DNA of 64,000 bases from Rhizoclosmatium globosum. Taxonomy: Eukaryota; Chytridiomycota; Chytridiomycetes; Chytridiales; Chytriomycetaceae. Below, piece by piece: positions 1 to 64,000 of this stretch. The stretch is from NCBI GenBank assembly GCA_002104985.1, contig MCGO01000173.1, positions 1-64,000 of the forward strand, given 5' to 3'. A program made the translations under genes and the position numbers. Within the stretch, counting starts at the first letter, position 1. Every line of letters begins with the position of its first letter. The notes below the pieces were generated by a model. That model did not search any database, was not told the origin of the DNA, and worked only from the letters and a program-made list of their open reading frames with translations.

Positions 1-69
1 AAACATAATATCAAGTTGTTTCATCCCCTCCTTCACAAAACCAACATCTAAAACACCTCCAATACAAGA

Positions 70-267
70 ATGAACTCTCCAAGCATGATTGCCTCCATGG
101 CCCCAAAAAACCACGTCTTCGTCCCAAAGACTGACAAGAATCACGACAAGAACAGCAAGCCAAACAAATTTGGGCTCTCTGTTCCAAGGACCACTACAAA
201 CGATTCTACTTCCTCAACCAAGTCTGTTAAGAACTTTCTTCAAGGCCTTTTTTCCAAGTCGCAGTAG
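70..267 (+). CDS. Small SPSxIASMAPK-family protein, copy P1 (65 aa)
   Basis: Single-exon ORF of 65 codons starting MNSPSMIASMAPKNHVF. It is nearly identical to the protein at 1199-1396 and shares its N-terminal block with the proteins at 2016, 2395, 27573, 28314 and 36298. The middle is polar and Lys/Asn rich. The end (KSVKNFLQGLF followed by a basic tail) could form a short amphipathic helix. There is no signal peptide or membrane segment. I do not recognise a characterised family. Conservation of both ends between copies, with a drifting middle, argues that it is a real translated gene. Confidence 0.75.
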   Translation: MNSPSMIASMAPKNHVFVPKTDKNHDKNSKPNKFGLSVPRTTTNDSTSSTKSVKNFLQGLFSKSQ

Positions 268-639
268 CGCGTGAACGTCATTTACGTTGAAATTAGTTCT
301 TTTATCGCTTATCTTATAGCTTGCATGTCCAATAAACCAATTCAATTATGCACAACTTAGTATTTCATTTCTATTTTGACTCTTTGCACGAACTATCTCA
401 GATGACAACACCAACGACGTCACGGTTTTCAGACCTCGTCAGAGTTTTTGCAGGATTGATTAAGAAACTGGCAACGAGGAGCATTGATCTAGAATCGTGA
501 CGAATAAAGAAGCCTAAACTAAAGTGCTTTTCTATTAAATGAGAGCCCCTAACCAAATGTACATTTATTCATATGAAGTAACTAAAAGTATACATAGAAA
601 GAATTATTCATCCACAACTAAAAGCATACATTGAAAGAA
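268..639. other. Intergenic stretch, nothing recognised
   Basis: This 372 bp AT-rich stretch holds the 3' flank of the first small gene and the 3' flank of the convergent small gene at 640-864. A short near-repeat is visible around 585-650, where the phrase for gaattattcatccacaa occurs twice. Confidence 0.5.
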
Positions 640-864
640 TTATTCATCCACAAGTTTAGTATAACCAGGGCTGGGACTTGGAGACCGTTTGGTTGAAAGC
701 AGCTCCTTGATTGGAGACAATCGGTCATCGAAAGACTTTCGCGTTTGATTGCTTCGACTTCTTGAGATTTTCAAAGTCAAATCATTATCGTTTGCCGGGA
801 CCGGGACAAAGACATGGTTCTTGGGAGCCAAGGAAGCAAGAGCGTTTGGAGAGTAATATTGCAT
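640..864 (-). CDS. Small SPSxIASMAPK-family protein, MQYYSP subtype (74 aa)
   Basis: Reading from an internal ATG gives a protein beginning MQYYSPNALASLAPKNHVF. An upstream in-frame ATG at 912 exists, but the start at 864 is preferred because the paralogue at 28314-28535 begins at the same MQYYSP and similarity stops there. A TATA-like box lies about 57 nt upstream of this ATG. The C-terminal half differs from the P, R and S subtypes: it is Ser/Arg rich, with RKSFDDRL and an STKRSPSPSP stretch, which could be a phosphorylation substrate (inference). Function unknown. Confidence 0.7.
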   Translation of the reverse strand: MQYYSPNALASLAPKNHVFVPVPANDNDLTLKISRSRSNQTRKSFDDRLSPIKELLSTKRSPSPSPGYTKLVDE

Positions 865-920
865 GGTTTTGTTTTTCAAGTTCTGTGAGTAGTTTTCATC
901 TGAAGGGGGCACTTTCGGAC

Positions 921-927
921 TTTATAT
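921..927 (-). promoter_or_regulatory. TATA box of the MQYYSP gene
   Basis: ATATAAA on the minus strand, 57 nt upstream of the ATG at 864. The same ATATAAAGTCCGA string stands 50 nt upstream of the paralogue at 28535. Confidence 0.6.
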
Positions 928-1138
928 GCTTTGAAAAAGGAAACTGGGAATTGAACTTTAGCGGATTCGTACTGTTGTTATTCGCGCTGACGTGGTATCA
1001 GTTTGTGCCACATTGATTGCCAACGAACTTGAAAAATCTATTGGGTTCTTTCGGCTTCCAACAGTTTCATTGTCACATCAAAAGTTCAGTGACTTTGCCA
1101 CAATCCAAGTTCAACCTTCCTTCAACTTGAAAAATAGC

Positions 1139-1145
1139 ATAAATA
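1139..1145 (+). promoter_or_regulatory. TATA box of small gene P2
   Basis: ATAAATA, 54 nt upstream of the ATG at 1199. Spacing matches the boxes before the genes at 2016, 27749, 28535 and 36444. Confidence 0.55.
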
Positions 1146-1198
1146 GCCGGCCTTCTTCCCACTTCCCTTTCACATCAACAACCAACAAACACAAGAAA

Positions 1199-1396
1199 AT
1201 GAACTCTCCAAGCATGATCGCCTCCATGGCCCCAAAGAACCACGTCTTCATCCCAAAGACCGACAAGAGCCTCGACAAGAATGGAAAGGCCAGCGTATTC
1301 GGCCTGTCTGTTCCAAGGACTTCGACAAATGATTCTACCTCATCAACTAAATCCATCAAGAACTTTCTTCAGAACCTATTCACCAAGTCGCAGTGA
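1199..1396 (+). CDS. Small SPSxIASMAPK-family protein, copy P2 (65 aa)
   Basis: The protein starts MNSPSMIASMAPKNHVFIPK and has the same length as copy P1 at 70-267, with a handful of conservative changes (FVPK to FIPK, FLQGLFSK to FLQNLFTK). The open frame runs further upstream to 992, but that part has no counterpart in other copies and lies across the TATA box, so the ATG at 1199 is taken. The leader before the ATG (caacaaacacaagaaa) is A-rich, as expected for an efficient start. It has no recognisable domain or signal peptide. The pair P1/P2 with an oppositely oriented MQYYSP gene between them looks like a local tandem duplication. Confidence 0.75.
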   Translation: MNSPSMIASMAPKNHVFIPKTDKSLDKNGKASVFGLSVPRTSTNDSTSSTKSIKNFLQNLFTKSQ

Positions 1397-2015
1397 ATCG
1401 TTGAAGGCACTTTAGCAACTCGAAAGAGCTAACACAAGCTCTTGATAACCATGCATTTAGTTCCATATTGATATGAAATGAGTAAATAAACGCAATTGTA
1501 TATCATCTATTGAACGCTTTCACTTTATTTTTTCCTCTTTCGTTTCCATTCACAACCGTGTCCGTTAGCTGCTGCTCTGTCCACCGTCCAATCAGACTAG
1601 CGCTAATATTTGATCATCCACTAGCAGTGAGCAAGTGTTAAGCAACTTCTGGGTTGATGTTCAGGCTCTTCGTGTTGTAGAACTCCGGCGTTCTGTACAC
1701 GTATTGCACGCTCCCCATCTTAGGTATTATGAACCATTTATGAACACAACGCCCTTGTCGTATCAAAATTCCATACCAAATTGGGTGGCGCAGCAAGTAT
1801 CCCCCAAACGTTCAACTCCCAATAAAACCTCCACGCATCAGTTAACACGTGGGTAACCTCCACCGCGCCTCTGAGGGTGGCTCCCCATGTTGATCCTTAC
1901 AATCAAAAATTGAACGTTGTTAAATGAAACGGCAGTTGGGGTAGCCACCCGCAGTCGCCATAAATACAGGAACACTTTGTTCTCTTGTCCTTTCACCAAT
2001 CTCAACCCAAAAACA
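1397..2015. other. Intergenic stretch with promoter of the 58 aa gene
   Basis: No gene is supported here. The right end holds a GGGGTAGCCACCC motif near 1938-1950 and an inverted counterpart GGGTGGCTCCCC near 1875-1886. The first is conserved upstream of the paralogous gene at 27573-27749. Confidence 0.5.
1960..1966 (+). promoter_or_regulatory. TATA box of small gene R
   Basis: ATAAATA, 50 nt upstream of the ATG at 2016. Just upstream is GGGGTAGCCACCCG. The same motif-TATA arrangement precedes the paralogue at 27749. Confidence 0.6.
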
Positions 2016-2192
2016 ATGTATTCTCCAAGCGTTATTGCCTCCATGGCCCACAAGAACCAAATGTTCGTGTCCAAGAACACCAGAACTTCGTATTCCTATG
2101 GCCTAAGAGTTCAACGAGTCGGTACAAACGAGTCAAATTCATCTGCAAAGAGTAACAAGTATTTGTTGCGCAAGTTCTTTGGAAGGTCTTGA
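2016..2192 (+). CDS. Small SPSxIASMAPK-family protein, subtype R (58 aa)
   Basis: The protein begins MYSPSVIASMAHKNQMF and ends in a basic KSNKYLLRKFFGRS tail. Its closest relative is the 58 aa protein at 27573-27749, identical in length and at most positions. The frame is open further upstream, but the ATG at 2016 is the one shared with the paralogue and lies 50 nt after a TATA box. Conserved parts are the N-terminal block, a central YGLRxQRVGTN segment and the C-terminal basic helix. Function unknown. Confidence 0.72.
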   Translation: MYSPSVIASMAHKNQMFVSKNTRTSYSYGLRVQRVGTNESNSSAKSNKYLLRKFFGRS

Positions 2193-2394
2193 TTCTACCC
2201 CTTCAAGTAGTACTGTCTCTAGCCGCATTGTATAGCCTCCATAAACAAACTGTATACAAAACCAAAATAAAAATAATCATATTCCTTACGTAAACAGCAG
2301 CCTCCTTTCCTTTTTCTTTCCCACTTTCTGAATTGTTCCTTCCACGTTTCGCCACCCAAAAAACCCCCCTAAACCCAAAAGCAGCACCCACAAA

Positions 2395-2598
2395 ATGCTT
2401 TCTCCAAGTGTGATCGCCTCGATGGCACCAAAGACCCACATGTTTGTCCCTAAGCGCACCAAGAAGAAGGACACCGCCCACGATGACACCAACAACGTGT
2501 TTGGCATTCCTGTTCCAAGAACGAACACGAACGAGTCGACTTTCTCTGTCAAGTCCGTCAAGTCCTTTTTTGAGAATATCTTTCGTAAGGGTGATTGA
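2395..2598 (+). CDS. Small SPSxIASMAPK-family protein, subtype S (67 aa)
   Basis: The protein starts MLSPSVIASMAPKTHMFVPK, has a Lys/Asp-rich middle, then a VPRTNTNEST segment and a KSVKSFFENIF C-terminal helix. Its paralogue is at 27162-27362, where the frame is broken. Single exon, no signal peptide, no recognisable domain. A long antisense ORF (2203-2658) covers it, but that ORF shows no family pattern, whereas this strand is conserved with eight other copies. Confidence 0.73.
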   Translation: MLSPSVIASMAPKTHMFVPKRTKKKDTAHDDTNNVFGIPVPRTNTNESTFSVKSVKSFFENIFRKGD

Positions 2599-2846
2599 GT
2601 TGGAAATTAGATGGTTGGGATACTGAAGCTTGGATTCCCTCAAATCGACGCGAGACACCCAGTCTTACATTCACTCTTTTTAGCTTATCTTTTCATGTAC
2701 TAGTCTAATACATTATCTTGTTACGACATCGTGATTGTAATTTCGTTGAATCCACTTTCGTGCTTGAGTTTCAACGCCTCCTCTGTATTTGACAAGCCAC
2801 ATGGAACAAAACATCACAATCGATATCGTGTTTAATTTCGGTAAAA

Positions 2847-4927
2847 CTAAATCCCAACTCTCATATTTGCTTTCGCAATTTCAGCCTGCAAAGCCTCCAT
2901 TCCCAAATCCAACCCATTCGTACCTTCCTTCACAAACGGATTCTTTCCACGTTCAACATCGCAAACAGTGCCGTCAGCAGGAAGTGCACCAGACGAGAAG
3001 TAAGCACGAATGTGGTTCATAGTACACTGACTTGGTTGAGCAATCGAGCAATGTCCGTACCCGTTATGCGTCAACAAAACCCCGTTCCCATTCATCAAAC
3101 GCTCCGCCAATTGCGCAGATGCAAGTGGAGTCACAGGATCATACGAGTTTCCCACAAGCAAAACCTATCAAATCCATCATAAATTACAAAAAAAAAACAC
3201 TTTTAAAACATCTTAAACAATCACCTTATTACTCAGCGTATTCCCCCACGGCCCCGCATACCTCTCGACAGCTTTCACAGGCCAATACTTACACCCCAAC
3301 CCAGTCCAAACCCACGCGTTCCCTCCAAACTCACTAATCTCACTATTCAATTTCGCGCCCTCCGCAAAGTCTTCCACAGTCGTGACGTCATCCGTCCATC
3401 CGTCCGCGCATTTCACGCTAAAGAACCCAAAGTTTGCAGAGTCGTCTTTCAGGGGGCAGAACGTCTCACGGTCGACGGGGGTGGAGAATAAGTCTGCGAG
3501 GGCGGTGTATTCTTTGTAGAAAATGGATTTGCTGAGAGCGGAGGCTGCAAGAGGCCATTGCGAGGGACTGTATGTGATACTGAAAATGAGGTTTTCGACA
3601 CTGTCAGCGGTGATGAGGACAGGGGTTCCGGTACTGGACAGAGCAGGGATCGGTGCCTCCACCAAAGAAAACATAAACTTCCGTACTCGTTGGATCACGC
3701 TAAAGTCGTTGTCGTTTTGCTTTGAGAGTGGACACTTTGAAGGACCTGCTTCAACGCATAGACGACTGAAGCCATCAATTACGTCTTGGGTTTGGACTAA
3801 TGAACTCAAAGACCAGTCAATGAAGTTTCCTGCAAAAGTTTGCGGGTCTGTGACACCGTCAATCACGACGCGACCAACACGGTCTGGAAACATGTTGACA
3901 TAGGTGATACCAAGGAATGTTCCGTATGAGAAACCAAAGTAGTTGAGCTTGTCTTCACCGAGGGCCGCACGGATTGCGTCCATGTCACGGGCAGTGTATG
4001 CTGTGGAAATGAAAGGAATCAAGTCGCGACTCCATCTTCCGCATCCTTGAACAGTAAGTTGAATAAATGCGTTAAATTTTGAGATGGAGACGGATTGATC
4101 CAATCCATTTGGGATTCTGTGCGTGAGAGTCATGTCAGGCACTGTCATGTATCAAATAGAAACCGCAAACTCACCCGAGAGTAGAGGCGACAATATCATT
4201 CGCACTGTGAAGTGACGGATTCTCAAAGCAAGTGACAGACTGTGATTCTCCAATACCTCTTGGATCTGCATCAAAGCCAACATAAGCTTTCGATTAAGAG
4301 TTCAACACCCTCAAACTCACCAAATCCAATAATATCATATTCTCCCGAACTCATTGTCTTGATGACCAAACCGGCCCTCGCCACCAAACCAATTCCACTT
4401 CCACCAGGCCCACCAGGGTTCACAAGAATAGATCCCTTTTTGACTTGGGCCGATGAAGTCAGTTTCATGAGCGAAAGCGATAACTGTGCGCCATTTGTGT
4501 TTGCCTTTCCGAGGTGGTCGAGCGGCACTTTGAGGATTCCGCATTGGAAAAGCGGGAACTCAAAGTCGCCCTTGCATTTGCTCCACTTTCAATTGGGTTG
4601 TAGTTGGTTTGTAGTAATGTAGTTGGTTTGTAGTTGGTTGTTTAGAATTAAGAAGGAACTAAACAATGCCAGAGGACTTACGCCAAAGGGATCCTGTTCC
4701 AGGGACGCGTTCTGATTGGCTGAGACTGGGTGGGACTCGGAGTACTTGAAGAAGGTGGCTGCTGCTTGGCCAGTCGCAGTCGAAAGAAAGAGAAGGATCC
4801 CAATCACACTCGCAATCGATACTGTCGCAATTAAACCCTGCCATCCTCGGGAGCTCTTCGATTTGGCCCTCGTTGGACTGGTCCTCAGGTTCAGAAGCAG
4901 TGGCTCGTGGTCCTCTTCAAAATTCAT
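2847..4927 (-). CDS. TAP-like alpha/beta-hydrolase peptidase, membrane anchored (603 aa)
   Basis: Five exons on the minus strand: 4927-4682, 4585-4321, 4265-4175, 4116-3225 and 3164-2847. They sum to 1812 nt. The N-terminus has a short cytosolic stretch and one hydrophobic segment (about residues 35-55), suggesting a type II membrane or secreted form. The hydrolase part shows SILVNPGGPGGSG (oxyanion region), YDIIGFDPRGIGES, the nucleophile elbow GFSYGT, the acid in NSYDPVTP and the His in GYGHCS. This order is typical of tripeptidyl-aminopeptidase-like (TAP) proteins of the proline-iminopeptidase group, which trim short peptides from protein N-termini. It probably acts outside the cell or in the secretory lumen. 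It is divergent from the deiodinase-like gene, with 135 bp between the starts. Confidence 0.85.
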
Positions 4928-5062
4928 TATTTAAAAATAAAATAATTGAACTTATTTGTTTTATAAATCCGAATGAAGCGATTTTTAAGAACTACTAGCG
5001 CCACTGAATTTCCTTTTCTGATTGAATTCGAAATTCAAGACTTCACAAAACAAGCAAGAAAG
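4928..5062. promoter_or_regulatory. Shared divergent promoter region
   Basis: Only 135 bp separates the two divergent start codons. It is AT-rich with no obvious TATA box. The two genes may share control (inference). Confidence 0.4.
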
Positions 5063-6171
5063 ATGGGAGCCATCACCGATTTTGTTGAGCGGGTCATTTC
5101 AGGCGACGACATTGCCCTTTCTGTCACAGTGGCGGCCCTAGTCCTTGCAGCATTGTACATTGCCACGATCCAAGGCCAGGCTGCTTCGACTCGGACCAAA
5201 GAAAAGGCCAAGATCACGTCAAAGCCAAGCAAGGCGACTTCACTCCCAAAAACACTCTCAAACCGCGATCTTGACAACACTCCCTTTCTCGAAGTCACTG
5301 AAATTGCCGAAGCAGAAGAAGCCGACTTCCACGATCCATTCGACCTTCCGCATGTCCCTTTCAAGTTTGACAGAATCTCTCACAAGGACGCTATTAAGCG
5401 CTCAGAGGACTTTTACAACTTGGTCAATCAGAGGAGAAGTCTCAGAATGTTCAGCGAAGACCCTGTGCCAATTGAAGTAGTCCGCAACTGCTGCATGGCT
5501 GCTGCTACTGCTCCTTCCGGCGCACACACGGAGGTAAGTGCTTTCCAAATGCTGTGCGTAATAGGGTGGCTTCCCAAGTCCCGTGACCTGACCACCGGAA
5601 CACTCTCCCGGAACACAACGGGAGACAAAATTGCACCCCTTCCGTTCCCCCATCTTTTAAATGAAATTCAATCAGTGTCTTACTACCTTCATATCATTAG
5701 CCATGGACATTCGCCATCATCCACACCCGTGAAATGAAGGCCGAAGTGCGACAGATCATTGAACACGAAGAAAAAATCAACTACGAGTCACGTATGTCCA
5801 AACAATGGGTCAACGACCTTGCGAAGCTCAGAACAAACTGGGAAAAGGAATACCTTGAAACTGCGCCGTACTTGATTGTGGTGTTTAAGCAAACGTACGG
5901 GATTGATAAGAATGGGAAACGTACAAACAATTACTACTATGAGCAATCCAACTCAATCGCGTGTGGAATTCTTATCACAGCGATTCATAATGCTGGTCTT
6001 GTTACTCTCACTTCTACCCCCATGAATGCTGGTCCTGCTATTCGTGGCTTGTTGGGTCGTCCTGCCAACGAGAAAGTTCAGCTCTTGCTCCCTGTTGGTT
6101 ACCCAGCAAAGGATGCTACTGTTCCTGACTTGAAGAGAAAATCTGCAAAGGAAGTTATTTTTGAGTATTAA
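5063..6171 (+). CDS. Iodotyrosine-deiodinase-like nitroreductase (313 aa)
   Basis: Two exons, 5063-5533 and 5701-6171, joined so that GAHTE continues into PWTFAI. An in-frame ATG at 4973 would add 30 residues, but the ATG at 5063 gives the usual order of short N-terminus, membrane segment (about residues 18-38), linker and flavin domain. The domain resembles animal iodotyrosine deiodinase throughout: RRSLRMFS and SGAHTEPW for FMN, then the active-site lid [35 protein letters not shown] and [20 protein letters not shown]. The residues that in the human enzyme bind the substrate zwitterion (Glu, Tyr, Lys) appear as E181, Y185 and K206. In animals the enzyme reductively removes iodide from mono- and diiodotyrosine. 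A halotyrosine dehalogenase role here is inference. Confidence 0.88.
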
Positions 6172-6241
6172 ATGCACGCTTTCATGGAAGGTTGTTGGCG
6201 AAGACGAGGTAAAAATAAAGAATTGTCAGTTTTTTTAGAGA

Positions 6242-9200
6242 ATGGACTCTCAACGACGGAAGAAGTGAGCGGCTGCCCACATCCAGGACTTAAATCTCAC
6301 ACACTATATTAGAGAGGCAGCCAAAACTGGATCCGCCATCGTCCAAATCCTCGGAAGTGCACTGGATAATCGAGACAAACCAATCCCTCCTCCAGAACCA
6401 AAACAACCAAAACCAAAAGGACCAATAAAACTACCCACATATGCAGCCCGCGAGATTCTTAAGTCCGCAGAAACTGCCAAACGGCGATCTGAAGGCGTTG
6501 AGAAGCCAGATATCCAACTATCACTTTCAATCAGTTCCGACCTCATGTCTGAACGGCAATCAAACATATCCCTCAAATCTGCAGCCACACATTCACTAAA
6601 ACAGCTCCAAAAACTAAAAAGCTCACGGAATAGCGTGAATCGCGTAGCTGGAAGGTAAACCACTTCGCAAACCACTCTTTCCAAATCTAAACACACACAC
6701 CCCTACACAAAGATCTCAAGTAAACCCAAACATCCCCAAAATATCCCGCCTCTACCCAGACCACTCCGAACCCCAAACCCACGACCACCCCAAAAAAGAT
6801 ATCAACCAAAGCACAGACCTGTACAGCTACGCCGACCTCATGGATTCAACAGACCTCATGAAAACATACGACCCGCAAGATTCATTCCATTACAGCACAG
6901 CAAAATCACGCCTTGGAACAGGAAAGAGCTCGAAACGGTCTCCCGTCCCGTCAGGAAAACGCGAACACTCACCAACACGAATCACAATGGAAGCTAAGGA
7001 CCTTCTTAAGCATCCAAACATGTTTTACGCTGGGGCTGGGAAGCATGTTGTTGCGGCGGGGACGATTGGGGTGCAGGGTGTTGAGGATGGGTTTGAGGTT
7101 GAGGACGGGGATGGGGATGTTGGTGTTGGAGTGAGCCGGCAGGGGGTGTTGAGGAGGCCTGTTTCGTCGGGGTTTTCGCATGCTTCGACGGGGAGGCTTG
7201 TGTCAAGGAGTAAATCGAGGTCGCCGGGGAGGTCGGCGGGTGGTGGTGGGCATTCGAGGTCTGTTGATGCGGATACGGCGTTGTTTTGTCAGAAGTTGGA
7301 GTCGGATCCTAGGGGGCCTGCCGTTTATTCCGCGGGGAAGGTGAGGCAGGTGTCGACTCATTCTGTGAGGCAGCAGATGTCGAAGCAGAGTAGTATGATG
7401 ACCGCGTCTGCGGCAGAGAGTCAGGCTGGGAATACTACAGATAAAGATTCAAGGTAAGCGATTAACATTGGTTATTTTGCGTGGGATCATATTTCTGAGA
7501 CTATGATAGTTGGTTTGGAGACGATGATCAGAACGATGTTGAAAGTGAGGAACCAGTTCAAGATTTTGTGATTCGAGAGGAAGATGAAGATGAGTTTGAA
7601 GAAGAAAACGAAGAGTACGAAGAACAAGAAGAAACGGGGGACCTAGAAGGATACACTCCCAACGTGAATATTATTGTGGATGATGCAGATGCTGAACCAG
7701 AGCCTGAACCTGAGCCCGAACCTGAAATGTTCAAAACAATGGAAGATGTGGACGACATTATGCGAAAGTACGATTTGATTTGGCGCCATCGTGCGAAGCG
7801 TTTAAGAGGTGCCCCTGCAACACCTCCAAGCATGGTTCCTAGCATCGCAAACCTCGTGGAACACAAAGAGTTGAAAGAAGAAATTGAAGCAGATATAGTG
7901 GAACTGCCAGAACCATTAGGTAAAGTAACAGTGACAACTTTCACTTCATCACCTCAACCTTTTATTTCTTCAGCCGATTCCTCTGAATCCATTTCAACAA
8001 ACGCGAAAAGAAAATCATCGGGAGCATCCAAGAGATCTGGCAAATCATCTGGGTCCTCGCGAACACCGAGGAGCACAGTATCATTCAGAGAAGATTCAAT
8101 TAAAGATTCGAGACCAGCGACAGCATCTGGCAGTGGTACTGGCACAGGAGAAGGAAGTCGCGTAAGCAGTGGATATAAACGTAGTTCGATCGCAATGGAA
8201 GATATTCCTGTGCAACCACAACTCGAAATTGAAAATTTAGACGATGCGATGGAAACTTCGTCAACAGGTGAATCCAGTGTTATCATTGCTCATTTAGCTA
8301 AAGATTTCAAAAACAGACAGTTCGGATAATTTTAGCCGTCACAGTATGGTGATTACGTCACTTAATCACTTGGCGGAAAACAAGCGTCGAAAGTCGCTTT
8401 ACGAGTCTAATCAGTCGAACCGAGCTGGAAGCCGTTCCCGACGACCCACCATGAATCCTAGTGCTACTGATATCCAAATTCCTGTTCCCACATCAACAAA
8501 CGACACCATGGAAGGTGATGATGTCACAGATGACCAAGAAATGGAGGGTGCAGAAGCTGAGACGAACGAAGCAGATGTTCCATTTCCTCAATTTGCACAA
8601 ATGAATGTCCCAAACGTCTATGCTCACTCATTTACTCGTCCACCATCAGAAAATCCACCTCGAAGCACAAAGTTAACTCAAGTACCGATGTTGGGTGGCC
8701 CAACGCCAGTTGTCCTGGAAGACTGGTATCTTGACGACAATGCATTTTCAAAAGAATCAAAGAACAAAGCTACTTGGGACCAAATAGTGGAAGATCGTGG
8801 ACCGCCTGTTCTCATTGTGCCCCCCAAGCCGCCGATTCCTGGGTTAAAACCACATCCATCGCATCACCATACACACTTTCCAGAGTATTTGGAAGATCAG
8901 CATCAAAAGGATTTGGCGTTTAACTGTAACCCACAATCACCACCTCGATTTACGGAAGTCGTTGCTGCTGAAAATTCTTTGAAAGCCTCGAATCGTCCTC
9001 GATATGCGGCTCCTGCAACGATTTTTGGAAGTTCATTTCTCAAACCTGAGGAGAAAGCTGATTTGAAGGACACTTTGAAGCTAGACGCTACAGAAGTTGA
9101 GGACAGTGATTCTCCGACTGTATCACTTCATATCAAGGGGAAATCAGTTCATATTGTTCCGCTTGAAATCGGGGCAGCTTCTGTTGGTCTTGGTTTGAGT

Positions 9201-12200
9201 TGGTCACCTGCGCCACCCAAAATGTCCCTTCCGCTGAAGGTCTATCAACACCAACATTCAGTTCCGGAGACACCAAGAACACTTTCACGACAGGTATCTT
9301 GCGCATTACAGTTTTTTTAAACTAACACTTCTTTTTCAAGTCGAAGAGGCTTGTTGAGACACCAATAGAGGTCAGAGGTAGACCAACTGTCGTCAAAGAA
9401 GAAGAAGAAAAGGCGACAGTTCCAGACGAGGAATTGAATTATTCGGACATGCTTGCGACCGAAGACGTTCCGTCTGTTACTAAGCCCATTCGGCTTCGAT
9501 CAAAAACACCCTTAGTTGGAGTTCCGATCGAAGAATCTACGCTTGAATCTATGCTGGTTAATGAGGAAGAGTGGGTTAAGACAGATTCAGTCGTTATTCC
9601 AGAAGTTACTATGGAGCCATCTGATGAGTCAAACTTGGAGGTCCCTCTTTCGTTTCCTGAGAAGCTTGGATCACCGGGTAACGCAATTATAACAGATGTG
9701 ATTGAAGAAGAGGAGACTGTTGAACCAGCAGAGGCTGGGGTAATAGCAAATCAGCAAGAAGTTATTTCTGTGTCAGTTGTTCAACCTGCAGCAGTACCAG
9801 AAGTGGAAGCATTGCCGACAAAGCCTGAGAACACTTCAGCTAAAACAGAAGAAGGCCCCAATTCAGAACCTCCACTTCCCAAAAAGATCCGACACTCTTT
9901 GTCTGACACGGAAGCTTCAACCAAAAAAGGAGAATCCACAACTGTTGGACGAAAACGAGTTCAATCACATCAACCAGTTACTAAGCTGAGGAAGAAGGCA
10001 CCAGTCCTTCCACCTCTACCCAAGAAAAAAGCGAAAAAGGCTTCGCGAATTGTTAGTACCTCATCGTCAGGTTCAGCGGAATCGACAACTCAGCATCTGG
10101 CGGATATGGGATCAACGATGAGTTTACAGGGAAAGAATTATAGCAGAGCTTCTTCGGCAGGATTCACTTCTGAAGACCCAATCGCTTTCTACAAAAAGCG
10201 AAGAATGTCGCAGACAAATCAGAGTGTTGCAACGATTTTATCATACAACAGTCTTGATCGAACAGAGAGCTCGTATGATATGTCGCTACGCAGCATGAAT
10301 GCTAGCACTTTCTCGATTGCTGGAAAACGCGATACGCCACACCATAAAGAGAAAACTCTGTATACAGAGCCAGTTGGACCTGACTGGTATGAACTCATTC
10401 ACAACAACGAAAAGCGCGAAAAACTCTTCTCACCGGCGGAGCGTGCAAAGTATCCTACACTTACTGACCCAGGTCCACCTGAAGAGCTTGCCTCTTTAGA
10501 AGGAGATGTTTGCATGGATCCAATCAGTGAAATCGATAAATTGACGTCGCTGATTTTGTCAAGCAATCTTCCCATTCCTGCTTTTTTGCGTCGACGAGGT
10601 ATTCTCTTTGGACGAGTTGGAAGGTATGATGAAGCAATGACGGACTTGATGAAAGCCGTACAGTTTGGTGAGATGGCTTAATCAAGGAATCTATCTTCGC
10701 TAACAATAGGTAGATCCTTTCCACTCTGATGCTCTTTGGCAACGACACCAGCTGTATCTGCGATTGGGTGACACAGATCGTGCTCTGAAGGACCTCGACG
10801 CGATTACGGACACTAATAAGGGACACTATGGGGCCTTTCTGGCAAAAGCGAGAATATATGAGGAGTTAACGGTAGTGACGCATTGTGTTTGAATTCAACT
10901 TAACCAACAGTTTCCAGGCTGAAGAAAGGAGTTCTGGATTACCATTGGAGCCTGCTACACTAGCTTTAATCAAGATGGCCATTGTGAACTTTTCTCAACT
11001 GATTCGTCTCAAACCAGATGATGCGGAGGGATATTACCATCGAGCCTGCCTATTTGAAGCCGAAAATGTTTGATTTCTTGACGTTCTTGTTTAGTTTTAA
11101 CTCCAATACAGGAAATGGTTTACGCCAATGAGGACTTCAGGATGGTTCGACAACTAGATCCAGCAAACGAACATGCGATACATAACTTAGCTGTGTACTC
11201 TTTCCAACGACAGCTGTGGGAAGACGGAATCATGGCATTCACAAAGCTTATAAAATTAAATCCGGAAAACGGACAAGCGTACTTGTATCGAGGACGTGCG
11301 AATGCATACTTGGCCAAATGGGACGAAGCTTTGAGGGACTTGACTTTGGCGATTCAACTCGCACCCGATCGAGCAGATGTCTTCTTTTTTAGAGGATGTT
11401 TGCTTCGAGAGAGGAATAAGCGAAAAGCGATCGAAGACTTAAGCGTCAGTGTGTTGCTTGATGATGGGCCAACTAACTCAGAAGCGTTTTTTCAACGAGG
11501 TTTAAAACGCCCCACAATATCACTCGAGTCGACGCTAACAATATCTTTGCAGCTATGCTTTATTACAAGCTTAAAAAGTATGAACTCGCGATTATAGACT
11601 ACACCACAGTTGTCGAATTAGACCAAACCAAAGCGACAGCTTGGTTAAATCTAGGAATTCTTTATATGCGGTTCTTCAATGATTACTTCAGAGCCTTAGA
11701 TTGCTTTGATAAAGCCATTTTCCACGGTATGTAAATTTTTTGGGTATAATACGCTGACGTCGATTAGATCCAATCCAAATCAAAGCATTCTTATGCCGCG
11801 GAGATCTACTTCAGATTCTGGATACAGAGTTTAACGACGAATTTGCTCAGATGGCTGGAACAAAGAAGAAATCTAAGGCAAATGGAGAATCGGCTCTCAG
11901 CTACTTGGATCGTGCCATTCGTGATTATTCGAAAGCAATGCATTTATGTCCCAGTGATTATTTGCTCTACTTGTATCGAGGAAGACTTCTGCTAAAACAA
12001 GGGTTAGTACTTCATTTTCGGACATACACTAAATATATGCCACTTTATCAGAAAAATGAAAGACGCCACATACGACTTCTATGCTGCCTTTGAGTTGAAT
12101 CCTGGAATCGCCCAAACGTTTATGCAGCGAGCACTGGTGTTGTCCTTCCAGCGTAAATATCAACAAATCATCAACGAATTCAACGAAAAAGTCAAACGAG

Positions 12201-14378
12201 AAAGAATCGAAGACCCGTCATTGTATGTTCTTGTCGGTAGGTCACCAACCAAATATGGCTCGATAAACTGACAATTTCAAAACACTCAGCAAAAGCTCGA
12301 ATCAAGGTTGGTGACAACGAAGGTATGATAATTACATTGATTCACAGGCCATATAACCTGACAATAACTCCAGGTGCAATCAAGGATTTGGCAAAAGCGC
12401 TCGAATTCAGCAGAATCAAAGACCCTCAAATCTACCTTCAAAAAGGAATTTGCTTCGAAAACATCAAAGACTACACGAACGCCTCCGCTGAATTCACAAA
12501 ATGTATATCTCTGGAGCCATCGTTTGCGAAGGTGGGAAAACTGTCAGTAGCACAATTTATTTAAATGACGACGATAGGCTTACTATCATCGCGGTGTTTG
12601 TAAATTACACGAGGGAAACCCCAAAGGCGCAGCAGATTTAGATATGGCAATCAAACTAGATCCCAAATTCTTCGACGCATACCTTTCTCGAGGATCTTAC
12701 AATCAATCCAAGGGCAATTATGCAGAAGGCATTGAAGATTGTAACGCGGCGTTGAAGCTTGAGCCGACAAGTATCCGGGCCCATTTGCTGCGAGGTGCTT
12801 GTAATTGTAAACTCCATCAGTACGGTATGGCTATCGTTGATTTTTCGAAGGCGATTCACTTGGATAAGGTTAGTTTCACTGATAAGTAGTGATGTCCAAC
12901 AACAGTTCTCATAGGCTTGCAATGCCGCTTTTTACAATCGAGCTGTCACGTACCAGTTACTTGAAGACTATAAGAACGCAATCAAAGACTACAGCATTGT
13001 TTTACTTCTTGTTGATGACTCGGTATGATAACACAGTGATCATGAGTGATACTAAACCAGAGCAATTGTAGAATGCATATCGAAACCGTGGACTCATATA
13101 CTGGAAGCAAGGAGACGCCGAGAATGCTCTCTTGGATTTATATGCGGCACGCGATAACTTCCCTGGAGACGCCAGACTTCACGGGCTTCTTGCGCTGTGT
13201 CTACAGAAAGTTGGACGAACTGACGAATCTCTTGAGGCGTTCACATCGGTATGTACACTGACGCAATAATCAATTCAGCCAGCTAAGAAGCTTTTAGTCA
13301 ATCCGCGTCAATAAAACGCTTATCGAGGCATATCTTGGTCGTGGAAACGTATATTCTTCAATTGGACAATGCAAAGCAGCAAAGTAAGTTTCAGCTTCAG
13401 CTTAAAATTTTCTTATTGATCCAATGTTCTTAGGCGCGACTATTCGCGAGTCATTCATATGTATCCGACTTGTACAGAAGCCTATGTCAATCTGGCCTAC
13501 ACACTCCAAATGGAAGGACGTTACCAAAAAGTATGTCCTTTTAAGAATTTTTTCATTCTTTAAGTATTGGACAGTCTTGGGACTTTTTCACAATGGCGAT
13601 TGCTATAAATCCATCGTGTACGTCTGCATTAGAGGGACGATCAGTCGTAAACCACACTATGAGAAACTACTTTGGGGCTTTGATGGATATAACTAAAGCC
13701 ATAGTTTGTAATATTTTTTCTCGTTTTTAGTACTTATTCGTATTCCAGGAAATCACGCCGAATAGTGCAGAGTTGCACACAAATCGGGCTGTAATATACT
13801 CTTCCATGAATGACCGTGTTAAAGCCTTGTCTGACAACAAACTCGCAATCAAGATTGACCCTCAATATGCGCTGGCATATTTTAATACGGCCAATCTTTA
13901 CTTTGCTCAATCGCGTTGGGAGATAGCTTTAGATTACTATAACAAAGCTCTGGAGCTTGAGCCGAAAGATGAAGCAGCGATTCTTAATAGAGGCATCACT
14001 CGTGCTCAATTAAATGGTGAGAGCAAAGTATGATTTCTTTATCCTAAAGCCATTTTACCTTATAAAGATTATTCTGGAGCTTTGGATGACCTCAATACTG
14101 CCACTATTTTGAATCCACAGTGTGTTGAAGTGTATTTCAATCGTGCTCAGTTATTCCAAAAGCTCAAAAGATATGAAGAAGCCGACGCAGACTATTCGAT
14201 GGTCCTTAAACTTTCTCCATATGATGACTCAGCCTATAAACAGCGTGGTGATGTGTAAGCATCTATTTTGAAGTTCAATCTTAATTCTCGCTGACTTAAT
14301 CCAAATAGACGTGGAAAACAAGGAAAAGTATTTGATTCAATGGTCGATTATGCACGAGATATCATTAATGTTGTTTAG
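6242..14378 (+). CDS. Giant TPR-repeat protein, possibly TTC6-like (about 2,300 aa)
   Basis: A many-exon gene with about 20 introns of roughly 50-60 nt. The first exons (6242-6264, then from 6313) encode MDSQRRKK followed by a Lys/Pro-rich segment. The first half, to about position 10380, is low-complexity and probably disordered, with Glu-rich, Ser-rich and Pro-rich tracts. From the PDWYELIHNNEKREKLF segment (about 10380) to the end the protein consists of roughly 20 tetratricopeptide repeats, with recurring AYLYRGRANAYLAKWDEALRDL-type units. It ends DYARDIINVV at 14378. TPR arrays bind partner proteins. The architecture, a long disordered N-terminus with a very long TPR array, recalls TTC6-type proteins of ciliated organisms, but I could not verify that. 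I did not fix every splice site. Some exons are short, and the exact intron pattern needs transcript data. Confidence 0.7.
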
Positions 14379-14462
14379 TTTGAATTGAATAAAGGGAGTT
14401 TGAATCCCGCCATTAGACTCCAAAGAAACCCGCTAAACGGAACCCATCAACCAAACTGCATC

Positions 14463-16222
14463 ATGCCTGTGGAAGGACCCAAATCTGCCCATCTTCCAAC
14501 GCCAGCTACATCAGTATCAAGGTCATTTGCAGGTCATCACGATCGACAATCGCGTTCCACTTGGAATCAGACTTGGCGTAGTCAGCCAGCATCCACCATG
14601 CATTTCCAACGACCACCAAACGACGTCTATTCCCTCAAATTGCGAATATGTTTTTGCCTCTTCTGGGCAAAGTCGCTCTTAGCAGCCACTCTCTTCCTTT
14701 CGTGCATGTTCTTTTATTCGTGGAAAGTGTACAGCCTTCACATTGCTGCCATTCGACCGTCTCCACCTCAACCTCCACCTGAAACAAATATAACAATTGT
14801 TGATCCAAAGACTGGACACGTTCGTCAAAGGTGTGCCCAGTCAACTTTGTCTTTGGTGGGACGATTTGAACTCATTTTTGGATAGCTGTTTCTTCAATGC
14901 AAGTGCAGGCTTCGCGCGAGTCCAACCGCAGATTAAACGTTCGATGGTGATTGGATTCAGTCTCGATTGGAGCTATGAAACCCCAACTGCCCTGCGAAAT
15001 AAGTTGGATGGCCATTCGCCCTTGATTTTGTAAGGCTTCCTTTAACAATGGTTTCATGTTAAATATTGGTGCAATAGTAATGCATTTATGGGTTTCGATG
15101 CCAACCTAACAGAGCCATATGACCGCAATATGTTGAACTGGTATGGGTCGGAAGTTGGTCGCGTCCAAGGGATTTTGGAAGTGACTATGATGCCGATGGC
15201 CCAAAATTCGTCATTATATACTGACAGTATGTATGATCAGCTTGGAAAAGATCTCGCCTCCATCAACAGCAAATACAAGACACCTGTCCTGCTCCGTTTT
15301 GGACATGAGATGAATGTGCGAATATCCCTTTTTTAAATCCAGCCTACTTATTACTAAGTTCAGGGAGATTGGACAGTGTACGGAAACAAGCCAACTGATT
15401 TCATCAAGAGTTTTCGACGAATGGCCAAATATGTCAGAAAGTATACCAACATGACAGCCATGGTATGGGGCCCAAACATTGGAATAACGTATCCCTTCAA
15501 TGGTGGTGGAATGAGCGAATCGCCAACTTCTGGTCCTGATTTCCTTCTCCTCGATACAAACCATGATGGAAAGATAAACTCTCTGGACGATCCTTACACA
15601 CCATTTTATCCAGGAGATGATGTTGTAGACTGGGTCGCCCTCTCCTTGTATTAGTATGTACTTAACTTCGAATACATTTCTCCACCTAACACCTCAAAAT
15701 TTTAGTTACCCATTTGATGACTGTCGCAACTGCCCAGTTCCAAACACTTATTTTGTGGACTATTTGACAGGGAGTGGTCCCACAACAACACAAGTACTTG
15801 ATCCGCAACTTGTCACGGATATGCATGTTTATCAGCGCGTTCATGATTTCTATCACATGTTTTGCACTCCACAAACTCACAATAAGCCTATGCTCTTGCC
15901 GGAAACAGGATCTCCGTTTATACCACAATATGTAAACGGCAGTGATCCGTCACAATGGAGTGAATCCCAAATCAAAATGGGTTGGTGGAATCAGGTGCTG
16001 AATGCGACAATATTGGATCAGTTTCCAAACTTGATCGCAGCCGTAAACTTTGAAGAAGCGAAAGAGCTCGGAGGTGTGCTGCGTGATTGGCGACTGACAA
16101 ACACATCAGCTCCCTTGAAAGCGACGCAGAATCTCCTTTCAAACTTTGGAAGCAACTTGCACCAATCTACTGACTTTGAATACGGCTGCGATGGAAGTGT
16201 CAAACTAAAGTCTCCCTCCTGA
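14463..16222 (+). CDS. GH26-like glycosidase, type II membrane protein (518 aa)
   Basis: Five exons: 14463-14830, 14886-15029, 15078-15315, 15364-15653 and 15706-16222, total 1557 nt. The ATG at 14463 is preferred over 14385, which lies only 6 bp after the previous stop codon. A cytosolic tail is followed by one membrane segment (about residues 65-90) and a Pro-rich linker. The catalytic domain has RFGHEMNGDW, whose Glu fits the acid/base of family 26 glycoside hydrolases, then MVWGPN, and an ETGSP Glu as the likely nucleophile. A DTNHDGKINSLDD segment resembles a calcium loop and is followed by PYTPFYPGDDVVDWVALSLY. GH26 enzymes cleave beta-mannans and related glucans, so cell-wall remodelling at the cell surface or in the Golgi is likely (inference). 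Confidence 0.8.
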
Positions 16223-16305
16223 CCTGGAATTATTTATGTTGTATTTATTATGAGGCATTGAAAATAACGATTTAAAACCATTTGTTATCTTACGATAAAG
16301 AGGAA

Positions 16306-17850
16306 TTAGCATTTAATGTCACAAATTGCTTTAACTTCTTTGACGCAAGTGGAGTCCCACGTGACAACACCACAATAGGCATCTTTCGCAACAATCAATG
16401 CAACGCATGGATCACAAGCAGCTTTCAGATACGGTCCAATAACGCATTTATCATGAGCGCATGTAACTTTAGTGGTAACTGGTGAAGTAGACGGAGGAAC
16501 GCTAGTGGTTTTGGGGACAGTTGTTGCCTTTGTTGTTGGGGATGGGGGAACGCTGGTGCTTTTGTTGACAATTGCTGAAGAAGTTTTTGTGGGTGCACTT
16601 GGTGATGGAACAATTGTTGTCGAAGGTTTGGCGGTGGTGACAGACGGCACTGATGGTACAGGAACAGCACTCCCAGGGTGAATAGCTTGAGCAAATCCCA
16701 CGCGCTTGTTTGTAACGTCAAATACAGTGTATGCAGCTCTCAGAAAAACATCGCCGAAGATATAATCCGGATTAGCGCCTCCACCGACAATACCACTGAC
16801 ACAGGAACCCCCGTTCTGAAAAACGTATTGCTTCGGAGTTACGACGATGGTTGAGTTTCCAATGTTTACGGTGATACTTGGACCAGTCAAGCTGCAAGAT
16901 ATTGGTGAAAACCCTTGACTATTCGCAGCAGAAGCGCCGATGGCTGCATTGAGCTTTGCAGCTACTGCAGTGGGTACAATCATTAATGTCGTTCCTGTGT
17001 CGGCGATAGCACTGCTTCCGGTCATAGGAATAGAAACTCCATTAATGACAAACGAACCCCCAACTACACTGAATTGCCAGTAAGCCAGAGTCGTCAATGG
17101 CACTGAAAAGAAGTGTTAATTTTCAATCATCAACTTCAATAAAAGCAAAAAACAAACCCCATTGAACCGCTCCCACGTATTTTGTTGTATCAACGCCATT
17201 GATTGTAAGCTCACCGGTGTCCTTGTCTGCATAGTTTGAAAAATAGAAGGCAAAGCCACCAATACCAGCTGCCCCAATAAAATTTCCCTTCGCTGTATTG
17301 AAGTCAATGGAGTTCAACAGAGAAAATCCAAGCCCCCATAATCCGTCAAATGGACCTGTCATTCCTGATTCACTAGTCGTAACTCCAAAGTCAAGTGTTG
17401 CAGTTACACCGCCAAGAGTGACTGGCCCGTGATAAATGATTCCTGAAATCGTGGAGCCGTCACCGTATGCGTCGAAAACGTCTTGCCCGTGTTTGAAAGA
17501 GTCGAGTCTGCAATGTTGACAGAAGGGCCGCTGGTACAAGAAGAATCAGTTGACTTGCACGCTGGACCACGAAGCCAAATATCAGAAGAACCCGTATCTA
17601 AATCAACATTGAAGACTTGGTTATTTCCAATTGTGACTTGAGCGGTGTAAAGAGCGTTTTGCCAGTTAACAAGTGACGTTGAACGGTGGTCCTTCAAACC
17701 CTTGATACCGAGCTTGTGTCGCGTGTTTGCGATCTTGAGGTAATCTAAAGCAGTTAGGTTTTCACCTTTACGCTGGATTGGTATTGTTATTTGGGCTTCG
17801 GTGACGGACGCACTCGTAATCAAGAGTGCAAGCAGACCTAGAAGTTGCAT
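16306..17850 (-). pseudogene. Pepsin-like aspartic protease with Cys-rich tail, frame broken
   Basis: Exons are 17850-17158 and 17102-16306. The protein has a signal peptide (MQLLGLLALLITSASVTEA), a propeptide, the first catalytic motif DLDTGSSDIWL, the flap YGDGSTISG, the second catalytic motif IADTGTTL, a Ser/Thr/Pro-rich linker and a C-terminal domain with eight cysteines (CxxxxC, CDPC, YC, CV, C, C). Family: A1 peptidase, secreted or vacuolar, cutting proteins at acidic pH. The reading frame breaks between GKTF and DAYGDGS at an A4 run on the plus strand (17475-17478). Exon lengths sum to 1490, one nucleotide short of a multiple of three. No intron can bridge this. One extra base in the run would restore a complete protein of about 496 residues, so a sequencing error is as likely as real inactivation. 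Confidence 0.8.
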
Positions 17851-18514
17851 TTTGTGAAGTTTGATGTTGTTCAGACGAGATGCGTTTCCGGCAATTTATG
17901 AAAGAGTGAAACAAAGGGCGATTGAACAAGAATGGATCGAAACAAGAGAGACAATAGCGGAGACAAGAGGGGTATTGTCCTGCCATACAATGCCACAATA
18001 TGGAGGATATTTGAAATACCGATTAATGTTCCTATCATGAAATCTCACACGTGAAACAATATGCTCGAATCCATTTTTAATATTTCGTGATTTCTGTTAG
18101 CTTAAACAAGAACAACAAAAAGAATTATGTACCAAAATTGATTTCACCAAGGACACTTAAAACGAGATATCAGCATTTGATTCTAGACTCAAAATTCGAA
18201 TAGTACTTTCTTCACGCAAATAGAGATAGACTGGAAAACATCATGGGAAGTGAGACAGTTCCCATCTAATGCTCGTTTCTAGTTAGTTGATGATGGGAAA
18301 CAATGCCTGTTTCGATTGTCGTTCATCGGTTTCTCTTTAAAGGAAAGGATTTATCACGACGAGCCAACATCAAACTGGAAACCATGAGATGACACAATGC
18401 GAATCTAGCTTTGACCGGAACATTCAATATTTATTGCTTGTAAGAACGTCTGATAGTCTAACTCAAAATTTCCAATGAAAGGGAAAGGTAAATCTACATC
18501 CAACCAATCCCATT
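17851..18514. other. Intergenic stretch, nothing recognised
   Basis: 664 bp between the protease start and the end of the first TRPV-like gene. It is AT-rich, and I see no convincing gene, repeat or RNA. Confidence 0.5.
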
Positions 18515-21434
18515 TTAACTATCCTTCTTGTCGCAGAGCTCCTGTCTACGACGATCATTGACAATCTGGTACTTTGTCGTCTCATTGGTCTTGACCAACA
18601 ATGAATGATCATGCCACAAGTTGGAAGCTTGCGTTAATTTCTTGTTTCGCATCTCACGATCATGTTCTCGCTTCATCTTCTCAAAAGGCTTCACAAGATC
18701 CTTGACCCATCCGTTCCAGTAATCCATACCAGTACGGATCTCAATATCCTCGCCGCTATGCGTCCTTGCCACAACAAGCTTCATCGTCTGTGATATAGTG
18801 TGACCAGGGTTCTCTGGGTCAGGTACATCCCGCTCCGTGAACAAAAAGTATCGTGGCTGGATAATAGAACCCTGTTCAATCGGGTTTGCATGCCATCCGA
18901 CATGTCGAAGCAAAAAGTGTCGTGTGCTGTCATTCAGTTTCTCATCGGTATCGATAATCAAATACGCGAATTGAACAGCCCAGTATCGTTTCGAGTCTTT
19001 AGCAACTTCCTTGAATGTTTCGACAAGCTTGGCAATAAGGACGTTGATGAGAAGAACCATGACGAGGAACCCGTAAAGGAAGAAGAGGAATTCAGTGAAG
19101 CCGGCGAGTTTTGATTTTCTAAAGTCATCGAAAACGGTTTGGGCAAAGAGGAAACGAATGGTCCAGAGAACAGAGCCGAGGTAGTTTGTCCAATCGAGAA
19201 CGACAATAGGTTCATTTTGAGTAATGTTGGGGACATCACGCATTTGGAGGAAGAGGGCAGCAGCAAAACCGAGGGTAAGAGCAATGTAAAGGGCCAACCA
19301 TTGCATCAAGTCAGTAACAAGAATCTTCTTGTAAACGACAATGAGTGGACCCACAGACTTGAATCCTTTCGAGAAATTGAGCATGTAGACCCAACCGAGA
19401 ATAATGGCAAACGCAAAAATAATGTTTTCCGTGTTGGTAACATAGAACCATTGACTTTGATTGACGGCACTTGCAACACCCCAACGGAAGATTGGAATCA
19501 ACAATACCAGCGTAGAAACAGACCACTGAATAATGTTTTCACCAGCACCGTATCCAACAAAGTAAGCAAATCCTTGGGTAGCAAACTCCTTGGCTTCCCC
19601 AAGCAGCATTCCCAAAACACCAAGGACCGAGAGACCCTCAAATGCCAAACGAACGATGGGGTACTTGTTACCATCATAACCTCCGTTAAAGTAGTTACGA
19701 CGGTCTGCCAAAGTAAATGGCTGCAAACCGATGGTGACAGTGAAAATAATCATCAAGAGCAAGGTCAAAACGAAACGGATCAAGAACTTTTTACGCGCGT
19801 AGAGGGCCCACTTGACGTTCAAAAGGGACTCAAAGAGTGGGTGGTTGATGATTGCTTTGTCTTCACGGTCAGCAGCAATTTCAATGGCAGACTTTGAAAC
19901 TCGGGAGGAAGACAAGACTTCACCAGTCTTTGTGTCAATCTTCTCCTGGTGTGGCTGAATTGGGTCCAAGTCGTCAATACAGATACGGTAGTGTCTGACG
20001 GAACCAAACTGAATGAACAGGTTAGATGGGAATCACAGAATCACAGAAGCTTCAAAGCCACTCACCTCCCACTCAAGCTCCTTGATAGTGTCAATCATGT
20101 TTGCGTGTCCTCTAGAAATACCCAACTGGAAAGGAGTCAAGTTGTCCTTGTTACGAGCTCTCATCAAATCGACGCAGGGAACTCCAGTTTTCCTGGCTTC
20201 CTCCAATTGAGCCATGTTGCGGTGCTTAATGTAGTTGAACACTTCGATCTCAAAGTCTCCGTAGTAAGCCATGACGTGGAGAACGTTGTTACCTGATTAA
20301 AGAGTTAGCTAACATCGCCATCACCTTCGCCACAGACTAACCGTAAATGTCGACAGCAGACAAATCAGCAGGGTCGTATGGGTTCTCAACCAAGTACTTC
20401 AGGACCTTATTCTTGTGGGTGGAAGCAGCAAACTGCAAGATGGTCTGACCATAGTACAAACATCCTTTGTCTTCGTCCTTCAAGAATTCAGTTCCAGTAA
20501 CGAGTGGTCCGTTGACCTTGGCACTGAATGAAAAAGTTCAGCGACCTCAATAGCCTATTCCCTCACTACTCCATTCGAAACTCATTTTCATCCAAACTCC
20601 CACCCCCACCACCAACTTCCAAATAAAACAAAAGTCAACATACCCATTCTCGATCAAAAAGGTAACCAACTCAGTATCTCCAATAACAGAGTTCACAACA
20701 GCAATGTGAAGCGCCGTTTCACCAAAGTACTTGCGCTTCAAGTAAACCTCATTGACCAAGTTAGGAAAAGTCCTAACAATCCACTTGACCATTTCCTTGT
20801 GACGACCCAAGACAGCAATGTGAAGGATTGTTTCACCTTCACCACCACGCTCACAGTCTCCACGGCGACCCACGACTTTGGCGTCAGGGTGGGGAAGGGG
20901 TGGGAAGTGGTAAGGCTCAACAGAGAAGGTCTTGACTGGTTTGGTTAAATCATAGACGAGGAAGTGTCAGATCCAAAACAGTGTCAACACCACCAATTTA
21001 AAGACACAAAACGCACCCTTTTCAAGATCGCCTTCAAAGGCAGCTTCCCACAGGTTTCCGTCTTCAAAGAGAGCTGTTTGCGAGGACTCTTCGTGGTGGA
21101 GGAAGGTGTTGGAGGACCCAAAGCGTTGGTGTGTCTTTCCAGTGGCCGAAGTGAAACTGGAGTGATTGGATTGAGTGATTGGATTGATCAGGTGGTTTGC
21201 AGCAGGTTAGTTAAGCATGTTAGGGTGGGTGGGGTAGAGAAGGTACACGGAAGGCAGGCAGCTGAGCAAGAGAGGAACCAGGTAACAAACTCACGTTGCA
21301 TTTGGTTTGTTGTGTGCACCAACCGAGGCACTTGGAGGAACGCCCTTTGGCACAGCGTCTCTGCTTTCAACAAAGGCGCGCTGGGCAAACGACTCGCTCT
21401 TGCCCAACTTCCATTTCGATGACCCGTGAGACAT
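18515..21434 (-). CDS. TRPV-like cation channel, copy 1 (824 aa)
   Basis: Six exons: 21434-21295, 21156-21017, 20935-20644, 20523-20342, 20292-20066 and 20008-18515, total 2475 nt. The N-terminal third carries ankyrin repeats in the TRPV style (GETILHIAVL, GETALHIAVV, the VNGPLVTGTEFL and YYGQTILQFAA region, DIYGNNVLHVMAYYGD, LTPFQLGISRGH). Six membrane segments follow, ending in LINVLIAKLVETF. Directly after this comes a TRP box, VAKDSKRYWAVQFAYLIID, which fits the TRPV subfamily (KESKxxWxLQ). The pore loop between segments 5 and 6 lacks the usual GxGD/E filter of animal TRPV. The C-terminal tail is charged. Likely a non-selective or calcium-permeable sensory channel in the plasma or flagellar membrane (inference). 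Confidence 0.85.
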
Positions 21435-21508
21435 TTTCAAGTGTGGATTTTGTTTTGGTATAGTGCGCTCCGCCTCGATCTCCTCCAATTGATTTCAGCC
21501 AAATCTCC

Positions 21509-21530
21509 ACTTTCTTTCTTTCTTTCTTTT
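21509..21530 (+). repeat. (CTTT)n microsatellite
   Basis: About five tandem CTTT units in the upstream flank of the first TRPV-like gene. Confidence 0.8.
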
Positions 21531-21689
21531 TACTCTTTTAGCCCTTTTCTATTTAGTGTAATGTTGTACTGCCAGGAATCAACCCCGCATACCATGTACC
21601 CAACCCTGTCACAACCATCAAACAAAACAAAAACAAATAGAAAACAGCAACAACATAAGAATGAACAACAACCATATCACACCACCTAC

Positions 21690-24600
21690 TTACTCATACA
21701 CAATAACCTCTTTATCATGCGCGGCAGCAGCAACACTCAACTTCTCCTCAACTTTAGCCCGCATAGCACGGTTCACATGCTGATAGACAGTAAAATGCTT
21801 CTCAGAGTGGTTCACACGGAACGAGTGTGACTTCCACCACCCTCCTTCCTCAGCATTCGAGCTACCTCCACTCCAAATCGTCTTCATCACGTCACGCGTC
21901 CATCCAAACCAATGGTCCTTGTCTGTGCGGACTTCGATTTCACCTCCTTTGGCGTCTTTGGCGACAATGAGTTTGAGGGTCTCGGTCTTGACGGTGCGCT
22001 TCTTGGTGTGGGGATCGATTTTGACTGTGTCGCGTTCGGTAAAGATAAAGTATCGGGATGCAGTTGCGGACTTGGATTTACGTTCAGTCGCGTTTCTTTT
22101 GATCTTGCTTTTGAAGGATTCTGAGGAAACTGCCAGGCCATCTTCAATCAATTCACGGCGTTCGAGTTCCTCTTCGTCTTCATGTGTCCAACCCAAGTGT
22201 GACAAAATGTGCTTGTGCTTGCTGTCGCTCATACTTTCATCGATTTCTATGTATCATACCAAATTAGTGCCCACTTTATAAAAGCAACAACAACGAAAAA
22301 AGTACACTCACGAATCAACAAAGACGCAAACTGCACTCTCCAAGTTCTCTCACTGTCCTTTGCAATACTCTTGAGCGTCTCAGCAAGCATCGCAATCAAC
22401 ACGTTAAACAGCACAACCTGCGTCACAAACATGTACAACACGTACAAAAACTCTGTAAACGCAGGAATCTCCGCGAATCTGAAATCATCAAACCAATCCT
22501 TCATGAAAATGTACCGAATCGTCCAAACCACAGCCCCAGCAAACTGGTTCCAATCATACGACGGCACAAACTCCTTCGTCGTCAAATACGGAACATGCTG
22601 CATCTGCAAAAACAAGGCCGACGCAAACCCAATCGTCAACACAACATACGGCACAAGCCACGCAACAAAGTCCGTCAAAATCATACGCTTGAAAATCAAC
22701 AACAACGGACCCAACTTTTCAAATCCTTTGCTGAATTCAAGCAGGTAGAACCAGCCCCAGATTGCACAGAACCCAAACATGACATTCTCAACGTCAACAA
22801 GCGTGTCGTACCCGCTTGTACCCGTTGCTGCAGCGATACCCCATCTGATCACCGGAATCGTCCAAATCATAATCGCAAATAACCATTGCACATTGTTCTC
22901 CATGGATCCGTACCCACGGATATACTCGATACCTTGGATACGCAGTTCCTTGAGCTCTCCAAGAATCATGATAACAGTCCCGGCGATACTCAAGGACTCA
23001 AACACAAGACGTGGGATAGGGTGTCTGTTCTCATCACTGAACGAGTAGTTTCTACGGGCTTCAAGGGTATCTGGTTGCAACGAGATTGTAACAGTGATGC
23101 AAATAACCAAGAAGGCAGTCAACCCAAGTCTCCACAGAAACTCAGCGCGTCCATACAAAGCCCACTTGATCTTCAAGATGGATTCCATCAATGGGTGTGA
23201 GAGAATCTCCTTGTCCTGGTTCTCGACTGCGATTTCAATCGCGGATTTGGAGTATCGCTCGAGAGCCTTGGACCCGTCCTTGAACTGCTCGCGGAGGGAC
23301 TCCTTTTTGTCTTGGTGTGGTTGGAGAGGGTCCAAATCGTCCAGACAGATTCGGTATTGACGCACGACTCCGAATTCCCAGATGATGTCTTTCATGGCTT
23401 CCAAAGCCTTGACGTGACCGCGGGAGATTCCGACTTGGTATGCGGTGAGGTGTTCCTTGTTTCTGGCTTTGGAAATGTCGACGGGACAGTCTTGGCCTTT
23501 GCGCTTGGCGATGCGTCTTGAGAGCATGTTCTTGCGCTTCAGGTATCCAAACAGCTCGAGGTCAAAGTTTCCGTGGTATGCCATGACATGGAGGACGTTG
23601 TTACCTATTCGTTTTGTTTCGTGTGAATAGTTTTGTTGTTGTTGGGAAGTGGGTCAAGAATATCAGCAGTGGGTATGTGGGTTGATCCATATCCTCTGTC
23701 AATAAGAAGTACTGGGATGATATAGTCTTGAAGCTGTTCGCTACGCTCACAGTTCTTTACTCGCTTCGCTCGCTATCCCTCGCTATCCCTCCGTTCTCCC
23801 TCCTTTCCACCAAATTTCCAAGCAACCACTCAGTTGAAACTCTCTAATCAGTAGTAGGTACAGTACCATAAATATCCACAACAGTCAAATCGGCAGGATC
23901 ATGAGGATTCTCAACAAGGTACTTGACAGCCGCAGTCTTTCCGTTTGCAGCAGCAAACTGAAGAATCGTCTGACCAAAGTACAAGACACCTTTATCTGAA
24001 TCCTTGAGGAATTCAGTACCAGAAACGAGGGGACCGTTCACGAGAGCACCACGTTCCACAAGACGCTTCACGATAGAAATGTCGTTTGGGGCATCAGGGT
24101 TTTCGGCCGTTCGAGGGAGTCCGCAGTTGACGACGGCAATGTGGAGAGGTGTTTCGCCGTAGTATCTAATAGTAACATAAAAGATGAGTATGTAGAGAAA
24201 GTGATCAAGAGCAGGCAATAGCAAGACAAAAGATGTGAGGGTTTAAGTGGGGTGGAGATGGAATTGAAATTTTTGCGCACTGCCTCATGTTGTGTGTGCG
24301 TCCAATTGAGACACATATTTGATGGGGGATGATGTACATGGATATGGATGTATTGAAGTATGTGTGATCGCAGCGAGAGGGGAGGGTGGAGACAAGGAGA
24401 CAAGACAAGGCAAGACAAGACATACTTGTGTTTGACATAAGTTTCGTTGATCAAAGAGGGGAAGCGGTCAATGATCCAGTAGGCCAAGTCCGTGTGCTTT
24501 CTCAGGACGGCCAAGTGCAGGATAGTTTCACCCTCGGCACCGCGTTCAAACTCTCCGCGGGTGTACACTGAGCCCGGTTCGACTGGCTCTTGACTCCATT

Positions 24601-24910
24601 GCTGTGTGTCGCCCATGTTTCCCTCCCAGACCGCCTGCCACAGTCCGCCGTCCATGAACGCATTTGTTTGGTTGAGTGCGACCTTGTTCGGGTTTGTTGA
24701 CTCAGTAGACAGGTGCGGCTTTGGAACAAGGCGGGACGAGGTGAAGTCGGCGGCATCCAATCCTGCGGCGCCTGATCCTGATCCTGACGACGAGGGAAGC
24801 GGCACAAGTGGAATCTCGTTGAAGTTGCTGTCAAGCGCCGCCTGCTGTCCACCTGAGGACTCGCTGTCATCGCTCATGTGCGACTCTCTTCGAGGCCTGA
24901 ACGACGACAT
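21690..24910 (-). CDS. TRPV-like cation channel, copy 2 (877 aa)
   Basis: Four exons: 24910-24426, 24165-23867, 23604-22312 and 22246-21690, total 2634 nt. Paralogue of the gene immediately downstream, in the same orientation. It has a longer Ser-rich N-terminus, then ankyrin repeats (GETILHLAVL, GETPLHIAVV, VNGPLVSGTEFL, FGQTILQFAAANG, NNVLHVMAYHGNFD), six membrane segments, and a TRP box IAKDSERTWRVQFASLLI. The C-terminal YFIFTERDTV and LIVAKDAKGGEIEVRT segments match copy 1 (YFLFTERDVP, LVVARTHSGEDIEIRT), so that tail domain is conserved. Two of its introns are unusually long (about 260 nt each). It lacks the two short N-terminal exon junctions of copy 1. Confidence 0.85.
23605..23866 (-). 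other. Long intron with GC-rich dispersed element
   Basis: A 262 nt intron of the second TRPV-like gene. Around 23735-23800 it holds gttcgctacgctcacagttc, then cgcttcgctcgc, and a tandem ctcgctatccc. The first string matches, in reverse complement with one change, a stretch near 43447-43466 inside another long intron. Confidence 0.5.
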
Positions 24911-24957
24911 TGGGATTTGGATGATGAAACAATTGCTCTATAATATCAAAAATAACA

Positions 24958-26424
24958 TCACAATAATAACACCCTTTCTTTGAACTTGCATGGTAGAATA
25001 TCATCCATGGTAGCCGTATAATTACCAACCACTTGCTTCAACTGAGGACATCGCTCAAACAGTCCCTCTAACCGCCGAACAACATCCTCTGCTCTGCTCC
25101 GCTTCTTCGCTTCTCCAAATAAATACAGACCAGTTATGCACGCACTTACTCCCAAATACAATAGTGGAACGTGCAGTGTCGTCAAACTCAGACTCTCGAA
25201 ATGCATTGAAAGCTGCAACCCCTTCCTCTCCCTCATGGAATCCACCACAGCGCTTCCTTGAGTAGCAGGACCAGCTGAATCCAGCAGGCGCCTCAGAATA
25301 TGCACGGGAAAATCCTCCAACACTCGATTCGAATTCCAGTCTCCCTTATCCGAGAAGGACAGACTCTCCAACTCTGTGAACGCACTCAAGTTACCTAGCA
25401 CAACTGGCTCCCACCCAACCATCTGACTCTCTGCCATTCCATACCCACTTTCCTCATCATAATCCCCAGCCTCCCGCATTCCAACAAACGAAAACCCAAC
25501 ACTCAACACCTTTAACTTATTCCCAACACTCCTTCCCAAACTGCTTAAATCAAGACCTCCTCTCACCCCACCCACAACACACAACTCCCTCAGCGTTTCC
25601 TGACACCCTTCCACAACCTCCCCCAACGCCTTCATCGAAAACGAATTCACACCATACCCTGTAACCCTCAACCTCACCAACCGGCACCCCAAAAACCCAC
25701 GTAAACTCGCACTCGTCATCCCATGCAACACACGCCCTCCAACCCCACCCCTCCCAACAACACTCAACTCCTTCCCACCACATAAACCCTCCACCCCACT
25801 CCCCATCAAAACACTCAACACCTTCAAAACCCCAACATCACTAACAACATCCCACCCGGCATCCAAATAAACCCGCTCAACCCCACCTCCACCAACCCTC
25901 CCCGCCCCAACAACCCTCCCCAAATCCTCAACCCCAACACTCCACCCACCCTTCCCAAACACAAACCAAAACCCCTTCACAAACCTCCCCACGCGCGCCT
26001 TATCCCTCCGCATGCGCGCGAGGAACTTCCGCGGCAGCGGCGTGTTTGCAGTCGCGGGGAGGGGGAGGAGGTGGTGCCACCGCCACAGTGTCCAGAACGG
26101 GTGTAAATTCGACGCGGTTCTGAACACGCGGGAGACGGCGCCGAATGCGAGGAGGACGGGGATGGTGTGTGTTGGGTGGTGTGTTCCCTTTGTTGTGTGG
26201 ATTGTTTCGTGGAAGCGTGGTTTTTCAGGACGTGGTTGGTGGTGTGGGTGGTTGTACATGTGTGGTGTTGTTGAGGTGTTGGATGGGTGGGTGAGGGTGA
26301 AGGTTTGGTGTCGGTTCCCGGCGGGGATGTTGAAGGCTGTGTTTGTCGGAGTGTAGTGGGGTTGTAGGTATAATAGGATTTGGAGGAGGAGTTCAGGGGG
26401 TAAGTTTGTGATGGAGGGCGGCAT
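24958..26424 (-). CDS. F-box-like protein (488 aa)
   Basis: One uninterrupted ORF. Residues 5-25 (TNLPPELLLQILLYLQP) match the start of an F-box, the Skp1-binding element of SCF ubiquitin ligases. The rest has leucine-rich stretches (LRELCVVGG, LKVLSVGFSFV, FTELESLSF) compatible with irregular leucine-rich repeats that would bind the substrate. No membrane segment. The central part (about 25500-26000) has a strong strand bias, with C-rich plus-strand sequence. The substrate cannot be predicted. Confidence in the coding call is high, in the F-box call moderate. Confidence 0.68.
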   Translation of the reverse strand: MPPSITNLPPELLLQILLYLQPHYTPTNTAFNIPAGNRHQTFTLTHPSNTSTTPHMYNHPHHQPRPEKPRFHETIHTTKGTHHPTHTIPVLLAFGAVSRVFRTASNLHPFWTLWRWHHLLPLPATANTPLPRKFLARMRRDKARVGRFVKGFWFVFGKGGWSVGVEDLGRVVGAGRVGGGGVERVYLDAGWDVVSDVGVLKVLSVLMGSGVEGLCGGKELSVVGRGGVGGRVLHGMTSASLRGFLGCRLVRLRVTGYGVNSFSMKALGEVVEGCQETLRELCVVGGVRGGLDLSSLGRSVGNKLKVLSVGFSFVGMREAGDYDEESGYGMAESQMVGWEPVVLGNLSAFTELESLSFSDKGDWNSNRVLEDFPVHILRRLLDSAGPATQGSAVVDSMRERKGLQLSMHFESLSLTTLHVPLLYLGVSACITGLYLFGEAKKRSRAEDVVRRLEGLFERCPQLKQVVGNYTATMDDILPCKFKERVLLL

Positions 26425-26572
26425 TCTTTGGTTGAAGGAGGAAGAGACGCGAAGTCAAAAAAGTAAAAATGTATTTGTTTACTTTATTTTGCATGAGGAC
26501 ATTGCTTATTGTACAAAATGGGTGGGGTATATCATAATAGTAAGAGGCGATAGCATGAGCCAAGAGTCAAAC

Positions 26573-26803
26573 TCAGTAGGAGACAGATCCAGCACGTCTC
26601 CTCAAAAACTGTCCGACCCGTCCAAACAAGGACCCAATAGACTTTGTACTCTGGTTGGAAGAACGAATAGAAGCAGCCGTATCATCGGCATTTGAATCCG
26701 GCAGCTCAAAGTCATCATAATTGTCAATATCGTCAGCCCAAATCAGTGGTACTGGAGGGGGTAGGTCAAAGCTGCAGCTTAGTGCGGTCGCAGATGGAGT
26801 CAT
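26573..26803 (-). CDS. Small protein with basic C-terminal helix (76 aa)
   Basis: ORF starting MTPSATALSCSF, with an acidic middle (DDIDNYDDFELPD) and a basic C-terminal NQSTKSIGSLFGRVGQFLRRR segment. The tail recalls the STKSIKNFLQNLF end of the SPSxIASMAPK family, and MTPSATAL may be a diverged form of its start. Whether it truly belongs is uncertain. No other domain is visible. Confidence 0.45.
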   Translation of the reverse strand: MTPSATALSCSFDLPPPVPLIWADDIDNYDDFELPDSNADDTAASIRSSNQSTKSIGSLFGRVGQFLRRRAGSVSY

Positions 26804-27161
26804 TTACTTTGCTTTGCTTTGTTCTTTTTTCGAGAATTGTGGAGAGAGGCTTACTGCGGGATCTGTTTCAGTGTTTGGGGAGGCGGCTGAGTGTCTTTTC
26901 AGTTCCAACAGACACTCATGAATAAAAGCAGTTCCACGTTCATCAAAGAAACAATTCAGTTTATAGTATAAATAACAATTTCCAATGCAGAAGAATAGGT
27001 AGTTGAGTGCTTACCTCGAAGTTCGGAAGGAGGCGTTGATATCTGAACCATAAACAGCCACGAAGGCAATGCCGAATTATCTTTATTAAACTATTACATA
27101 CACTATCTGAAAGAAATGAATGCAAAGGTGGCTACAGTAATCCATCAATCATCCTAGAACC
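26804..27161. other. Intergenic stretch, nothing recognised
   Basis: 358 bp between the 76 aa gene and the broken small gene. I see no conserved frame. Confidence 0.45.
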
Positions 27162-27362
27162 TCAAATATCACTTGCAAAAGAGATTCTCAAAGAAAGACT
27201 TAACGGACTTGACAGAGAATGTGGACTCGTTCGTGTTAGTTCTTGGACGGGGAGTCCAAATATGTTGTAGGTGTCGTCGATTGAGTTGATCGGGTTGCTG
27301 CGTTTCGGAGCAAACATGTGTGTCTTTGGTGCCATGGAGGCGATTACGCTTGGAGAGAGCAT
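27162..27362 (-). pseudogene. Small family gene, subtype S, frameshifted copy
   Basis: The frame begins MLSPSVIASMAPKTHMFAPK, like the gene at 2395-2598, and stays parallel to FGLPV. There it loses one base relative to the paralogue (plus strand near 27248, gttcttggacgg against gttcttggaacagg). The other frame then continues the family pattern PRTNTNESTFSVKSVKSFFENLF up to a stop at 27169. So the copy carries a single-base deletion. As read, it would make a 66 aa protein with an unrelated Ser/Leu-rich tail. It could be a decaying duplicate or an assembly error. Confidence 0.7.
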
Positions 27363-27572
27363 TTTGTTGCTATTGTGGCTGTTGTATGGACCTGGGTTTG
27401 ATGATACAAAAGTTTGGTTGTTTGGGTGACGAAATTTGAGAGAATATTTTTGAACGTGGGGTAAAAACGAGGCGATATTCTTTATGTAATGTAGAACTGA
27501 TTATGTTTATTGGCTTATGTAGGTTTGTTTAAACTTAAAATGTTGCAAAAGCACGTGTTGACAGTTCTTGGA

Positions 27573-27749
27573 TCAATACCTTCCAAACATCTTGCTCAAC
27601 AAGGACTTGTTACTCTTGGTAGATGAATTAGAGTCGTTAGTACCAACTCTTTGGGCTCGAAGACCGTAAGGATATGAGGACCAAGTGTTCTTTCTGGCGA
27701 ACATCTGATTCTTATGGATCATAGAGGCGATAACACTTGGAGAGAACAT
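27573..27749 (-). CDS. Small SPSxIASMAPK-family protein, subtype R copy (58 aa)
   Basis: ATG at 27749, stop at 27573-27575. The protein starts MFSPSVIASMIHKNQMF and ends KSNKSLLSKMFGRY. It matches the 58 aa protein at 2016-2192 along its whole length, including YGLRxQRVGTN. A TATA box stands 54 nt upstream and a conserved GGGGCAGCCACCCG motif above it, as in the paralogue. The gene is too short for many ORF cutoffs. Confidence 0.72.
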   Translation of the reverse strand: MFSPSVIASMIHKNQMFARKNTWSSYPYGLRAQRVGTNDSNSSTKSNKSLLSKMFGRY

Positions 27750-28313
27750 AATGGTTTTTTTGATTTAAAGTTGATGGAGACTCTGAAAGTAAAGTGCTTC
27801 AGTATTTATATTTGCTACGGGTGGCTGCCCCTTCTTCTGTTTCATTTCAGTGTTCAAATTATTTAACAGCCAAGGCTCAAACTGTGCTACTAAGTTTAAA
27901 TTAGAGTTGAACGTATTCTTGCGCCCCCTAAACATTTTTTGAATTTGTCACGAATTTGATAGACAGAGTGAAACAGTGTATAAACAGTATTTCTACGTTT
28001 ATTACCGCGGAAAATAATGTTGGGTTTCATAATGGCAATGTCTCTCTGTGAGATCTCTCAGAGGGTTGCGAGGGCCGATAGGCGTTTTATGGCACTCAGT
28101 TGAGGCGACAAGACAGTAGTTACAGGTGTTGTTGGATATATCGGTGAAAACTTTGGGATTTTATACCCAACTGCCTTTGAAAGTGAACAAGACAAGTATA
28201 TCATGCTTTCTTTGAACGAATGAGCGAAAACAATGCATGTTTTATTTATAAATGAGAGTGAAGTTTAAGAAGATGAATTGAAGTAAATATCCTATGTAAA
28301 GATCTTCGGGTTA
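27750..28313. other. Intergenic stretch with promoter of the 58 aa gene
   Basis: 564 bp. The left end holds the TATA box and the GGGTGGCTGCCCC motif (about 27819-27831). Elsewhere no gene is visible. A copy of subtype P, expected here from the layout at 70-2598, is absent. Confidence 0.5.
27803..27809 (-). promoter_or_regulatory. TATA box of subtype R copy
   Basis: ATAAATA on the minus strand, 54 nt upstream of the ATG at 27749, next to GGGGCAGCCACCCG. Confidence 0.6.
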
Positions 28314-28535
28314 TTATTCGTCTGCGAGTCTATTGTAGTTGTTTGGATTGGGACTGGGCGATCGCTTTGTGGAAAACAGATCTTTGATTGGAGTCAAACG
28401 TTCATCAAAGGACTTTCGCGGTTGACTAGTCCTTGTGCTGGTAATTTGCAGACTTGAATTAAAATCATTCGTTGGGACAAATACGTGGTTCTTTGGAGCC
28501 AAAGAGGCAAGGACGCTAGGAGAGTAGTATTGCAT
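28314..28535 (-). CDS. Small SPSxIASMAPK-family protein, MQYYSP subtype copy (73 aa)
   Basis: The protein begins MQYYSPSVLASLAPKNHVF. Paralogue of 640-864 with the same C-terminal plan (PRKSFDERLTPIKDLFSTKRSPSP, then LADE). It has the same TATA string (ATATAAAGTCCGA) 50 nt upstream. Function unknown. The conserved SPSP serines after a basic STKR could be kinase targets (inference). Confidence 0.72.
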   Translation of the reverse strand: MQYYSPSVLASLAPKNHVFVPTNDFNSSLQITSTRTSQPRKSFDERLTPIKDLFSTKRSPSPNPNNYNRLADE

Positions 28536-28584
28536 GATTAAGAAAGTTGTTTTGGATGATTTCTGTCAAGAGAATTGGTCGGAC

Positions 28585-28591
28585 TTTATAT
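28585..28591 (-). promoter_or_regulatory. TATA box of MQYYSP copy
   Basis: ATATAAA on the minus strand, 50 nt upstream of the ATG at 28535, followed by the same GTCCGA as at 921. Confidence 0.6.
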
Positions 28592-28826
28592 CATTTTGGT
28601 TTAATTTGAGAATCGAACTTTAGTGATGAATATTGAACTTTACGTTTTCCCACGATTCGCACTGCCTCCCACATGCTAAGTGCCACTGATTTTATTGCTT
28701 ACGTGGCTGTGTCTACAAAGGGAGTTCTTCAGTAGAACCATATCTCTGAGGCTGGTTATTCTGACAACGTTCTGGCCTTTATTTCAGCAATACAAAAGGA
28801 AAGAGGTGAATCTCGCAACGCTGAAT

Positions 28827-29679
28827 TCACAATCCGTCGAATTTCTTTCCATTTTTTCGTGTCAATTGCAGCATTCGTAAAGAATTTGCATTCCACCACT
28901 CATAGCCTTCAGCCTGAGAAGGCAACAAAATCATATTCACGACTAGTTTCTGATCCAGAGGCATTCCAAGTTTTTGTAGCATAGCTATGCACATTTCAAG
29001 CAAGTTACCATTGAACATTTTGAAGACTAGTCCTGCATGGACTCTTTTTTCGGCAGAGTCGTACCAAAAGTAGTCAGCTCAAAACAAATAAGAGATCCCG
29101 CAATTTTTCATTCACTCCGTTATTGGTAGTCTTGAGCGTGTAACAAGACAGGTCTCCCTCGTCATCAACAGTTGGCGAAATACGCAAAACAAACGGACTC
29201 ATGGATTTGACAGCAGAATTATTCTCATCGGAAATATCCGACGCTTTCAGAAGGTCTTCGAAACTAGTGGTTGCTTGAGGATTCCGCTCCGAAAATATCA
29301 GATAGTAGCTTGTTTCCGGGCAAAGCAGGGTTATCGGCAAAGTTCACGTGAAGGGATAGGACATGGGTCAACGGGCATGAATGGGCAGCGATGAAGTATA
29401 TTTTGCCATTTGAATAAGATCACAAACATCCTCTATAGATAAATCTCGCTTGGATTTAAGCTCATAGGTGAGTATGGAGGGCGAAGGATGTGGAAGACTC
29501 TGTTCAAGTTCGTTGAGAATAATCTGGAGCCGCATTGAGATAATTTGGTATGAGATAAGTTGGTAACTTTGCGAGAGATGAACTGATTCAGCCTCGATGC
29601 TGCGTTGCCACAATGGTGCCTTTTGGTGCAATGAATCATTTGCAAAAAACAAAACCGAGCCACCCACTCGAATATCCAA
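28827..29679 (-). CDS. Unresolved spliced gene, hypothetical
   Basis: Three minus-strand open segments look coding and lie in a row: 29679-29368 (includes MRLQIILNELEQSL and LSIEDVCDLIQMAKYTSSLP), 29340-29074 (includes SYYLIFSERNPQATTSFEDLL and FVLRISPTVDDEGDLSCYTL) and 29018-28827 (includes YFWYDSAEKRVHAGLVFKMF upstream of its first ATG). They probably form one protein of about 250-280 residues with two introns, but I could not fix the junctions. The first segment has no upstream ATG, so the start may be the Met at 29535. I do not recognise the family. It is divergent from the ARMC2-like gene, whose start lies about 100 bp away. Confidence 0.45.
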
Positions 29680-29776
29680 GAATACACTTAAAGAGGTAAG
29701 TATTTCGTTTAAGTGTCAAAATAAGGGTTTATTCTCTTATCGTCATTTTTGAGAATTCTGACAATTCAGAGAAAGA

Positions 29777-32700
29777 ATGAGTGACCATGAAGCTACAGCC
29801 ATACGACGGCAACTGCGAGAACCGCGAATCAAATCAATTATTAAGGAAACCAAAGTCGTATCTGAGGCCATTAATCAAATAGTCCGTGAATCTCATCTCA
29901 ACACTCCACTTGCATCAACAGTCATTGCCCAAGCAAGAGCTTCTCTCAAAAACCCAACGCGACCTTTTACACCTGCACCTGCGAATAGAAGTACTAGTCG
30001 AGATGGAGAGCTACCAGCGATCGACGGGTAAGAATATCTTGCAAATGTTTAATAATTTGCTTAAGACGCAACAGACTTCGTGTATCAGCGGCTCCACACC
30101 ATCGCCATCGAATTATTCTACCAGCACGGGCACTCCATCCAAGAAGATTGGATCCGCTTCAGCATCCTCAGCTCCATCAAGCGAGCTCCAAACATCATGA
30201 TCATAATCCCAACCTTGCTCCAATTCCTCCACCACAGAAACCAAACCAACCCCACACCAGTCCAACCCGCAAAATTCCAGCCACGAAAACCACGAATTTC
30301 ATATTTCCTGAAGGAGATATTGTTTCACCCGATTCCAAAACCACTGCTCCAACATTCCCAACCACCCTTCAATCGCTTCTTCATCTCCTCACGTCCTTCC
30401 CTGAAACATTCAAACACGTGAATACATCATCGACACTCCCACATACCCTCTCCCACCTCCATGAAACCCTCATGAACGTCCACACTCAGCTCACATCTAT
30501 CCAATACCTTCGCGACCCATCCACTGAAATTCCGAAACCCGTACTGAAACAGCACAGAGATAAAGTCGTCGAATCCCTTATGAAATGGATGCAAGTCCCG
30601 GAAAGCTGCGGGATGGATGTGACGGTGGAAGTTGAAATGGCGGTTGGTGTTTGTGGTCTTGTGATACGGTTGACGAGAGACGATAGGGTCCTTGGGAACG
30701 CATTCAAGTTGTTGTTTAAGTTGAGTAAGAGTGGAGCGAATGATGGCGCATTTGGGAGGTACAATATTCCAGGTAAAATTTTAACTCTGCGGTTGCCAGT
30801 AAGAGGCTAATTTCGGTGTCGATAGATGGAATATCACTTTATTTGAATCACTTGACGACGGACAAACGTCTCTTGATAGCGCATAAATGCGACATGGCTA
30901 TTTATGCAGTCGCAACCTTGAAAAACTTGACAACAGGGGGTGAACTATCGTTCGAGTCTGAAAAAGACACTGAGCCATTAATATCGATCATGTCGAGAAT
31001 GATGTGGTTCTTGATCAAAGTGGGTGTTCATAATTCTGTTCCCTATCAGTCAACCTGAATATTTACTTCGCAGAATGACGCAATTACTTCCAAAACAAGC
31101 CAACAAAGAGTCTCACAGACAATACAGCTGTTTATCCAAATTACTCTCACATTCCGTAACCTCCTCACTCTCCACCAGTCCCAAACTCAAACCCAACTTC
31201 TCACTCCAATCCCATGCGACACCATGTCAGCTTCAACGAAACCACTTGAAGTCCTCATAACTATATTATCAACACCTGGACTCTTGGAGAGCCAAGAACT
31301 ATTACTCACAGTTTCACGAATCCTCAGCAAAATCAGCCTCGATGAAACATGTCTATCAGCAATGAGCAGCCTGGAGACATGGAACAAACTCGTCGACCTC
31401 GTCATTCAATTCCAAAACAAGAAGGTAAACGGCTGAATTTTCATACTGTTTTTTCGACGCTGAAACTTAAAAAGATTGATCCACAGCCTCTCCTTGTTCG
31501 ACTCCTCTTTGTACTTGGGAACTTGAGCACACCGAATGACGCGGATCCTGTGCAGCAAGACTATACAGAGTATTGTGACGATTTTGTGGCTCTGTTTTGG
31601 AAGTATGGGAAACGGGTTGCGCGCGACTTGCGAAAGGAAATTGGATATGCGTGTTCGATGAATGGGGATGGTGGGTTGGAGGAGGAGGATGGGTTTGAGA
31701 GTAACGAAAGTGTTGATGAAGAGAGTAGCGTGTTGGATGGAGGAAAGAAGGGGAAGCATGGGAAGAGGAAAGTTAGTGATTTCGTTGTCGAATGTGAAGA
31801 TGTTTTGATCAAGGTGAGTTGATTTTGTTCATGCTCAGAGTTTATTAAACTGATTTCAAAATAGATTACGAGACTGATTTCAAACATGTCGATCCATCCT
31901 CCCAGTGGAGAACAAATGTCGCAAATGATTGAACTTGAGTTGATGTTGCAACTGCTTGAACTGGCGTGTGCATCTGAATCAAGTCTTGTTCGACATGAAG
32001 AACTTGTTCTTAACCTCGCTGGTGCCCTTGCCAACTTCACTTTCTATCAAAATGAGCAAAACTGTTTGTTTCAACAGTCTATTCAAGTGCTGGAATGTGA
32101 GTTCCCCCCTTTATCTTGAATTTGTTTTATTGACAGAAAAACCAAGTGATGCTCCCACTCCTTCTGCACGAAAACAATGAGCTTGTTGACCAAGCAACAC
32201 GAGTATATTCCAATTTATCTCGTCCGTCGCATTCCATCGATTCTTCGGACAATTCCATCTACAATTGGATGGCTCAACATCGAGGAGGTATCGAACTGCT
32301 CACAATCCTTTTGGAGCATCCATCCAGATCGATACTCATCAACGTTTGTGGAACTCTACTAAATCTCTTTTGTCCATCTACTGTCTCCCGAAAGGGACCT
32401 TTCCAGTGTGCCATGACGCTTGTGAAATGTGGAGGAATTCACAAGTTACTCGATCTTGTTCAGCAAGCTCTCAGTGATGGGGACTTGGTGTGCACAAGTG
32501 TCGCGTGTAAATCACTAGTGTGTTTGATTGAGCTCCAGGAAGTTAGTGGAGAAGAATGGCTGACTGATGAGGAGGAAGAACGACTGGGTATGCTCATGAT
32601 TGGATATTTAGATATAGTGGATCCTCCGTTAATGGATCCACCACCACTGTTGAGAATGCAGAGTCAACAAGATTTGTTCAAGGGAGTTGAGGGCGAGGAA

Positions 32701-32889
32701 GCAAGTCACCTGCATTACGCGCGTGAACGAAATGAAGATAAAATTTCTGGGGAAGAAAAGGAGTTAATAGCAGTCGCCAAGCGTGTATTGCACGTTTTGG
32801 GATGTAATGGGGATATCAACGATGCTTTGCTCGACGAAGGACCCGAGATAGGCCCCAGAATTTCTATTAGAAAAGAAGTTGGAATATAA
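29777..32889 (+). CDS. Armadillo-repeat protein, ARMC2-like (about 900 aa)
   Basis: Multi-exon gene beginning MSDHEATAIRRQLREPRIKS. The first intron begins at 30028. The N-terminal third is polar and Pro-rich. The rest is built of armadillo/HEAT-like helices, e.g. ITRLISNMSIHPPSG, EELVLNLAGALANFTFYQNEQN, ELVDQATRVYSNLSRPSHS, RSILINVCGTLLNL and ALVKCGGIHKLLDL-type segments. The order ISNMSIHPxxG, then NLAGALANFTFYQ, then ATRVYSNLS fits ARMC2, a protein needed for flagellar assembly (radial-spoke transport in algae, sperm tails in mammals). That role here is inference by homology. The C-terminus ends IGPRISIRKEVGI. Splice sites in the middle (30780-31440) are approximate. Confidence 0.72.
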
Positions 32890-33014
32890 CTGATTGATTT
32901 CTCTTGTATTCCAAATAGTTCTATTGTTTGAAACGAGAGTGGAAAGTGGGAGAAAGGCACAGAAGCAACTGCTTTGCAATTTTCACCAAACAAAAAAAAA
33001 CACGCTATTCAAAG

Positions 33015-35501
33015 ATGGGAGGCCAGACGATTACAATCACATCCGAGAGCCAAGTAAGTGCATTTAAAAGCAATTAAATAAGGTAGTTAAGCTGACACGC
33101 GCAAGTTCAACCAATTGATCGCTTCTCCTTCACTGACCATTGTTGACTTTACTGCAACTTGGTGTGGCCCATACAAGATGGTTGCCCCGCGATTCGAGGC
33201 TCTTGCGCAACAGAATCCGAATCTCAACTTTCTGAAAGTCGATGTTGATGAGCAAAAGGGAATTGCAGCCCGCTTTGAAGTCTCTGCGATGCCCACGTTC
33301 ATGTTCTTCAAAGGCGGCGATAAGCTTGAACAGGTGCGTAACTTGTGTGTGTGTGTGTTTGGGTGTTTGTGCATTGGGTGTTTGTTACTGACTTGATTGG
33401 TGGGTTGGTGGTTGGTTTAGGTTGTCGGTGCGGATATTGCAAAGGTGGAGCAGCTGACCTCGTCGCTTGGAGCTGACACCGCTTCTTTGACTGCCGATGA
33501 ATTGAAGGCACTTGGAAACAAGGCGTTCACATCAGGAAGCCACTCTCTTGCCGTCACCTACTTTTCTCAAGCTATTGACAAGGACCCAAAGAACCACGTT
33601 CTCTACTCAAACAGGTAACTATTACCATGCCTCTTCAATTCAGTCGGCTTATTCGTATCATTAGATCTGCTGCTTACGCCTCCCTCCGCAACTACTCCAA
33701 GGCTCTCCTTGACGCTGAAAAGACTGTGGAGCTTAACCCAACTTGGCCAAAGGGTTACTCTCGTAAGGGTGCTGCATTGCACGGAATGGCTGAGTTCGAA
33801 GAAGCTGCCGCCTCCTACAAGAAGGCTCTTGAGTTGGAACCTGGAAACGCTGCCACCAAAAAGGCTCTTGAAGAGGCCGAAAACCTTGCTGAAGAGCAAA
33901 GACGTATGGCTGCCGAGCCAAAGGAAGATGTGAACGATATGGAAGCTGGTTAGTCACTAGTATCTGCTTGGGCTATTTCTCAACCCTCTTTTTCAGGTCT
34001 CGGAAAGCTCTTTGGTGGAGACGTTTTCGCCAAGATTGCTCAGAACCCAAAGCTTTCTGCTCTCCTCGCTCAGCCTGATTACGTCCAAAAGATTGCCGAG
34101 ATCCAAAAGAACCCCAGCAACATCAACATGTACATGCAGGACCCACGTATTATGAACACCATGTTGGGATTGATGGGATTGGATGCTCAAGCGATGGGTA
34201 AAGATGAGATGGACTCGAGATTCAAGGAGGAAGAGGAGGAGAAGCCAGCTCCAAAGCCAGCTGCGTCTTCATCATCTGCAAAGCCCGCACAAAAAGCCCC
34301 AGAGCCTGAACCAATGGAAGTCGAGGAGTTGTCTGAGGAGAAGCAGGCCCGTGCTGCCTCTGACAAGGCCAAGGACGCTGGAAATGCTCTCTACAAGAAG
34401 CGCGCTTTCGCTGAAGCTTTGGAGAAGTACAACGAAGCTTGGGAGTTGGACTCAACAAACATTGCCGTCTTGACCAACAAGTCTGGTGCGTTAAATCAAA
34501 AAAAATGTTTAATATACCCTGTAACTAATTTGTCCACCTCAAAAGCTGTCTTGTTCGAAATGGGTGACTACGATGAATGTATCAAGGTCTGTGACGAAGC
34601 CGTCGAGAAGGGTCGTGAGATCCGCGCCGACTTCAAAATCATTGCCAAAGCCTTTGGTCGTATGGGTTCCGCCTACTCCAAGAAGAACGACCACAAGAAC
34701 GCCATCAAGTTCTACGAGAAGTCCCTCTCTGAGCACCGTACCCCAGATATCCTCACCAAGCTCCGTGAAGCTGAAAAAATTCAGAAGGAAGCCGAGAAGG
34801 AGGCATACCGCAACCCAGAGTTGGCTGACGCTGCACGTGAGATTGGAAACGAGTTGTTCAAGAAGCACTCATACGCTGAGGCTGTGAAGCACTACACCGA
34901 GGCCATCAAGCGTAACGACAAGGACCCAAGGAATTTCTCCAACCGTGCTGCCTGTTACATCAAGTTGATGGCTCTTCCAGAAGCCGACAAGGACTGTGAC
35001 GAAGCGCTCAAGTTGGACCCTAACTTCATTAAGGCTTACATTCGTAAGGCTTCGATTTTGTTGGCCAAGAGGGACTGGACCAAGACGATGGATATGTGTA
35101 ATGAGGCTAAGGAGAAGGATGTTGAGGGCAAACACACTGCTGAAATCGATGGAGTTGTGAGTAACTTTTATTTTTCTTGCCCAAAACTGTTGGCTAATGT
35201 CAAATTTAGATGGTTAAAGCTTACGCCGGTCTTAACGAGGTACAATCTGGAGGTGGTAACCGTGAAGAAATCTTGGCCCGTGCTATGCAAGACCCAGAAG
35301 TCCAACAAATCATGGGTGACCCAATCATGAAGACCATCTTGCAACAAATGCAGGAGGACCCTGCTGCTGCCAGAGAGTAAGTACTTTGAGGTTGTGCTTA
35401 ATTTGTCACTAAAATAATCTCTGTGCAGCCACATGAAGAACCCAACAATTGCGGCCAAGATCAGAACCTTGATCAACGCTGGAATTATTCAGACTCGTTA
35501 A
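33015..35501 (+). CDS. Thioredoxin-Sti1 (Hop) fusion co-chaperone (694 aa)
   Basis: Eight exons: 33015-33053, 33106-33333, 33421-33614, 33665-33948, 33997-34485, 34546-35156, 35210-35376 and 35429-35501, total 2085 nt. Residues 1-108 form a thioredoxin fold ([46 protein letters not shown]). The active site reads C33-G-P-Y36, so the second cysteine is missing. At S111-LTADE the protein enters a full Sti1/Hop: TPR1 (about 115-225), DP1 (about 250-310), an acidic/Pro linker, TPR2A (about 350-475), TPR2B (about 490-605) and DP2 (about 625-694, [22 protein letters not shown]). Sti1 bridges Hsp70 and Hsp90 during client transfer. The fused Trx may add a redox or mixed-disulfide client-binding function (inference). 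The junction lies inside exon 3, so the fusion does not depend on a doubtful splice. Confidence 0.88.
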
Positions 35502-35623
35502 AAAATGCATTCTCTTGTTTTGGCCCCCTGTATCCAATAAACGTATTGTGAATTTACCTTCCTGCATCGAGCATTCTGACATTTCTTTGTTGAACTTCCG
35601 CAAAACAACCTGTCAAAACCAAC

Positions 35624-36163
35624 ATGCTCGACAACTTTGACTTCCAAGTGTCCTACACCAACAGCACGTGCGATACCTCGATGGCATGGGCCATCAATTT
35701 CAACCTACAAAGCCCATGCACTTCAAACACGCTAAACCCAGTTTGTGACCAAAGCGGAGATTCGGCTCCAACCAGTTACGGCTGTGCCTCCGAAGCAACC
35801 CTCCCGAGCATCGTCACCGCCTTATTCCAGCCAAAAAGCCACTTCATCTACAAAACCACCTTCAACTCCACAGACTGCTCTGGAACCATCCTCCACTACA
35901 ACACCATCGCCCTCAACACGTGCATCGTGTCCTCAACCACGTCGCAGATGTTTAAGCTCGAAAATAATATCCATAACCAGGTTGCTGCGATTTATGGGTT
36001 TCAGTCGAACCACTGTTATGGCGCTGCAGATGTGAACCCGACTATTTATGCGTTGGACGGGTCGTGTCATAAGCTCTCGGAGACGTCGTTTACTTTGAGT
36101 TTGGCGGGTTTGGCTGGAGCTACGTTGCAGATGGGGAAGAGTGCTATGAAGCTGGGGCGTTAG
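35624..36163 (+). CDS. Hypothetical Cys-containing protein (179 aa)
   Basis: Single ORF starting MLDNFDFQVSYTNSTCDTSM, about 120 nt after the end of the Sti1 fusion. It has about nine cysteines spread along the first 150 residues and several N-glycosylation-type sites (NST), which would suit a secreted fold, yet no signal peptide is visible. A hydrophobic stretch (FTLSLAGLAGATLQM) lies near the C-terminus. No family recognised. Confidence 0.6.
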   Translation: MLDNFDFQVSYTNSTCDTSMAWAINFNLQSPCTSNTLNPVCDQSGDSAPTSYGCASEATLPSIVTALFQPKSHFIYKTTFNSTDCSGTILHYNTIALNTCIVSSTTSQMFKLENNIHNQVAAIYGFQSNHCYGAADVNPTIYALDGSCHKLSETSFTLSLAGLAGATLQMGKSAMKLGR

Positions 36164-36297
36164 CATAAAACCATGTTTGTTGAGAATTTGAAGTGGTGTG
36201 TCTTTCAATTATTATTCATTCGTCAGTGTCAAAATACATAGCATATTTATTATAGAAACATAATTATGATACAAGAGAGGCATTAGAATCCAAACCA

Positions 36298-36444
36298 TCA
36301 CTTGAGTGATCTTTTGCTTGAGGTTGAGGTGTTGGAATAATTTGTGTTGGTCTTGTGCAAAGGAATTCCGTATTCATTCCTCCGTTTCGGAGAGAACATC
36401 ATGTTCTTTGGGATCAAGGAAGCGAGAACGCTTGGCGACAGCAT
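36298..36444 (-). CDS. Small SPSxIASMAPK-family protein, short copy (48 aa)
   Basis: ATG at 36444, stop at 36298-36300. The protein starts MLSPSVLASLIPKNMMFSPK, keeps YGIPLHKTNTNYSN and stops at SSKRSLK, without the C-terminal amphipathic helix of the other copies. A TATA box lies 62 nt upstream. It sits 8.9 kb from the nearest other copy. Too short for many gene finders. Confidence 0.65.
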   Translation of the reverse strand: MLSPSVLASLIPKNMMFSPKRRNEYGIPLHKTNTNYSNTSTSSKRSLK

Positions 36445-36735
36445 ACTTGGTGGTGTTGATTGAATTTGGTTGTTTTATGTGGCACTTTTGATCCGATCTT
36501 GTCCGTATTTATAGTAGTTCCTGTTTGTTTTGATCGTAATAATGATTCACTTTTTCGTTCGGAGCTGTTCGATCGTTGTTCCCCTTCTTTTATTGCGAGG
36601 TTCAAAATTGGATGCCGCAACACCAGCCAATTACTGTGCTTCGTATGGTTGTGACTCATCAATTCCACTAACCCACACCATTAACAATCTTTCAATTACC
36701 TTGATTGTACTTAAAATCTCGACTCAAAGAAAATC
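36445..36735. promoter_or_regulatory. Divergent intergenic region with TATA box
   Basis: TATTTATA at 36506-36513 reads as a minus-strand TATA box for the 48 aa gene, at the usual distance for this family. I see no box for the receptor gene on the right. Confidence 0.45.
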
Positions 36736-37937
36736 ATGGGATTGCCACACGACCAACTCGAGCAAATCCAACATCTCGTTCGAGGGATATGTCCATTTTC
36801 CACAGCAAGCAATCTAGCTGTAATAATAACTGTTCTCGTGACAAAGAGCAAGCAATCGAATTTAGGATGTCTTCAAGCCATTCTCGCCGTTATTGAGTTT
36901 TGGCTGTCGATTTGATTTGTTGGATGGTTGGAAACTCTATCGCGCCAAATAGTACTCTGTGTTCGGTTTTTGGGACTCTGCATCAGTACTCAATAAACGC
37001 GTCCAGTTGTTGGTCGTTCATGATCGCGCTTCACTGCTATGTGATTGTTATACACAACCCAAAGTTGGCCAGCTCGTTGTGGCGATATTACATAATTTAT
37101 GGTTTTGGTATGCCGGCGCTTTTGACTATCGCGCTATATATTTCACAGGCTATTCTAAATCGAGGAACTGTAACTGGCGATGCGGATTATCAGTGCTGGA
37201 TAGCATCACAATATCCCGAGCTACGCGTTATATTGTACTTCCCACTGTTGTAAGTCAATCAATTTTATTTTTTTGGTTTCTTCCATTGAGGCGAATTGCG
37301 CGACAGATGGCTTCATTTCCTTGGGATTCTCTTTTTCTACCTCCGAATCTTGGTAATGATTCAAACAAGAACACGGGAGCTGGCTTCAAGTCAAGACAAA
37401 ACAAATATAGATGAAGGACTGCTTGCAGTAAAAAGCGATGGCGCGGATACAAGTCGGTCAACAATCCCTGCATCACAATCCTTTTCAGGACCAGCTACAA
37501 ATCCTAATCCAGTGACACATCAAATAATTTCCGGAGATTTCAGTCCTGAGGCGTCAATAGCGCATCAGCTTCCCCGTTACTCCTCTCCAATCAAACACAA
37601 ACACAATCCAAATGTCAATGAACCAGCTGTTCCTTCAAGACTGACAGTAACAGAAAGCGCTCCGGCCGCAAAAATGATTAGTTCCCGGAATAAGCTCATA
37701 ACGAAAACCTTTATTGTATCCGTTGGCTGTTTGATTTCATGGATTCCAGCCACAGCTGTCCGGGTCCTTTTGATCATACCCGGATCAAAAGTCCCATTTT
37801 GGCTCAGTTACTTAATGGCCTTGGGATTTTCACTGAGCGGGTTGTTCAACTCTACGGCGTTTTTAGTTGGGATTTTGTGGGAGAAATGGCCCAAGACTCG
37901 ACCGAAAGCGAATGGAGGCGTGGATTCGTTGTCATAA
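36736..37937 (+). pseudogene. cAMP-receptor-like 7TM receptor, copy 1, disrupted
   Basis: Exons 36736-37249 and 37307-37937, closely similar to the intact copy at 38699-39889 at DNA level. The first exon starts MGLPHDQLEQIQHLVRGICP. At 36909-36918 a GATTT is directly repeated. This 5 bp gain puts a TGA at codon 60 (36913) and shifts the frame. Downstream, in the restored frame, all later motifs are intact (ASSCWSFMIALHCYVIV, DADYQCWIASQYPELR, SSRNKLITKTFIVSVGCLISW). The intron position equals that of the intact copies. Either a recent pseudogene or a sequencing/assembly duplication of 5 bp. Confidence 0.8.
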
Positions 37938-38034
37938 ATGCCGTTCGAGAAGTAAAATAAAACTGTTCCAGGAGGCACCAAAAAAAAAGGCTGACAAAGT
38001 CGGTGGAATCAAAAACACGTCAAGTTACTATAAA

Positions 38035-38381
38035 ATGGGATTTACGCGTCTTTATTTCTCATCACCTACAACCGTACCTTTTCGGGTAGCAGTAACGAAC
38101 GGCGCCCCCGCCGCAAAAATGACTAAATCCTGCAATAAACTGATCGAAAACATTTATAGTGTCAGTTGGTTGTTTCATTTCATGGCTGCCGCCCACGGTA
38201 ATTTTTTTTATTAGTACCTGGAACTAGAGTGCCATTTTGGCTAAGTTACTTGACAGGTGTGGGATTTGCCATGAGTGGATTGTTTAACTCTGCGGGGTTT
38301 CTGGTTGGAATACTGTGGGATTATTTGCTAAAAAGTAAGAGTGGCCATAAAGTGAATGGAGGTGTAGATTCTATATCGTAA
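38035..38381 (+). pseudogene. Receptor gene remnant, internal deletion
   Basis: It starts with ATGGGATTTACGCG, preceded by the same flank as the intact gene at 39998 (gtcaagttac, then taaaatggg), then jumps to sequence matching the end of the third intracellular loop and TM6 (APAAKMTKSCNKLI), which is frameshifted, and on to TM7 and the C-tail (VPFWLSYLTGVGFAMSGLFNS, NGGVDSIS). TM1 to TM5 are missing. A clear decayed copy. Confidence 0.75.
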
Positions 38382-38698
38382 CTTTAACGTCTTGGGACTC
38401 GCAAAATGTATCAGAGAAATAAAGGCCTCAACTGTTCCAAAATTCGGGAATGGGGTAAAGAACCAAGAATCACATTACGACTTTTGTATCTTACTCACCT
38501 CATTCGAATACTTATTTCCAACATTTTTCTTCTCTTTTTCTGTTTGCGGAAACAAATGGTGTAGACTGTCTGAGTGGGATATAATGAGGAAGTGCCACTT
38601 TTTGTTATACTACGGATCAGTAAACCAATTTACTAATCAAAACGCAGTTTTCCTCTGTAACTGGACTTATATCGGCGCCATACACCTCAAAAAGAAAA
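38382..38698. other. Intergenic stretch before receptor copy 2
   Basis: 317 bp, AT-rich, presumably the promoter of the receptor gene at 38699. No motif recognised. Confidence 0.4.
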
Positions 38699-39889
38699 AT
38701 GGGATTGCCACAAGACCAACTCGAACAAATCCAACATCTCGTTCGAGGGATATGTCCATTTTCCACAGCAAGCAATCTAGCTGTAATAATAACTGTTCTC
38801 GTGACAAAGAGCAAGAAATCGAATTTAGGATGTCTTCAAGCCATTCTCGCTGTTATTGAGTTTTGGCTGTCTATTTCCTGGATGGTTGGAAACTCTATCG
38901 CGTCAAACAGCACTTTGTGTTCGGTTTTTGGGACGTTGCATCATTACTCGATAAACGCGTCCAGTTGTTGGTCGTTTATGATTGCGCTTCACTGCTATGT
39001 CATTGTTATGCACAGCCCAAAGTTAGCCAGCTCGTTGTGGCGATATTACATGATTTATGGTTTTGGTATGCCGGCGCTCTTGACTATCGCGCTATATATT
39101 TCGCAGGCTATTCTAAATCGAGGGACTGTAATTGGCGATGCGGATTATCAGTGCTGGATAGCTTCACAATATCCCGAGCTACGCGTGATATTGTACTATC
39201 CGCTGTTGTAAGCAACTTTCCATGTTGCAATTTTTTTCCCAAGAGGCTAACTGCGAACCAGATGGTTTCATTTTCTTGGGATTCTCTTCTTCTATTTCCG
39301 AATCTTGGTTATGATTCAAACAAGATCACGCGAGCTGGCTTCAAGTCAAGACAAAACAAATGCAGAAGAAGGAGTAAAAAGCGATGGTGGCGATACTAGT
39401 CGATCAGTTCTCCCAACGACACAATCATTTTCATTACCAACTGCGAATCCTAATCCAGCATCACTGACATATCAATCAACGTCAAGTGATGGTAGCCCCG
39501 ATGCATCACTAACGTATCAGCTTCCCCGTTACTCCTCTCATATCAAACAGAAACCGTATCCAAACGTTAATGAGCCAGCAATTCCTTCCAGACCAACAAT
39601 AACAGGCACCGCACCAGCCACGAAAATGACTAGTTCCCGGAATAAGCTCATAGCAAAAACATTTATCGTGTCCGTTGGCTGCTTGATATCATGGACTCCT
39701 GGCACTGCAATCCGGATTCTTTCGATCATACCTGGATACAAAGTTCCATTTTGGCTAAGTTACTTGACAGCGTTAGGATTCTCTGTAAGCGGGTTATTTA
39801 ACTCCACGGCTTATTTTGTTGGAATAATGTGGGAGAAATGGCCAAAGTCTGGACAGAAACCGAATGGAGGTGTGGATTCTTTATCTTGA
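38699..39889 (+). CDS. cAMP-receptor-like 7TM receptor, copy 2 (378 aa)
   Basis: Exons 38699-39207 and 39262-39889 (1137 nt). Seven hydrophobic segments, a short N-terminus (MGLPQDQLEQIQHLVRGICP), and a conserved NASSCWSFMIALHCYVIV in TM3. The second extracellular loop reads GDADYQCWIASQYPELR, a CWI loop as in Dictyostelium cAMP receptors. The third intracellular loop is long and Ser/Pro-rich, followed by SSRNKLIAKTFIVSVGCLISWTPGT and TM7. The intron sits in phase 2 after TM5 start, just before WFHFLGIL. Class E/Git3-like receptors signal through heterotrimeric G proteins. The ligand is unknown. Confidence 0.82.
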
Positions 39890-39997
39890 AATGCAATTCG
39901 AAGGTTGTTTGGGGAATAAAAATGTGTTCTGAGTGGGAGTCACATGTTCCAAAAATGCTGACAAAGCTGGCGGAATAAAACGTCAAGTTACCATAAA

Positions 39998-41315
39998 ATG
40001 GGATTTACGCGAGGACAGCTGGAGCAGATCCGACTCGTCTTACGTACGATCTGTCCGTTCTCTATCGCAGCAAACTTTGCTGTGGTTGCTATCGTGGCTT
40101 TCGTAAAGAGGAAACAGACAACACTGGGTTATCTTCATGCCTTTCTCTCGCTCTCCGACATTTGGCTCGCGATCTCATGGATCACTGGAGACACTATCGC
40201 AGAGAGTAAAGACTTGTGTATAGTCTTTGGAGCTCTATATGAGTACTTTGTGAACGCCTCGAGTTGCTGGTCGTTCTTGATTGCCCTTCACTGCTACATT
40301 ATTGTGATTTACAGCCCGAAAGCCGCGGGGAAATATTGGATGGTGTATTTAACATATGGAATCGGAGTTCCATCGCTATTAGACGTTGCTACATTTGTTT
40401 CGCAGTTCGCAATGAACAGAGGAGACGTTTTTGGTGATGCAGAATATCAGTGTTGGATTTCACCCAATTATCCAGAGCTTCGAATTGCATTTTACTATTC
40501 TGTTCTGTAAGTTAAAGTAAAATCTTGAAAGTACTGACCGTATGCTACGCAGATGGCTCCACTTTGTATTGATTTTGTGTTTTTACATACGAATCTACTT
40601 CATGATTCAATCAAGAGCTCGAGACCTATCAACGACCCAAGAAACATTAAACACGATAGATGACAACATGAATGGTCCCACTAGTCCCAAAGAAGAAGAA
40701 TCCCACAAAATAATGTACTCAAGTCTTTCCAGATCCAAATCATTAGCCTGCTCCAAAAACCTTATTGTCATTGACCGATCTTTCACATCGCGATTTGAAA
40801 TCCCCACAAACTCAAAAGTTTCACTGTCCCCCATTGATCAACACGACTCTTTGTACATTCAACCACCCAACGCCACCAGCACAATACAGCAGTCACAAAA
40901 AAGCTCGTGCCTGAGTTATTCACACAGTCAATCCACATTCAATCAATCAAAGTCCGCGGCAAATATTTTAAATGACTCGCCCCGATCTACAATGATACAA
41001 AGAGCACCAACCCTGACCCAGCCATCATATGTTGCCAAAATGAGCAATTCACGGAATAAGCTCGTCTTGAAAACTGCTGTAATTGCCGTTGGAACCTTGA
41101 TTTCATGGCTCCCTGCCACAATACTCCAAATTCTTGTGTTGAATGGAGATATGGAGCCGCCACATTCTCTCAGCATTTTAACGGCTGTTGGGTTTGGATT
41201 GAGTGGGTTTTGGAACTCAGGCTCGTTTTTGATGGATTTTGTTGCGGAGTATTTGAATTTACAAAAGCAGTCGGCGGCTGGAATAGGTCAAACTCAATCT
41301 CACATTTTGTCTTGA
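39998..41315 (+). CDS. cAMP-receptor-like 7TM receptor, copy 3 (423 aa)
   Basis: Exons 39998-40506 and 40553-41315 (1272 nt). It starts MGFTRGQLEQIRLVLRTICP and has the same TM3 (NASSCWSFLIALHCYIIV), extracellular loop (GDAEYQCWISPNYPELR) and TM6 (NSRNKLVLKTAVIAVGTLISWLPAT) signatures as its neighbours. Its third intracellular loop is longer (about 150 residues) and very Ser-rich. The first exon has exactly the same length as copy 2 (509 nt), and the intron phase is the same. It lies about 110 bp after copy 2 in the same direction. Confidence 0.82.
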
Positions 41316-41476
41316 ATATTAATAATAATAAAAGATTAAATATGCTGATGGAGAAGGAATGCAAGAAAATGTATTAATACTAACTAACTGTATACTAAGA
41401 AACAAATAAAAAAACGAGGATAAAAGACTGACGAACCACTGAACGCCTTACTTCTCAATAACTAAACTTTCTCTCA

Positions 41477-42232
41477 TCACTTCTGAACACAGTCATTACC
41501 AAGTTCCTTCAACACACGAATACGGTCTTTCAGTCCCGTAATATACTCTGAGACTCCATCCAATATCTGAATGCGTGAACTTCCAATGACACCACCGGAA
41601 CAACCTTCCATGGGAGGCAAGAGATTGGGAACCAGAAGGCTGAGTTCCTTAAAGAGATCCTTGACACGTGCACGACGTTGTCGTTCAGATAAGACATGTG
41701 CTTGTTTTTTCGAGACTCTGGAAGAGATAGTGGTTGTTGTAGTAGTAGTAGAATTAGGAGTAGTAGTTGAATAGAAAGTTGTTGAAGGCATAGTTTTATG
41801 GAGCAGAGCCGTCGCAGTATTGACTTGCGTCTGCTGATGAAATCGATTCTTTTGTTGGAGTGGATTGGAAGTTGTAATCACCGTTGTAGAGACTGCTGGT
41901 GGAGGAGGTGGAGTTGGAGTAGAAAAGGGAGGGGTTGGAGACACATTGTGAGGCTTGTGAGATGCAATAGTGTGGTGTGAAGAAGGAAAAAAGAGACGAA
42001 CGTGTTCTTCTGGAGGAGAAGGAGGGCATGGAGGAAAGCTGGATGGAAGTGGATGACTGTTTGATTGGTAATGCTGGATAGACATGGAGTCGGCGTAGTG
42101 TGGCACGTGGGTCAGATTGAACAAGTTTGACAGTGGTGGAAGAGACATGGGAGTTGAAGTACTTGAGTATTGTGGATACTGTTGCGGATAGAGAGTCTTG
42201 GATTGGCCATGAGACTGGATAGATGTGATCAT
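41477..42232 (-). CDS. bHLH transcription factor (251 aa)
   Basis: Single exon. Residues 1-170 are low complexity, rich in Pro, Ser, Thr, His and Gln, typical of an activation region. Residues about 175-190 (KKQAHVLSERQRRARV) are the basic region, with the His and Glu-Arg residues that read E-box DNA. Helix 1 (KDLFKELSLLVPNLL), a long Gly-rich loop and helix 2 (SRIQILDGVSEYITGLKDRI) follow up to about residue 245. Likely nuclear and dimeric. Target genes unknown. Confidence 0.82.
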   Translation of the reverse strand: MITSIQSHGQSKTLYPQQYPQYSSTSTPMSLPPLSNLFNLTHVPHYADSMSIQHYQSNSHPLPSSFPPCPPSPPEEHVRLFFPSSHHTIASHKPHNVSPTPPFSTPTPPPPPAVSTTVITTSNPLQQKNRFHQQTQVNTATALLHKTMPSTTFYSTTTPNSTTTTTTTISSRVSKKQAHVLSERQRRARVKDLFKELSLLVPNLLPPMEGCSGGVIGSSRIQILDGVSEYITGLKDRIRVLKELGNDCVQK

Positions 42233-42404
42233 TTTTTACCGGATGGATTTGTCAGGAAGACCCACATGGTCAGCAAGAAAGTGCATGCATTAAGAATGCA
42301 CAGCAATATTAATAATAGTGGTATTTCAAGCAATAAACGTTGAGTTACTTGTTTGTTCTAGTTACTATTTATCTTCTGCACAAAAACAAACTGGAGACTG
42401 AGAC

Positions 42405-45400
42405 ATGAGCACCAACCCATTTGCACCAGTTGCCTCCGCCACGGCCGACTCGTCGCTCGGCCGCCGCGCCGCAATTGTCGCGCCTGCCATGTTCGCAGTT
42501 GTTGTTGCAGCGCACTCGGTGCTCGTGTCAGAGCGGGCGCTGATGTGTGTTGCGGCAGCCTTTGCGTGGCTGGTGACGGTGGTTGCGGGTCCGACTGGCC
42601 CGCAGCAGCAGCGATTGTACGCACAGTTGCTTGATCGGTGCGTTGTTTTGTTTGTTTAGGTTTCTAGAGAGTAAATAACCAATCAACCAATCGAAGGTGG
42701 TGGGCTGCTTCCCTCGTGCTCGTTCTTCTTCTTTCGCTGTTTCCTCAGTCAAACGAGCCAATGCTCTCGGCCCAGTTGCAGGCCGCCGCTTCCCAGGACG
42801 CCCTGTTGGTGCATCTCAAATCGTGCGTCTCTTGTTCATCTCCTCAAATTGGCCTGGAGTATCTCTAAACACAAACACTAAACAGCCTCTCCGGCTCGCC
42901 CTGGGGCTGCATCCAGCATGAAATCAAAATGTTTGCTGTATACAGATCAAATAGACTTGCGACAAAGTCAGGCAAGTTTGGAGAGTATGCTCAGGTGGAC
43001 ATTGCCTCAATCCCACATGAAGAGTACTTTCAGGTACACGCCTCCTCTCTTCTTCCTTCCTACTCTAACTCTCTATTCTCTACTCTCTCCTCTTTGAAGG
43101 TCCTTCCTGCCGCTTACCCAAATATCACCTCTGTTTGGAAGGCTCCTGCTGTCTACAAATTGTCAAACGTCAATGACAGAGATCTCATCATCAAAGTCGG
43201 TCTCAAGTGCTCAAACTTTCCTGCAGACCTTCTCTTTGGAAAGGAACTCTGGTTGTTGGATTCAGATTCCAATGGTGCGAATCCTTTGCCAAGTGAGCTC
43301 TGACCATCTATATATTGCGAAGTGAATACGGAAGGAGTAGAGGGAAGGAGGGTACCGAACGGTTCTAGGCTGCGCTGTGTGGAAATGGCACGTGCAACGG
43401 CATACGAAAGCAAAGCCGACTCGCTTATGGCAAAGCGAGCCATTAGAACTGTGAGCGAAGCGAACAAGTTTTGGCGGAGTTCATGGAGTGAATAGAAAGC
43501 CAATACCTTTCTGGCACTTTTTATTGAGCGAAGAACGGACAAACAACAACGGCGAATAGTTGATTGGAGAGAAATTAGCACAGTGAAGATAACGCGCGAG
43601 CAGAATAGTAAACCACAAAGAAATTCTTGAAGCCATGAGTTCAGCATACTAACCATCAACCCTAAGAACTCCACAAATTCCAATCTCCTTCTCCAATCAT
43701 TCCACCAAAACCTCCCTTGGTTCCACGGATTGTTCTCAGTCTTTTGAATCCACTCCAATGGCCCTTCTTGATCCTTTCGACTCTTCGCACATATACTACC
43801 ATCATTGAATTGGGAATTGTTTGGCCTCTCCTCACCCGCCTTTTACGAAGAGTGCTCATCAATTACCGGGAAGACCGAGTCGCTGAGGGAAAGTCTGTAC
43901 TCAAGTTGGAAGCTGATAACGGCGTCATTCACGTTGACACTGTCTTGAAAGGTGTCGTGGAGCTGCTGATTGCACTCCAATCTCTCTTGTTGAATCGAAA
44001 CAAGAAGCGTCCTGCAGAAGCCAATACAGGTTCTGCCCAAGTTGCTGCAGTATCGTCGTCAGTCTCACAATCCTCTATTGATCCAAAGATCAAGCGCTCA
44101 AACAGTCCTGCTCCTATCGACACTTCATTGGCTTCTCAACAACAGGCATCTCACGTCCGTGCGTCGTCGTCTCCTGTTCGTTACTCCAATGCCAACACAC
44201 CAAGCCAAACGAAACCAATTATGAAGCTTTCAAAGTCGCAATCGCTTTGGGATGACAGCAGCACGCCATCTCGATTTGTTGGTAACTTGATTAGCAGTGT
44301 GGTGGCTGGTGGACTGGCCTCAGCTTCTGGTAACAACGGAAAAAGGAGACGAAGATGGGAGATTCCTGGTTATGTGTTTATCGTTATCAAGAGCTATGAA
44401 CCTGCTTTCAAGGATGAATTGAGTATTTCGATTGGAAATATCATTCGTATCAAGAAGATTTTTGATGATGGTGAGTTTCACTGTGAGTTCTTGATGGTGA
44501 CTAACTTTTGGCGATAGGATGGGCTCTCGGAATCAACCAATCAACGAATATGCAGGGAATTTTGCCAATGGCGTTCTTGACTTGTATCAATCCAACGTCG
44601 CCATCGGCCCCTCCTATTGATCCTCAACAATTCATCCCACGCCCAGCAGCCGCTTCAGGCGTCACAACTCCAGTATCGCTTCCTCTTCAATATGCTTCCA
44701 ACACTCCCCTGACCTCCACCCCCGCGAACGCAATACCTGAAGAATTGGACGAAACAATCCTCCCTTACACAGACCTTCCCCCAACCCATCTCCGCAAACG
44801 CAGCAAATCCGTCGTGAGCATGAAACACAACATCACCCCCAAAACAACCCCAACAATCACACCACAAGAACTCGCCCCCATTGGCACCACGCCAACATCA
44901 ACCACCACCCCATCAACCGACAAACCCCGCGGTCGAAGCAGCAGCATCTCCCGCGGCGGTCGATCCCTGTCCACAAGACCCGGAAACATGTCCCGAAAAG
45001 CCTCCACAGCATCCATAAAACAAACAACACCCTCCACATCCATCCCCACCTCCACCACCACCACCACCACACAACCCCAACCCCCATCCCTCATCGTCGC
45101 CCAAGGACCCCCCGTCTCCGTCTCACAAGCCGGCCGCGGCCGGACCCTCTCTGTAGCCTCCACTCGCACCACAACAAACCGAAACCGGTCTGAAGTCTCA
45201 ACAACGGGGACCGTATACTACGTTGCTGAAACGGGCGAAGCGACTGACGACGACGACGGGGATAATGTTCAGTTTGAGGACGCGTGGGGAATGCTGGTGG
45301 TGGGGATGAGAGTACGTATGTTGAGGAGGAGGCTGAGGTTGTTGTTGTTGATGAAGAGGATAGTACGGGGAGTAATGAGGAGGATCGGGATGTGTGGCCG

Positions 45401-45472
45401 CCTGTTAGGCCTGGTGGTGTGAAGGGGGAGAGGAGGGGACGGGGTAGTTTGGGTGGGTATGGACAGGTGTAA
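42405..45472 (+). CDS. Membrane protein with SH3 domain (about 800 aa), C-terminus frame broken
   Basis: Six exons: 42405-42637, 42697-42822, 42886-43033, 43100-43274, 43667-44470 and from 44518. The N-terminus has two or three hydrophobic segments (IVAPAMFAVVVAAHSVLV, LMCVAAAFAWLVTVVAG, WAASLVLVLLLSLF). A soluble part follows, then another hydrophobic region (PRIVLSLLNPLQWPFLILS), a Ser-rich linker, an SH3 domain (YVFIVIKSYEPAFKDELSI, GNIIRIKKIFDDGWALG, QGILPMAFL) and a long Ser/Thr/Pro tail. The literal frame stops at 45422 with an odd Arg/Leu-rich end. One extra G in the G4 run at 45286-45289 would give an acidic end closing at 45472. Likely a membrane scaffold. The layout is reminiscent of osmosensors such as Sho1, but not the same. 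Confidence 0.68.
43275..43666 (+). other. Long intron with dispersed element
   Basis: A 392 nt intron in a genome where most are 50-60 nt. Around 43420-43470 it contains gcaaagcgagcc and gaactgtgagcgaagcgaac. The latter matches, in reverse complement, a stretch in the long TRPV intron near 23735-23755. Confidence 0.5.
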
Positions 45473-45481
45473 AGGGAAATA

Positions 45482-45508
45482 TGTGTGTGTGTGTGTGAGT
45501 GTGTGTGT
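45482..45508 (+). repeat. (TG)n microsatellite
   Basis: An almost perfect TG tract just after the end of the SH3 gene. Confidence 0.85.
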
Positions 45509-45750
45509 AGAGATTTAGAGTGTTTTTTTGGTTCTTTCTCGTTTTTGGTTTACTTTTTTCTTCTTGGATACTTACTTTACTCTATTACAGTCTTATACAT
45601 CTTAGATGAAATATAGGAAAAGATTTGAATATAGTTTCAACAATTTAGCGAAATTTGTTTTGTTTGGTTGTCTACATGTCAACTTTCGTTTGTCTTCGTT
45701 AATATTTATGTTTAAAAGAGCAAACATCAACACAAACTTTAACGCAACTG

Positions 45751-46710
45751 ATGATAGCTGACACTGTGGAATCCCATAACAATCAACTAGCTACTAGTTC
45801 AAAAATTCTCGATAATGCCTCGGACAATGAGCTATCAAAGAATGCAGTTTCTCTCGTTAGTCAATCCAATTCAGAGATCACTCTTACCTTCAAAGCAGAA
45901 GAGGAGGATGAGACGATGAACCATGACTCAACGGGCTTTCTTTCTGGAAGAGATGCTATTGACTTTGTTGGAAGCATCAAGGGTTCCGATATTATCCTTG
46001 TCCTTCCCAACGGAGAAACTATCTTTGCACATAGCAAGTACCTACGTCGCAATGCATACTTTAAAGCTCATTTGGACTTCCCGATGGATTGTAGCATCGG
46101 GGGCAATTCAAGTTCAGTAGAACGAAGGATCATCAAGGTTCTCCCTCCACACACAAACACATTCCGCACGATCCTTCAAGTAATCTATAAACATTCGAAC
46201 GATACATCTGGATTTATCGGAGTTGAACTGTTTTGCCCCCTCTTTGAAAACGCAACGTATTTCCAGTCTGACGAGCTCGAACACGATTGCTTAGTGTACT
46301 TTGAATCGAATTGGCAGTATGTTATCCAGAACGATCGGTTTAGCGTCAAAGGGTTCGCGGAATCATCACTTCGGCATTTGTTGGGTCACAAGAATAGCAC
46401 ATTTGAGGATTCCGAATGTTTTCAAATCATTCTTGCGTATGCGGTTGATGCACAGGATGAAGATGACGAAATGCTGCGTGGGTTGATGAAGGATTTTGTC
46501 AACTTGAATCGGGTTTCACCATTCACTTTCAAAACGATTGGGGCAAGGCATAGAGTAGAGATGGACAGGTGTTTCAAAGCAAGTGATATTGCGTATCGAG
46601 AGCAGAAGGGAATTGAGGTGTTTTGCCACGATTGTGACCAGTGGGTTTTGTTGAAGAGTGTTGGGGCTGAGGATGAGCCTTGTGATGATCATATATTGCC
46701 TGAAAAATAA
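45751..46710 (+). CDS. BTB/POZ-domain protein, copy 1 (319 aa)
   Basis: Single exon starting MIADTVESHNNQLATS. The N-terminal 65 residues are polar. A BTB fold follows at about residues 66-190: DFVGSIKGSDIILVLPNGETIFAHSK, YFKAHLDF, then KVLPPHTNTFRTILQVIYKHS and VELFCPLFENATYFQSDEL. The rest is helical and resembles a BACK-like region, ending with a paired-Cys segment (CHDCDQWVLL). BTB proteins often recruit Cullin-3. The copy at 46958 has the same plan, including a CSNCDEWISL end. Confidence 0.72.
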   Translation: MIADTVESHNNQLATSSKILDNASDNELSKNAVSLVSQSNSEITLTFKAEEEDETMNHDSTGFLSGRDAIDFVGSIKGSDIILVLPNGETIFAHSKYLRRNAYFKAHLDFPMDCSIGGNSSSVERRIIKVLPPHTNTFRTILQVIYKHSNDTSGFIGVELFCPLFENATYFQSDELEHDCLVYFESNWQYVIQNDRFSVKGFAESSLRHLLGHKNSTFEDSECFQIILAYAVDAQDEDDEMLRGLMKDFVNLNRVSPFTFKTIGARHRVEMDRCFKASDIAYREQKGIEVFCHDCDQWVLLKSVGAEDEPCDDHILPEK

Positions 46711-46755
46711 AGTAGTGGCTGCTTACGATAACCGATTCAAGTGAATTATGCGATA

Positions 46756-47764
46756 ATGAGCAAAGGGTTTTTTTGTTTTGCTTTGAACAAGACATCACAG
46801 TTATTTTATCGAATCGAATCGAATAAATCAATCGCACTTGAACTTGAAGGTTTCACTTCGGCAAGCGTATCTGTGCTGCAAGAGTCCAAGGCGGAGTGTA
46901 CACTTACCATCAACCTCACCTTAGCAACAGAGTCTGACAAGACCACGTCAGTCATGGATGATGATGAATTACTTACCGGAGACGAAAGCGATGGATCTTG
47001 TTGGATGTCTCAAAGACGCAGACCTTGTTCTCGTCCTTGAAACAGGCGAGATCATATTCGCTCACAGCAAGTACCTGAAGCGTAATCCATACTTTAAGGC
47101 TCACTTGAATTTTAATGCTGAATCAGAGAAGCTCACTGTGGGAAACTCAAGATTCAATATCATCAAAGTCCTTCCTCCTCATCTATGCGCGTTCCGTACA
47201 ATTCTTCAACTCATATACTTTCATGGTGATAATGTCAGCGATTACGAATATTCAATATCTGTTGAAATGTTTTGTGCCTTGATGGAAAATGCCCTGTTCT
47301 TCCAGATGGATCTTCTGGTGGACGCGTGCAAATCCTTCTTCAATGTCAATTGGAAGTTGGTTTCGCTGCAAGGTCGTTTCTGCAAGGAAAGATTTTCTGA
47401 TACGACGTTGATTATGTTGTTCGAAACTTGGGAGCCTAACCCGAATGCAGACTCTTACATCTTTGAATGCATCATCAAATACAGGAATAATTCAGACTCT
47501 GAAGATGCAAGGTTTTTTAAAGCGCTTATGGAAGAAAATGTGAGCTTGGGTTCGGTCGATTCTGATGTCTTGGATGAAATGAATAATAGTTTCCACGATT
47601 CTTTCAATGATTGCTTGAGTGCGAGCGATATCCTCGGCAATCTGTATGAAAAAACGGCCGTACTTTGCTCTAACTGCGATGAATGGATCAGTTTGAGGGA
47701 CCTTACTGCCAAAGAAAAGACATGTTTAGGTGGCTCAATCCACAAACCGCAAGTGGCAATTTAA
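46756..47764 (+). pseudogene. BTB/POZ-domain protein, copy 2, frame shift in N-terminus
   Basis: Paralogue of 45751-46710, 46 bp downstream of it. The part from AMDLVGCLKDADLVLVLETG to the stop is open and intact, with BTB and C-terminal Cys motifs. The N-terminal extension (from ATG 46756, including ECTLTINLTLATESDK) lies in another frame. The frames meet at gagacgaaagcgatg near 46980-46995, where one A more than expected separates LLTGDE from AMDLVG. An ATG at 46958 in the main frame could start a 268 aa protein with a complete BTB domain, so the gene may still work. Sequencing error is also possible. Confidence 0.65.
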
Positions 47765-47903
47765 CTTAATCAAATTCTGCATGGATCACTTTTCGTTTGA
47801 TCGTACCGTCCTAACTTTTAATTCTTCAAGACGTATAATAAGAATTTAATAAGTCAAAAAATAAATACAATCATGTATGCATCTTAATTGATTTTATTTT
47901 CTT

Positions 47904-48845
47904 ATGGAGGAGCTGAAGGAGTTTGGGCTTCCCTGCCTCACACACCTTGATGGCCCAGCGAATGTTCACATATCCTTCACTGGTTCGTAAATGTTAAGTT
48001 GTTAGTGCAGTCCTCCACTAAGCCAGTCCAGGGGGGAAAGACTCAGTTTTGACACTTGAGCTCATCAAAACGACAATGCCGAATCTGACAATCAAGAAAC
48101 TTGTTACATTCTTTCCAATCACAAACACTGCGCATCCGAATGATTTCATTGCGTTCCAAGCTGAGGCGCTTGGGTTTCCGTCTGAAGTAAACACAATTTC
48201 GGGCGATCCATCGTACTTGGAAACCTACCGTGCCCATATGAAACGGTTTACGGAGCAGGATCAAGTTGCTGCACTTGCAACTGGAGATATCGAGGATGTT
48301 GGGGTGGGTATTGTCCTTGATGTGTTCCCAAGTGCTCAACTCTAAGATGATAGCATGGGTTCATGGGAAAGGCAGCCTATCCAACAGGCCTTCGAATCTT
48401 GAGTCCTTTGTTCCAAAGACCGCGCGAAGAGATCTTGGCTCTATTCAGGAAGTATCAGCTGAAACCTGTCATTACTCTTATTTCACTTGGTAACATCCCA
48501 CATGATATTGCCGTGCAACTAATTGGAAGGGTTTTGGATGACACCACTCTTGGGATCATGAGAGCTCATAATGTTCGAGTTGCACGAGGGGAGGTTCCAC
48601 AGGGACTCACTGCAGGGAAGCCGAATAAGCACAATAACGAAGTCGATTTGTGTGGCGAAAACGGAGAGTACCATACCATGTGTTTAGATGGATTATCGTT
48701 CAAGAAACGAGTGTGTTTGGTGGACGTTACAACACGAAAGGAAATTCAAGGACATGAGATCCCCACCATTATCAAGAAAGACCCTTGGGGAGAATACCTT
48801 CATTTGGATTATAGTTCATTTGGTTTCGAGTTACGAGCCAAGTAA
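47904..48845 (+). CDS. DPH6-like PP-loop ATPase (280 aa)
   Basis: Exons 47904-47982, 48032-48303 and 48354-48845 (843 nt). The first junction uses the donor g|gttcgt and recreates the PP-loop VHISFTGGKDSVLTLELI. Further motifs are FQRPREEIL, FRKYQLKPVITLISLG and NEVDLCGENGEYHTMCLDGLSFKKRV, as in the diphthine-ammonia ligase (DPH6) and related alpha-ANH families. DPH6 uses ATP to amidate diphthine on elongation factor 2. The sequence is more distant from human DPH6 than an orthologue would be, so it may be a related ATPase with another substrate. Confidence 0.75.
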
Positions 48846-48903
48846 AAGAGCTACGTAAATGGCAATTTATTGATAACCGCGACAAACGATCCAAGCCAAC
48901 ACA

Positions 48904-51900
48904 TCAGACTTTTGGTGGCTTCGCAGTGAACACGGCATCTCCAAATGCTTCACTACTAACATACACTGCAAACAACTCAACTTGTGACAACACGCCCGTG
49001 TTGCTCAAACTCACGTATTCAAAACGACCCAGCATATCAGAATATCCGTCCTTGTAAAACACTTCCTTCCCACTTCGAAGGCGAGCGTACACTTTCACGT
49101 AAGCGGAACCAACAGGTTTGAAGTCGCGTGGCGCCAATAACCTCACATCAGCAGCTTCTGTCAAAGCCCATTCACTGTCAACTCCGGCATTCGATAACCC
49201 TCCCTTCAAAACTTGCAAAATTCCCTTACGCTCCATGAAGGAAACCTTCAAACTCGATTCTGATGCAACACGCATTTGTGAGATGGCACCGTTGAGGGCA
49301 AACACCTCCACCGCCAAATTCCCTCGCTGAACATCAGTAGGGATTTGAACCGTCAATTCGCCTGAGCCCGTTGGGAACTGAACAGTAATAGAATGATGTG
49401 GTTGTGTCATGATAGATGGCGAATCATTGTTTCTGGCTGTCTCCCCTTTGAATCTCGATGCAACAACGAACGGACGAGTAGAGAACTCCATTTCAAGGTT
49501 GAGCGAATAGAATTTCACTTCGCAAGATCGAATGTTATTGTAAGAGAAAGAGAGAGATGCTTGAGTTGTGGAGGTTGCGTGCAGGATACCGAAGGTAAGG
49601 GAGGGTTCAGATAAGGCGCTTTGAGCAGAGTTGTTGGTGGCTGTAGTTTCAGATGTTCCGGCTTCCGTGAAAAAGGCAATAAATTCATCAGCACGAGCAA
49701 GAACAGCCGTAAACAACTCATTCCAGTTCTTGACAGGATAATCCTTATACTTGTTCGCAATTTCGCGAGCGATCTTAAGGGAATCGGCACCAGAAGATGA
49801 CGACGGATCAATGAAATCAAACCATGCTTTTAAGTAGTCAAACTGAATTTGCATGTCAACAACGACTCTGTTGTTGGCAACTTCGCTTTCCAAGAATGAA
49901 AATCTGTCGAGTGCTTCTTTGAATCGGTCTTGAAGCAAAAGGTAACAAATGAGAGAGATATGGTCTTTGCACGAATATGCCATTGCTGGCTTCACGAGGA
50001 GATATTCCAAGAAAGCCGAGTATGTTTCGACAAACTCTTTGTTATTGGCTCGAGCGCGTTGTCCAATTTCATGGGCTACAATTAACAAGTAAGTAAGCCA
50101 TCAAACTTAACTTTTTCAATACAAACCTCTTGCGTTGATCAATGGCCAGTAAGAGTAAACGTCCTTGTCGCCCGTCACAAAGTCATCCACAACAACATCT
50201 CCAACCTGAACATACGGCAAATCGTTTGGCTTCTGGTTAATCAACCACTCCACAATGTGCTCACGAGATTGATACTTGACCCCAAACGCCCATACTTGAT
50301 CCGAATACACACCACGAGCTTTTAAAACTTTGACAACCTTCAGCCAAAACTCTCCGTTCTTGTTGAAACGGAACAAAACATCATCCACCATATCGCTGTG
50401 TAATACATTCTCGGGATTTTGCAACCACGTCAATACTTCATCGTCAGAGCCATGTTCAGCAAGGTACGGCCAAGTGATTCCACCTGCTCCGTCCATCAAC
50501 ATTGCCTTCTCCACCGTTTCGACGGCAATTAACTTTTGTGGCGTGCTCGACGAAATAATAACATTCTTGCGGTCAGCTAAGCGAACAGGGTACTGCTCGA
50601 ATTCTCCCGCGGCAGCAAAGTAAAAGTGGTATGTCTCCAAGATTGTTTTGAATGGCTGTAAAGTGAAGCGATGTGTTTTGATAGGACTGCACTTCATGGC
50701 CAAAGATCCAGCTGGAATCGCAACAAGGGCAGACACAAGGTAGGGAATTGCCATTGTGTTTGTCAGAGTCACTTGCATGGCATACACTTTTCCAGCCAAG
50801 AATTTTTGGCCATTTTGAGGATCAATGTATCGTGGAATCCACTCAAGACTGTCTTCATCCTGTACTTCTGCATTGTCAGGGTCAAAATACTGGACATTGC
50901 AAATAATGGAGGGAAGAGTTTTGATGGAAGATTCCTTTCGACGCAGGTTAGTCAGACAAGCAATATAACCTCCCCAAACTCACCTTATATTCTTTGTGGT
51001 ACACAATGCAAGGAGTCTTTGCAAGGATGGCAAGACTTTGGTCAACTTTACGAGCTTGAATAGCAGTTGCACCATCGGCAAAGCCAACATTTAAAATGGA
51101 CAAGGCGAACATAATTTCCGTGAAGTCTCCAACTAAGACATCTCCAACGTTCTACACGACAATTATTTTAAGTAACGTACTTCAATCGAGATGAGCTTTA
51201 CCTCTGAAAAGAAGCCAGGTTTTGAGGAGTTGGAAACAACATGAGTCAAGAAATCGTTCCAAAAGTCGTTAATTTCAATATCTTTCTTGTTATTCCAGCG
51301 AGACTCGTTCCAATAGTGACGTTCCGCCAGCTCACTTGTTTCAGGAGGCGGTTCGAAAAACTGCGACTGAGGTGGTACAGCAGCAGCAGGGGCAGGAGGA
51401 GGAGGTGCAGCCCCAAACGCCATCGTTCTACTAAAGGAGGAAGCCCCTGGGGCGGGTCTGGGTGAATCCAAACCATCTAATTGAAAGCCCATATCGTCAT
51501 CAGAATCTTCCATGAGCAACATTTCCTCCTTAGACTCAGTTTCAGCTGATATAAAGAGAAAGTTAATACACGCGGAAAAGGAGCGCATTTTGTTTCCTAC
51601 CTGCATTTAGCAAAATTGCAAAGATTTTTGCTCTAACATCTGACTTAGCAGCCACATATGGACCATTCTTGCACTCCTTGTTATACAAATTCGTCACCCA
51701 ACTCTTCACAATGTGCACTTCTTCGGAATCTCCAAGTCCATGTTGAACCAATACTCTCGCCAGCAAAATCTTCTCGACTAAATTCAAGTTGTTCCAGATC
51801 CCTGAAGTATTTCTAATGGCCCGCTTGCAAGCTTCAACATCATCGAGCAAGAAAAAGTCGACATAAGACTTGCACGATTTGCTTTGTAAATGTGGTTTGA

Positions 51901-54900
51901 CAACGGTTTTGAAGAATTCGGGGTCTTTGAAGTAAAGGAAGACGTTCAACTCGTGGCACGAGTACTCGCTAAACAGAGATATTTTGCTGTTGTACGATAA
52001 GGTGTTCCATGAAGTGATGAATTTAAACTTGGACAAAGTGTCTGCAGATGATGAAATCATGGATTCAGCAACAGAAAACAATTTTGGCAGCGTTGAGACG
52101 AGAGCAAAATCAGACCCAAGAGACAATGTCAGAGAAGAGCCGGCGTCGAGAGCAGTGTTGGCGAGAACCTCAGTAATATTAGATGAAACTGGCCAGCTTG
52201 GCCGAACAGCTGTATCAGCCAAGACAAGCCCCTGTTTGGAATCCTCATTGATCTGCACCTTCACCTGCGATGTCCAGTTTCCATCAACAACAACAAACAA
52301 GACTTCGCACTTTTGAGTTTCATTTAAAGGAACAACGAGGTAACCATCAGAATCGGGCTTCAGGTTGAAGAGGGAAGCCCCATTTTTGGCAAGGAAATCT
52401 ACAACATTTTTACAGTGAGAAAACGACAAGACTTTGTTCGGCATCGACAAACTCACCATAATTCGTGAAATCATATTGTAAGCTTGAAAGGTACTCCAAA
52501 CGCGGAGTTGTTGGCTTACCAGACCTTTTCTTTTTGAAAGAAGCACGTTCACGAGCGTAGTCTCCAAGCGGTGCAGCCATGGTAGCACGCATAATTGGCG
52601 CACCCGTGAGTCCTCCAAATGCACCTCCGAACGCAGCTTGCTGCGCCTGAAGACTCTCATTCACCACTGTCCCATCCAACGCAGAATCAAGAAGACTTGT
52701 GCTTCTCACTTTCTACAACGCACGCAGTGTCAACAAAGAAAAACATATAAACATCGCAAAAACTTCTTACCCAAGTATCAAGCAAAGCGCTCGGCTTCTG
52801 CAGCGTGTTCCCAATAATTCCCTTCCTCTCAATCACATCGCGCTTCCTCTTGAGCACGTACTCCAGATCAGGGTTCAGACTCTGAGTCAATGAGTATGCA
52901 GTTCCCAGAGTTTTTGGATCCACGACTCGACGCTGTACGTCTCCAGGAGCGTATGTTGAAACATCTACGGATGTTGAATCGACAGTTCCGAGATACGAAA
53001 CGAGGCAGTGAACACGCGTTGATGGAGTCACGTTTGACAGTTTCACTTGGAACCCCGTTTGTGGCGTGTACGTTGTAGAACTGATACGTGCAGGCTCCAA
53101 TACTGTGTCAACAGTCTTTGGGTTCAAGTTCAAATCAAATTGAAGAAGTCTATCCAACGGCGCACGTGTGGAAAGAACTTGAGTCGTGTTTGACAATGTC
53201 AAAGCTTTGGTATCATGGACTGAAATCGTCACGTAATGGGTGTAAATCCTCATTTCGTATGAGCCTTTCTTGAGACCGCTCGAAACAACCAGTTCGCACA
53301 GGTTCTTCCCAACAGTCACAAAACTCACAAGATGACGAGCTGTCGAAAGGACCCTGCACCAAATATCAGAAAATCTCTGTTAAAATGGATTGATACTTAC
53401 AATGCCTGCGAAGTATCCTTCTGATACAAATCCCAAAGCTCTGGAGACGTTTCCAAATACTCAGCGGATACTCTCAACGGAATGACAATCCGTTCATCCT
53501 CTGCAATGGTCAATAACCCAGATGGAAGTTCTACAGGATTAAAAGGAGACAGCCCCGAAATGTTCCAGACTTTGGCTGGAGTTTCGCCAATAATAACTCC
53601 TACTGCAGCAACACCTTCCAACAAGCCCAAGTTAATAACTCCGGAAGAATCCGTGTGCATAACACGAGACATGAGTTTAACAACGTGGCAATGCTTGAAA
53701 TAGACTTCGACAGAGTATTTCTTGAATGGTTCACCTGAATACCGTTAGTTGACACAGCATAAACTGAAAACCCTCACCATTACGACCCAAGATGCGCAAT
53801 TTGTAACCCTTGTCACTCTTCTCCAAGAAAGAAGTCTCAATCGTAGAAGTCTCATCAATCTTGTTAAGTTCAACAAACTTGGAAACCTTGAGTTCCACAT
53901 CTTCTTTCTGTGAAACTTTTCGGACCACCAACGACAAAACAAACTCCATGCTTCGGACTAACAAGAGGTTTTAAGAGTTGCGTAAATCAATCAGAATTCA
54001 AAAAACATACCTTTGGCAGGTATGTTAACATCAAACGTAGTATCATCCTCGTCACTGATATCAACCCCTTCAAAAACCTTCACACTCTCAAGTCCATCCG
54101 CGGCAACGACTTTCACAGAGATCTTTGCTTTCAAAGGTCCACTTCCTTCACCATGGCTACGATTTCCAGGAACCAAGTCTCTCAACTTTGCAGCAATACG
54201 ATTTGATCCAATCGTTACAAGTGGTTTGACAGCAACAGTTAGAGTGTTTCCTGCACGCACCGCTTCACGGTTGAACAGCCAACGCGCTTGCAATTGATAC
54301 GATTCTTCCAAATGATTAAACTGCGCTGGGTAACTGTATCCTTTATACGTGATGATGAGTGTTTCTTGCTTTGCAGAGCGGGTAAATGGGATTGCAATGG
54401 TTCCGTCCTCACTTGGCTGTTCCTTATAATTTCAGAGCTGCGATATGATGAAATATACAACAAAAAACAAACCTCGTATGTATGTCCTGCCATATAAACA
54501 TTGAAATCGCGTTGAATGACTTCGTTCTTTTCATCCACAACTGAAAACACATGTCCACTGAGTGCAATTTTCTCCACGACACGCAATACACCCTGTATCG
54601 AGGTTGAACATTAATAAAAGGCAGCCTATTAAAGATATCAATACCTTCTGAAGTACAGCACGACATCGCTTTCCGCCACCCACAACTTCTACAACAACTA
54701 ATCCTCTCTCGACACCGTCCAACCATGGAACTTCTACACTTTCAGAATACAAACGACCGGCTGAGAAGGAACCACCACCGACTTGAACAAGTCTCGACCG
54801 ATGTGGAACAACGCCAGTCAAATCAAGAGCCATAACAGCATTATTTGGGTCTGTCATAGCATTCACATTGCTCTTGTACAACGCGAACGTATTAATCTCG

Positions 54901-56453
54901 TACTCGTTGACTTCGAGTGTGCTGATATTCTTGATATTCAAGGGAAGAACAGTTTTCTGTGTCGAGAAAGGAACAAGGAAGTCTGGACGTTGGATTGGAT
55001 CAAATTCCAAAACGATCGATTGTGTGAGGTCTTGGAGCTGTGATGGGGTAAGGAGGTGGTTGTATTTGGGACCTTCATCTGTTAGACAAATCTTTACGGC
55101 AGCAAAGTTTTCTTGGACGAGGGATTTGTTGATCCACTTTGAGTATGATTCAATTGTTTTGGAGGGATCGGTTTTGAAGATGTGGAGGAGGAAATGCGTC
55201 ACGAGCTGGCGTTCTTCCAAGATGCTTGTGGACCAGTTTTTCTACAGGTTTTGTTAGCGCCTGGTCTTGAAATAAGGCTGTTTTGAAATTACCATGGATG
55301 TACTTTGAACAGGTGTGAGTGACACAAAGAAGTCTCCCCAAAGCGTTTGGTATCGGTCAACCACACGTGGCATTTGGATATACCTGAAGGTGCAGAATTA
55401 AGCATTCAAAACATTCCAGGAAAAGTACTTCTCTCACCTTTCAAACAAGGCAACATCATAAACACGTAATTTCGTGAGTTTGAATTGGAGTAAACGGAAC
55501 ACAATTGATGATTTGACAGAATTCATTCCAGCATCATGTAAAGCGACAGTTGCGAACTTATCCAATGTGAGCAGACCCTCAACATTGGATTCTGTGGGCA
55601 GCAGTCCATCGGTTGGATTCGTGGTTAATACTTTTGCGCCAAGCTTATCCAAGAATTTTTCAACAAATCCAGGAGTGGACCACAGCTGAGAGTTTGAGGC
55701 CGCCATTAAATCCATTTGTTCGATAGTTGCCCAGTCCAATAGAGGTGGCATTGTGGATGGTGAGAGGGTGTTGAATACAAAGTTGAAAGCTGCAGGAAGC
55801 AGATCTTCCCCATCGAGAATAAACTGTGATGAGTAAGAAGCAGTATTGAGGATGTCCAAGACCTGGGCGGCCCTGACTGTAGACGACAGTGACATTGTCG
55901 CTGAGTCAGCCAGCAGTATCTTAATTACGCGTGGCCAGGCCGCCGGTTCAACCAAAGCCGTTGTGTTTCGGGCAGTCAGGGCATAACGCAGGGCTTCGTT
56001 GGCTTCTTTTGCGAGATCGACCGCGTCCTTGTCCACCGAATCACCGCCACCACCACCAACTTCGTCCGAGGCGTCTTCCATGGCCACGTCCGCCGCCGAT
56101 GGACCCGCAACACTGAGCACCGGATTGAATTCGGCCGTGGCAAAGCGCGCAAGCTCAGCCACACTGTCGTTTTCCATGCCAGACTTCGAAAGAACTCGCC
56201 GGAATTCAAGGGCACGCGCCGAGGGAAGCCGGATCGAGTGGCTCTGAGGAGAGTATCCTTGCGTGTATCCTTGGGTGTGTTCCTGAGAGTACTCCTCGAA
56301 CAAGTCCGCATTCACAAGTACCCCAACTCGTCGTCGTTCTTCGCTTCCCGGAACAAGTCGGGAAACTGCGGCGGCTTTCTCTTCCGGTGTCGTGGCGAGG
56401 ACTACAGCCTCGGCGAGTGGAAGCGGAATATGAAGTGTCTCAGATGAAAACAT
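48904..56453 (-). CDS. Giant uncharacterised cytosolic protein (over 2,000 aa)
   Basis: About 14 exons from ATG 56453 (MFSSETLHIPLPLAEAVVLA) to the stop at 48904. No signal peptide or membrane segment. The first 340 residues are helical with a Gly/acidic low-complexity insert. The middle has many beta-rich segments that resemble repeated sandwich domains (GHVFSVVDEKNEV, EESYQLQARWLFNREAVRAGNTLTV, ELVVSSGLKKGSYEMRIY). Then comes a Pro/Ala-rich insert (APPPPAPAAAVPP), a helical part with TPR-like stretches (SLICYLLLQDRFKEALDRFSFLE) and a conserved-looking end (SAYVKVYARLRSGKEVFY, then KDGYSDMLGRFEYVSLS). I believe similar long proteins exist in protists and some bacteria, but I know no assigned function. 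Exact exon ends are approximate. Confidence 0.65.
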
Positions 56454-56489
56454 CTTTTTTTTGTTTCATATCAATCAAAAAAGAAGCCA

Positions 56490-57666
56490 TCAAAAAGTAG
56501 AAACTAGAAGGCTACTCTTCCGCCGTGCCATTCTATCTTCATATGCATCCCACACCCTTCCTAAATAAAAGGCTATGGCATTAGGGAACCCACTTAATGC
56601 CAACCCGGCTCCTGCAACCACCACCAACGAATATGGGACGCGATATGCGAGTAAACTCATCACGCGATTAATAGTTGCTGGCACCCAAGTAATCAAAAAC
56701 CCAACGGATATGATAAATGTTTTGACAATCAACCTGTTTTTGGAATTTTTCATTCTTTCCGCAGGAACTGTCACAGTTGACCTATGTGACATTGTTAATG
56801 ATATGGTGGCGTTTTCTTGTTTGCCTGCGTCACGGTCTAAAGAATACTGATGAAAGTCCGGTATTTGATGAGGAAAGTGTACTAATTTCATATCATGCCC
56901 TGGACTCATATCAGCAGACACATGACCAATAGGATTGTGGTTCATGTGCATCGTTGGACTGAAAGAAGTTCGTTGAGGAATCGGGTCCGTTACATGATTT
57001 TGACTATCAGACAGCTCTCGGCTTCTTTGCTGAATCAATAAAAATATTATAGTGTAGATGAGTAGTATCGCAAAGAAGTGAAGCCATCTAAGAAATGCGT
57101 TTTTCAGCAAACACCACATGAAAACCTAAAAAATTCAAGGATACTTACAGCATCACATACAATAGTGCCATCCGCAATTCTTGATACGCAGAAGATATCC
57201 AACACTCATATGTCGCATCTCCAATCACGTTTCCTCGTTGCATTATATCCTGAGCAATAAACATTGCACCAGTGGCAACCAATGGTGTGCCCCAGCCATG
57301 AGCATTGTACCACAACCAATAACTTTCTGCAACTTTGCTATTATGAATTATAGTCAAATAGCAATACGTTGCAATCAAGAATGACCAGCAAGATGACGCA
57401 TTGATCGAATACTGCGTCAATATTCCCAAAAAAGTACATACGTCCGTGTTCCCCACAACACGTGTTCCCACCATAAAAGGAATAACCGATATCAAATCAG
57501 AAAGAGACAGGAACGCCTGCATAATCGCCATACTGCTCGCTTTCCGCTTCGAAATAACAGAGTGAAGAACCAGAACAACAACGCCCAAGTTAGCTACAAG
57601 TGAAAACGGGCAAATGATGGATATCATCAGCTGAATGGGTTGCATCTCCTCTGATGTCAATCCCAT
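56490..57666 (-). CDS. cAMP-receptor-like 7TM receptor, copy 4 (371 aa)
   Basis: Exons 57666-57149 and 57087-56490 (1116 nt). It starts MGLTSEEMQPIQLMISIICP. TM3 reads NASSCWSFLIATYCYLTI, the extracellular loop GNVIGDATYECWISSAYQELR, and TM6 NSKNRLIVKTFIISVGFLITWVPAT. The intron is in the same place and phase as in the 36-41 kb array. The stop lies only 36 bp from the start codon of the giant gene next door, which runs in the same direction downstream. Confidence 0.82.
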
Positions 57667-57733
57667 CGTTCACGACTTCACGTAAAAGTTGTAATGGATG
57701 TAAATCTCTTACACTAACATATTATAACACTTT

Positions 57734-58993
57734 TTATTTCCTATTTCTATCCCACATCATTCCAATAAAGAAAGAAATAGAATTCGGGAATCCACTGATA
57801 GACAATCCAAACGCAGTAACGAATTGCCACCACGGCGGCATAGTAAACGACCGTTGGGCCGTTGCTGGAAGCCACGACACGAGGAATCCAATAGCCACAA
57901 TACAACTTTTCACAATCAATTTGTTTCGAGAGCTTTTCATTTTACTGATCCCGTTTTCATTCATTTTTGCAGAGTTGTTGGGACCTTGATTCCGAGAATC
58001 CATTGACACGATAGATTGAGATTTTCTGATTGATTGGGATTGTGGAGAACTTGAACTGCTCTCTCGAAGAGACTGTTGTTGAACTATTGCTGATCTAACG
58101 TTGTTCTCCATCACGTCACCAGAAGTCGCAGTAAGAGCAGATACTCTAATGGACCTCAGAGGTATCGCCTGTTTTGTTGAATAGCGTCCTGAATTCTGAG
58201 TATCCTTTTCCTGACTACGGCTCATTCTCTCCAACCCTTTCTCCGCGGCATGTATCGACACGAATATTCGCATATATATGCAGATAGTCAATATGAAATG
58301 GGAATAGAGGATACTGTAAAAAGCGTAAAACCGGAGGTATGAATATTGGTTTGCAATCCAACACTCAAAGTGCGCGTCTCCAATCACGTTTCCATTGTTT
58401 TGAGTTTCTTGGACAATGAAAAGTGATGCTGTTGAGATGGCAGAGAGTGACCATGCGTAGACGTTGAACCACGTCCAATTGACTGTCTTGTTGTAGAGAA
58501 CAGTCAGGTAACAGTATAACGCAACCAGAAAACTCCATGATGAAGAAGCCACTAAACAGAAATGGAACAACGCGCCAGCAACTTGGCATAACTCTGTTTT
58601 GTCTACGATTGAGGTTCCCATCATGAGACAGATTGAAGTGCAGGAATCAGACATTGCCAAGTACGCCGGTATAAGACCCAATCTATTGCGTTTGCTCTTT
58701 ATGAAAACAACGCAGATGAAAACGATCCCGTTTGCAAATATTGAAAACGGTGTTATAAGCCTGCGTTATATTAGTTGATATTATGAACACCAAAAGTGAA
58801 ACACCAACCTAAACATAAGACGTATGTGCTCTAACCCATCAGCCGATAAGCTATAATCTTCTTGTACCAGTTCTGTTTCAGCGACATTGTACATTTCGTC
58901 CATTGTTTTCCCTTTCGAAAAAACAAACCCAAATTCCAACAATGACTTCACATCAGGCACATTCATTTCTTCACAACACCTTTCCACTTCCAT
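57734..58993 (-). CDS. cAMP-receptor-like 7TM receptor, copy 5 (403 aa)
   Basis: Exons 58993-58809 and 58760-57734 (1212 nt). Unlike its neighbours it has a 60-residue N-terminal extension (MEVERCCEEMNVPDVKSLLE) and an intron at LMFR/LITPFS before TM1, while the common intron after the CWI loop is absent (YSILYSHFILTICIYMRIFV is continuous). TM3 reads VASSSWSFLVALYCYLTV, the loop GNVIGDAHFECWIANQYSYLR, and TM6 SSRNKLIVKSCIVAIGFLVSWLPAT. The third intracellular loop is long and Ser-rich. Confidence 0.8.
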
Positions 58994-59023
58994 TAAAACA
59001 TGCCGGAAAAAATAAATAATAAT

Positions 59024-60382
59024 CTATTTCCGCGAATGCTCCCAATCCCACACCAACCCCGCGAAAAACGACCCTGAATTCCAAAACCCTTGCACGCTAA
59101 GCCCAACCCCAGCCAAAACAGTCAACCACCCCGGAACGTCCCCCGATACACTCATATAGTGCTTCACCGTTGCGGGAACCCACGACGCCACGAATCCAAA
59201 CGCGATTATGAGGGTTTTCAGGAGTAACTTGTCTCGCGATTGTTTCATTTTCCGGGCGGCTGCTTCGTGGTTTATGGAGGAGGGGCGGGATTGTATAGGA
59301 TGGTGGTGGCTGTTTTTGCGTGATGTTGATGTGAATTGGAGTGGGTTATAGAAATTTGATTTTACGGATGTGCGGAGGGATGTTGATGAGGTTGCACGGG
59401 GGAGTGGAGGTATAGGATATGAATTGGACGGTGGTTCGTGGATTCCGGTTTGGTTGGCTAGGTCGGGTAAGGATCGATGGAAGGTTGGGAGTGGAGGGAC
59501 CGTATTTTCCATTACGTAGCTTTTCAAGCTGCTTGCGGAGCTCGGTTTTCGGTTTGGTTGGAGTTTTAGGGTGTTGGAGGATGAAGGGGCAGCTTGGGAA
59601 TGGACTGATGCTCGTGATGAGGGTGGACTGTCGTTGATTGATGCACCACTGTGATGTATAGCCAGGGAAGATAGCGTTGTAGTAGGTAGCGGCGGAATTG
59701 GTACCGTTGAGGATGTTCCGACATCAGACAAGTCCTTCGTCGATGCTTCAATGGCAATGAAAATGCGAGTATAAACGAATATGAGGCCCAAGAAGTGTAA
59801 CCACCTGAAAATTATATATTATCAACAGAAAGGCGTGAATGAGTTGTGTTCTTACAGTAGTGGATAATATAACACGAAACGCAACCTTGGATATTCCGGT
59901 GATATCCAACAAAAGTACAAAGAGTCCCCAATGACGTTTCCTTTCCGAGCTAAACCTTGCACCGCAAACATGACCACAGTAGAGGCAAATGGCATACACC
60001 AGCCATATAAATTATAAGCCCACCAATATCTTTCCGCCAAACACATGTCATACAACACTGTCAAATAAGCATACACAGCCACAAGGAATGAAAAACATGA
60101 CGAGGCATTCAAAAAATAATTCGTGAGGACCCCAACAACAGTACAAAGCGCTTCACGATCCAATATCGACGTGCCAAGAATCAACGATATTGACACAACA
60201 ATATCGGCGATTGAGAGATATACTTGTAGGACTCCTAAATGCGTTTGCTTGCTCTTGATGAAAGCGACGCAGTAGAGAACACCGCAGTTTGAAAGGATTG
60301 CAAGGGGACAGATAATCCGCATGATAAGGCGGATGGTATCGACCTCCGGCGTCGTAAAAGAATAAGAATCCGAGTCATTCAT
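59024..60382 (-). CDS. cAMP-receptor-like 7TM receptor, copy 6 (435 aa)
   Basis: Exons 60382-59856 and 59804-59024 (1308 nt). It starts MNDSDSYSFTTPEVDTIRL. TM3 reads NASSCFSFLVAVYAYLTV, the loop GNVIGDSLYFCWISPEYPRLR, and TM6 QSRDKLLLKTLIIAFGFVASWVPAT. The common phase-2 intron is present before WLHFLGLIFVY. The third intracellular loop is the longest of the set (about 170 residues, Ser/Pro-rich). Confidence 0.82.
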
Positions 60383-60585
60383 TTAAACTTCGTCAGTGCA
60401 CGTCAGGGGTATTCTGTGACTGTTTTTCGCAATGTTGTGAGAGGCCATTGTCCTCAATAGGCCCAATCAGGTTCCTGACTTTGTAATCAACAATAATAAA
60501 CTAGTCTCACTCGTTGCATGTGCGTTTATTAAGGATGTGGTATGATGTGGTTGTGTGCTAAAGAAAAACCAAAGATGCAGAAGGG

Positions 60586-60813
60586 CTAAAGGAAGAAGTT
60601 GTTGACAAGGTCTTTTACTTCTTTCAAACTCTTTACTAACGACCTCCGTTTCGTTGAGTTGGGGCCGGTGGGGTCAAGTGTTGAGTTGTTTGTTTCATCT
60701 TCTACAATGGATGTCTCTGTTGCTGATGGCCTGACAATATTTGTTTGACGGCTTGTATGTATGGTGCACGTTTTGAAGTTGACAAGGCCAGATGTGAAGG
60801 GCATCTTATGCAA
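60586..60813 (-). CDS. Small basic protein (75 aa)
   Basis: ORF starting MHKMPFTSGLVNFKTCTIHT, with a Thr/Ser/Asn-rich middle and a C-terminal KRRSLVKSLKEVKDLVNNFFL. The end resembles that of the 82 aa ORF at 61161-61409 (STKIRHIKDSINRFFA) and, loosely, the helix at the end of the SPSxIASMAPK proteins. No other domain. The similar tails of two neighbouring ORFs are the main support. Confidence 0.45.
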   Translation of the reverse strand: MHKMPFTSGLVNFKTCTIHTSRQTNIVRPSATETSIVEDETNNSTLDPTGPNSTKRRSLVKSLKEVKDLVNNFFL

Positions 60814-61160
60814 TGAGTTTCTTTTTGGTGATGATTACGGCCGCGGATGAGGTGTGCGGAAAAGGCCTGTGCGGCAATCGAACCTTGCGTTGAACTCTGT
60901 CGAACTTGATGAGCGACAAAATTATTGTTATTTCTTTTAGGTTCAAATAAGTACGTTTGTTCTTTTAGATATAATGGGAAATTTCATAGAACATACGTAA
61001 TAGTTGAAGCAAGAGACGACGGAATAATCTTGCAGAGCGTTTGTGAGAGTCAGGAGAGTCAAATTATAAAACTGCCTATTTATTGTAAAACAATGATACC
61101 AATATGTTGTAAGACGGATATATATACAAAGTAGGATAATGTGATGTGAGCGAGAGAGTC
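60814..61160. other. Intergenic stretch, nothing recognised
   Basis: 347 bp between two tiny genes. A plus-strand ORF (60925-61134) has no support. Confidence 0.4.
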
Positions 61161-61409
61161 TCAGGCAAAGAAGCGGTTGATGGAATCTTTGATGTGTCTG
61201 ATTTTCGTCGATATGTTCTTTGACGGGGATGTAGGAGATCCGGCCTCAGGAGACGACGGTTCAGTGTTTGTGTTGACAATTTTGGGGTTTGTTCGAAGCA
61301 TTAGGTCTGAGGAGGGTTGATTTGAGGCATCGTTGTGTCTGGCAGAGTTGATAGTCAGAGGAGCCCTCTTGCGTTGCAAGTTAGAAGGCTCGTTCGGTCT
61401 AGATGGCAT
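61161..61409 (-). CDS. Small protein with amphipathic C-terminus (82 aa)
   Basis: The protein starts MPSRPNEPSNLQRKRAPLTI and is polar, Asn/Ser/Pro-rich, with a basic KNISTKIRHIKDSINRFFA end. It is similar in plan to the 75 aa neighbour, and to the P and S members of the small family at the far left, which also end in a K-x-x-K-x-F-F type helix after a Ser-rich stretch. Function unknown. Confidence 0.45.
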   Translation of the reverse strand: MPSRPNEPSNLQRKRAPLTINSARHNDASNQPSSDLMLRTNPKIVNTNTEPSSPEAGSPTSPSKNISTKIRHIKDSINRFFA

Positions 61410-61582
61410 GTTTTCGACAACGTAATGGCCTCAGTACGAACCGATTTTGTTTCAGAATTGGGCTTGGGGGACGTCGAACTCTTCGTTTTGATTCCTTCAA
61501 CATTACTAACTACAATTTATATTTGTAAGTTTTGATATCTGTGTATGTTCTACAGAATTAGTTTGTTTTGTATATTAAAAAG

Positions 61583-63538
61583 ATGCGGATTTCATGTGAA
61601 GACGAGGTTGAGGTTGAGATCCCGACCAACTGCCGCGGCCGCCACACACCGGGCGACAAAGACAAACGCGCAACTCTTCAGTTTCAACGCGCAGTTCGAC
61701 GCGCAGCCACGACGGTTGCGCACGAAGGTTTGGCCGTGGACCTGCGCCGCTTCTCAGAACTGCAAATTGATGCGCCGCGCTTTGTCGCCGCCACGCCGGC
61801 TTTTGCTGCGCCGACTCGTGCGATGTCGGAAGGTGCGAAGGTGGAAGGCGCGAGGGAAAAGGAGAGAGAGAAGGAGGTGTGTTGTAGTTGACCAACCAGT
61901 GTTCTCTAAAACCGATGTCGTCCAGAAAGAAGAACTGGCGAAACGGGCCCAGCTTCTCAACGATAACCTGCTCAGTGTATGTCCCTGGCTCACTCTCAAT
62001 CATGTATCAATGCTCACTCACGAAACCATCTCAGTTCCTTGACAAGAAACTGAACCAGCTAAAACTCGAGGCCGAAACCAAACAGAAACAGACTGAAGCC
62101 CAACGCGCAAAACTTCAATTGGAAAAGGAGGCGAAGGAAAAGGAGGAGAGGGACAGGAAAGAAAAGGAGGCTAAAGAAAAGGAGGACAAACTTAAGAAGG
62201 CAGAGGAGGAGAAACAAAGGCAACAGCAGGCCCAACAAGCTGCTGCTTCTGTGGCCGCAGCTCCTTCTGTACCAGCTCCTCCACCTGTCCCTGCAACCAT
62301 CACTCAGATCCCACCAACTCCTGCTCCTATACAAACGGCAGCACAACCTCAACCTCCTCCTGCTCCCAAACGAGAGTCAACTGTTCCAGTGAGTTGAATT
62401 CAACCGAAAATAATGGCTCAAAATTTAAAACAGAAAGGCGTAATCACGTCTGAAGAAGCCTGGGACTCAGCCGCAAGGTTCTTTGGCGTTATTCAGGTAT
62501 TAAACATCCATCAACTGCACGCGCGACTCACCCATCGTAGAATATCAAAGCCAACGTGAAACCAGCAGTCGTAAACAACCCTGCATTCTCTGCGTCGCGA
62601 ATGCAGCGTATGAAGATTAATCAAGCCGTTGGACAAATCACACGATCAAAACAAAAGATGATGGACGTGGTATGTGTCAATCCGTACTTCATACGTCGAC
62701 TCATAAATATCCCGGGGCATTAGGCTAGAGTGATCCACGGATTCCTCTCAACAGCTCAACAAAAGGACGCATCCTACTACCAGTACCTCCTTGACGTGAC
62801 CGCCAAATCGTTTGTCCTCCAAACTGACACAGAAGTATCCGTTCACGCCATCAAAGCCCCCGCTCTCGCTCAAGTAGCATCCATGCTCATTGAAAAACAC
62901 CCAGACCTTCTCGCAGTGCTCCTCGGCAGACTCATGAAACGATGTCCATATACCGTGCCCATGTACTTCAAGAGACTCGAGGGCGAGAGTGAAGATGAAT
63001 TCCTGAAACGATGCCGGTATAAGCAAATGGAGGAAGGAGTTTGGGAAAGTGAGGAGCGGTATAATGAGCGAATGTGTGGTATGATAAGGTTTTACGCGGG
63101 GTTGACGCAAATCAAGAGTTGAGTTTTTGTTTCTGTTTCCATCTAACCTATTTATGTATGCTCATGATTGTTTTGTTTTCAGCCAACTCGGGAATGTATG
63201 ATATTGACTTTGGATGGCAATGGATGGCGCGAGTATTAAATATTAATCCTCGAAAGATTACGCCACAACTTGTGTGCAGCTTCTTGGAGGTAATTTAGTT
63301 TTCGTTAGAGTTTGCCTTTTAAACGTTATCATCAAAGATTGCTGGAAACTCAATTATGAAGACATACAAACGCCAAGCAGAGAAATTATTTGTCTACTTG
63401 TACAAGGTGTTTCTCCCGAAAATGATGACCCTGTCAGTGCCGAGTGCCATGAAACTTCAATTATTTTTGGAGGAGCCAGGAAACTTCATTCAAACAGGAA
63501 AGATGCCAGTACTCAAAGGATCCGAATTTGAGAATTGA
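61583..63538 (+). CDS. GLE1: GLE1-like mRNA export factor (530 aa)
   Basis: Eight exons: 61583-61876, 61926-61976, 62035-62388, 62434-62496, 62541-62669, 62724-63117, 63183-63289 and 63338-63538, total 1593 nt. The middle (about residues 115-200) is a Lys/Glu-rich coiled coil, followed by a Pro/Ala/Gln linker. The C-terminal part matches the GLE1 helical domain: RLMKRCPYTVPMYFKR, ERMCGMIRFYAGLTQ, FGWQWMARVLNINP, LVCSFLEIAGNSIMKTYKRQ. GLE1 binds the DEAD-box ATPase Dbp5 with inositol hexakisphosphate at the nuclear pore to drive mRNA release. The donor after TQIK is the less common GTTGAG. The coding end is 41 bp from the end of the convergent receptor gene. Confidence 0.85.
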
Positions 63539-63579
63539 TCCAATTTTCCCTCTATCTAATTGGAATAAAAATATCGTCT

Positions 63580-64000
63580 TTAATGCCCTAACCGTCCTGT
63601 TCCGCCACCCATACAGATTGAGACAAAATATGCAACTGGATTCCACAACCCACACATTGAAAACCCAACTCCAACCAACAAATGCAACCAAAACGGGATA
63701 TATCCACCAATCAGTCCAATTATCCGCACAGCAGTCGCAGGTGTCCAAGACAGCAAAAACCCACACGCCAGAATTAACGTCTTGGCGAACAACCTGTTCA
63801 TGGACGCCTTCAATTTACTTTGAGGTGACGAACTTTGTGGCACTGTCTTATCTAGAGTTCTTGGAAGCGTTCCTCGTGCTCCGTTATTCCCAAACGCCGT
63901 CCCAGGATACATTGGTGGAGACTTCACATCACTCCCACCCTGTGAAGCATGCGGAACAGTTGATGACGCCTTTTCCAATGTAACACCTCCACTAGCCCCT
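63580..64000 (-). CDS. cAMP-receptor-like 7TM receptor, copy 7, partial at window edge
   Basis: Only the C-terminal part is in the window: a Ser/Gly-rich third intracellular loop, then SMNRLFAKTLILACGFLLSWTPATAVRI (TM6), PFWLHLLVGVGFSMCGLWNPVAYF (TM7) and a short Gly-rich tail. The motifs match the other receptors. The gene continues beyond 64000. Confidence 0.75.
   Translation of the reverse strand, partial: GASGGVTLEKASSTVPHASQGGSDVKSPPMYPGTAFGNNGARGTLPRTLDKTVPQSSSPQSKLKASMNRLFAKTLILACGFLLSWTPATAVRIIGLIGGYIPFWLHLLVGVGFSMCGLWNPVAYFVSICMGGGTGRLGH

What the first reader, a model, noticed from the sequence alone, without database searches (positions are those of the whole stretch)
33015..35501. 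Thioredoxin fused in frame to a complete Sti1/Hop co-chaperone
The sequence shows a Trx fold ending near residue 108 and then, inside the same exon, the canonical Sti1 start (SLTADE) and all five Hop modules. Exon lengths sum to 2085 nt. Plants have a Trx joined to a Hip-like TPR protein (TDX), with Trx at the C-terminus. An N-terminal Trx on Sti1 is a different arrangement that I do not know as described. The active site is C-G-P-Y, so it cannot cycle like a normal Trx but could hold clients by mixed disulfides.
Basis: partly seen in the sequence, partly recalled or inferred. Interest (0 to 1): 0.85.

Follow-up and report, generated by a model that had tools for sequence, protein, structure and literature searches.

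The report
Thioredoxin fused to chytrid Sti1/Hop
In a chytrid fungus and several close relatives, Sti1/Hop, the protein that passes client proteins from Hsp70 to Hsp90, carries a redox enzyme (thioredoxin) welded to its front end, which suggests that disulfide repair may be built into the chaperone hand-over; the odd active site in this copy is absent from the second copy in the same genome.

Summary
The fusion is real. Window 33015-35501 (+) holds one eight-exon gene, introns GT-AG, 2085 nt, 694 aa: thioredoxin (1-105), short linker, then a complete Hop (TPR1-DP1-TPR2A-TPR2B-DP2). Trx end and Hop start share exon 3, which has no in-frame ATG; the first ATG after the Trx is codon 195. The organism is almost surely Rhizoclosmatium globosum; its public protein record starts at that codon and misses the Trx. 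A colinear second copy (96.9% DNA identity) carries the same fusion, and no unfused Hop was found in the genome. Nine database proteins share the fusion: eight from six other Chytriomycetaceae species, one clade with the window, plus one metagenomic. C-G-P-Y, however, is confined to the window copy: the second copy and all six relatives with a visible site read WCGPC. So the 'cannot cycle, traps clients' reading is not supported for the group. Best reading: a catalytic thioredoxin tethered beside the Hsp70-binding TPR1, working like a chaperedoxin (bacterial CnoX, plant TDX); function is inferred. The thioredoxin is of chytrid type and sits between STI1 and an upstream ARM-repeat neighbour that adjoins unfused STI1 in Dinochytrium. 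I found no paper describing it. New variant of a known kind.

The parts
33015..33053 (+). exon 1: start codon and first 13 residues ([13 protein letters not shown]) of the Trx domain
   Evidence: gene model, GT donor at 33054; intron at the same place and phase (phase 0, before F-N) as in the organism's stand-alone Trx gene on C2
33106..33333 (+). exon 2: Trx core with WCGPY site (Cys33 at 33163-33165)
   Evidence: Pfam Thioredoxin 8-95, E 1.1e-24; gene model; codons
33172..33174 (+). codon 36, TAC (Tyr) in this copy; TGC (Cys) in the copy on C168
   Evidence: comparison of the two copies
33421..33614 (+). exon 3: last Trx helix (residues 90-105, 33421-33468), linker (106-111, 33469-33486), start of Sti1 TPR1; no in-frame ATG
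33490..33896 (+). TPR1 (residues 113-231; interrupted by intron 33615-33664); carboxylate-clamp residues K118 N122 N153 K183 R187
   Evidence: alignment to Hop TPR1 in chain 7kw7_E, positions
33665..33948 (+). exon 4
33786..33788 (+). codon 195 ATG, first in-frame Met after the Trx; start of the 477-aa public R. globosum protein (P0005)
33997..34485 (+). exon 5
33999..34187 (+). DP1 (STI1-HOP_DP; residues 250-312)
   Evidence: Pfam PF17830 257-309
34356..34802 (+). TPR2A (residues 369-497; interrupted by intron 34486-34545); clamp K374 N378 N409 K446 R450
   Evidence: matches to Hop TPR2A chains, positions
34546..35156 (+). exon 6
34803..35218 (+). TPR2B (residues 498-618; interrupted by intron 35157-35209); clamp positions R509 N513 N544 K574 R578
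   Evidence: positions
35210..35376 (+). exon 7
35258..35495 (+). DP2 (residues 632-693; interrupted by intron 35377-35428)
   Evidence: second PF17830 stretch (also found at 35264-35371 in the genome search)
35429..35501 (+). exon 8 with stop TAA
35536..35541 (+). AATAAA, possible polyadenylation signal
   Evidence: read from sequence
31101..32889 (+). upstream ARM-repeat gene (3' part), neighbour of STI1 also in Dinochytrium, where no Trx lies between
   Evidence: tblastn of the merged Dinochytrium gene model P0018, 31101-32544; Pfam Arm in the piece 32134-32886

Best explanation
Shown by sequence: one gene encodes an N-terminal thioredoxin joined by about seven residues to a complete Sti1/Hop, and no other Hop was found in this genome. 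The fusion is shared by all seven Chytriomycetaceae species whose Sti1 falls in this clade, and the Trx has an active-type WCGPC site in each of the six relatives in which it can be read and in the second copy of this gene. Inferred: a copy of a chytrid's own Trx gene, without its tail, landed between STI1 and its upstream neighbour and was joined in frame to STI1's first exon. The protein still scaffolds Hsp70 (TPR1) to Hsp90 (TPR2A/2B), and the tethered Trx, recharged by thioredoxin reductase, reduces disulfides or other reversible thiol oxidation on clients held by Hsp70/Hsp90 (or on the chaperones), so that clients are passed on reduced. It works like a chaperedoxin of the reducing type (Caulobacter CnoX). 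The Tyr36 copy in the window would be a natural variant able to form, but not to resolve, mixed disulfides, next to an ordinary Cys36 copy.
For: Gene model and absence of a separate Sti1 start; same fusion in 9 database proteins; 9 fused rows incl. window form one clade, SH-aLRT 100, all of Chytriomycetaceae genera; only two full TPR2A-2B copies in the genome, both fused, other STI1-DP hits being ubiquilin-like or TPR-less; WCGPC in the second copy and 6 of 6 readable relatives, buried Asp27 in 6 of 6 and cis-Pro76 in 9 of 9; clamp residues kept in TPR1 and TPR2A (pattern from PMC2939883); fused Trx nests among chytrid Trx and shares intron 1 with the stand-alone gene; Dinochytrium has the same ARM neighbour beside an unfused STI1; thioredoxin-reductase-like exons are present (best 2.1e-78, none over the curated cut-off); low dN/dS between the copies (0.0024/0.042); model with confident Trx, junction and TPR1.
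Against: No biochemical or transcript data for this species. The window copy itself lacks the resolving Cys. Entophlyctis helioformis, filed under Chytriomycetaceae by NCBI, has an unfused model; its Sti1 groups with Batrachochytrium and others, away from this clade. P0011 groups with an unfused Cladochytrium tenue model, so the tree needs two changes. Support for a single Trx origin is only 69 and the outgroup did not root that tree cleanly. The Trx is less conserved (69% mean pairwise identity) than DP or TPR2 domains, though close to TPR1 (70.6%). The second Trx intron is one base out of register with the stand-alone gene. The model has pTM 0.50, so domain placement is not fixed.
Confidence: 0.6

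Rival explanations
1. Passive module: the Trx is redox-competent by descent but serves here as a folding/solubility aid, docking surface or N-terminal cap of TPR1; its chemistry does not matter to Hop function.
For: The window copy has Tyr at the resolving position. Between the two copies the Trx part has 2 non-synonymous of 4 changes against 2 of 18 in Sti1, not significant (Fisher p 0.14). The model of P0004 shows an ordered junction.
Against: WCGPC and the buried Asp are kept in 6 of 6 readable relatives; pure caps would be expected to lose the cysteines (general knowledge).
Confidence: 0.2
2. The redox target is the chaperone machine itself: the Trx keeps cysteines of Hsp70, Hsp90 or Hop reduced, making Hop a redox switch rather than a client reductase.
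For: Five Hop cysteines (two in TPR2A, three in TPR2B) are kept in 9 of 9 fused relatives; the Trx sits next to the Hsp70-binding TPR1.
Against: These cysteines are also common in the other rows of that alignment (TPR2A pair in 24 of 39), so no co-evolution is seen.
Confidence: 0.15
3. Monothiol trap: the CGPY site forms mixed disulfides with clients and cannot cycle; this is the protein's function.
For: Tyr36 in the window; mutating the second Cys is the way Trx substrates are trapped (PMC6282202 passage).
Against: The second copy is CGPC, as are 6 of 6 readable relatives; one base (TAC/TGC) separates the two, and an assembly error cannot be excluded.
Confidence: 0.06
4. Artefact: a separate Trx gene and a separate STI1 gene wrongly read as one.
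For: The public R. globosum protein (P0005) has no Trx, and gene models of Obelidium and Chytriomyces MP71 begin inside the Trx.
Against: Shared exon 3, no separate ATG, in-frame stop directly upstream of exon 3. Same fusion in independent genomes. P0011, a 688-aa fused reading frame on contigs of at most 2193 bases, looks like spliced cDNA (inference).
Confidence: 0.03

Closest known systems
Sti1/Hop (STIP1)
   Same: complete TPR1-DP1-TPR2A-TPR2B-DP2 order; clamp residues kept; best matches to chain 7kw7_E (Hop in the Hsp90-Hsp70-Hop-GR complex) and 3uq3 (yeast Sti1 TPR2A-TPR2B)
   Different: carries an N-terminal thioredoxin in place of the usual initiator Met; the five unfused chytrid Hops in alignment A1 begin M-T at the position of Leu112
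CnoX (YbbN), bacterial chaperedoxin
   Same: thioredoxin N-terminal to a TPR part; [quoted passage not shown])
   Different: TPR part is not Hop, no DP domains; E. coli CnoX has SXXC; separate origin inferred, since the fused Trx nests among chytrid Trx (no CnoX was put in that tree)
Plant TDX (tetratricopeptide domain-containing thioredoxin)
   Same: eukaryotic TPR protein joined to a thioredoxin; AtTDX is described as disulfide reductase and chaperone (PMC4661877 passage)
   Different: opposite order (Trx at the C-terminus), three TPRs, not Hop; plants
Plant TTL1-4
   Same: clamp-type TPR plus thioredoxin-like part (PMC2939883 passages)
   Different: Trx-like part at the C-terminus; not Hop
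Trx-TPR-DnaJ (DNAJC7-like) metagenomic protein P0127
   Same: N-terminal Trx (3-101, WCGPC) directly before a TPR co-chaperone
   Different: DNAJC7-like with a C-terminal DnaJ domain, no DP domain match; looks like a separate fusion

Membership tests
Sti1/Hop | three TPR domains and two DP domains in the order TPR1-DP1-TPR2A-TPR2B-DP2 | tested here: met
Sti1/Hop | carboxylate-clamp residues (K-N / N / K-R) in TPR1 and TPR2A | tested here: met
   K118 N122 N153 K183 R187; K374 N378 N409 K446 R450; pattern from PMC2939883. In TPR2B the first position is Arg, as in yeast Sti1
Sti1/Hop | phylogenetic placement among fungal Sti1 | tested here: met
   47-row tree
Sti1/Hop | binds Hsp70 and Hsp90 | not testable with these tools
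   needs pull-down
Thioredoxin (disulfide reductase) | Trx fold | tested here: met
   PF00085 1.1e-24; model of relative P0004 confident over the Trx
Thioredoxin (disulfide reductase) | WCGPC active site | tested here: inconclusive
   window copy WCGPY (not met); second copy and 6 of 6 readable relatives WCGPC (met)
Thioredoxin (disulfide reductase) | reductase activity, recycling by thioredoxin reductase | not testable with these tools
   thioredoxin-reductase-like exons present in the genome, none over the curated cut-off
CnoX chaperedoxin | Trx N-terminal to a TPR domain | tested here: met
CnoX chaperedoxin | CnoX-type C-terminal TPR domain (Pfam TPR_20, recalled) | tested here: not met
   not among the 18 Pfam families matched at E up to 0.001; the TPRs are Hop's
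CnoX chaperedoxin | holdase activity plus transfer of clients to GroEL and DnaK | not testable with these tools
   needs refolding assays
Plant TDX | N-terminal TPRs and C-terminal Trx | tested here: not met
   order is reversed; TDX order from PMC4661877

The most novel reading that the evidence does not exclude
The core Chytriomycetaceae have turned their Hop into an obligate eukaryotic chaperedoxin: every Hop-mediated Hsp70-to-Hsp90 transfer passes a built-in thioredoxin, so client reduction and client maturation are coupled in one protein. R. globosum in addition carries a natural substrate-trapping allele (CGPY) opposite a cycling one (CGPC).
Probability: 0.3. Interest if true: 0.75.

Novelty: new variant of a known kind. 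Interest (0 to 1): 0.55.

Why it matters
Hop is usually seen as a pure scaffold (general knowledge). A group of fungi whose Hop carries an active-type thioredoxin gives a natural test of whether Hsp70/Hsp90 clients need reduction during hand-over. It also parallels CnoX in bacteria, TDX in plants and a Trx-DNAJC7-like protein in a metagenome, suggesting repeated, apparently independent coupling of thioredoxin with TPR co-chaperones. Practically, the public R. globosum protein record lacks the domain, so annotation-based surveys of this species would miss it.

Tried and rejected
Separate Sti1 start: rejected on sequence. CGPY as the defining feature: rejected as a group trait. An unfused Hop elsewhere in the genome: not found. 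A fusion-specific cysteine pair in TPR2A (C-x3-C) as built-in target: 9 of 9 fused relatives have it but so do 24 of 39 other rows, so not specific. Relaxed selection on the Trx between the two copies: 2 of 4 against 2 of 18 non-synonymous, p 0.14, not shown. Exact sharing of both Trx introns with the stand-alone gene: only the first is exact, the second is one base off and in another phase; the intron structure of the UBX-linked Trx gene could not be read with certainty. Foldseek: none of the 50 listed titles names a thioredoxin; the top two are Hop/Sti1. Rfam search of the window: nothing at gathering threshold.

Rows left out or capped: one search scored only the 7999 candidates sharing most words and listed 120 of 1373 hits; one search listed 120 of 852; unlisted hits were not inspected. 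Other Chytriomycetaceae with genomes in the database (Chytriomyces confervae, C. hyalinus, Rhizoclosmatium sp. JEL0117; seen by other Trx proteins) had no Sti1 in the list, so they are not sampled. The Sti1 tree used 46 of the 120 proteins listed plus the window, chosen by me for taxon spread (P0005, a fragment, left out). The Trx tree used 48 proteins plus the window; P0006 and P0008, whose models lack much of the Trx, and P0009, close to P0007, were left out there. Both trees are quick ones with SH-aLRT only.

Full report
Gene. The claimed gene is in the window as described. Eight exons on the + strand, 33015-35501, with GT-AG introns of 48-87 bases, join to 2085 nt and 694 aa. Pfam gives Thioredoxin (8-95), many TPR matches and two STI1-HOP_DP stretches; the best-scoring solved chain is Hop in the Hsp90-Hsp70-Hop-GR complex (7kw7_E, residues 115-693). 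The clamp residues that hold the EEVD tails of Hsp70/Hsp90 (pattern in PMC2939883, passages) are present in TPR1 and TPR2A.

The joint. Exon 3 holds both the last Trx helix and the first TPR helix. It has no in-frame ATG, and an in-frame TAG (33418) stands directly before it; between codons 79 and 195 there is no Met. A Sti1-only product would therefore start at codon 195 and lack most of TPR1. The public R. globosum protein (P0005, 477 aa) starts exactly there, which I read as a gene-model error. The five unfused chytrid Hops in alignment A1 begin with a Met at the position of Leu112 here; Entophlyctis P0009 has Met there. The linker is residues 106-111.

Organism and second copy. The window lies on C83. 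C168:37472-39969 carries the same gene (one 5.66-kb match at 96.9% identity spans it and its flanks) with 18 synonymous and 4 non-synonymous differences: Y36C, D85E, Y158F, A343S (dN 0.0024, dS 0.042). Several other searches gave such pairs, so I take them as two haplotypes of a non-haploid assembly (inference). Y36C converts the window's CGPY to CGPC. Whether Tyr36 is a true allele or an assembly error cannot be decided without reads.

Only Hop found. A search with the TPR2A-2B exon found 10 matches: the two copies at 100%, and eight at 36-44% identity over 64-89 residues. Other STI1-DP matches are ubiquilin-like (ubiquitin-like, STI1 and UBA-like parts readable in L015, my reading) or show no TPR in the same frame (L013); L014 and L016 are their apparent pairs and were not read.

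Relatives. Of 120 listed homologues, eight carry both Thioredoxin and STI1-HOP_DP: Obelidium, Siphonaria, Physocladia (2), Podochytrium, Entophlyctis luteolus (2) and one metagenomic protein (P0011). A ninth, Chytriomyces sp. MP71 (P0008), starts inside the Trx. The active site is visible in six (P0002, P0003, P0004, P0007, P0009, P0011): WCGPC in six of six. In P0001, P0006 and P0008 the gene models miss it. A search with the Trx region of P0003 gave 57 matches; those with STI1-HOP_DP are these nine only, eight of them with a Thioredoxin call.

History. In a quick maximum-likelihood tree of the Sti1 part (47 rows; 46 of the 120 listed proteins plus the window) nine fused rows from seven species, all of genera that NCBI puts in Chytriomycetaceae, form one clade (SH-aLRT 100), sister to P0011 plus Cladochytrium tenue (83). 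C. tenue (Cladochytriales) has an unfused model, but from a 2772-base contig, so it may be cut short. The label needs two changes on this tree. By their gene models Chytridium, Dinochytrium, Phlyctochytrium bullatum, Irineochytrium, Blyttiomyces and Chytridiales JEL 0842 are unfused. A result against a simple family-wide statement: Entophlyctis helioformis, filed in Chytriomycetaceae by NCBI, has an unfused model; its Sti1 groups with Batrachochytrium, Globomyces and Terramyces (SH-aLRT 100), not with E. luteolus, so it may be misfiled (inference). In a Trx tree (49 rows) the fused Trx lie among chytrid Trx and need one change, support 69, with an outgroup that did not root cleanly. The organism's stand-alone Trx gene (C2) has intron 1 at the same place and phase; its intron before VVGAD is one base off (phase 1 against 0), and it has one more intron.

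Synteny. The Dinochytrium model P0018 (1112 aa) looks like a merger of an ARM-repeat gene and an unfused STI1. Its ARM part matches the gene just upstream of the fusion in the window, 31101-32544 (3e-50). The order ARM gene, STI1 is thus shared with Dinochytrium (Chytridiaceae), and here the Trx sits between them.

Structure. AlphaFold2 on Podochytrium P0004 with 84 rows: mean pLDDT 91, ten-residue blocks over Trx, junction and TPR1 all 92 or more, blocks below 70 only at 231-250 and 311-350; pTM 0.50, so relative placement of modules is not fixed. Foldseek finds Hop/Sti1 first.

Mechanism. Shown: architecture, conservation, no other Hop found in this genome, catalytic-type Trx in the relatives and the second copy. 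Inferred: the Trx, next to the Hsp70-binding TPR1, reduces clients (or chaperones) during Hsp70-Hsp90 transfer. [quoted passage not shown]); AtTDX is described as a reductase and chaperone (PMC4661877, passage). Replacing the second Cys traps substrates (PMC6282202), which is what Tyr36 would do in one copy. It is a member of Sti1/Hop with an added domain; it works like a chaperedoxin but is not a CnoX (its TPR part is Hop's).

Novelty. Literature searches over the held open-access library found no description (listings read, papers opened only for the passages cited). Most subscription papers are not covered. Trx joined to TPR co-chaperones is known in other forms, so I rate this a new variant of a known kind.

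Noticed in passing
protein P0127 (JGI metagenome, 13.8-kb contig): An N-terminal thioredoxin (WCGPC) fused to a TPR-DnaJ protein called DNAJC7-like by its source: an apparently separate Trx fusion to a TPR co-chaperone.
   Followed up: partly
proteins P0121, P0123, P0125, P0126; genome C2:650884-651150 and C267:809-1072: Chytrids, amoebae and metagenomes have thioredoxin fused to UBA/UBX domains; the window's genome has a Trx close to that of P0125 too. Thioredoxin seems a mobile module on proteostasis proteins.
   Followed up: partly
protein P0122 (Physocladia obscura): Thioredoxin in one model with a queuosine-salvage domain; may be two merged genes.
   Followed up: no
window 35627-36163 and L018 (C168:40000-45000): A small ORF without Pfam match just downstream; on the other copy's contig the matching region holds a 300-nt stretch in three diverged copies (66-100%).
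   Followed up: partly
L013 / L014 (C312, C35): A protein with an STI1-DP domain but no TPR in the same reading frame (L013 read); not identified.
   Followed up: no
window 36715-37937: A hydrophobic, possibly seven-helix receptor-like gene downstream; the piece tested (37290-37934) had no Pfam match.
   Followed up: no
Entophlyctis helioformis P0025 versus E. luteolus P0007/P0009: Two species filed in one genus fall far apart in the Sti1 tree, one with and one without the fusion; the fusion could serve as a marker of the true Chytriomycetaceae.
   Followed up: partly
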